NCBI GenBank assembly: GCA_020049415.1
Contig: JAIFKV010000192.1
Span: forward strand, 1-37,106
Source: Betaproteobacteria bacterium
GTDB taxonomy: Bacteria; Pseudomonadota; Gammaproteobacteria; Burkholderiales; Thiobacillaceae
Length of the DNA: 37,106 nt
Direction: 5' to 3'
Shown here in pieces: positions 1 through 37,106 of this stretch. Position 1 is the stretch's first letter. Every line of letters begins with the position of its first letter. The translations under genes and the position numbers were made by a program. Below the pieces are notes generated by a model. It saw only the letters and a list, made by a program, of their open reading frames with translations. It made no database searches and was not told the DNA's origin.

Positions 1-87
1 GCCAAGCATGATGAGAACTACATGCCGCCTGAGGCCGCGCAAGCCTTGGAACAAGCAGCAAAAGCACAACAGACGTTAGCGGAATAA
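1..87 (+). CDS. ccmE: Cytochrome c maturation protein CcmE, C-terminal end (partial)
   Basis: The window opens inside a reading frame whose last 28 residues begin AKHDENYMPPE and end in an Ala/Gln-rich tail. The K-H-D-E-N-Y-MPPE motif is typical of the flexible C-terminus of CcmE, the periplasmic heme chaperone that holds heme covalently and passes it to the CcmF/CcmH ligation complex. The heme-binding histidine and the membrane anchor lie upstream of the window. The gene precedes ccmF in the same direction with 73 bases between them, as in other System I clusters. The identification rests on this short tail plus the ccm context. Confidence 0.9.
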   Translation, partial: AKHDENYMPPEAAQALEQAAKAQQTLAE

Positions 88-101
88 AACACCAACACCC
101 A

Positions 102-124
102 AGGCGCCAGTTTGGCCGGCGCCT
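102..124 (+). other. Hairpin between ccmE and ccmF
   Basis: A perfect 7-base inverted repeat (AGGCGCC at 102-108, GGCGCCT at 118-124) encloses a 9-base loop. No run of T follows, so it is not a classical intrinsic terminator. It may stabilise the mRNA end or tune ccmF expression within the operon. The function is inferred only from position. Confidence 0.4.
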
Positions 125-160
125 AATGCCGCATTCAACCGGCACCCTCAAGGAGCACCC

Positions 161-2122
161 ATGATTCCAGAACTCGGCCACTTTGCCCTCATCGTCGCAC
201 TTTTGTTGGCACTTACTCAGGCCATACTGCCGCTGATCGGCGCGCAGCGCGGCAATCTCACGTTGATGTCGGTGGCGCGGCCGGCGGCACAGGGACAATT
301 CGTCTTCTCTCTGTTGGCATTCGGCTGTCTTGCCTATTCCTTCATGGTCAACGACTTTTCGGTCGAGAACGTAGCGAGCAATTCTTTCTCGCAACTGCCG
401 GAGATTTATCGCCTGACCGCCACCTGGGGTTCGCATGAGGGTTCATTGCTGCTGTGGGTGCTGATTCTTGGCTTCTGGACTACCGCCGTCTCGGTCTTCT
501 CGCGGCACTTGCCGGATGACATGGTGGCACGGGTGCTGGGGGTGATGGGCTTGATCTCGGTTGGTTTTCTCGCTTTTCTGTTGACTACTTCGAATCCATT
601 CGATCGTCTTATTCCCGCCGCCGTTGACGGTCGCGACATGAATCCGCTGTTGCAGGACTGGGGCATGATCATTCATCCGCCGATGCTGTACATGGGTTAT
701 GTCGGTTTCGCGGTCGCCTTTGCCTTTGCTATCGCGGCGCTGCTTTCAGGTCGACTCGACGCCGCCTGGGCGCGCTGGTCGCGGCCATGGACCACGGTGG
801 CCTGGGCATTCCTGACCTTGGGTATCATGCTCGGCAGTTGGTGGGCGTATCGCGAACTGGGCTGGGGCGGCTGGTGGTTCTGGGATCCGACTGAAAACGC
901 CTCGTTCATGCCCTGGATTGCCGGCACAGCATTGATTCACTCGCTGGCTGTCACCGAAAAGCGTGGCGCATTCAAGGCCTGGACCGTGCTGTTGGCGCTG
1001 GTGGCGTTCTCGCTGTCGCTGCTAGGCACCTTCCTGGTGCGCTCCGGCGTGCTGTCTTCCGTCCATGCGTTTGCCACCGACCCGGCGCGCGGCGCATTCA
1101 TCCTTGGTTTCCTGGTCTTTGTCATCGGTGGTTCGCTGGCGTTGTATGCCTGGCGCGCGCCGAAGATGCTGAGCGGCGGTCGATTTGCCTGGTTTTCTCG
1201 CGAGGCGCTGTTGCTGGGCAATAACGTTGTTCTGCTCGCCGCGTTGGGCGCGGTGTTGCTGGGCACCTTGTATCCGTTGCTGATCGATGCGCTGGGCATG
1301 GGCAAGATTTCCGTCGGACCTCCCTACTTCAATGCCGTGTTCGTGCCGCTGATGGCGCCGGCGCTGTTCCTGATGGGGATCGGCCCGCTGGCGCGCTGGA
1401 AAGAAGCCAGCCTGCCGGACATGGTGTCGCGCCTGAAATGGGCGCTGGCGATCTCGGTGGCCACCGGCATTCTGTTGCCGTTGACGCTGAAGGGCTTCAA
1501 TCCCTGGGCGACATTCGGTTTTGCCATGGCGATGTGGATCTTGCTGACGGTGTTGATCGGATTCCGCGAGCGTCTGAAGAACGGTGCCCGCTTGTCCTCG
1601 CTGACCCGCTCCTTCTGGGGCATGCAGCTGGCGCACTTCGGCATGGCGGTGGGCGTCGCCGGCATCACTGTGGTTGCCAACTATCAGGAGGAGCGCGATG
1701 TGCGGATGAACATTGGCGACCATACCGAATTGGCTGGCTACACCTTCACCTTTCAGGGCACCACGGAACATCAGGGGCCGAATTACCGTGCCGCCAGAGG
1801 TACGGTGGAAGTCAGCAAGAACGGCAAGAAATTGTATGAGTTGCATCCGGAAAAACGCATCTATAACGCCTCCGGCATGCCGATGACGGAAGCTTCGATT
1901 CAGCCCGCCCTGTTCGACGATATCTACGTTGCGCTTGGCGAGCCGCTGGATGAACAAGCGCAGACCTGGGCGGTACGGGTGTTCCATAAGCCGTTCATCA
2001 ACTGGCTCTGGTTGGGTGCGTTGTTCATGGTAATCGGCGGTTTCCTGGCCGCCGCTGACCGGCGCTATCGCATCGCCGTCAAAGCCGCAGCACCCGCTGG
2101 CGCGGCCGCGCAGGGAGCCTGA
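161..2122 (+). CDS. ccmF: Cytochrome c heme lyase subunit CcmF
   Basis: CcmF is the integral membrane core of the System I holocytochrome c synthetase. It takes heme from CcmE and, with CcmH/CcmI, attaches it to the CXXCH cysteines of apocytochrome c in the periplasm. The 653-residue length is normal for the family. Hydrophobic segments run through most of the protein. The tryptophan-rich WWD heme-handling motif (WGGWWFWDPTENAS) is at about residues 235-248. Conserved histidines are visible near 172 (IHPPMLYMGY), 260 and 302. A soluble periplasmic stretch lies at about 510-610, before the last membrane helix. The ATG follows an AAGGAG-like ribosome site. The stop is one base away from ccmG, so the genes are co-transcribed and probably translationally coupled. 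Confidence 0.97.
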   Translation: MIPELGHFALIVALLLALTQAILPLIGAQRGNLTLMSVARPAAQGQFVFSLLAFGCLAYSFMVNDFSVENVASNSFSQLPEIYRLTATWGSHEGSLLLWVLILGFWTTAVSVFSRHLPDDMVARVLGVMGLISVGFLAFLLTTSNPFDRLIPAAVDGRDMNPLLQDWGMIIHPPMLYMGYVGFAVAFAFAIAALLSGRLDAAWARWSRPWTTVAWAFLTLGIMLGSWWAYRELGWGGWWFWDPTENASFMPWIAGTALIHSLAVTEKRGAFKAWTVLLALVAFSLSLLGTFLVRSGVLSSVHAFATDPARGAFILGFLVFVIGGSLALYAWRAPKMLSGGRFAWFSREALLLGNNVVLLAALGAVLLGTLYPLLIDALGMGKISVGPPYFNAVFVPLMAPALFLMGIGPLARWKEASLPDMVSRLKWALAISVATGILLPLTLKGFNPWATFGFAMAMWILLTVLIGFRERLKNGARLSSLTRSFWGMQLAHFGMAVGVAGITVVANYQEERDVRMNIGDHTELAGYTFTFQGTTEHQGPNYRAARGTVEVSKNGKKLYELHPEKRIYNASGMPMTEASIQPALFDDIYVALGEPLDEQAQTWAVRVFHKPFINWLWLGALFMVIGGFLAAADRRYRIAVKAAAPAGAAAQGA

Positions 2123-2123
2123 T

Positions 2124-2645
2124 ATGAAACGCTGGATTCCGCTCATCGTATTCCTGATCCTGGTCGGTTTCTTCGCCAAGGGCCTGTTCCTCAATCCGCG
2201 TGAAGTGCCTTCGCCGTTCATCGGCAAGGCTGCGCCGGCCTTCACATTGCCAGTCGTTGGGGATGCGAATACATCGTTCAGTCCCGCCGACATGAAGGGC
2301 AAGGTCTGGGTGATGAATGTCTGGGCGCCCTGGTGCGTCTCCTGCCGGCAGGAACATGGTCTGCTGATGGCCTTGGCGCAGAGTCAGCCGACCCCCATCG
2401 TCGGGCTCAACTGGAAGGACAAGCAGCGCGAAGCAGAACAACTTCTGGCACAGCAAGGAAGCCCCTATTTCGCGGTGCCGAATGATCTTTCCGGCAAGGT
2501 CGGCATCGACTATGGCGTCACCGGCACACCGGAAACCTATGTCATTGACAAGGAAGGCATCGTGCGCATGAAACATGTCGGTCCGATCAGTCCGGATATC
2601 TGGAAAGAGAAATTCGAACCGAAACTGAAGGAGTTGGGCGTATGA
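2124..2645 (+). CDS. ccmG: Thiol:disulfide interchange protein CcmG/DsbE
   Basis: This is a membrane-anchored periplasmic thioredoxin of 173 residues that reduces the apocytochrome (or CcmH) cysteines before heme attachment. An N-terminal signal anchor spans about residues 4-22. The active site is WCVSC (C71 and C74), inside a thioredoxin fold with the family stretch NVWAPWC. The cis-proline loop is in TGTPETYVID near residue 139. It begins one base after ccmF and overlaps the start of ccmH by four bases, which indicates translational coupling. All key residues are present. Confidence 0.96.
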   Translation: MKRWIPLIVFLILVGFFAKGLFLNPREVPSPFIGKAAPAFTLPVVGDANTSFSPADMKGKVWVMNVWAPWCVSCRQEHGLLMALAQSQPTPIVGLNWKDKQREAEQLLAQQGSPYFAVPNDLSGKVGIDYGVTGTPETYVIDKEGIVRMKHVGPISPDIWKEKFEPKLKELGV

Positions 2646-3127
2646 GTCGGGGACGTATGAGTTGGCAACTTTTCAGCAGATCGTTGCTGTTTTCACTGGC
2701 GCTTGTTTCTGCGCCGGCGGCTTGGGCCGCCGAAGCCGAGTCGATCGGCGCCGATCCGGCGATCGAGCAACGCATGATCAAACTGTCGGAAGAACTGCGT
2801 TGCCTGGTCTGCCAGAATGAATCGCTGGCCGGTTCGCACGCCGAACTGGCGGAAGATCTGCGCGAGGAAATTCGCGTCCAGATGAAGGCCGGCAAAGACG
2901 ACAAGGAAGTCATCAACTACCTCACCACCCGTTACGGCGACTTCGTGTTGTACCGCCCGCCTTTCAAGCCACTGACCTTGCTGCTCTGGTTCGGCCCCGC
3001 GCTGTTCCTCGCGCTGGGCGCCGGAGTCTGGTATTTCACGCTGAAGAAGCGCCGCAACCTCAAAGAAACGCCGGTCGACGAAAAGCAACTTGCCGCCGCC
3101 GCTCACTTACTGGAAGACAACAAATGA
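2642..3127 (+). CDS. ccmH: Cytochrome c biogenesis protein CcmH (CcmL/NrfF type)
   Basis: This is the periplasmic thioreductase part of the heme ligation complex. It has a signal peptide (about residues 1-29), the conserved redox motif LRCLVCQN (C54 and C57), the helical NrfF/CcmH domain, and a C-terminal membrane helix at about 110-133. At 161 residues it is the short form, matching organisms where the C-terminal TPR part is a separate gene (ccmI, next). Start: a GGAG at the end of ccmG sits 8 bases before the ATG. A second ATG five codons on is a weaker alternative. Four-base overlaps on both sides show tight coupling. Confidence 0.95.
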   Translation: MSRGRMSWQLFSRSLLFSLALVSAPAAWAAEAESIGADPAIEQRMIKLSEELRCLVCQNESLAGSHAELAEDLREEIRVQMKAGKDDKEVINYLTTRYGDFVLYRPPFKPLTLLLWFGPALFLALGAGVWYFTLKKRRNLKETPVDEKQLAAAAHLLEDNK

Positions 3128-4401
3128 ATCCTTTTTGGTCCGTCACCCTGTTCTGGGTCGCCGCTGTCGTATGTGTCGCCATCGCCCTGGCTTTTGTTTT
3201 GCCGCCGCTGTTACGCAAAAAAGAAGTCGCCGCCAAAGCCGCGCGGCGCGATATCAATATTGCCGTCTATCGCGATCAGATGAAAGAAATGGAGGCCGAC
3301 CGCGCCAATAGCCTGCTGTCGGAAGAACAGTATCAAGTCAGCAAGCTGGAACTGGAAAGCCGCCTTGCGGAAGATGCGCTCAGCAAAGCCGATCTGGCGA
3401 TGGCGCCGGTCGCCAGTCGCCGCCTTGGTTTTACCCTTGCGGGCGTGCTGCCGGTCGCCGCTTTCGGTTTGTATTTTGTGCTCGGTAATCCGATGTCGTT
3501 GATCGCCATCGCCGAAGCGCAGGCGAACCCGCCGATACCTCAGGGCGCGCAGGGCGAGCACGACATCATGCAGATGATTCAGAAGGTCGAGGAAAAAACC
3601 AAGACCGATCCAGATGATGTCGAAGCCTGGACTATTCTCGGAAAAACCTACGCTGCGGTGGGCCATTGGCCGGAGGCACTGAACGCCTATGGAAAGGCGA
3701 TCAAACTGAAGCCCGATGTCCCCGCCGTGATGACTGGTTATGCCGAAGCGCTGGCGATCAGCCGCAACCGGGTGTTGAAGGGCGAGCCGATGATGCTGGT
3801 ATTGCAGGCGCTGGAAAAAGATCCGAATGACATCAAGGGTCTCGAATTGGCCGCCATCGGGTCGTTTCAGGACAAAAATTTCGCCCAGGCCGCTTTTTAC
3901 TTCAAGCATCTGCACAAGCAACTGCCGCCGGATTCGCCTTACGCGCAGGATGTGCTGGAAGCGCAGAAGGAAGCCAACAAATTGGCGCGTGGCAGCATGA
4001 CCGGGATGGATAACCTGGCCGATCAGCCGTCGGCGGCAACGGACAAGTCGGCAACCACGGGTTTGACTATCCAGGGCACGGTCGATGTTGCACCGGCTTT
4101 CAAGGGCAAAATCAGCGACAAGGATGTCATCTTCCTGTTTGCACGCTCCGCTGGCGGCGGCGCTCCGGTCGCCGCAATCCGCGCCACTGCGGTGAAGTTT
4201 CCGCTGGAGTTCGAGTTGTCTGATGCGATGGCGATGAACCCGGACAACAAACTGTCCAATTTCAAGGAAGTGAACCTCGCCGTGCGGGTTTCCAAAACCG
4301 GAGACCCGATGGGCGCCGCCGGTGATCTTGAAGGGACTTTGACCGCTATCAAGGTGGGTTCGAAGAACGTCAAGTTGACTATCGACAAGGTCAAACCCTG
4401 A
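3124..4401 (+). CDS. ccmI: Cytochrome c biogenesis protein CcmI (TPR apocytochrome chaperone)
   Basis: CcmI binds the C-terminus of apocytochromes c and presents them to CcmH/CcmF. The 425-residue protein has two membrane helices (about 4-26 and 100-121) separated by a cytoplasmic loop rich in charged residues and Glu/Leu heptads. A periplasmic TPR region follows at about 147-290 (for example DDVEAWTILGKTYAAVGHWPEAL), then a beta-rich C-terminal domain at about 315-425 as in other fused CcmI proteins. It overlaps ccmH by four bases and is the last gene of the cluster, followed by a strong terminator. Confidence 0.93.
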   Translation: MNPFWSVTLFWVAAVVCVAIALAFVLPPLLRKKEVAAKAARRDINIAVYRDQMKEMEADRANSLLSEEQYQVSKLELESRLAEDALSKADLAMAPVASRRLGFTLAGVLPVAAFGLYFVLGNPMSLIAIAEAQANPPIPQGAQGEHDIMQMIQKVEEKTKTDPDDVEAWTILGKTYAAVGHWPEALNAYGKAIKLKPDVPAVMTGYAEALAISRNRVLKGEPMMLVLQALEKDPNDIKGLELAAIGSFQDKNFAQAAFYFKHLHKQLPPDSPYAQDVLEAQKEANKLARGSMTGMDNLADQPSAATDKSATTGLTIQGTVDVAPAFKGKISDKDVIFLFARSAGGGAPVAAIRATAVKFPLEFELSDAMAMNPDNKLSNFKEVNLAVRVSKTGDPMGAAGDLEGTLTAIKVGSKNVKLTIDKVKP

Positions 4402-4422
4402 TTTCGGCGTCAATTCCCGCTT

Positions 4423-4452
4423 AAAAAAGCCCGCCATGCGCGGGCTTTTTTT
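4423..4452. terminator. Bidirectional intrinsic terminator after ccmI
   Basis: GCCCGC (4429-4434) pairs with GCGGGC (4440-4445) around a 5-base loop. The stem is flanked by six A on the left (4423-4428) and seven T on the right (4446-4452), so it can stop transcription from both strands. It ends the ccm operon and faces the end of the minus-strand kinase gene, which stops at 4590. Confidence 0.92.
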
Positions 4453-4589
4453 ATATGGTCAAAACACACAGCGTTGCTGTCCCTGAACAAGAAAAGCCGT
4501 AACAGGATTGGGTCGGTGACACCTCGAAGTCCTGCTCCGGACGGGTTGGTGGTCGACCATTGCAGCCGTTTTCTACGCGATCAATCGTT

Positions 4590-5903
4590 TTAACCTGCCA
4601 CCATTGGCAGGCTGATCCAGGCGGCCAGGCCACCTTCCGGTCGGTTCTCCAGCCAGACTCGCCAGCCATTCGCCTGCGCCAGTTGGCGCACGATCGCCAG
4701 TCCCAGGCCGGTGCCGCCAGTTGCCGGGTTGCGCGAGGATTCAACCCGGTGGAATGGACGGAATACCGCTTCCAGTTGGTCTGCCGGGATGCCCGGCCCG
4801 CTGTCGAGTACGCCAATTCGGCAAACGCCTTCATTTGCTTCGACGCGCAGTTCTATGCCGCTTTTGCCGGCGTAGCGCTGGGCATTGGTCAAAAAATTGT
4901 CGAGCACGCGGCGCAGCGCTGCCGGTGCAAGTTGGAGTTGGAGCAACGGGGCGCGGACAGTGACTTGGGTTCCCATTTCGCGTGCCCGCTCAGCCAGTTC
5001 GTTCAGCAAAGCGGTTAGATCGACGGTGGTCGCGGCTTCCTGACCCAGGCCGCGCGCCAAGTTCAGCATATCCCGCACCAGGGTGTTCATTTCCTCGACA
5101 TCCTGATCCAGGCGAGCGATCCAGGCTGGGTCGGGGCGACGTTCCTGCATCTCCAGCGCCAGCCGCATGCGCGCCAGCGGTGTGCGCAAGTCGTGTGACA
5201 GCCCGGCCAGCAGGGTTGTGCGTGCATCAAGCAGGTCGCGCACCTGAATAACCAGCTGATTGAAACGATGGGCGAGTGCGGCAAGCTCGCGCGGGCCGGA
5301 TTCGGGCAGCATTTCGGGGGTTTCTCCACGTCCCAGCGCGGCGGCGGCCAAGTCGAATCGTTCGAGCGGCGCGACGGTGCGGCGGGCCAGCCACCAAGCC
5401 GCGACCCCGGCCAGGAGAAGGCCGGTGGCAAGCGTCAATATTCCCGCCAGTAAAGGCTGAGGGCCGACGCGATCATGCGAAAACCCCGCCCATAAAAGTC
5501 GCCCACCGCTGGGGATGCCGACCCAATGCCAGATTTCACCTGCGCGCGTCTCGCTCGACAGGGTCACGGCCATCCCGGCGCGCCGCGTCAATTCCGACTC
5601 GAACTTGCGTATATAGGGGCCGCCTTTGCTGGTCGCCGCTGCCCCAGCCGGTTTTTCGGCGGCGAGAAACAATCCATGTGCGGCCACCAGTTCGCGCTCG
5701 AACGCGGGTCGGGTTTCGGGCGGCAACTCGCTCCAGGTCTGGGCGGAGAGGACGATGAGTCCGGCCAGGTCACTGGCGGCACGGAGGGCCATCGGCAGCA
5801 TGAGAAAAAACACCACCGCCAGCGCCGCAAGAATCTCGAACAGCACAAACACCAAGCCTAGCCGGATCGCGTTTTGCTGGCTAAGGCTGAGGCCGCTGCG
5901 CAT
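4590..5903 (-). CDS. envZ: EnvZ-type membrane sensor histidine kinase
   Basis: This is an inner-membrane two-component kinase of 437 residues. A first membrane helix (about 16-40) and a second (about 151-173) bracket a periplasmic sensor segment of about 110 residues. A HAMP linker follows (about 174-228). The dimerisation domain has the EnvZ-like H-box SHDLRTPLARMR, with the phosphorylated His at 237. The ATPase domain shows the N-box DNFLTNAQRYA (N336, N340), G1 DSGPG (367-371) and G2 TGGTGLGL (395-402). It lies 6 bases downstream of the OmpR-type regulator on the same strand, so the two form one operon. The H-box and pairing favour EnvZ over generic kinases; the stimulus is not visible. 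Confidence 0.88.
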   Translation of the reverse strand: MRSGLSLSQQNAIRLGLVFVLFEILAALAVVFFLMLPMALRAASDLAGLIVLSAQTWSELPPETRPAFERELVAAHGLFLAAEKPAGAAATSKGGPYIRKFESELTRRAGMAVTLSSETRAGEIWHWVGIPSGGRLLWAGFSHDRVGPQPLLAGILTLATGLLLAGVAAWWLARRTVAPLERFDLAAAALGRGETPEMLPESGPRELAALAHRFNQLVIQVRDLLDARTTLLAGLSHDLRTPLARMRLALEMQERRPDPAWIARLDQDVEEMNTLVRDMLNLARGLGQEAATTVDLTALLNELAERAREMGTQVTVRAPLLQLQLAPAALRRVLDNFLTNAQRYAGKSGIELRVEANEGVCRIGVLDSGPGIPADQLEAVFRPFHRVESSRNPATGGTGLGLAIVRQLAQANGWRVWLENRPEGGLAAWISLPMVAG

Positions 5904-5909
5904 GGCGGA

Positions 5910-6638
5910 TCAGGATGCCGAGCCACGCGGGTTGAACAAATAGCCCTCGCCACGCACGGTGCGGATGTAGATCGGGTTGGCATGGTCGGGCTCGAGCTTG
6001 CGCCGCAGACGCGCCACCCGAATATCGATGGTGCGGTCGTTGGGGTCCCAGTCGTAGCCTTTCAGCTGATCCATCAGTATGTCGCGGGTCAACACTCGAT
6101 TGGGGCGTTCGGTAAATACTTTAAGCAGATCGAATTCTGCGCTGGAGAGACCCAGATCAATCTCGTCTCTCAGCAAACGTCGGGCCGCCAGGTCGAGATA
6201 GTAGGGACCGAAGCGGTATGCCTCTTGCGTTGATGCGGATGCCGTGCCGGGCGGGGTCTGTGAGCGCCTCAGCAGCGCCCGCAGTCGGGCGAGCAGTTCA
6301 CGCGGGCTGAAAGGCTTGGCCAGGTAATCGTCGGCGCCCATTTCGAGTCCCACCACCCGGTCGATCTCCTCACCGCGGGCGGAGAGGATCAGAACCGGGA
6401 TGGATGCCGCCGCGCCCGATTGCGCGCGCAAGGCGCGCGTCAGCGTCAGACCGTCTTCGCCGGGCAGCATCAGGTCCAGCACGATGGCGTCCGGCAAGGA
6501 TTGCGCAATGGCATCACGCATGCCAGCACCATCGCCAGCCAGATCGACGACAAAGCCGGTATCGGTCAAATAGGCGGAGAGCAACTCCCGCAAGGCGGGG
6601 TCGTCGTCCACCACTAATATGCGCACAGGAAGATTCAT
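5910..6638 (-). CDS. ompR: OmpR-family response regulator
   Basis: This DNA-binding response regulator has 242 residues. The receiver domain (about 5-120) has the acidic pocket D11-D13, phosphoacceptor D55 (AIVLDLMLPGEDG), S86 and K108. The C-terminal winged helix (about 140-236) carries the OmpR/PhoB pattern (LSSAEFDLL, RTIDIRVARLRRKLE, IRTVRGEGYLF). The RTIDI...RLRRKLE stretch and LPGEDGL resemble true OmpR. It is first in the operon with the EnvZ-type kinase. No convincing Shine-Dalgarno stands before the ATG. Targets cannot be read from this window; porin or envelope genes are the family expectation. Confidence 0.9.
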   Translation of the reverse strand: MNLPVRILVVDDDPALRELLSAYLTDTGFVVDLAGDGAGMRDAIAQSLPDAIVLDLMLPGEDGLTLTRALRAQSGAAASIPVLILSARGEEIDRVVGLEMGADDYLAKPFSPRELLARLRALLRRSQTPPGTASASTQEAYRFGPYYLDLAARRLLRDEIDLGLSSAEFDLLKVFTERPNRVLTRDILMDQLKGYDWDPNDRTIDIRVARLRRKLEPDHANPIYIRTVRGEGYLFNPRGSAS

Positions 6639-6770
6639 GCCAGCAGTGTAATCGTGGACCGAAGCGGACAGGCGGGCGGGCTACACGTTGATACAAAGCG
6701 ATACATGCCGCTACATGTCGGTAAAGGATTGGCCACACCGCAAGACCAGAATGCGCAGTATCGAAACCAA

Positions 6771-6831
6771 GGAGCCTGTCTGACTTTGGAATCGTCGGCT
6801 GAAAATCGACGACCAAAGTCCGACAGGCTCC
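6771..6831. repeat. 61 bp near-perfect hairpin, member of a small dispersed repeat
   Basis: GGAGCCTGTC-T-GACTTTGG (6771-6789) pairs with CCAAAGTC-C-GACAGGCTCC (6812-6831), with one mismatch. The interior TCGTCG/CGACGA continues the stem to a 9-base loop. The right arm recurs at 10364-10391 with few changes, and its tip CCGACAGGCTCC recurs at 16688-16699. The structure fits a mobile palindromic repeat or a mini-element end. It lies between the divergently read ompR gene and the small gene at 6858, so it could also affect either transcript. Confidence 0.7.
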
Positions 6832-6857
6832 CAGGCGAACTGACTGCTTAATCTGGA

Positions 6858-7199
6858 ATGATCATGCAAAGTGCAATTTTCCCCATCCTGTTCTGCGCCC
6901 TTCTTGCTCCCGCTCTGGCTGCGGCGGAAGGGGGAGAAGGCGCGCCGCGCCGGCCGCTCGATCTCTCCTTGCCGCGCGATTTTCGCCCCGATACCTGGAA
7001 CCCGCCAACCGCCGGAGCCGCTACTTCTCTGCCTGATATCGGCCAGCCGCCGATTGCTCATGCCGATCATTCACGGGGCGGCGGCGGGCGACGAAATGAT
7101 CTTCCTTACGGATCCGGTTTCGAGGCCCGGCAAAGCGGTGGCAGCAGCGGTAGCACCAGTGGCGGCGGGAATCGGCGAGGCGGGGGACGGGGACGCTGA
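6858..7199 (+). CDS. Small secreted Gly/Arg-rich protein, unknown function
   Basis: This 113-residue frame starts with a signal peptide (hydrophobic run to about residue 21, predicted cut near ALA-AAE). A proline-rich middle follows (PRDFRPDTWNPPT). The C-terminal third is low-complexity and rich in Gly, Ser and Arg (about 74-113). No domain is recognised. The start is uncertain: no good ribosome site precedes ATG 6858 or ATG 6864. The signal peptide argues for a real exported protein, while the low-complexity tail means chance coding cannot be excluded. Confidence 0.5.
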   Translation: MIMQSAIFPILFCALLAPALAAAEGGEGAPRRPLDLSLPRDFRPDTWNPPTAGAATSLPDIGQPPIAHADHSRGGGGRRNDLPYGSGFEARQSGGSSGSTSGGGNRRGGGRGR

Positions 7200-7231
7200 A
7201 GCTGAAATTCAAATATGGGCTTCAACTCTTT

Positions 7232-7390
7232 GCGACTGTCCATGAATAACCTGGGCAGTGATGGGTGTGCTGGTGGGATGCGGTGCAAGGCGCCGGTCGA
7301 GCAGCATGGTCATTCCCTTCAAGCGACCGGCAACGCAGTACCGCGCCCACCCGTGCAGCCAGAATGTCCTGGTTATTCATGGACAGTCGC
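7232..7390. mobile_element. MITE-like 159 bp palindromic element
   Basis: The outer 20 bases at 7232-7251 are the exact reverse complement of 7371-7390. The symmetry continues imperfectly inward (for example GGTGGG...CGGT matching ACCG...CCCACC) to a last matching block CCGGTCG at 7293-7299 against CGACCGG at 7324-7330. That makes two arms of about 67 bases around a 24-base centre. No reading frame of substance is inside. Terminal inverted repeats without a transposase are what a miniature inverted-repeat transposable element looks like. No clear target duplication is seen: the flanks are T-rich (CTCTTT on the left, seven T on the right). The T-run after the right arm could also let it act as a terminator. 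Confidence 0.65.
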
Positions 7391-7397
7391 TTTTTTT

Positions 7398-7429
7398 CTG
7401 CCACTTCTTGATCGACCATGAAGTGGCAG
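7398..7429. other. 10 bp stem-loop in the leader of the DUF2202 lipoprotein gene
   Basis: CTGCCACTTC (7398-7407) and GAAGTGGCAG (7420-7429) form a perfect 10-base stem with a 12-base loop, 43 bases before the start codon at 7473. It could be a leader regulatory hairpin or an operator. Its role is inferred from position only. Confidence 0.5.
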
Positions 7430-7472
7430 CCCAACTATTTACAACAACTTTTTAACCAGAAAAGAGAACCTC

Positions 7473-8822
7473 ATGAAACGAACACTCAGCAGACAGAATA
7501 TTTTATTGGCCGGCATGGTCAGCACCCTGCTCGCCGGTTGTGGCGGTGACGGTGGCGATGCCGCCACGCCGACGACCCCTGGCTTCGCCGCCACGGCAAC
7601 GGATATCACAGTCGAACGCGGCCCTCTGCTTGAGTCGACGCTCATCGACGCCAGTGGCAAACATGGCGCTCATCTCGGCAATGGCGTTTATCGCTTCAAT
7701 ATGCCGCCGACCTATCCGATCAGCAGTTTGGGCGGCTATATCGACCTCAACCGCAGCGGCGTTGTCGATACGGGTGACGTCAAGGCGGGAACGCTGACCC
7801 TCAAGAGCGGCCAGAGCGGGCTCGCCATCACACTTGGATCGACTCTTGCCAGCAACAGCACGTTGTTGGAAAGCCTTTTAGTGATGGGTTTTACCCAACA
7901 ACAACTGTTGAACAACACGCCCAGCCAAGACCGCATGATCGCCGCGCTCAGCGATGAACTCTACAAATACGCGGTGACACATCACATCAGCGACGTGGCA
8001 ACGCTCACCACCACGGAGTTGGCGAACCTGTCCAACGCCATTCAAGCGCGTATCAATGCTTACCAGAACATGACCACCGACACCGCCACGCTGGAGCGGC
8101 AACTCATCGCCGAGCTGAGCGGTTCGGTCGACATGGTCGATGCGGATGAGGCCGCGGCACTGGTCGGGGCAACTCCCGCCGAGTTGCTGGTCAGCAGCCT
8201 GCCCGCCAATGTGCTGACCGACGCGCAGAAAGAAACGCTAGCCTACATGTGGAACGAGGAAAAATTGGCCAAGGATGTCTACCTTGCGCTGAATGTCGTT
8301 CACCCCAGCTCACAGTTGTACAACATCGCCAACAATGCCGAAACGCAGCATGAAGCTGCGGTGCAGTCGTTGTTGGAGAAATACAACCTCAGCGTCTCGG
8401 ACGTACTCAATCCCGCAGCCAGTTATTCGGCCGAGACGCTGGCCGCGATTCCGGCCGGGCGCTACACCCTGCCGACGCTGCAAAATCTTTATGACACGCT
8501 CTACACAATGGGTATCGCCTCGGCGCAGGCCAGCCTGGAAGTCGGCTGTATGGTGGAAGTGACGGATGTTAACGACCTCGATCGCGACATCGCGCTGGTG
8601 AGCAACCTGGCGGATGTAAAAGCCGTCTTTGAAAACCTGCGCGCGGGAAGTTATAGCCATTACTGGGCCTTTGATGCCGGCCTGAAAAGCGCCGGTGTGA
8701 CAACCGGCTGTTGCAGTCTTGGCGCCGATTACTGTCATCCGGAATATCCCGTCACCAACGCGGGCTCCGGCGGTGGCAATGGGGCCGGAACGGGAAATCA
8801 ATTCGGCAGAAGGTCGTTGTGA
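7473..8822 (+). CDS. Lipoprotein with C-terminal DUF2202 ferritin-like domain
   Basis: This 449-residue protein has a lipoprotein signal (LLAGC, lipidated C23) followed by a Gly/Asp/Thr linker. Residues about 45-245 form a middle region without a recognised domain. Residues about 250-427 match the DUF2202 pattern: YMWNEEKLAKDVY with E262/E263, NNAETQHEAAV with E290 and H293, VEVTDVNDLD, and SHYWAFD with H396. This ferritin-like four-helix arrangement of Glu and His suggests a metal-binding site, though the function of the family is not settled. A GAGAA ribosome site precedes the ATG. The first TIR-flanked element and a hairpin lie in its leader. It appears to be transcribed alone. Confidence 0.82.
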   Translation: MKRTLSRQNILLAGMVSTLLAGCGGDGGDAATPTTPGFAATATDITVERGPLLESTLIDASGKHGAHLGNGVYRFNMPPTYPISSLGGYIDLNRSGVVDTGDVKAGTLTLKSGQSGLAITLGSTLASNSTLLESLLVMGFTQQQLLNNTPSQDRMIAALSDELYKYAVTHHISDVATLTTTELANLSNAIQARINAYQNMTTDTATLERQLIAELSGSVDMVDADEAAALVGATPAELLVSSLPANVLTDAQKETLAYMWNEEKLAKDVYLALNVVHPSSQLYNIANNAETQHEAAVQSLLEKYNLSVSDVLNPAASYSAETLAAIPAGRYTLPTLQNLYDTLYTMGIASAQASLEVGCMVEVTDVNDLDRDIALVSNLADVKAVFENLRAGSYSHYWAFDAGLKSAGVTTGCCSLGADYCHPEYPVTNAGSGGGNGAGTGNQFGRRSL

Positions 8823-8965
8823 GGTGAAGTTTTAACCTTGAATCTGCTGCTGTCCGTTTCACCGCCTTCGATGTCGCTCACCAATTGGGTGACCCCATAC
8901 TCGGACGCGGTTAACAAAGGTTTCAAGGATGATTGGTATACCGCGCCTGATGGTCGAGGAGAAGT

Positions 8966-9007
8966 CGTAGGGCGGAAAAGCGGCTTTATCGCGCCTTCCG
9001 CCGTATG
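8966..9007. repeat. REP-type palindromic repeat
   Basis: The sequence starts CGTAGGGCGGAAAAGCG and ends GCGCCTTCCGCCGTATG. The same words occur in the larger palindrome at 28227-28311, so it belongs to the same dispersed repeat family. It sits in the 225-base gap between two gene ends (8822 and 9048), the usual place for REP elements. The gap also holds a 12-base palindrome, CGGTTCGAACCG, at 9032-9043. Confidence 0.75.
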
Positions 9008-9047
9008 CCTGGTCTCCGCGCAAAACGACATCGGTTCGAACCGGCCG

Positions 9048-10310
9048 CTACATTTCGAAGTGCTGCCGTATGCGTTCTTCGAGAAGTTGCCGAGAGTCGG
9101 CTTCGCTGCTGTTGTTCAGGCGCTTGAAGATCTCCCCTGCCATCGGCCGAAACACCGCCATCACGGCGGGATCGAAATGGCTGCCAGTGTCGCCGTCCAG
9201 AATCGCCATGCTGGCTTCAAATGACATCGGTTCCTTGTATGGGCGTTTCGAGCATAGGGCGTCGAATACATCGGCGATGGCGAAAATTCGGGCCGCCAAG
9301 GGTATCGCCTCGCCGGCCAGGCCGCGTGGATAGCCGCTTCCATTCCATTTCTCATGATGCGCGGCGACAACGGCTTGCGCGCCGTCGAGCCAACCCATGC
9401 CGGTGACGATTTCCTCGCCTTGTTGGACATGGGTGCGCATGGTGGACATTTCCTCGGCGTCCAGTTTGCCGGGCTTCAGCAGGATGGCATCGGGAATGCC
9501 GATCTTGCCGACATCATGCAGAAAGCTGCCTGCAATCAGCGCCTGCATCTCGGAGCCTGACAGTTGCAGGTGCTCGGCGATACGCGCCGCTATCCAGGCG
9601 ACGCGGTAATTATGTGCGCCGGTATCGGAATCGCGCTTGGCGATGGCGCGGCCGAGCGATTCCATCATCGAGATATGGGAATCGAGCACCTCGCGCGCCT
9701 TGCGCTCGTTATCGTTCGACAAGTGCACTACCACTGGATAGATTGCCGCGCCACAAAGCAGGGCGGCGAGACTGACCATCAATGCCGTGGTCAAGGCGCT
9801 GGACATTATTTCCCCCCGCTGCCAGGCGGAAACGACACGTACCCCTTCGAAATAGCCGGTGATCGGTCCGTTGGTGTCGGTTTCGGAAATGTGCAACGGG
9901 ACAAAGACGCGCAGAACCCAGCGGTCATCCGGCAGTCGCAGACTTTCATAAGTGGCGGAGGAATAGGTTGGCCGGCCATGTTTCGGCAGGGACGATTCCA
10001 GCAGTGCGCCTGCGTGCGTCATCGATTCGGCAAGCTTGCGCCCCTGGGCGTCATAAATCTCCGCGATATCGAACAAGCCGCCAGCAATGGTTTTCGCGGC
10101 GGCTGCGGCATGCTCGGCGGCCATCGTGCCGGAAAGATCGAGCGCATCGTAATGGTGCAACAGGCGTCCAGATTCCTCCATGGCCAGCGCAACGATGCTT
10201 TTTTCTGCCCGTTCCCGGGCAATGAACCATGACACAGGGCTGGTCAGGGAGGCCAGAACAATGCTGACAGCGGCGATGCGAAGCGCGGTACGTTTCTGAA
10301 AAAAGTTCAT
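9048..10310 (-). CDS. Membrane HD-GYP domain protein, probable cyclic-di-GMP phosphodiesterase
   Basis: This 420-residue protein has an N-terminal helix (about 10-30), a periplasmic segment of about 140 residues, a second helix (about 172-197) and a cytoplasmic HD-GYP domain (about 208-400). Catalytic features are intact: H233, the HD pair H265-D266 (FLHDVGKIGIPD), HHE at 318-320, and GYP at 326-328 followed by RGLAGEAIPLAARI. Such proteins hydrolyse cyclic-di-GMP to pGpG or GMP and lower biofilm signalling. The periplasmic part is a sensor of unknown ligand. It is a single-gene unit; a half-copy of the dispersed repeat lies in its upstream region. Confidence 0.9.
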   Translation of the reverse strand: MNFFQKRTALRIAAVSIVLASLTSPVSWFIARERAEKSIVALAMEESGRLLHHYDALDLSGTMAAEHAAAAAKTIAGGLFDIAEIYDAQGRKLAESMTHAGALLESSLPKHGRPTYSSATYESLRLPDDRWVLRVFVPLHISETDTNGPITGYFEGVRVVSAWQRGEIMSSALTTALMVSLAALLCGAAIYPVVVHLSNDNERKAREVLDSHISMMESLGRAIAKRDSDTGAHNYRVAWIAARIAEHLQLSGSEMQALIAGSFLHDVGKIGIPDAILLKPGKLDAEEMSTMRTHVQQGEEIVTGMGWLDGAQAVVAAHHEKWNGSGYPRGLAGEAIPLAARIFAIADVFDALCSKRPYKEPMSFEASMAILDGDTGSHFDPAVMAVFRPMAGEIFKRLNNSSEADSRQLLEERIRQHFEM

Positions 10311-10363
10311 CGTTTTTTCTGTTCAAGTGGTTGCCGCCAAAGTCTGGCGGATACCATTTTGCT

Positions 10364-10391
10364 ATCGAAGATCAAAGTCCGACAGCGCTCC
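10364..10391. repeat. Half-copy of the dispersed hairpin repeat
   Basis: This stretch matches the right arm of the 6771-6831 hairpin (ATCGAxGAxCAAAGTCCGACAG then GCTCC) with two substitutions and one inserted C. The left arm is absent here. It lies at the junction between the HD-GYP gene's upstream region and a block of gene remnants, so it may mark an old rearrangement end. A small CCGCCA/TGGCGG hairpin is at 10334-10350. Confidence 0.6.
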
Positions 10392-10525
10392 TAGCGCATT
10401 TCGAATGCCTCCTGATAAAAGCGATAGTTGCCGCGCCATGATTGTTGCAGGTCGGTTTGCAGATTTTTGGCCAGACCTAGCGGGCCGCAGAACCATACTT
10501 CGGTTGGGCCTGGATGTGGGCTACC
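10391..10525 (-). pseudogene. C-terminal fragment of a flavin/ferric reductase-like protein
   Basis: Read on the minus strand, the last 44 codons before the stop at 10391 encode a stretch with GPTEVWFCGPLGLAK and the ending FYQEAFEMR. The x-VWFCGP-x-G motif and terminal F-H/Y-QE-x-FEMR are typical of the NAD(P)H-binding end of ferric reductase-like and NADPH-oxidase-like membrane flavoproteins. Upstream in the same frame there is no flavodoxin-reductase or membrane sequence, only antisense of other remnants. It is thus a severed 3' end. It is the reductase-side relic of a module that also left PepSY and two-component traces next to it. Confidence 0.6.
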
Positions 10526-10549
10526 GGCACTGATGCTGGCGGCGCTCAA

Positions 10550-10780
10550 AAGTTGAAGGCGGGAGAGGTGCTGCCCCTGCGAACGATTCTGTAGCGCATC
10601 GAACGCGAATAGCCCGGCCAGATCATGGAAGTCGAACTTGAGGCCGAGGACGGCCGCTGGCTCTACGAGATCAAACTGCTTCGGGCCGATGGCGCACTGA
10701 TCAAACTGAAAATCGATGCCCGCGATGGTCGCCAGCTTGGCCAGAAGGTCAGGGGCAAAGTTAGCCAGGAGGCCCGCTGA
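10550..10780 (+). pseudogene. PepSY-domain protein remnant with two in-frame stops
   Basis: One frame reads KLKAGEVLPLRTIL, stop, RIERE, stop, then PGQIMEVELEAEDGRWLYEI and on through a clean PepSY pattern (KLLRADG, LIKLKIDARDGRQLG) to a stop at 10778. The stops are TAG at 10592-10594 and TAG at 10610-10612. Both sit where a PepSY protein should be continuous (I-L-x-RIERE-x-PG). The 5' end with signal peptide is missing. PepSY proteins of this short type commonly sit beside two-component genes, and a response-regulator start overlaps the stop here by the usual ATGA. The gene is clearly decayed. Confidence 0.75.
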
Positions 10781-10948
10781 TGTGCATCCTTCTGGTTGAA
10801 GACGAGCCGACGCTCGCCGCTGAAACCGGTCATCGATGGCTTGGCGCGCACCATGCTGCGGCTGCATGCCGAGCGGAATATGGAATTGTTTATCCACCCA
10901 ATACCGCCAGCGCTGGCTGTGGTTTGCCGCTTCATGCGCAGGTGCTGA
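10780..10948 (+). pseudogene. Response regulator start fused by deletion to a sensor kinase fragment
   Basis: From ATG 10780 the frame reads MCILLVEDEPTLA, the first strand and acidic pocket of an OmpR-type regulator, and then leaves the family pattern. Immediately after, in another frame from 10820, comes LKPVIDGLARTMLRLHAERN followed by MELFIHPIPPALAV and a stop at 10946. This resembles the segment between the H-box and N-box of PhoQ/QseC-type kinases (LLDGL-x-R-x-LxRLHAER). A deletion therefore removed most of the regulator and the front of the kinase, joining the two genes. The kinase ATPase domain is also gone. Confidence 0.65.
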
Positions 10949-11104
10949 TTGCGGTGGTTTGAAGCTCGGTTTGGAACCTATCACGGCGGGCGCGGTAAAA
11001 TATCCAAAAAAACAATACGGCTGCAAACAATTACGCTTGGCCTGGCTGATAACGCCAAGGCTGTTTCACTTTCCCCCTTATTGCATCCAGGAGATATTTT
11101 TCCA

Positions 11105-11545
11105 ATGAAAAAGTCTGTTCAAGTTCTTGCTATCGCTTCTTTATCTATTGCCGGTTTCGCTTCCGCTTCCTGTGTGCATGTTCCGGAAGCCAATCTGCGC
11201 AAGGGGCCCGGCACCCAGCACGAGCAAACCTGGGAAGTTTACAAATACATGCCGTTGAAGCAGCTTGGCCGGACTGGCGACTGGTACAAGGTCGAGGATG
11301 TGGACGGCGACACTCACTGGATCTTCCGCAACCTGCTGACCGACAAGATCAAATGCGCGGTAGTGAAGGCAAACATCGCCAACGTCCGCAGCGGCCCCGG
11401 CACCAGCCATGGCAAGACCCCGCTTGATCAGGTGGAGAAGTATTACGCGTTCAAGGTGATTGGCGTCGAAGGAGATTGGGTGCAGGTTATCGATGAGGTG
11501 GATAACACCGGTTGGCTGCACAGCAAACTGCTCTGGCAGAATTGA
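11105..11545 (+). CDS. Secreted protein with two bacterial SH3 domains
   Basis: This 146-residue exported protein has a signal peptide at about 1-22 (cut near ASA-SC). Two SH3b repeats follow: about 24-78, with EANLRKGPGT and GDWYKVEDVDGDTHWI; and about 82-143, with ANVRSGPGTSHGK and GDWVQVIDEVDNTGWLHS. SH3b domains usually bind cell-wall peptides or glycans in the periplasm, and this stand-alone pair resembles YgiM/YraI-type proteins of unknown exact role. The start at 11105 is chosen because AGGAG lies about 10 bases upstream and the signal peptide begins there; a longer frame from 10949 has no such support. A terminator follows directly. Confidence 0.88.
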   Translation: MKKSVQVLAIASLSIAGFASASCVHVPEANLRKGPGTQHEQTWEVYKYMPLKQLGRTGDWYKVEDVDGDTHWIFRNLLTDKIKCAVVKANIANVRSGPGTSHGKTPLDQVEKYYAFKVIGVEGDWVQVIDEVDNTGWLHSKLLWQN

Positions 11546-11573
11546 TTTTCTAGTCTCCTAGTTGTCGTCCGAC

Positions 11574-11604
11574 CCCGGCGGCACGACCGCTCGGGCTGTT
11601 TTTT
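11574..11604 (+). terminator. Intrinsic terminator after the SH3b gene
   Basis: CCCG-GCGG (11574-11581) pairs with CCGC-T-CGGG (11587-11595) with one bulged T and a CACGA loop. A run of six T follows at 11599-11604. It stands 28 bases after the stop of the SH3b gene. Confidence 0.75.
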
Positions 11605-11659
11605 CGCCGCCTCCGGCGCGAGAATCCGTTCTCTAACCTAACCACCCGTAAAGATTCCA

Positions 11660-12592
11660 ATGCGCACCCTGATCTGCGGTTCCATGGCTTTTGACACCAT
11701 CATGGTGTTTCATGACCACTTCAAGAATCACATCCTGCCCGAGCAGATTCACATTCTGAACGTCGCCTTCCTGGTGCCGGATATGCGTCGGGAGTATGGC
11801 GGTTGCGCCGGCAATATCGCTTACAACATGAAATTGCTGGGCGGAGAGCCGGTGATCATGGCGACGGTGGGCGATGATTTTGCCCCCTATGCCGAACGGG
11901 TGAAGCAACTCGGGCTCGACGCCAGTCTGATTCATCGCGTCGCCAATACGTTTACCGCACAGGCTTTCATTACCACCGACCTGGCCGATAACCAGATCAC
12001 CGCGTTCCATCCGGGGGCGATGAATTACTCGCATCAGAACAAAGTGGCGTTGGCTGAGGGCATCAAACTGGGCATCGTGTCGCCGGATGGGCGCCAGGGC
12101 ATGATCGAGCATGCGCGCCAGTTCGCCGAAGCCGGCATCCCGTTTATTTTCGACCCCGGTCAGGGCTTGCCGATGTTCAACGGCGAGGAGTTGCTCGATT
12201 TCATTCGTCAGGCCGAGTACCTGACCTGCAACGACTATGAGGCGAAGCTGTTGCAGGAGCGCACCGGCCAGACGCTGGAGCAGATGGCGAAGCAGGTGCG
12301 CGCGCTGGTGGTCACGCTGGGCGGCGATGGCTCACAGATTTACGCCGATGGCCAGGTACACGAGATTGCGCCGGCAAAGGCCAGCGCAGTGGTGGATCCG
12401 ACCGGCTGCGGTGATGCCTATCGCGCCGGCTTGATGACCGGCATGCACAAGGGCATGGACTGGCCAACTTGCGGTCGATTGGCTGGTTTGTTGGGGGCGA
12501 TCAAAATTGCTCAGCGGGGCGGGCAGAACCACACTTTCACTTGGGATGAGGTCGCCGATCGCTTCAAATTGGAATACGGTTATTCACTCTAA
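11660..12592 (+). CDS. PfkB-family carbohydrate/nucleoside kinase
   Basis: This 310-residue member of the ribokinase/PfkB superfamily transfers phosphate from ATP to a sugar or nucleoside hydroxyl. The N-terminal substrate motif GGCAGNIAYN is at 47-56. The C-terminal signature DPTGCGDAYRAG is at 246-257, with D252 as catalytic base. LVVTLGGDGS (216-225) is the ATP-side strand. The overall pattern (MRREYGGCAGNIAYNMKLLGG) resembles adenosine-kinase-like members of betaproteobacteria, but the substrate cannot be fixed by eye. It is followed 10 bases later by a lipoprotein gene, probably in one transcript. Confidence 0.88.
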   Translation: MRTLICGSMAFDTIMVFHDHFKNHILPEQIHILNVAFLVPDMRREYGGCAGNIAYNMKLLGGEPVIMATVGDDFAPYAERVKQLGLDASLIHRVANTFTAQAFITTDLADNQITAFHPGAMNYSHQNKVALAEGIKLGIVSPDGRQGMIEHARQFAEAGIPFIFDPGQGLPMFNGEELLDFIRQAEYLTCNDYEAKLLQERTGQTLEQMAKQVRALVVTLGGDGSQIYADGQVHEIAPAKASAVVDPTGCGDAYRAGLMTGMHKGMDWPTCGRLAGLLGAIKIAQRGGQNHTFTWDEVADRFKLEYGYSL

Positions 12593-12602
12593 GGAGTTGA
12601 AA

Positions 12603-13049
12603 ATGAAACTATTCTGGATTTTGCTGACAGCAGTTTTGGTGGCGGGTTGCGCCAGCGGACGCGGCGGTGACGACTATGAACGTGGGGAGGCGCGTCGGGT
12701 TTACGATGTTCAAATCGGGGTGGTCGAATATGTTCGCGCGGTCAAGCTGGAAGGGACTGAATCCGGTATCGGTGCGGCGGCTGGCGGCGCCATCGGTGGC
12801 ATCGCCGGCAGCACCGCCGGCAAAGGCCGAGGTTCGGCGATCGGCGCGGTGCTCGGCGCGGTAGTGGGCGGGATGGCCGGCGCGGCGGCTGAAGAAGGTT
12901 CGACGCGCAAGGCCGGTGTGGAAATCACCCTCCGCCTCGAATCTGGCCGCACCATCGCGGTGGTGCAAGAAGATCACGACGAGAAGTTCATGGTGGGTGA
13001 GCGCGTCCGCCTGCTTGAGTCTGACGGTCAGGCGCGGGTCAGTCGTTGA
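12603..13049 (+). CDS. Glycine-zipper outer-membrane lipoprotein (SlyB/Pcp-like)
   Basis: This 148-residue lipoprotein has the lipobox LVAGC (C16). A YDVQIGVVEYVR-type strand is followed by a glycine-zipper hairpin at about 55-98 (GIGAAAGGAIGGIAG and IGAVLGAVVGGMAG), then a C-terminal beta domain (EITLRLESGRTIAVVQE). This order is that of SlyB/PcpR-type lipoproteins of the outer membrane, linked to envelope integrity in related bacteria. Start 12603 is preceded by AAGGAG at 7 bases. It follows the PfkB gene by 10 bases. Confidence 0.87.
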   Translation: MKLFWILLTAVLVAGCASGRGGDDYERGEARRVYDVQIGVVEYVRAVKLEGTESGIGAAAGGAIGGIAGSTAGKGRGSAIGAVLGAVVGGMAGAAAEEGSTRKAGVEITLRLESGRTIAVVQEDHDEKFMVGERVRLLESDGQARVSR

Positions 13050-13067
13050 CCTCGGCGGACTTGCTTC

Positions 13068-13751
13068 GTGACATTTGATTCCGACCCCGGCGCCCCCCCC
13101 GACGGCGCAGCTTTTGAACTCCTCCATGCCGATGCCGACCTGTTGGTACTGAACAAGCCCAGCGGCCTGCTTTCGGTGCCCGGTCGCGGTCCCGACAAGC
13201 AGGATTGTTTAAGCGCGCGCGTACAGCGCAGCTATCCCGACGCGCTCATCGTGCATCGGCTGGACATGGATACTTCCGGAGTGCTGGTGATGGCGCGCGG
13301 CCTGGCGGCGCAACGCGCGTTGAACCAGGCGTTTGCCGCACGCGTGGTACACAAACGTTATCAGGCGTTGGTCGAAGGGATCGATTTGCTCGACCGTGCG
13401 GAGGGCGAATGGCGGGTTATCGATCTTCCGATTGCATTGGATTGGCCGAACCGGCCGTTGCATATCGTCGATCCGATCAATGGCAAGCCGAGCGTCTCGC
13501 ATTGGCGGGTATTGCATACCGATGCTGAACTGAACATTTCGCGCCTGGAACTGGAGCCGTTTACTGGCCGCACCCATCAACTTCGCGTCCATCTCAGCGC
13601 TATCGGCCATCCGATACTCGGCGATTCGCTTTATGCCGGTGCAACGGCGCGCGCCCGCGCCAGTCGCTTGCTGCTGCATGCGTGCGAGTTATCGGTGCCG
13701 CACCCGACCTCCGGCTTGGCAATGTTCTTCGTCAGTCCGCCGCCGTTTTGA
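13068..13751 (+). CDS. rluA: RluA-family pseudouridine synthase
   Basis: This 227-residue enzyme isomerises uridine to pseudouridine in RNA. The RluA catalytic motif HRLDMDTSG is at 63-71, with nucleophile D66. The N-terminal strand ADLLVLNKPSGLLSVPGR and the C-terminal motif GRTHQLRVHLSAIGHPILGD are standard. The short length without an S4 domain matches RluA itself, which modifies 23S rRNA position 746 and tRNA position 32 in E. coli; this specificity is inferred by type. The start is GTG 13068, 18 bases after the lipoprotein stop. No in-frame ATG is close, and the ribosome site is weak. Confidence 0.87.
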   Translation: MTFDSDPGAPPDGAAFELLHADADLLVLNKPSGLLSVPGRGPDKQDCLSARVQRSYPDALIVHRLDMDTSGVLVMARGLAAQRALNQAFAARVVHKRYQALVEGIDLLDRAEGEWRVIDLPIALDWPNRPLHIVDPINGKPSVSHWRVLHTDAELNISRLELEPFTGRTHQLRVHLSAIGHPILGDSLYAGATARARASRLLLHACELSVPHPTSGLAMFFVSPPPF

Positions 13752-13839
13752 TCCAACTCAAGATAGCGCTGGCAAAATTGTCTGTAGTGATTGGTTTTTG
13801 GGTATAAATCGCGTTATTCCATGTCGTTAAGGGTTGGCG

Positions 13840-14691
13840 ATGCCCGGTCAAAGCTGGTGGGGTGCGGCGCAATGGGCGGCGTATCTGTTGTATCAGGAGC
13901 AGCCGATCAAAGCGGCCAGCAAGTTGGCTTTGCATGCTTTGGAGCAAGGCGCGAGCGAGAAACTTTCCGCGCAAGCCTATGCCAGCCTGCTGCTTGACGA
14001 CCCCCTTCTGGCATTGCGTTTGATCAAGGCCGCCAACAATCGGTTACCCCGGCACCTGGCGCGCGACATCACTACCCCGTTAGGGGTGGTGCTGTCTTTG
14101 GGCACCGACGCGCTGCGCGAACAGATTGAAATCGCGCCGGAAGTGTCGTCGGATAACGCCGGCTTCATCGCTTGCGAAGCGCGCGCCTCGCTGGCTGCGC
14201 GTATCGCCTCCGGCTGGGGTGCATTGCATTACGACATGGACTCGGGCGAACTCGCGATGGCAGCGCTGCTGGCCAATGCGGGAGAGGTGGAGCTATGGGC
14301 TTTCGCGCCGAAGTTGCCGCAACTGGCGCTGGACGAATTGCAAAGCGGCCGTGCCACACGCAGCGAGGAAGCGCAAAAACAAGCCTGTGGTTTTGCATTT
14401 CTCGATGTCACGTTGTTGTTGATTGAAGATTTGAATCTGCCGCAGTTGATCAATCACCTGATTCGCGGTGACGAAAGTTTGCGCGCCAAGTTGGCTCGAC
14501 TGGCGGTGAATGCCGGTCGTCATCTGAGTAACGGCGTCAACGATCCGGCGCTGCCCGACGATATACGTGAAGCAGCCAAATTGACGGGCGCAACATTTTG
14601 GCGGGTGATTTCGGCGCTGCCTGGGGTGAGCGACGAAGACAAAGCAGCGTTGACGAGGGCGGTAGAACCGCCGACTGAGTTGGATGAATAA
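13840..14691 (+). CDS. HDOD-domain protein, probable signalling/regulatory protein
   Basis: This 283-residue soluble protein has an HDOD-like helical pattern at about 35-225: LLLDDPLLALRLIKAAN near the start, then PLGVVLSLGTDALREQI, then RAKLARLAVNAGRHL. HDOD domains resemble HD phosphohydrolases but have lost the metal site, and they act in regulation, often near cyclic-di-GMP systems. No HD pair is visible. Start: AAGGG (13829-13833) is 6 bases before ATG 13840, so this is preferred to the TTG two codons earlier. It converges with the DUF1343 gene. Confidence 0.75.
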   Translation: MPGQSWWGAAQWAAYLLYQEQPIKAASKLALHALEQGASEKLSAQAYASLLLDDPLLALRLIKAANNRLPRHLARDITTPLGVVLSLGTDALREQIEIAPEVSSDNAGFIACEARASLAARIASGWGALHYDMDSGELAMAALLANAGEVELWAFAPKLPQLALDELQSGRATRSEEAQKQACGFAFLDVTLLLIEDLNLPQLINHLIRGDESLRAKLARLAVNAGRHLSNGVNDPALPDDIREAAKLTGATFWRVISALPGVSDEDKAALTRAVEPPTELDE

Positions 14692-14695
14692 GGCT

Positions 14696-14730
14696 ACTTC
14701 AAAGATTCAACTTCAAAGCTTCAACTTCAT
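14696..14730. repeat. Tandem 14-base repeat between convergent genes
   Basis: ACTTCAAAGATTCA (14696-14709) is followed directly by ACTTCAAAGCTTCA (14710-14723) and the start of a third unit, ACTTCAT. It fills the 35-base gap between the stops of the HDOD and DUF1343 genes. No hairpin terminator is present there. It is a likely slippage repeat of unknown role. Confidence 0.7.
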
Positions 14731-15947
14731 CGGTACAACTTTACCGCTTCGCAGTGTTCTCGCCATGCGGCTTCGTGCGGCAGGGTCAGCGCATCCAGAT
14801 CGCCTGGCGTCGCTTGCGCGTCATCGACCCACTGCCGCAGACCTTCGCCGCCGTTGATCAAGTCGATGGCGAGGCGGTGATGTTCGTATTCATAGGCGAA
14901 GTCGCGCCAGAGTGGATAGTCCGGCTGCAATAAACGCAGCGCTTTGAACGCCAGCGCTTGCAGCCGCCAGGGTTTGAACGCGACGTGGTCATAAGCGGCG
15001 TCTTCTACGTGAATCTGGATGCCGGCGCACAGTTTTCCGGCGTGTTTGTGAAAAGTCGGTTCAAACCAGCATTCCCGCAGCCGGCAGCCGGCCAGCCAGT
15101 CGGGGGCGAGTTGCGCCATCTTCGCCATGATCTGGCGCGGCGCGATATTGGGTTTGCCAAAATCCGGCGCGCCGAACAATTCAAGTGGTCGGGTGGTGCC
15201 GCGTCCTTCCGACAGCGTGGCGCCTTCCAGCATCACCGTGCCGGCATAGCAGCGCGCCATGCTCAGGTTGGGCGCATTCGGGCTGGGGTTGATCCAGTTT
15301 CGTTCGCCCAACGGCCAGCCAAAGCCGGGCGCGGATTCCGGTTGCCAGCCTTGCATGGCGATGACCTGGTAATCGACATCCAGCTTTAGCGAGCGCACAA
15401 ACCAAAGCCCCATTTCGCCCAGCGTCAGGCCGTGCCGCATCGGCATCGGGCCGGCGCCGACGAAGCTTTCCCAGCCGGGCTGCAAAGTCAGCCCTTCAAC
15501 CGGTCGGCCGACTGGATTGGGGCGGTCGAGCACAATCACGGTCTTGCCGAATCGAGCGGCTTCTTCCAGCACATAACGCAAGGTGGTGATAAAGGTGTAG
15601 ATGCGGCAGCCGAGGTCTTGCAGGTCGACCAGCAGCACGTCGAAGCTGTCCATCATCGCCGCCGTCGGCCGGCGCACTTCGCCGTACAGGCTGAACACCG
15701 GGATGCCGAGTTGCGGGTCGAGAAAATCCGGCGATTCCATCATGTTGTCCTGCTTGTCGCCGCGCAGCCCGTGTTGCGGGCCGAAGGCTGCGGCGAGATG
15801 GATATCCGGCAGCGCCGCCAGCGCATCGAGCGCATGCGTCAGGTCGGCGGTGACCGAGGCGGGATGCGCCAGCAGCGCGACGCGGCGGCCGGCGAGCGGG
15901 CGGCGGAGTGCGGGTTCGGTGAGCAGGCGGTCGAGTCCGAATTTCAT
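14727..15947 (-). CDS. namZ: DUF1343/NamZ-family protein, probable exo-N-acetylmuramidase
   Basis: This 406-residue protein spans the whole DUF1343 family length. Recognisable motifs are the N-terminal GLDRLL...RRVALLAHPAS, AAFGPQHGLRGDKQDNM (about 53-69), VDLQDLGCRIYTFITTL (107-123), VLDRPNP (139-145) and PMRHGLTLGEMG. The family includes NamZ, which removes N-acetylmuramic acid from the non-reducing end of cell-wall fragments during recycling. No signal peptide is seen here, so this copy looks cytoplasmic, unlike secreted NamZ proteins. It overlaps the DOMON-like gene by four bases (ATGA), so the two are one operon. Confidence 0.85.
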   Translation of the reverse strand: MKFGLDRLLTEPALRRPLAGRRVALLAHPASVTADLTHALDALAALPDIHLAAAFGPQHGLRGDKQDNMMESPDFLDPQLGIPVFSLYGEVRRPTAAMMDSFDVLLVDLQDLGCRIYTFITTLRYVLEEAARFGKTVIVLDRPNPVGRPVEGLTLQPGWESFVGAGPMPMRHGLTLGEMGLWFVRSLKLDVDYQVIAMQGWQPESAPGFGWPLGERNWINPSPNAPNLSMARCYAGTVMLEGATLSEGRGTTRPLELFGAPDFGKPNIAPRQIMAKMAQLAPDWLAGCRLRECWFEPTFHKHAGKLCAGIQIHVEDAAYDHVAFKPWRLQALAFKALRLLQPDYPLWRDFAYEYEHHRLAIDLINGGEGLRQWVDDAQATPGDLDALTLPHEAAWREHCEAVKLYR

Positions 15948-16486
15948 GTCAGTTCCAGTTCCACGGCAAAGCTATCAGGGTGATGAAAGTCGGGCTTGCC
16001 GGGCGGATGGCGCAGCGCCCAATAGCCGAGGTCGCCGTCGCTGGATTCGATCACCGCGCTCAAGCCGACTTGCCAACGCGGACCTGGCGGCAGGTCGGCG
16101 GCTTGCAACGTGGCTAGCAGCCTAAGCTGTTTCGATGACATCATCCATTCAATGTTCGGGTCGGCCGCCGGCTCCAGCAAGCCGCCGGCGCGGTAGGCGG
16201 TGAAGGCATACGCCTGCCATTGCGACGACGGTGAAAAATTGAATTCCCGGTAAGTCGACGCGCCCGCAGTGCGAATGAACGCCTCGCAACAGGTGTGCCG
16301 CCAGAGATCATCGGCGCGCGATGCGGGTCTGTCTTCTGGTAGGCGGAGGTGAGTCAGATCGCCGCTGAGTTGGAAAATCAGGCAAAGCCCTCCCGTCGGC
16401 AAGGGTTCGATTTCCACCTTGATGGCATCCAGCAAACCCGGCCGAGAGTCGGGATGAAGCACCAGGTCATGAATTGTGCTGATCAT
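15944..16486 (-). CDS. DOMON-like domain protein
   Basis: This is a 180-residue soluble protein with a beta-sandwich pattern: LCLIFQLSGDLTHLRLP, then DDLWRHTCCEAFI, then YREFNFSPSSQWQAYAF, and near the end GYWALRHPPGKPDFHHPDSF. These are the landmarks of proteobacterial DOMON-like proteins, which resemble heme- or sugar-binding DOMON domains, but their ligand is unknown. No signal peptide or membrane helix is seen. It is the first gene of a two-gene operon with the DUF1343 protein, which suggests a cell-wall sugar connection by context only. Confidence 0.78.
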   Translation of the reverse strand: MISTIHDLVLHPDSRPGLLDAIKVEIEPLPTGGLCLIFQLSGDLTHLRLPEDRPASRADDLWRHTCCEAFIRTAGASTYREFNFSPSSQWQAYAFTAYRAGGLLEPAADPNIEWMMSSKQLRLLATLQAADLPPGPRWQVGLSAVIESSDGDLGYWALRHPPGKPDFHHPDSFAVELELT

Positions 16487-16724
16487 GTTGCGTGCGTTGT
16501 AAGCGAGGCCCGCAAGCTTAGCGGTTCGTTTGCCGGCAGGCGAGATTCACCTCCGCTGCGTGGCGATGGCATGTGCGCGTGGGAGGAAGCTGCAAGGTTG
16601 ATCTGGTGCATGCAAAACAGAAAACGCGTGCAAAAAATTCTGCGGAAATTCTTCAGAAATTTCGCCGAAATGCCGAAATCAACGCACCCGACAGGCTCCA
16701 GGCCACCCCTAACCCTTATCTCAC
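16487..16724. other. Divergent promoter region, no gene
   Basis: This 238-base gap separates the minus-strand DOMON-like operon from the plus-strand hybrid kinase. It is AT-richer than its surroundings at 16600-16680, where the words AAATTC, GAAATTTCG and GAAATGCCGAAATC recur, fitting promoters for both sides. The tip of the dispersed hairpin repeat (CCGACAGGCTCC) is at 16688-16699. No strong sigma-70 boxes can be named with confidence. Confidence 0.4.
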
Positions 16725-20816
<4,092 letters not shown>

Positions 20817-20854
20817 GGGGCCGTATTGCGCGCCCCGGCAACTTCGGTTTTGGC

Positions 20855-21760
20855 TCAGCCGGGTGGGCTCAAATTCACCACCGCCAGCACTTCATTGCCC
20901 CGACCTCGATATTCCAGCTCGCTGAAGCTCAGCATGCGGGCCATGGCGATGCCGCGGCCGTGGCTGTCGAAAGCGCGCGCCGGGTCGATATCGAGAAATT
21001 TCCGCCAATCGAAGCCATTGCCCTGGTCGGTAATCAGCAACTGGATTTTTCCGTCCAAGCGTTCATAGACCAAGGTGGCGAAGCGTTCGGCGTAAGCGGG
21101 TAGCGCCAGGCGGTGGGCGATTTCTGCGTGCAGCGCCTCCGCTTCGATGAGGTCGGTTTTCTCTTGATAGGTAATGCTCAGATTGCCGTGTTCGATAGCG
21201 TTGAGCATCAATTCAGACAAACCGAGCACTACGTTTTGCGCATCCGGGCAGGCGTGCGACAGCATGGCCGCGATATCGCGCGCTTCGCTGGGGGTGCGGA
21301 AACGGAACGTCGCGCTGGTTAAATGCCGCAGCGTCTGGGTGGCCAGGCTGGCCTCATGTTGCAGTTCGCGGGCGCGCCGGTAGTCGCCCACGGCGGTGGC
21401 CACGATGGCCAGCAAGGTCTCGGAGGTGAACGGTTTGGTCAGGTAGTAATGCGCGCCGGCGCGCAGGCCGGCCAGGATATCTTCCGGCTCGGTCATGCCG
21501 GTCTGCATGATTACCGGGATGTGCGCCAGGATCGGTTCCGCCCTGATTCGCCGGAGCACTTCCAGACCATCCATATCGGGCATGCGCCGGTCCAGTAAAA
21601 CCGTGCTGTAGCGCTGAGGATTGGCTTGCAACATCGCCCACGCATCTTCGCCATTTTCGGCGCTGTCGGGCTCATAACCGGCGTCGCGCAGATTTTCCGC
21701 AAGCATCTCTCGCAGGATGAATTCGTCTTCCACCACCAGGATGGAGGCTGGATCATGCAT
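20855..21760 (-). CDS. Response regulator with C-terminal RsbW-like ATPase domain
   Basis: This 301-residue protein has an N-terminal receiver (about 5-125) with E11/D12, phosphoacceptor D57 (TVLLDRRMPDMDG), T87 and K109 (LTKPF). After a linker helix comes a GHKL ATPase domain (about 165-298) with the N-box GLSELMLNAIEHGNL, the G1-like DQGNGFDW, and SHGRGIAMARML. There is no HisKA domain, so this is the anti-sigma-factor (RsbW/SpoIIAB) type of ATPase, joined to a receiver. Such proteins may act in partner switching under phosphorylation control. GGAG stands about 7 bases before the ATG. It converges with the hybrid kinase, 38 bases apart, which makes the kinase a plausible phosphodonor. Confidence 0.85.
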   Translation of the reverse strand: MHDPASILVVEDEFILREMLAENLRDAGYEPDSAENGEDAWAMLQANPQRYSTVLLDRRMPDMDGLEVLRRIRAEPILAHIPVIMQTGMTEPEDILAGLRAGAHYYLTKPFTSETLLAIVATAVGDYRRARELQHEASLATQTLRHLTSATFRFRTPSEARDIAAMLSHACPDAQNVVLGLSELMLNAIEHGNLSITYQEKTDLIEAEALHAEIAHRLALPAYAERFATLVYERLDGKIQLLITDQGNGFDWRKFLDIDPARAFDSHGRGIAMARMLSFSELEYRGRGNEVLAVVNLSPPG

Positions 21761-21874
21761 GTGTTCTCCTTCTACCCAGGCCTTTGTCTGCGGCCAATGG
21801 TTAATCAGGTCTTGTGATGTCCATGCATGTCATCATCGAATTATCCTCAAGTCAAATATTTCCGGTCGGCGCGA

Positions 21875-24094
21875 TCAATGGATGACCAGCGCTTTCTCGA
21901 ATGCATTCAGTGGCGTCGGCTGGCTGAACATGTTGCCTTGATAGTTGCTGCAGGCGTAATGCTTGAGATAGTCGAGTTGCGCTTTGGTTTCCACGCCTTC
22001 GGCCAGCACCGTCAAGCCGAGCGCGTGTCCGATCGTGATGATGGTTCTGACGATGGCGGCATCGTTGGGGTCGGTGGTCAGTTCTCCGACAAAGCTGCGG
22101 TCTATCTTGATTTGTTCCAGTGGCAGTCGCTTCAGATCGGACAAGGAGGAATAGCCGGTACCGAAGTCGTCCATTGAAAAACCGATGCCGAGGGCTTTCA
22201 GTTCCAGCATTTTGCTGATGGTATCGGTCACGTTAGCGACCACCAGACGTTCGGTCAGATCGAACTTCAAGCGGCGCGGGTCGGCTCCCGTCTCGGCCAA
22301 TAATTGCTTCACTTCGTTGACGAAACTTTTTTGCCGAAACTGCCGCGCGCTGATATTTACCGCCAGGGTCAGGTTGCGGGTGGCGAGGTCGGTGGACCAG
22401 GTTTTCAATTGATCACATGCGCTTTTGAGTATCCAGCGACTGATCGGCAGAATCAGCCCGGTTTCTTCCGCCAGCGGCAGAAACGCGTCCGGCATGATCA
22501 GTCCGCGTTGCGGGTGTTGCCAGCGTAACAATACTTCCGCGCCGATGACCCGTTGTTCGCGGTCGGTTTGCGCTTGGTAATACATATGCAACTGGCCTAG
22601 ATTCAGCGCCTGGCGAAGATCCGCCTCCATCGCGCTGCGTTCATCCAGTGTCGTTTGCATCGCCAGGTCGAAGAATTGCAGGCAGTTACGTCCGTTTGCC
22701 TTGGCTTGGTAGAGCGCCAGATCGGCCTGTTTGAGCAAGACCTCGACGGTTTCATCGTGATTGTGAAACAACACGATGCCGATGCTGGTGGTGCCATGAA
22801 ACTCATGGCCTTCGAGCGCGTAGGGTTCGGCCAGCGACTCGCGTATCTTCTCTCCGACCAGTTCGGTCTGTATCGCCGCATCGTCCAGATTGATGCTCAG
22901 GTTTTCCAGCACGACGACGAATTCGTCGCCCCCCAGTCTGGCTATGGTGTCGCCCTCGCGCACCGCTTTATGCAATCGTTCCGCTACCTCGGTCAGTAAT
23001 AAATCGCCGAAATCATGGCCGAGGGTGTCGTTGAGGGTCTTGAAATGGTCGAGATCGAGAAACAGCACCGCGCCGAAGCGATCGCTCCGTTTGCTTGCCG
23101 CCAGAGCCTGGCCAAGCCGGTCTATCAACAAGCGACGGTTGGGTAGTTTGGTCAGCGGGTCGTAGTACGCCAAGCGGTGAATCTCCGCTTCCGCCTCGCC
23201 ATTCTGGGTAATGTCGGAAATGGTGCCAACGTAATGGGCGGTGTTGCCGCTGGGCGAGCTGACTGCGCAAATAGTCATCCACTCGGCGTAAATTTTGCCG
23301 TTTTTACTGCGGTTCCAGACTTCACCCTGCCAGTGCTTTTTTTCTTGCAGCACGGACCACAGCGTTTGCAAGAATGATTCGTCGTGACGATCTGATTTAA
23401 GCAGCGCCAGCGTCTTGCCCACCGCTTCTTCGGCGGAATAGCCCGTCAAGCGGGTAAATGCCTGATTGACCCGCACGATAATGCCGTTGGCATCGGTCAC
23501 CAACATGCCTTCTTGCGTCTCGAAGGCGATGGCGGCGATGCGCAATTCTTCTTCCGCTTGTTTGCTTTCAGTGATGTCGGTGAGGGTGATGCGGACCAAC
23601 GGCAGCAGATCGCCATTGGCATGAAAGCGGCAATCCAGGCGGGCATGCAAGCGCGTCTCATCGATGCGTCGAAGCGACAGTTCGACCGTCTGTTTTCCGC
23701 TGTTGATATTCATGCGCATCAGTTGCTGATGCCATCTGTTCTGGTCTTCCGGGGCCACGAAACGATCGAAACGATGGTGCAGCAAATGTTTTCGATCTTC
23801 GCCCAGCAGTTTGGCCCCGGTCAGATTCACTTCGTCGATCATCCCGGTGCGGGTCAGGGTGAAGTAGCCAACCGGCGCGAACTCGAACAAATCGACATAT
23901 TTGTTCCGTGATTCTTCCAGCGCACTCTGGGTTCGATGCAACTCATCGTTCTGCATTTCCAGTTCGATCTGATGCACCTGCAGCTCATGCAACAACTCTT
24001 GCGCTGAACGATTCGGCGCCGAAGCCGGTTTGTTGGCTAGACGTGCCTCAGCGGATGCGCGCAGCGCCTCAGTCTCGATCGGCTTCTTGTACAT
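21875..24094 (-). CDS. PAS-PAS-GGDEF-EAL cyclic-di-GMP signalling protein
   Basis: This 739-residue cytoplasmic protein has an N-terminal coiled segment (HELQVHQIELEMQNDEL, about 36-52) and two PAS domains (about 62-180 and 187-298). The diguanylate cyclase domain has an intact GGDEF (388-392) and a feedback RxxD site (R379-D382) five residues before it. The EAL phosphodiesterase domain (about 485-735) has EVL at 520-522, NIS at 580-582, DDFGTG (642-647), K663 and E699. Both domains look catalytically complete, so the net activity is undecidable from sequence. The start at 24094 is chosen because AAAGGA lies 5 bases upstream; a frame extension upstream (to 24181) has no ribosome site. Confidence 0.92.
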   Translation of the reverse strand: MYKKPIETEALRASAEARLANKPASAPNRSAQELLHELQVHQIELEMQNDELHRTQSALEESRNKYVDLFEFAPVGYFTLTRTGMIDEVNLTGAKLLGEDRKHLLHHRFDRFVAPEDQNRWHQQLMRMNINSGKQTVELSLRRIDETRLHARLDCRFHANGDLLPLVRITLTDITESKQAEEELRIAAIAFETQEGMLVTDANGIIVRVNQAFTRLTGYSAEEAVGKTLALLKSDRHDESFLQTLWSVLQEKKHWQGEVWNRSKNGKIYAEWMTICAVSSPSGNTAHYVGTISDITQNGEAEAEIHRLAYYDPLTKLPNRRLLIDRLGQALAASKRSDRFGAVLFLDLDHFKTLNDTLGHDFGDLLLTEVAERLHKAVREGDTIARLGGDEFVVVLENLSINLDDAAIQTELVGEKIRESLAEPYALEGHEFHGTTSIGIVLFHNHDETVEVLLKQADLALYQAKANGRNCLQFFDLAMQTTLDERSAMEADLRQALNLGQLHMYYQAQTDREQRVIGAEVLLRWQHPQRGLIMPDAFLPLAEETGLILPISRWILKSACDQLKTWSTDLATRNLTLAVNISARQFRQKSFVNEVKQLLAETGADPRRLKFDLTERLVVANVTDTISKMLELKALGIGFSMDDFGTGYSSLSDLKRLPLEQIKIDRSFVGELTTDPNDAAIVRTIITIGHALGLTVLAEGVETKAQLDYLKHYACSNYQGNMFSQPTPLNAFEKALVIH

Positions 24095-24181
24095 TGGATT
24101 CCTTTGAGGCTGATGCCGCCAGGCATGAAGCGGGGAGGCTGGAAAGTGATGCCAATGATGCTGCCCCCGCATGATCATCAA

Positions 24182-24225
24182 CGCGGAGAAAGCGTGCGGA
24201 TTTGCGCGCCCACACCATCTCCGCG
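24182..24225 (-). terminator. Hairpin downstream of hsp20
   Basis: CGCGGAGA (24182-24189) and TCTCCGCG (24218-24225) form an 8-base stem with a 28-base loop, 27 bases beyond the hsp20 stop in the direction of transcription. No U-run follows, so it may be a weak or Rho-assisted terminator, or an mRNA end stabiliser. Confidence 0.4.
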
Positions 24226-24251
24226 CTTGATTGCCGGCTTCCCCAGGCAGC

Positions 24252-24680
24252 TTATGTGATGGTCAATTGTTTGACTGCGGAGCCGGCTTTTTTAGGCAAG
24301 GTCAGCGTCAACAGGCCATCTTTATATTGCGCATCGGCGGCGTCCTGGTCGACATCGCTATCCAGCGCCATGCTGCGGTAAACCTTGCCGTAATAGCGCT
24401 CGCTGCGCACCACTTTGCTACCTTCTTTTTCCTCGCTTTCGTGCTTGGTCTCTGCGCTCACACTGACCCGGTTGCCGTCGATGGTGATGTTGATGTCTTC
24501 TTTTTTGACGCCGGGAATTTCCATTTTCATGGTGTAAGACTTGTCATCCTCGGAGACGTCGGTGCGCATCTGCATGCCGGTTTCTTCTTCCAGGAAACGC
24601 ATCGGCCGGCTGGTCATGAAGTTCTTGAACATCTCGTCCATCAGATCGCCGAATGGTGAGTAGCGAATGATATTTGCCAT
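24252..24680 (-). CDS. Small heat-shock protein of the Hsp20 family
   Basis: This 142-residue alpha-crystallin-type chaperone holds unfolding proteins until ATP-dependent chaperones refold them. The N-terminal arm (PFGDLMDEMFKNFM) leads to the alpha-crystallin domain (about 38-130), with MEIPGVKKEDINITIDGNRVSV and the closing DGLLTLTLPKK. The C-terminal I-x-I tail is LTIT. An AGGAG site lies 6 bases before the ATG. It is the last of three minus-strand genes with the DUF2934 protein and a short unknown protein, with 79 and 35 bases between them, which suggests a stress operon. No clear sigma-32 promoter was recognised. Confidence 0.93.
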   Translation of the reverse strand: MANIIRYSPFGDLMDEMFKNFMTSRPMRFLEEETGMQMRTDVSEDDKSYTMKMEIPGVKKEDINITIDGNRVSVSAETKHESEEKEGSKVVRSERYYGKVYRSMALDSDVDQDAADAQYKDGLLTLTLPKKAGSAVKQLTIT

Positions 24681-24759
24681 GATTAACTCCTGTTTTGTTA
24701 TGTAAGTAACGCTGAAATTTGACCGTGTCTGGCTGCTTTGTGATCGCCGGGCGGGTCAC

Positions 24760-25104
24760 TCAGGACGACAGCATCCGGCTGATTTCCTGTTCGGCCATCA
24801 ACCAGTCTTCCTGTTCGAACCCCACCTCGAAACTGCGTTTTTCCGCCCGGAAATAAGCTGCTGTGGCAATCATGCTTTGCAACTCGTGGAGATCCAGTTC
24901 GCGTTTTGTCGAAGCTGCGGGTACTGATTTCCGGGTGACGATTTTTGCTTTGGAGGTGGTTTTGGAGGTGGCTTCAAAGATGGCATCAGGGGCCATCTTG
25001 ATCGCAGGTTTTTCAACTGCCGGCTTTGCTGACGCAACCGGCTTTGCCGGCGCGGTTTTTTTCACCGTCGCCGGCTTGCCGCTGGGTGTGGTTTTTGTGG
25101 TCAT
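24760..25104 (-). CDS. DUF2934 domain protein with Lys/Ala/Pro-rich N-terminus
   Basis: This 114-residue protein has a basic low-complexity N-terminal half (KPATVKKTAPAKPVASAKPA), resembling histone-H1-like tails. Its C-terminal half (about 68-112) carries the DUF2934 pattern IATAAYFRAEKR...FEQEDWLMAEQEI. DUF2934 proteins are small and of unknown function, often found near stress and Hsp20 genes. The basic tail suggests nucleic acid or polyanion binding (inference). GGAAG lies 8 bases before the ATG. It sits between the Hsp20 gene and the unknown small gene in one direction. Confidence 0.8.
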   Translation of the reverse strand: MTTKTTPSGKPATVKKTAPAKPVASAKPAVEKPAIKMAPDAIFEATSKTTSKAKIVTRKSVPAASTKRELDLHELQSMIATAAYFRAEKRSFEVGFEQEDWLMAEQEISRMLSS

Positions 25105-25139
25105 TTATGTGCTTCCAAATGAGCTTTGTCCGGGCCGGA

Positions 25140-25364
25140 TCATTGATCGAATTTCATCGCACCCAGGTATTCGTGCGCCAATTTCTGCTTGCTGGAAAAT
25201 GACGGCATGTACCAGTCGTACTGCGGCTTGAAGACATGGCATAACGTGAGCCCTTTGGTGTGTTCCAGCCAAAGCAGAAATTCATGCATGGTCTGTTCCA
25301 ATTGCTCTTCCCGGCTGGGCATGGCGATTGAAACCGCCGACTCTTGCTGCGCTGACTGTTGCAT
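25140..25364 (-). CDS. Short protein of unknown function upstream of the DUF2934 gene
   Basis: This 74-residue soluble protein has a Gln/Ser/Glu-rich first third and an aromatic-rich rest (MHEFLLWLEHTKGLTLCHVF, then YDWYMPSF and KLAHEYLGAMKFDQ). No family is recognised. Residues EQTMHEFLLWLEHTKGL look like an amphipathic helix. The start at 25364 is preferred because GGAG stands 6 bases before it; the ATG four codons upstream (25376) has its purine run only one base away. It is the first gene of the probable stress operon ending in hsp20. Confidence 0.65.
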   Translation of the reverse strand: MQQSAQQESAVSIAMPSREEQLEQTMHEFLLWLEHTKGLTLCHVFKPQYDWYMPSFSSKQKLAHEYLGAMKFDQ

Positions 25365-25788
25365 CTTGATCTCCATCCTCTATTGGATATTGTTTGTAGT
25401 GTCTTGATGATGTGCAGCACGCTGTTTCTGCTGGGGGAATCGCCCGCTTTTTAGTTCTTTTTGTCTGCTTTATAAGTCTCCCCAAGCCTCTCCGACTGCC
25501 GCAACGGTTGATCTGGCCTGACCCAAGAGTAAGTTTTGAATGCGCCTGGAAAAAGTCGTTAAAGCGTGCTTTTGCTGTCGCGAATTCACTACATTGACTG
25601 GTGATGTGTTGGAATCGGGTTGCGTCGGTGGAAAGCCGATGCAACGAGCAGAAACGCGTCTTGGTTCGAGCGGTCGGCAAACCGGTGCAAGTCAGGTACT
25701 CAGAAACCGTTCATGAATGCCCGGGTTAGCCCCGCAGTCGCGCGTTCACGTTGATAATGTCGCCGCCGAAACGCTTGGAGTCGTTCAA
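25365..25788. other. 424-base divergent intergenic region with one hairpin
   Basis: This gap lies between the minus-strand stress operon and the plus-strand patatin gene and should hold both promoters. A hairpin is formed by GTTGCGTCGG (25619-25628) and CCGATGCAAC (25636-25645) with one G-T pair and a 7-base loop. No reading frame here shows protein-like composition, and no repeat of the REP families was found. Confidence 0.45.
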
Positions 25789-26628
25789 TTGAATCCCCCA
25801 TCCCAATACATCGTGCCCATCCTGGCTGGCGGCGGCACGCGCTTGCCGGCGCATGTCGGCGTCCTGACGGCGTTGCGCGACATGAATTACGGATACCGGC
25901 ACCTTGTCGGTGTTTCCGGCGGCAGCGTCGTGGCGGCGCTGGCGGCATTCGGCAAATCGCCCGAATACATGCGGCAGTTGTTTCGCGATGTCGATTTCAG
26001 CCAGTTTCGGGGTTATTCGCTGCTGAATCTGCTGTTGCGGGGTGGATTGTCCAACGGCAAGCGGTTTGAACAATGGCTGTCAGGCGAAATCGGGGGCGCT
26101 TGTTTCAAGGATTGCGAAATCGACCTGAATGTTGTCGCTACCGATGTGCGCTCTGGTCAGCCGGTTATTTTCAATCGCAAGAACTCGCCGGATTTGCCGG
26201 TTGCACGGGCGGTGCTGTATTCCATCTCGATCCCGCTGTTGTTCCCGTTTCATCATTACGGCCGCCATGTTCTGGTCGACGGCAGCATCCTCGCCGAGGA
26301 CGGTCTGATACGCGACTGGGGCGGCGATTTGACACCGGTATTCTGTTTCCGTTTGCGTGACAGCCGGGTTGCCGCCGAGCATCCGGCGCGCCGCATCCTG
26401 CCGGTGGCCGATTACATGTTCATGCTGATCAAAACCTTCATGAGCACGCTTTCGCGCGAATACATGAGCGATGCGCTCTGGTTGAATACCGTGCTGATCG
26501 AGACCGAAGGCATGTCGCCGCTGGAGTTCCACATGACGCCTGGACAAAAGAACAGCTTGTTCGAATCCGGCTATAAAACCACGCGCGATTATTTGCCGGC
26601 GAAACTTGCGCGGCAGAAGGTGGACTAA
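25789..26628 (+). CDS. Patatin-like phospholipase
   Basis: This 279-residue lipid acyl hydrolase has the Ser-Asp dyad type of active site. The oxyanion loop GGGTR is at 14-18, the nucleophile motif GVSGGS at 41-46 (S43), and the aspartate motif DGS at 164-166 (VLVDGSILAEDG). No signal peptide is visible, so it is probably cytoplasmic or injected, acting on membrane lipids. The TTG at 25789 is chosen as start because GGAG lies 8 bases upstream and the patatin fold begins right after it. The same frame reaches back to ATG 25717, but those 24 codons do not look like patatin and lack a ribosome site. Confidence 0.85.
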   Translation: MNPPSQYIVPILAGGGTRLPAHVGVLTALRDMNYGYRHLVGVSGGSVVAALAAFGKSPEYMRQLFRDVDFSQFRGYSLLNLLLRGGLSNGKRFEQWLSGEIGGACFKDCEIDLNVVATDVRSGQPVIFNRKNSPDLPVARAVLYSISIPLLFPFHHYGRHVLVDGSILAEDGLIRDWGGDLTPVFCFRLRDSRVAAEHPARRILPVADYMFMLIKTFMSTLSREYMSDALWLNTVLIETEGMSPLEFHMTPGQKNSLFESGYKTTRDYLPAKLARQKVD

Positions 26629-26712
26629 TTTTCTAGTCGCCTTCTTCGCTGGCGGCGAAAATGTACCGATCCCCGTCCCTTTTAACCCGCCACCTTGATC
26701 TGGAGTTCCGCT

Positions 26713-27525
26713 TTGAACGCCCAAACCCTCGCCCCCGAAGAACACTTTATCCAGAAAGAGCCGTATTACGAGGCCGTCGGCAATGAAATCGCCATCTTTG
26801 AAGCCGCCTACAAACACAAGCTGCCGATCCTGCTGAAAGGCCCGACCGGCTGCGGCAAGACACGCTTCATGGAATACATGGCCTGGCGGATTCGCCGCCC
26901 GCTGATCACCGTCTCCTGCCATGACGACTTGACCGCCTCCGACCTGGTCGGCCGCTATCTGGTCAAGGGCGGCGAAACCGTCTGGGTCGATGGCCCGTTG
27001 ACCCGCGCCGTGCGCGTCGGCGGTATTTGTTACCTGGATGAAATCGTTGAAGCGCGCAAAGACACCATGGTTGTCATTCATCCGCTGGCCGACGACCGCC
27101 GCACCTTGCCGATGGAAAAAGTCGGCCAGTTGCTGGAAGCGTCCGACGATTTCTGCCTGGCCATTTCCTACAACCCGGGCTACCAAAGCGTGTTGAAAGA
27201 CCTCAAACAGTCGACCCGGCAACGCTTTGTGGCGCTGGAATTCGATTACCCGGTGGCCGAACTGGAACGCAAGATCGTCGCCGCCGAATCCGGCGTCGAC
27301 GCCGCGTTGGCGGAAAAACTGGTGAAGTTCGCGCAGATGACCCGCAACCTGAAAGGCAGCGGCCTGGAAGAAGGCGCATCCACCCGTTTGCTGGTGCATG
27401 CCGGCAAACTCATCAACGGCGGCATCGACCCGGTTACCGCCTGTCGCAGCGCGGTGGCGCAAGCAGTAACGGATGACAGCGACATGCTGGCGGCGATACA
27501 GGAGTTGTCGTCGTCGTTGTTTTGA
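26713..27525 (+). CDS. cbbQ: CbbQ/NirQ/NorQ-family MoxR AAA+ ATPase
   Basis: This 270-residue ATPase is very close in pattern to CbbQ, which works with the von Willebrand protein CbbO to reactivate inhibited Rubisco. Walker A is GPTGCGKT (43-50) and Walker B ICYLDE (105-110), with sensor-1 SYNPGY (152-157) and candidate arginine fingers at R169/R171. N-terminal [18 protein letters not shown] and C-terminal [12 protein letters not shown] are CbbQ landmarks. Start: GGAG (26702-26705) precedes the TTG at 26713 by 7 bases; a TTG six codons earlier has no such site. No cbbO or Rubisco gene lies in the window, and its 3' end has been copied downstream (28316-28411). Confidence 0.85.
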
Positions 27526-27530
27526 GGGCG
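27349..27530 (+). repeat. Source of the duplicated cbbQ 3' end
   Basis: Bases 27349-27401 are identical to 28316-28368, and bases 27483-27530 are identical to 28364-28411. The 81 bases in between (27402-27482) are missing in the downstream copy. Both edges of the missing piece carry the word CATGC (27397-27401 and 27483-27487), so the copy lost it by recombination at a 5-base microhomology. Confidence 0.9.
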
Positions 27531-27575
27531 GGTTAACCGCCGCCGCCCAAATTCCACTGTTACTGGAGAACCGCA

Positions 27576-27800
27576 ATGAACGAACGCATCACGATGAACC
27601 CGGCCATTTGCCACGGGAAACCCTGCATCCGCGGCTTGCGTTATCCGGTCGAGGGCGTGCTGGAATGGCTGGCGGCAGGCATGAGTACCGAGGAAATTCT
27701 GGCCGACTACGAAGATCTGGAACGTGAAGACATCCTCGCGGTGTTGTCCTACGCCGCTCGTCTGGCGCATGTAAAACAAATGGAGTTTCTGGCAGCATGA
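27576..27800 (+). CDS. DUF433 antitoxin
   Basis: This 74-residue protein has the DUF433 pattern: ITMNPAICHGKPCIRGLRYPV, then LEWLAAGMSTEEILADYEDLE and DILAVLSYAA. The fold is a small winged helix-turn-helix, and members usually act as antitoxins and autorepressors of DUF5615 toxins. GGAG sits 7 bases upstream of the ATG. It overlaps the next gene by four bases (ATGA), the normal arrangement for this toxin-antitoxin type. The gene lies inside the segment bracketed by the two cbbQ 3' ends. Confidence 0.88.
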   Translation: MNERITMNPAICHGKPCIRGLRYPVEGVLEWLAAGMSTEEILADYEDLEREDILAVLSYAARLAHVKQMEFLAA

Positions 27801-28150
27801 AATTCCTGGTCGATGCGCAGCTGCCCCGACGCATGGCGCTTTGGCTCTCCGAGACCGGGCATGACGCGAAGCACACTCTGGATTTGCCAGCGGGCAATCG
27901 CACGCCAGATGCCGAAGTGATTGCTTGCGCCAGCCGTGAGCAGCGCATCGTGGTAACCAAGGATGATGATTTTGTGCAGTCATTCCTGCTTGCCGGGCAG
28001 CCATCCAGCCTGCTTCTGGTCGCCACGGGAAACATTGCCAATGCCGAATTGGAAATGCTGGTGCGGCGGAATTTTGCACGCATCGAGGCGGCATTTGGCA
28101 TGCATCGCTTCGTGGAACTTCATCGAGATGCCTTGGTGATACACGAGTAG
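27797..28150 (+). CDS. DUF5615 PIN-like toxin
   Basis: This 117-residue protein has the DUF5615 pattern: KFLVDAQLPRRMALWL with conserved D6, GHDAKHTLDL, the acidic DAEVIACASREQRIVVTKDDDF, and the late LLVATGNI. Its acidic residues (D6, D36 region, E38, D55-D57) fit a PIN-like RNase metal centre. The partner gene upstream overlaps by four bases. The module is the main cargo between the cbbQ direct repeats. The protein looks intact. Confidence 0.87.
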   Translation: MKFLVDAQLPRRMALWLSETGHDAKHTLDLPAGNRTPDAEVIACASREQRIVVTKDDDFVQSFLLAGQPSSLLLVATGNIANAELEMLVRRNFARIEAAFGMHRFVELHRDALVIHE

Positions 28151-28154
28151 CCCG

Positions 28155-28189
28155 GTAGCCCGGATTTCGCTACGCTGCATCCAGGCTAC
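28155..28189. repeat. REP-type palindrome after the DUF5615 gene
   Basis: GTAGCCCGGATTTCGC (from 28155) and GCATCCAGGCTAC (to 28189) give an imperfect inverted repeat of the common GTAGCCCGGAT...ATCCGGGCTAC type found between genes in many proteobacteria. It begins 5 bases after the toxin stop and could also end its transcript. Confidence 0.75.
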
Positions 28190-28226
28190 GGCGGCTGGCA
28201 CAAATAAGTGGGGGTGGTCGGCAGGA

Positions 28227-28311
28227 CGTAGGGCGGAAAAGCGCGGCGCCTTCCGCCAACGCTCGGTGCATACGGCGGAAGGCGCGAAAAAGCCCGCTTT
28301 TCCGCCCTACG
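28227..28311. repeat. 85 bp double-nested REP palindrome
   Basis: CGTAGGGCGGAAAAGCG (28227-28243) is the exact reverse complement of 28295-28311. Inside it, GCGCCTTCCGCC (28246-28257) pairs with GGCGGAAGGCGC (28274-28285), so the whole element folds as one long stem. The same words form the single unit at 8966-9007. It ends four bases before the copied cbbQ tail, so the repeat abuts the duplication breakpoint. Confidence 0.85.
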
Positions 28312-28315
28312 CGGG

Positions 28316-28411
28316 CTGAAAGGCAGCGGCCTGGAAGAAGGCGCATCCACCCGTTTGCTGGTGCATGCTGGCGGCGATACAGGAGTTGTCGTCGTCGTTG
28401 TTTTGAGGGCG
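28316..28411 (+). repeat. Truncated second copy of the cbbQ 3' end
   Basis: These 96 bases consist of 53 bases identical to 27349-27401 joined at CATGC to 48 bases identical to 27483-27530, including the cbbQ stop codon TGA and the GGGCG after it. No start or reading function is expected. The two cbbQ ends form a direct repeat bracketing 27531-28315, which holds the DUF433/DUF5615 module and two REP palindromes. Confidence 0.92.
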
Positions 28412-28497
28412 TAACAACACACACCCGGACGTAACATCGACATGCGCAATCCAGACCCTTATGCTTGCCAGCGACATCTGCCAGACGGACAAACACC

Positions 28498-28707
28498 ATG
28501 CCGAATACCGCCGAAATCATTTACGAAGCCGCCCGCCAACTTCCTGACGGGCTCGCCATCGAAGCGTTGCATTACATTGAATATCTGCGCCAGCGCGCCG
28601 ACGAACGCAATACCACGCTCGACCTGATCGCCGCACAGCAAGCCAGCATGAACCACACCTGGCACAACCCCGATGACGAGGTCTGGAATGACATATCAAC
28701 GCGGTGA
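28498..28707 (+). CDS. DUF2281-type antitoxin paired with a MazF/PemK toxin
   Basis: This 69-residue protein has helices EIIYEAARQLPDGLAIEALHYIEYLR, a charged middle and a tail NHTWHNPDDEVWNDI. The tail and overall build match short antitoxins encoded just before PemK/MazF toxins. Start 28498 is chosen because the family begins there (MPNTAE); a frame extension to 28465 adds 11 residues without family likeness. The toxin frame overlaps its last 20 bases. Since the toxin is broken, this antitoxin now probably stands without a matching active partner. Confidence 0.75.
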   Translation: MPNTAEIIYEAARQLPDGLAIEALHYIEYLRQRADERNTTLDLIAAQQASMNHTWHNPDDEVWNDISTR

Positions 28708-29031
28708 TGTCGTCCTGATTCCGTTTCCGCTTCTGTTTCGTTTGCCGATCTGACCGCGCACAAACGCCGCCCAGTGTTGTTGTTGAGCGACCCGGACGCC
28801 TATGGCGATTTTCTGGTCGTCGCCATTACCTCGCAGCCGGGCCATACCGACGCTGTGGCCCTGGATAGCAGCGATTTCCAGCACGGTGTGCTGCCCAAGC
28901 CCAGTTGGCTGCGCAGTTCCCGGCTCTACAGCCTGCATCAAGAGAGTGTGGTCGGCGTATTCGGCAACCTCACACCCGCTGCACTGACCAGGCTCCATGA
29001 TGAAGTCTGCCGCCAACTCGGCTGCAATTAG
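28688..29031 (+). pseudogene. MazF/PemK-type toxin, frameshifted
   Basis: From ATG 28688 the frame reads MTYQRGDVVLIPFPLLFRLP and then stops at 28754. The family continuation FADLTAHKRRPVLLLSD and the full rest of the toxin (GDFLVVAITSQ, SWLRSSRLYSLHQ, VFGNLTPAAL) lie in another frame ending at 29031. An extra 11 bases (CTTCTGTTTCG, about 28732-28742) after PFP would restore the frame if removed; they look like an imperfect copy of the preceding ATTCCGTTTCCG. The RNase is therefore probably not made. An internal ATG at 28774 would give only a truncated product. Confidence 0.8.
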
Positions 29032-29032
29032 T

Positions 29033-29122
29033 CGTAGGGTGCAATAAGCGCAGCGCATTGCACCATTCCAGGTGCGGCACATAAACATCCGGAGCAATGC
29101 CCTTCGGTTATTGCGCCCTACG
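29033..29122. repeat. REP palindrome, first copy, in the caspase gene leader
   Basis: CGTAGGGTGCAATAAGCGCA at the left and TTATTGCGCCCTACG at the right give an imperfect inverted repeat with inner words GCATTGCACC and GCAATGCCC. A near-identical copy lies at 32724-32809, in the same position relative to the second caspase gene. Confidence 0.85.
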
Positions 29123-29251
29123 AAGCTACGTTCCTTTGTAGGCTGTGCCGAGCAACGTGAACCGCATCAACCGCAGCGCACCCCACCCCAAACAGGTAAA
29201 ACTCAGGCGACAATCCGGCAACCCAACACCACCAAATTCCAGGGATACCCC
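29123..29251 (+). promoter_or_regulatory. Leader of the first WD40-caspase gene, duplicated at 32810-32963
   Basis: The stretch from the REP element to the start codon is conserved between the two caspase genes, including AAGCTACGT, CTTTGTAGGCTG, GAACCGCATCAA and the last part ACTCAGGCGACAATCCGGCA with CCAGGGATACCC. The AGGGA is the ribosome site 6-7 bases before the ATG. The promoter itself is not identifiable by eye. Conservation of the leader shows that regulation was duplicated with the gene. Confidence 0.55.
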
Positions 29252-32158
29252 ATGCACCGCTTTGCCTGCCTCTGCCCGCACCGCATGTTCGCCGCCCTGT
29301 TCGTCCCCCTGCTGAGTCTGCTGGCCTGTCTGTCCGGCTTTGCCGCTTTAGCTGGCGAGCCACCCACCGCACCGATGTTGCGCATCGACCCCGGCGAGCA
29401 CACTGCCACGATCAAGCGCATCGCCACTGACGCCGCCGGGCGCTGGCTGGTCACCGCTTCGGATGACAAGAACGCGCGGGTGTGGGACTTGGCTAATGGC
29501 AAGTTGCTGACCACGCTGCGCCCGCCGATCGGGGCGGGCGACGAGGGCAAGCTGTATGCGGTGGCAATATCGCCGGATGGGCGGACGGTGGCGGTGGGCG
29601 GGTGGTTACAAGTTGGCGAAAGCGGTACATCTATCCTCTTGTTCGACCGCGCTAGCGGCCGCCTGCTGCGCCGCATCACCGGTTTGTCCAATGTAATCTT
29701 CCATCTCGCCTACGCTCCCGATGGCCGCAGCCTCGCCGCGACATTGGGTGGCAACAACGGGCTGCGCCTGTTCGACGTCGCCGATGGCCGTTTGCTTGGC
29801 GAAGACCGCGACTATGGCGACTCCAGTTTCAGCGTTCATTTCCGCCCGGATGGCCGCCGCCTGGTCACCACCAGTTGGGACGGTCAGGTGCGTTTGTATC
29901 GCTGGGAACACCATCGTTTGCAATTGCTGGCCAAGCAAGCCGCCCCGGGTGGCCAGCAGCCCTATGACGCCCGCTACTCACCGGATGGTCGGCGCATTGC
30001 CATGGGTTTTTCTGACACCGCCGCCGTCAACGTGCTGGATAGCGAGGATTTGAGTTTGCGTTATGCTCCAGACACGGCGGGGGTGAACGGCAGCTTGGGG
30101 TGCGTCGCCTGGTCGCACGACGCCAACGCGCTGTTTGCGGCGGGCAAGGCGAACAAGAATGCTCAGCACTTTATCCGCCGCTGGACGATAGACGACAACC
30201 AAGCCGGTCGCCCGCTCGACTGGCCGGTGGCGAGCAACATAATCATGAATCTGGTGCCCCTGCCCGCTGGCCGGCTGGCCTTAGCCAGCGGCGTGCCTGA
30301 ATGGGGCGTAGTGACCGCCTCGGGTCAGCGAGCGCTGTTCCACGCCACAGCGGTGGCGGATTTTCGGGACAACCACAAAGGCTTCACACTCTCCCACGAC
30401 GCCACCCAGGTGCACTTTGCTTATGAACCCTGGGGCAAATCCCCAGCCGTGTTTGACAGCCAGGCCCGCGCCTTCCTCGCTGTCACCAGTGCTGGCCTGA
30501 GTGCGCCGCGCCTGAGCGCTCCCGGCCTGGAAGTCAGCGACTGGAAAAACACCACTGCACCCAAACTCAACGGCCAGCCGCTACAACTGGAGCCATTCGA
30601 AAGATCTCGCAGCCTGGCGCTGTTCCCGGACGACAGGGGCTTCGTCCTGGGAACCGAATGGCTTTTGCGCGCCTTCGACCGCACCGGCCGTGAAACCGGG
30701 CAGCAACCCGTACCTGGCGTCGTTTGTGCCGTCAACGTCTCCCGCGACGGCCGCTGGGTGGTGGCGGCTTATGGTGACGGCACCATCCGCTGGCATCGCG
30801 CCTCGGATGGTGTCGAGCAGGTGGCGTTCTATCCGCATCCAGACAAGAAGCGCTGGGTGTTGTGGACGCCTTCCGGCTATTACGACGCCAGCCCTGGCGC
30901 GGAGGATTTGATCGGCTGGCATGTCAACAACGGCAAGGACGCGGCGGCGGACTTCTACCCGGCCGGCCGCTTCCGTGACCGCTTCTATCGCCCGGATGTG
31001 CTGGCCCGGGTAGTGCAGGCGCAGGACGAGGCGGAGGCGCTGCGTCTGGCCAACGCTGAATCCAGCCGTCGAACCCAGCAGGCCCGCATCATTGACGTGT
31101 TGCCACCGGTGGTCAGCCTGTTGTCGCATCAGGACGGCGACCGCTTCGAGACCAGCAAGCAGGTGCTGCGCTTCAGCGTGCGCAGCCCGGCCGATGCGCC
31201 GTACACCGGCATCAAGGTGCTGGTGGATGGCCGGCCGCTGGAACTGCAACGCGGCTTGAAGCCAGCGCGTGTGGAGGGCGAGCAGCGTCTGGAAATCATC
31301 CTGCCGGAACGCGATCTGGAGTTGTCGCTGATCGCCGAGAACAAGAACGGCGCCAGCGTTGCTGTCCGCGCGCGGCTGCTGTTTGCCGGGCGCAAGACGC
31401 AGGAATTCGTCGCCAAGCCGCGTTTGTATGTGCTCGCCGTGGGGGTGTCGGATTACGCCGACAAGGCGCTGAAACTGGCCTACGCCGCCAAGGACGCGCA
31501 GGACTTCGCCGCAGCGTTCAAGCAACAGTCGGCCTTGTACAAGGATGTGATCACCCAGGTGCTGCCTAACGCCAGCGCGGAACAGGTGCTGGATGGCCTG
31601 GACTGGCTGCGCAGCCAGGTCACCGCCAAGGATGTCGGCGTGCTGTTCCTGGCAGGTCATGGGGTGAACGACGCCGACGGTGATTATTACTTCTTGCCGC
31701 AAGACGCCAACCCGGATCGCCTGCGCCGCACCGCCGTGCCCTACTTCGAGGTGAAAAAGACCCTGTCCAGCCTGCCCGGCAAGACGCTGGCGTTCATCGA
31801 CACCTGCCACTCCGGCAACATCTTGGGCAGCAGCACGCAAATTCGCCGTGGCGTGGCCGACATTACTGCGGTGATCAACGACCTCACCGCAGCCGAAAAC
31901 GGCGTGGTGGTGTTTGCGTCTTCCACCGGCCGCCAGTTCTCGCTGGAAAACAGCGAATGGAACAACGGCGCATTCACCAAGGCGCTGGTCGAAGGGTTTG
32001 CCGGCAAGGCGGATTACACCCTGGACGGCGCGGTCACCATCAACGAACTCGACACCTGGCTGGCCGACCGCGTCAAACAACTCACCCACAACCAGCAAAC
32101 CCCCACCACCACCAAACCCAGTACGGTGCAGGATTTCCCGGTGGCGGTGGTGAAGTGA
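29252..32158 (+). CDS. Exported WD40-repeat caspase family protease (orthocaspase), copy 1
   Basis: This 968-residue protein has an N-terminal signal (hydrophobic about 12-33; cut near ALA-GE, or a lipobox-like LLAC at 23-26). A beta-propeller of about nine WD40-like blades follows (about 45-530, for example WLVTASDDKNARVWDL), then GWHVNNGKD, a linker with coiled-coil character (about 585-610), an Ig-like segment (about 615-712) and a C14 caspase domain (about 722-940). The catalytic pair is H803 (LFLAGHGVND) and C852 (FIDTCHSGN). The 29252 start has AGGGA upstream and begins the signal peptide; 60 earlier in-frame codons are REP sequence. Such proteases cut after basic residues in related proteins. 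The propeller probably binds partners in the periplasm. Confidence 0.9.
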   Translation: MHRFACLCPHRMFAALFVPLLSLLACLSGFAALAGEPPTAPMLRIDPGEHTATIKRIATDAAGRWLVTASDDKNARVWDLANGKLLTTLRPPIGAGDEGKLYAVAISPDGRTVAVGGWLQVGESGTSILLFDRASGRLLRRITGLSNVIFHLAYAPDGRSLAATLGGNNGLRLFDVADGRLLGEDRDYGDSSFSVHFRPDGRRLVTTSWDGQVRLYRWEHHRLQLLAKQAAPGGQQPYDARYSPDGRRIAMGFSDTAAVNVLDSEDLSLRYAPDTAGVNGSLGCVAWSHDANALFAAGKANKNAQHFIRRWTIDDNQAGRPLDWPVASNIIMNLVPLPAGRLALASGVPEWGVVTASGQRALFHATAVADFRDNHKGFTLSHDATQVHFAYEPWGKSPAVFDSQARAFLAVTSAGLSAPRLSAPGLEVSDWKNTTAPKLNGQPLQLEPFERSRSLALFPDDRGFVLGTEWLLRAFDRTGRETGQQPVPGVVCAVNVSRDGRWVVAAYGDGTIRWHRASDGVEQVAFYPHPDKKRWVLWTPSGYYDASPGAEDLIGWHVNNGKDAAADFYPAGRFRDRFYRPDVLARVVQAQDEAEALRLANAESSRRTQQARIIDVLPPVVSLLSHQDGDRFETSKQVLRFSVRSPADAPYTGIKVLVDGRPLELQRGLKPARVEGEQRLEIILPERDLELSLIAENKNGASVAVRARLLFAGRKTQEFVAKPRLYVLAVGVSDYADKALKLAYAAKDAQDFAAAFKQQSALYKDVITQVLPNASAEQVLDGLDWLRSQVTAKDVGVLFLAGHGVNDADGDYYFLPQDANPDRLRRTAVPYFEVKKTLSSLPGKTLAFIDTCHSGNILGSSTQIRRGVADITAVINDLTAAENGVVVFASSTGRQFSLENSEWNNGAFTKALVEGFAGKADYTLDGAVTINELDTWLADRVKQLTHNQQTPTTTKPSTVQDFPVAVVK

Positions 32159-32172
32159 GGCAGCGGTAGCCA

Positions 32173-32320
32173 CGTAGGTCGGGTTAGCGGGTTTATCGGG
32201 TAATCCGATGCTGTTGTCTGCCAACTCGGCGACGGGCGAGACGCCCGTCCCCCAACCCCCAACCCACCACCAGCCGCGTAGGTCGGCTTAGCAGCTTTAT
32301 CGCGAAAGCCGACGCTGCTG
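32173..32320. repeat. Pair of REP-like repeats around a GC hairpin
   Basis: CGTAGGTCGGGTTAGCGGGT (from 32173) and CGTAGGTCGGCTTAGCAGCT (from 32277) start two direct copies of a 40-base repeat, each with TTTATCG and a closing CCGA-GCTG. Between them GACGGGCG (32231-32238) and CGCCCGTC (32242-32249) form a perfect 8-base stem with a 3-base loop. The hairpin lacks a T-run; it could protect or end the caspase transcript. The rest of the 235-base gap shows no gene. Confidence 0.75.
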
Positions 32321-32393
32321 GCGGTGAGCGCTAGCAGCCTGACGGAGTGCGCCGTGTTTGGTTGATTATCAGGATTAAAACTAGGATAAAGCG

Positions 32394-32702
32394 ATGAGCC
32401 GCATGTTCAATCCCCCGCATCCCGGCGCGACACTGCGCGAAGACATCCTCCCGGCCCTGGGCCTGACCGTGACCGACGCGGCAAGGCAACTGGGCATCAC
32501 CGGCACCGCGCTGTCACGCATCCTCAACGAACATGCCGGCATCTCCCCGGAAATGGCGCTGCGCATCGAATCCTGGCTCGGCCCTGAACGCGGCGGTCGC
32601 GCCGAAATCTGGCTTGGCATGCAGATGGACTATGACTTGTGGATGACCGAACAGCGCCCCGCACCGTCTGTCGAACGCGCGCCGGAGTTGCTGGCGGCTT
32701 AG
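32394..32702 (+). CDS. higA: HigA-family addiction-module antitoxin (solitary)
   Basis: This 102-residue protein has the HigA pattern: FNPPHPGATLREDILPALGL, helix-turn-helix LTVTDAARQLGITGTALSRIL with NEHAGISPEMALRIESWLG, then IWLGMQMDYDLW. It should bind DNA and neutralise a HigB RNase. AGGA lies 7 bases before the ATG. HigB is normally encoded directly upstream, but only REP sequence is found there; a short frame reading VDYQD just upstream (about 32363) could be the last trace of a toxin gene, which is speculative. It stands between the two caspase genes and may now act only as a regulator. Confidence 0.87.
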   Translation: MSRMFNPPHPGATLREDILPALGLTVTDAARQLGITGTALSRILNEHAGISPEMALRIESWLGPERGGRAEIWLGMQMDYDLWMTEQRPAPSVERAPELLAA

Positions 32703-32723
32703 CGAAGTAGCCGGAGCAGCCGG

Positions 32724-32809
32724 GTAGGGTGCAATAAGCGCAGCGCATTGCACCCTCCTTCTCCGCACAAAACATCCGGCGCAATGCCCTTCGGTTATTG
32801 CGCCCTAAG
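32724..32809. repeat. REP palindrome, second copy, in the caspase gene 2 leader
   Basis: This element is nearly the same as 29033-29122 (shared GTAGGGTGCAATAAGCGCAG, then CATCCGG-GCAATGCCCTTC). It lies 155 bases before the start of the second caspase gene, compared with 130 for the first copy. The following leader (32810-32963) carries an extra stretch with a GGTTACCGAAGGGTAGGGG motif absent from copy 1. Confidence 0.85.
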
Positions 32810-32963
32810 AAGCTACGTAGCTTTGTAGGCTGCGGTTACCGAAGGGTAGGGGCTTTATCAGAGCAAAGCGAACCGCATCAATCGCAGCGTCCCGTTCCCC
32901 AAGCGGGCGAAACTCAGGCGACAATCCGGCAACCCAACACCATCCCATTCCAGGGATACCCGC

Positions 32964-35918
32964 ATGCACCGCTTTGCCTGCCTCCGCCCGCACCGGCTGT
33001 TCGTCTCCCTGCTAACTCTGCTGGCCTGTCTGTCCGGCTTTGCCGCCTTGGCTGGCGAACCGCCCACCGCCCCGATATTGCGCATCGACCCCGGCGAGCA
33101 CACCGCCATGATCCGCAGCATCGCCACTGACGCCGCCGGGCGCTGGCTGGTCACCGCTTCGGATGACAAGACCGCGCGAGTGTGGGATCTGAAGGACGGG
33201 CGACTTATCAGCACCCTGCGCCCGCCGCTGGGCGCGGGCAATGAGGGCAAGCTGTATGCGGTGGCGACGAGCCCGGCGGGGGAGACGGTGGCGTTGGGGG
33301 GGTGGACGCAGTGGAATAATGGTTCCACTTACAACGCAATCGATGGTTACAACATCTATCTCTTCGACCGCGCCAGCGGCCGCCTGCTGCGCCGCATCAC
33401 CGGTCTGCCCAATGTCATCCTCCACCTCGCCTTCTCCCCCGATGGCCGCCACCTGGCCGCCACCTTGGGTGTCAACAACGGCCTGCGCCTGTTCGACGTG
33501 GCCGATGGCCGTCTGCTGGCGGAAGACCGCGACTATGGCGCGGATAGCTACAGCGTCCATTTCCGCCCGGATGGCCAGCACCTGGTCACCACCAGTTGGG
33601 ACGGCCAGGTGCGGCTGTACCGCTGGGCGGGCCAGCGCCTGCAACGGCTGGCAAGCGAATCGGCCCCCGGCGGCAAGCGCCCCTTTGCCGCCCGCTACGC
33701 GCCGGATGGCCAGCGCATTGCTGTGGGGTTTGATGACACTGCCGCCGTCAACGTGCTGGATGGCGATGACTTGCGCCTGCTGGCTGCGCCCGAGACGAGG
33801 GACGTGAACGACATTCTGGGTTATGGACTTGCCTGGTCTCGCGACGGCCGGGCGCTGTTTGCGGCGGGGCGGGCGCGGCAGAACGGCCAGCACTTCATCC
33901 GCCGCTGGGCCATCCATAACAACGCAGACCCCGCCGCCCCGCAAGACTGGCCGGTGGCCAAAGAGACGATCATGGACCTGACCCCCCTGCCCGATGGCCG
34001 CCTGGTCTTTGGTGGCGCTGGACCCAACTGGGGCGTGGTGACGGCCACGGGCCAGCGCGTGCTGTTCCACGCCCCGGCGGTGGCAGATTTTCGGGACAAC
34101 CATGAAGGCTTTACCCTCGCCTACGACGCCGCCCAGGTGCGCTTTGGCTACGAACAGTGGGGCAAATCCCCCGCCGGGTTCGACAGCGCCAGCCGCCGCC
34201 TGAGTACGGAAATGAGCGCCGACCCGGCGGCCCTGAGCACCGCCTCCCTATCGCCCCCCACGCTCACCGCCCCCGGCCTGGACATCAGCGGCTGGAAATA
34301 CACCACCACCCCCCGCCTCAACGGCCAGCCGTTGCAGCTGGATCAATACGAAACCTCCCGCAGCTTGGCGCTGTTCCCCCAGGGTGCGGCCGAGCGGGCC
34401 GCCTTCGTGCTGGGCACGGATTGGTCTCTGCGCGCCTTTGACCGCAACGGCACGCAAGTCTGGCAACAGCCCGTGCCCGGCGTCGTCTGGGCGGTCAACG
34501 TCTCCGGCGATTGCCGCTGGGTGGTGGCGGCTTATGGCGACGGCACGATCCGCTGGCACCGCGCCACGGACGGTGTGGAGCAGATGGCTTTTTATCCGCA
34601 CCCGGACAAGAAACGCTGGGTGTTGTGGACACCGAATGGCTATTTCGATGCCAGCCCCGGCGCGGAGGATTTGATTGGTTGGCATGTCAACCAGGGCAAG
34701 GATAAGGAAGGTCGTTTCGTCACCGGCGGCCAGTTGTACAGTGCGCTGTACCGGCCTGATCTGATCCAGCGCGTGGTCAGCGGCGAAGATGCCGCCAACT
34801 TGCCGCCGGTGGATTTGACCCGGCTGCTGGCCAGTGGCGATGCGCCGAAAGTCCAGTTCACCGCGCCCTCGGCAGGCGGTTTAGTGAGCCGCGACGTCAC
34901 ACTGAAATATCGGGTCTGCGATGCCGGCGGCGGCATCGGCAAGCGGGTGCTGCGCCTGAACGGCATCACCATCGCGCTGGCCGAAGGCGACCGTGGCTTG
35001 AAGCGCAAAGGCGGCGCGCAAGCGCAGGACTGTCTGGACGAGGAACGCCTGATCTCGCTGCAACCGGGCGACAACGCCATCGTCGTTACCGCCTTCAACA
35101 AAACCGGCGAGATTGAATCCTTGCCGGTGGAACTGAAGTTGACGCTCAAGGGCGGGCCGGCCGGGGGCAAGCCGACGCTGCATGTGCTGACCTTGGCCAT
35201 CGATAAATACCGCGACGGCGACTTGCGCCTGACTTATCCGAAGAAGGATGCTGATGGCCTGGTGAAACATCTCAAAGCCGTCAGCGGAACACTGTTCCGC
35301 GAGGTCAAGGTGCATACACTGGTTGACGATAGCGTGCGGCGCGGCCAGATCGGCGCGGCGTTCGACACACTGGCGGCGACGGTGCAACCGGAAGATGTCT
35401 TTGTGCTCTACCTGGCCGGCCACGGTGTCACCGACCGGGAAGACGGCAACTATTACTTCCTGCCGGTCGACTTCCGTTACACCGACGACAAGGCAGTGCG
35501 CCAGCAAGCGCTGTCCAACGCCTTCTTCCAGGAAAACCTGGCCAAGGTGCGCGCCGGCAAATCGCTGGTGCTGCTGGATACCTGCAACAGCGGCAGCTTC
35601 CAGGCGGTGAAAACGCGCGGCATCGAAGAAAAAACTGCGATGGCGCGTCTGGTCAAAGCCACCGGCCGCGCCACCCTGATGGCGTCCTCCAGCGCACAAG
35701 TCGCGCTGGAAGGCTATCAAGGCCACGGCGTCTTCACCTGGGCGCTGATCGAAGGCCTGAAAGGCAAGGCCGCCGGCCGCGACAAGCAGATCACCGTCGG
35801 CAGCCTGGCCGATTTTGTCAGCGAGACTTTGCCGGAACTGACCTACAAACAGTTCGGTTACGAACAGGTGCCGCAGCGCGAATTGCAGGGGATGAATTTC
35901 CCGATCGGGGTGCGATAG
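32964..35918 (+). CDS. Exported WD40-repeat caspase family protease (orthocaspase), copy 2
   Basis: This 984-residue paralogue of the upstream caspase protein has a nearly matching signal (cut near ALA-GE) and propeller (about 42-560, with the same ASDDKTARVWDL, GLRLFDVADGRLL and PDKKRWVLWTP motifs). After GWHVNQGKD (about 580) similarity ends. A different linker (about 585-735, with two cysteines, C652 and C690) and a different C14 domain (about 737-975) follow. The catalytic pair is H820 (LYLAGHGVTD) and C874 in LLDTCNSGS, where the usual His after Cys is Asn. ATG 32964 has AGGGATACCC upstream. A remnant of the copy-1 type C-terminus lies just after the stop. Confidence 0.9.
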   Translation: MHRFACLRPHRLFVSLLTLLACLSGFAALAGEPPTAPILRIDPGEHTAMIRSIATDAAGRWLVTASDDKTARVWDLKDGRLISTLRPPLGAGNEGKLYAVATSPAGETVALGGWTQWNNGSTYNAIDGYNIYLFDRASGRLLRRITGLPNVILHLAFSPDGRHLAATLGVNNGLRLFDVADGRLLAEDRDYGADSYSVHFRPDGQHLVTTSWDGQVRLYRWAGQRLQRLASESAPGGKRPFAARYAPDGQRIAVGFDDTAAVNVLDGDDLRLLAAPETRDVNDILGYGLAWSRDGRALFAAGRARQNGQHFIRRWAIHNNADPAAPQDWPVAKETIMDLTPLPDGRLVFGGAGPNWGVVTATGQRVLFHAPAVADFRDNHEGFTLAYDAAQVRFGYEQWGKSPAGFDSASRRLSTEMSADPAALSTASLSPPTLTAPGLDISGWKYTTTPRLNGQPLQLDQYETSRSLALFPQGAAERAAFVLGTDWSLRAFDRNGTQVWQQPVPGVVWAVNVSGDCRWVVAAYGDGTIRWHRATDGVEQMAFYPHPDKKRWVLWTPNGYFDASPGAEDLIGWHVNQGKDKEGRFVTGGQLYSALYRPDLIQRVVSGEDAANLPPVDLTRLLASGDAPKVQFTAPSAGGLVSRDVTLKYRVCDAGGGIGKRVLRLNGITIALAEGDRGLKRKGGAQAQDCLDEERLISLQPGDNAIVVTAFNKTGEIESLPVELKLTLKGGPAGGKPTLHVLTLAIDKYRDGDLRLTYPKKDADGLVKHLKAVSGTLFREVKVHTLVDDSVRRGQIGAAFDTLAATVQPEDVFVLYLAGHGVTDREDGNYYFLPVDFRYTDDKAVRQQALSNAFFQENLAKVRAGKSLVLLDTCNSGSFQAVKTRGIEEKTAMARLVKATGRATLMASSSAQVALEGYQGHGVFTWALIEGLKGKAAGRDKQITVGSLADFVSETLPELTYKQFGYEQVPQRELQGMNFPIGVR

Positions 35919-35928
35919 GGAAATCGGG

Positions 35929-35985
35929 AAGCCCACCAACAAGCCCAATAGCGTGCCGGACTTTCCTGTGACGGTGATGCGGTAG
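35929..35985 (+). pseudogene. Vestige of a copy-1-type caspase C-terminus
   Basis: In the frame starting at 35929 the bases read KPTNKPNSVPDFPVTVMR and stop at 35983. Copy 1 ends TPTTTKPSTVQDFPVAVVK. With one gap, the pattern KP-x-x-V-x-DFPV-x-V is shared. The fragment lies 10 bases after the stop of caspase copy 2 and has no start. It is best read as what remains of the original 3' end after the protease half of copy 2 was replaced. Confidence 0.7.
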
Positions 35986-36041
35986 GATGCAGTTGCCAAA
36001 TCGCTTCGGTCAAAGAGCGTCATTCAAGCCATGGAGAATCA

Positions 36042-36269
36042 ATGCGCACCGTGGGCCACCGTAAACAGCCAGAGATTACTTTCTCAGCGTCTGCCGCTTT
36101 GTTGATTGAAGGCGCTCGTTTCAATGACGAGATACATCGCCTCCCGACCGGCAACCGCACGTTCATCAAGAAGGGGGTTTATCGCTTCAAATCGCACGAA
36201 GACGCGAACCGCCACGATCTCGATCTTCTGACTGAAGGCATGGCCAGAATCGCCATGGAGCGTTCTTGA
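36042..36269 (+). CDS. Small protein preceding a nucleotidyltransferase, possible antitoxin-side partner
   Basis: This 75-residue soluble protein includes EITFSASAALLIEGARFNDEIH, the turn LPTGNRTFIKKGVYRFKSHEDAN and the tail LTEGMARIAMERS. I do not know a named domain, but this pattern occurs as the short gene directly before AbiEii-like nucleotidyltransferases. GGAG stands 5 bases before the ATG. Its stop overlaps the next start (ATGA). The pairing suggests a two-component module of toxin-antitoxin type (inference). Confidence 0.7.
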   Translation: MRTVGHRKQPEITFSASAALLIEGARFNDEIHRLPTGNRTFIKKGVYRFKSHEDANRHDLDLLTEGMARIAMERS

Positions 36270-36759
36270 TGGAAACGTTCAGCCGCCCGGCGACGCTGGA
36301 TGACCTCAAAACGCTGATCCGTGCTTTGGAAGACCACGGCGCCGACTACCTCTTGATCGGCGGTTACGCCCTTTTTGCGCATGGCTACCATCGAGCCACC
36401 ACAGACATCGACATACTCGTGCCGGCTACGCTGGAGGCTGGGCGCAAAGTGCGCGAGGCTCTGATGGTGCTGCCCGCCAGGCGGCCAAAGACATCGACCC
36501 CGCCTGGTTCGAGGAAGGCGAGAACATCCGTGTTGCTGATGTTTTCGTGGTTGATCTCATGCTCAATGCCTGCGGCGAGACCTATGAGTCGTTGAAGCAG
36601 TATGCCGAGACAGTCGATCTGGATGGCCTGCCTACCCGCACGGTCAATCTCGAAGGGCTGTTGCTCACCAAGCGAACGATGCGCGACAAGGATGTGTCCG
36701 ACCGGTTCATTCTGGAGCGCGCGTTGGAAACGTTGCGGGCCAGACAGTCCGGTCGCTGA
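36269..36759 (+). pseudogene. Nucleotidyltransferase (MNT/AbiEii-like), frameshifted
   Basis: The first frame reads a nucleotidyltransferase start: LEDHGADYLLIGGYALFAHGY and then RATTDIDILVPA, with the GG and DxD metal motif. After LMVLP (about 36475) the protein-like sequence jumps frame: AAKDIDPAWFEEGENIRVAD and VFVVDLMLNACGETYESL, ending at 36759 with LTKRTMRDKDVSDRFILERAL. A loss of one base in CTGCCCGCCAGGCGG explains the shift. The catalytic motif lies before it, so a truncated product might still fold in part, but the gene is most likely inactive. Confidence 0.75.
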
Positions 36760-36871
36760 TTCATGTCTTGATGCGTTCGCTCATAAACAGCGTCGAGGTC
36801 TGATGGACAAAGAAAAACCGCAGCGCTACATCCTGTTTTTGCCGTTGCGCCGTTGTTGTTATGACCTTTAA

Positions 36872-37106
<235 letters not shown>

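Follow-up and report, generated by a model that had tools for sequence, protein, structure and literature searches.

The cytochrome SHP ('sphaeroides heme protein') binds O2 and is reduced by a second cytochrome, the diheme cytochrome DHC, and its gene is often accompanied by those for Orf1, a response regulator (RR) and the sensor kinase SK1 (Meyer, Kyndt and Cusanovich 2010, PMC2909971). The same paper cites a report that SHP oxidises NO to nitrate, and the reference list of PMC3820574 names an NO dioxygenase activity of a Rhodobacter sphaeroides haem protein. In the SHP operon of PMC2909971 the membrane partner is a formate-dehydrogenase-like cytochrome b, and for the Rhodospirillaceae the paper gives divergent regulatory and electron-transfer halves. 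Its text, figures apart, contains neither 'ferric reductase' nor any word starting 'flavo', and no flavocytochrome in an SHP operon was found in titles and abstract openings of the open-licence literature, which is weak evidence of absence.

We describe here a scar of about 530 bases, at 10391-10921 of a 37,106-nucleotide stretch of DNA (the window, contig G000:C217) that comes from a draft assembly of a member of the Thiobacillaceae (228 contigs, 84.2% complete, 2.11% contamination). The scar contains broken pieces of four genes and is flanked by an HD-GYP gene (9048-10310, minus strand) and an SH3b gene (11105-11545, plus strand). What decayed here is an SHP/Orf1-RR-SK1 operon, in a variant that has a ferric-reductase-type flavocytochrome (FRE) as membrane partner, and the interval is very probably what is left of a single divergent operon pair after decay. 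The scar per se is ordinary gene loss, and none of the original proteins is expected to work; its value is that it shows which operon went.

Intact relatives of this operon have SHP, DHC, a response regulator, a kinase with variants of the SK1 motifs and a PepSY protein in the place of Orf1, and they share with the PMC2909971 operon the divergent regulatory and electron-transfer halves given there for the Rhodospirillaceae. From its position and company we infer that Orf1 of that paper is the PepSY protein found here. The membrane partner differs, being a PF01794/PF08022 flavocytochrome of the FAD/NAD type, and in the window itself SHP and DHC have been lost and the other genes survive as fragments. 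The intact relatives resemble the ferric reductase/NADPH-oxidase superfamily (PF01794, PF08022) in their four conserved membrane histidines and FAD-binding region, but they are encoded with periplasmic-type cytochromes c, and in the window no more than the final ~54 codons survive.

Broken pieces of four genes

Custom profiles made from intact relatives (10 FRE, 10 PepSY, 9 RR and 7 sensor kinase, HK, sequences) were searched against 1099 translated segments of the window, including six read-through frames of 10200-11150, and larger profiles (86, 74, 72 and 65 sequences, respectively) were applied as well. The FRE, PepSY and kinase pieces score far above chance (E 1.3e-15, 1e-35 and 5.8e-11 with the smaller profiles), showing that the remnants proposed in an earlier sequence-only reading are real, and their order and strands agree with those of the intact module. 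The FRE and PepSY profiles have no further match in the window at E 0.05, and the RR and HK profiles additionally match its true regulators and kinases. Among the scar pieces Pfam by itself detects only PepSY; the ferric reductase NAD-binding and HisKA regions, which the earlier reading had also named as targets for profile searches, have no Pfam match and are reached with the custom profiles only. That reading had set the interval at 10391-10948; homology extends as far as 10921, and none was found in the last 27 bases (10922-10948).

The flavoreductase end that it proposed is present, with the correction that it lies on the minus strand. The piece (10391-10555) comprises the C-terminal ~54 codons of a ferric-reductase-type membrane flavocytochrome (10394-10555) and the stop codon TAG (10391-10393), and matches positions 392-445 of the 445 in the ten-protein profile (E 3.2e-14 with the 86-sequence profile). 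It shares 22 to 31 identities across 52-54 residues with the ten intact proteins, and the N-terminal ~390 codons are missing from the window. The 211-residue frame that holds the tail has no Pfam match, and so none to the ferric reductase NAD-binding family.

On the plus strand, 10547-10780 encodes the C-terminal part of the PepSY accessory protein (Orf1), with its stop codon TGA at 10778-10780. PF03413 matches at 10625-10777 (E 1.5e-6, 28.8 bits against a Pfam cut-off of 24), and the custom profile, with stops read as X, aligns its positions 44-114 of 123 at 10547-10759 (E 5.7e-35 with the 74-sequence profile). Two in-frame TAG nonsense codons interrupt the remnant at 10592-10594 and 10610-10612, exactly where they had been placed earlier, and nothing is left of its start, its signal peptide or the divergent promoter region. 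Because the FRE and PepSY pieces touch at 10547-10555 there is no room between them for DHC, which is absent from the scar; the SHP gene (DUF1924) is absent there too, and the genome's one DUF1924 match lies on a different contig. The sequence-only reading left the core of the module unnoticed, two cytochrome c genes (SHP/DUF1924 and DHC) that are wholly deleted.

Next on the plus strand come the first ~14-15 codons of an OmpR-type response regulator (10780-10824) and a piece of ~38 codons of an SK1-type sensor kinase from just before the ATPase domain (10808-10921), so that the order Orf1, RR, kinase is retained. The regulator ATG at 10780 overlaps the PepSY stop codon (TGATG), an overlap also present in 53 of the 60 intact modules with a locatable start, and 10 to 13 of 15 residues are identical to the nine intact regulators. 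The profile match of this stub (positions 1-17) is not significant (E 0.047 with nine sequences, 0.12 with 72), and its identity is supported mainly by position. The kinase piece matches 311-348 of the 456 profile positions (E 3.1e-9 when 65 sequences are used); Pfam finds no response regulator or HisKA match in either piece, and it likewise misses the HisKA region of the intact kinase of locus L011, whose ATPase domain spans 350-441. The region with the SK1 periplasmic motifs (SGVYWQ and RSRSLWD), variants of both of which are present in 64 of 65 intact kinases, is missing from the window kinase. A regulator start joined to a kinase middle had been described, and the pieces do lie there, the stub being placed by position; however, they are joined out of frame, and there is therefore no fusion protein.

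Two further candidates were set aside. For a kinase C-terminus beyond 10921 the best alignment is no better than those of shuffled sequences in any of the three frames (its score is equalled by 50, 50 and 100 of 100 shuffles). The kinase and regulator encoded at 4590-6638 are related to genes close to the module in genome G125, but these lie in the other orientation and beyond another gene, and this was treated as coincidence.

The intact module in relatives

Genome contigs were scanned with seven FRE proteins, and the best 80 of 122 loci were taken, some of them from the same genomes as those otherwise compared here (L129 is the G021 contig). Regulator matches at or below 55% identity and kinase matches at or below 150 bits were dropped before counting. 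In the intact layout the kinase, regulator and PepSY genes lie on one strand, and SHP, DHC, often PepSY_2, and FRE are divergent from them; all six genes are present in that order in 63 of the 80 loci, and these are mostly betaproteobacterial; Dechloromonas agitata (L150) is one laboratory organism with an intact module. Among the 80, Thiobacillus, Gallionellales, Rhodocyclaceae, Accumulibacter, Dechloromonas, Azonexus, Rhodoferax and others are represented, and a few loci come from records titled Gammaproteobacteria or Chromatiales. The intact module is present in L010 and L011. Its Pfam content is PF02518 (kinase), PF00072 and PF00486 (regulator), PF03413 (PepSY), PF09086 (SHP), PF09626 (DHC), PF13670 (PepSY_2), and PF01794 with PF08022 (FRE); the SHP of L011 matches PDB 1dw0 (E 2e-28) and DHC matches PDB 2fw5 (E 4.9e-33). 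This synteny bears out the earlier view that the pieces come from a single functional module, in which a membrane redox system is controlled by a two-component pair of its own.

In six of the 17 remaining loci (L140, L145, L160, L164, L169 and L186) less than 2.1 kb separates FRE from the contig end at which the locus starts. A further three (L181, L187 and L196) have SHP, DHC, PepSY_2 and FRE with the regulators unmatched; L174 and L193 are otherwise incomplete or rearranged; L147, L180 and L205 have FRE without any other query gene detected; and L197, L203 and L208 have the kinase, regulator, PepSY, PepSY_2 and FRE without a detected SHP or DHC, an arrangement that may be a variant with another electron acceptor. 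A b561 query from G027 matched additionally in three of the 80 loci, and more distant b561 genes could escape it.

All 86 FRE proteins, in which some genomes are counted twice, have four histidines in the membrane part spaced 14 and 13, which we take to be a NOX/FRE-like spacing. The motif used to find SHP allowed W/H/R/F/Y/L and N/D at the positions of a tryptophan and an asparagine beside the heme (W84 and N88 in PMC2909971), and Trp and Asn are present in all 72 of the motif-positive loci among the 80.

In a DNA search of 61 genomes, that of the window included, the scar is present once in its own assembly and the same scar is found in none of the relatives. Matches occur in six genomes, and two of these, G021 of the same genus and G027 of the same family, match strongly over the PepSY piece; a search of plasmids with the DNA of the whole interval gave one weak match only, to a PepSY gene. 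G021 additionally has a 32-base FRE match 2.4 kb away from its PepSY match, and a 23-base match elsewhere in that genome (G021:C140), in a region of unrelated genes, was judged to be chance. In G027, whose module includes PepSY_2, a 26-base match lies ~4 kb from the PepSY match; it is not the end of FRE itself but belongs to an additional FRE tail, which follows the FRE and b561 genes.

Isolated extra C-terminal tails of this kind lie 0.7-1 kb downstream of intact FRE in G027 (L011, 10665-10775) and G115 (L111, 9558-9698), 3' of the b561 gene and in modules that are otherwise intact. They occur in two of the 80 loci taken as the best of 122 (L136 and L130, the same genomes as the G027 and G115 cases), and represent either a partial duplication or an insertion scar. 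The window tail could descend from such an extra tail, in which case the first of its missing stretches would be longer.

Across 117 genomes of the family, FRE matches at E 1e-60 in 19: eleven, the query's own genome included, are nearly full-length at 68% identity or more, one is partial (95% over 132 residues), and seven have only a more distant FRE of 41-45% identity. The kinase matches at the same threshold in 11 of the 117, and G021 is the only member of the genus to match in either search. The genome of the window has no other FRE or SK1 kinase at E 1e-60; because it is 84.2% complete, another intact FRE-type copy could be missing from the assembly.

Genomic setting and loss of the module

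Two genus members with the same backbone, G018 and G002, have the cytochrome c maturation genes followed after ~230 bases by the SH3b, PfkB and lipoprotein genes, and the contig genes are 96% (CcmF) and 87% (PfkB) identical to theirs. In the window the same neighbours lie 6.7 kb apart (4452-11105). On the left the alignment passes a terminator-like hairpin and ends at 4452 (G002) or 4465 (G018); on the right the G018 alignment does not set in until 11105, where SH3b begins, and that of G002 is at best weak and lies elsewhere (10892-10925). The right border of the 6.7-kb stretch is therefore not fixed. The scar lies at the right end of this stretch, which is absent from G018 and G002 and may have been gained here or lost there. 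An HD-GYP query has no match in these regions of G018 and G002, and over most of its length its only match within the genus outside the window is in G014, at 40% identity. The intact synteny between the HD-GYP and SH3b genes that the earlier reading had looked to in relatives is thus not there: the genus members with this backbone have neither the module nor the HD-GYP gene at the site.

The scar agrees with two deletions inside the module and some further damage. Set against intact modules, it lacks ~2.3-2.9 kb with the front of FRE, DHC, SHP, the inter-divergent region and the PepSY start, and ~1.6 kb from codon ~14 of the regulator to codon ~311 of the kinase; no kinase end is found, and PepSY carries the two nonsense codons in addition. 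In motif-based measurements, from which modules without the motifs were left out, the FRE-to-PepSY stretch is 2336-3935 bases in 57 intact modules (median 2806, quartiles 2773-2937; 2336 in G021), and the regulator-to-kinase stretch is 1565-1670 bases in 30. Neighbouring homologies overlap at 10547-10555 and at 10808-10824, and each of these short intervals contains one of the two joints. Only 3 of 44 near-invariant positions are changed in the window (FRE 1/16, PepSY 1/16, RR 1/7, HK 0/5), and relaxed selection could not be read from them, as many changes being found in intact proteins (FRE 14/73, PepSY 17/64, RR 3/49, HK 55/55; not significant). The remnants are little eroded, and decay is thus shown by the missing stretches and stops rather than by substitutions.

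In the same genome an operon of the other kind remains. The one DUF1924 gene (G000:C192, 5412-5684) lies in a run of b561 (PF01292), SHP (PF09086) and DHC (PF09626), all open (L033, 4705-6238). This operon shares SHP and DHC with the module, and differs from the scar in its open frames and from the module in its cytochrome b561-type membrane partner; RR and HK queries have no match on its 13-kb contig. DUF1924 is present in 22 of the 23 genus genomes, and G021 carries both the FRE-type module and a b561-SHP-DHC run. The earlier proposal of a lost electron-transfer trait therefore holds in that the FRE-type module is gone, but since the genome still has one intact SHP operon, with a cytochrome b of the b561 type, 'lost trait' is too strong; SHP function is perhaps not lost. 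The need for the module may have relaxed because this second operon stays intact, although redundancy as the cause of loss is a guess, and G021 keeps both kinds.

The reading that the organism lost a capacity to reduce or take up ferric iron, served by a ferric reductase and a two-component system, draws on the membership of FRE in PF01794, 'Ferric reductase like transmembrane component', and on six of the 80 loci (best 80 of 122: L197, L203, L208, L147, L180 and L205) in which FRE is seen without detected SHP or DHC, so that FRE can have other partners. The PF01794 name, however, spans flavocytochromes with various acceptors, and the best NCBIfam matches of two FRE proteins, far below the cut-offs, are oxygenase electron-transfer subunits. 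FRE stands with SHP and DHC in the 63 complete loci of those 80. An ABC transporter beside the G021 module best matches phosphonate and polyamine NCBIfam types, all below curated cut-offs (254 bits for the ferric type, against a cut-off of 496), and its permease matched beside FRE in only one of the 80 best loci of 122, the G021 contig itself. The regulators, moreover, belong to the type that PMC2909971 calls SK1/Orf1 in its SHP operons. An iron trait, which had been offered earlier, is not supported by a module built around the oxygen-binding cytochrome SHP and DHC, and we regard it as quite improbable.

A draft of 228 contigs with 2.11% contamination might also hold a chimeric or misassembled contig that made the scar while the genome has an intact module. 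This would have to account for sequence missing in two separate places, a truncated gene and a pair of nonsense codons across four neighbouring genes, in a scar that occurs once only, in an assembly where no intact FRE or SK1 copy was found and on a contig with genus-typical genes such as CcmF and PfkB; it is very improbable. Still harder to credit is domestication of the remnant as a new small protein, from a 211-codon minus-strand frame (10391-11026) or from the 51-codon PepSY end at ATG 10625, even though both frames are open and the PepSY end still scores as PepSY. The 211-codon frame runs through all the remnants, has no Pfam hit, and shares its codon phase with the PepSY and kinase frames, so that it is interrupted there only opposite TTA, CTA and TCA. 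These codons are rare in GC-rich genes, and in L010 the intact PepSY gene is likewise overlain by an open antisense frame (1537-1971); we judge the 211-codon frame an antisense by-product and not a gene. The PepSY end lacks the N-terminal part that carries the signal peptide. The reading that we prefer is thus decay of a divergent SHP operon pair.

Other features of the window were recorded alongside. A genus-wide palindromic repeat with the core CAAAGTCCGACAGGCTCCY has two copies, at 6771-6831, where it forms a strong hairpin (-41.8 kcal/mol, z -8.65), and at 10364-10391, a half copy that touches the stop codon of the FRE remnant and whose folding is not unusual (z -1.4, -1.6). With one mismatch allowed it occurs 36 times in the genome of the window and 34 times in G021, and is present in 13 of 23 genus genomes; the reversed pattern has no match in the genome of the window and 0 to 2 in each of the others. 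When two copies form an inverted pair, they often lie 146 bases apart. Y1 transposases (PF01797) are encoded in 17 of the 23 genus genomes and absent from G021, which has the repeat, so there is no simple link between the two. A 26-nt inverted repeat (7232-7257/7365-7390; 92% complementary, 107 nt between the arms) lies upstream of a DUF2202 gene, and two adjacent genes (29072-32158 and 32964-35918) encode large proteins that both combine WD40 repeats with a caspase-like peptidase domain (PF00656).

Proposed working of the flavocytochrome-type operon

In the intact module, NAD(P)H would reduce the flavin of FRE, and two b hemes would pass electrons across the membrane to DHC and then to SHP in the periplasm, where SHP would bind O2 and act as an oxygenase or NO dioxygenase. 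Orf1 and SK1 would sense a periplasmic signal, and the regulator would switch on the divergent operon. The feeding of DHC by FRE is proposed from gene order only.

The relatives may thus carry an SHP operon of a widespread and apparently undescribed kind. In it an NADPH-oxidase-like flavocytochrome, instead of a quinol-linked cytochrome b, would drive electrons from cytoplasmic NAD(P)H via DHC to a periplasmic SHP, with Orf1-RR-SK1 as divergently encoded control. The product would be an oxygenase or NO dioxygenase of the periplasm that has a private reductase, sporadically present and lost in the Betaproteobacteria, and we give the proposal an even chance. The scar has led to a conserved module of six to seven genes with a membrane partner unlike that of the operons of PMC2909971. 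If the flavocytochrome feeds SHP, the donor would be NAD(P)H and not quinol, which would constrain the role of SHP that PMC2909971 left open.
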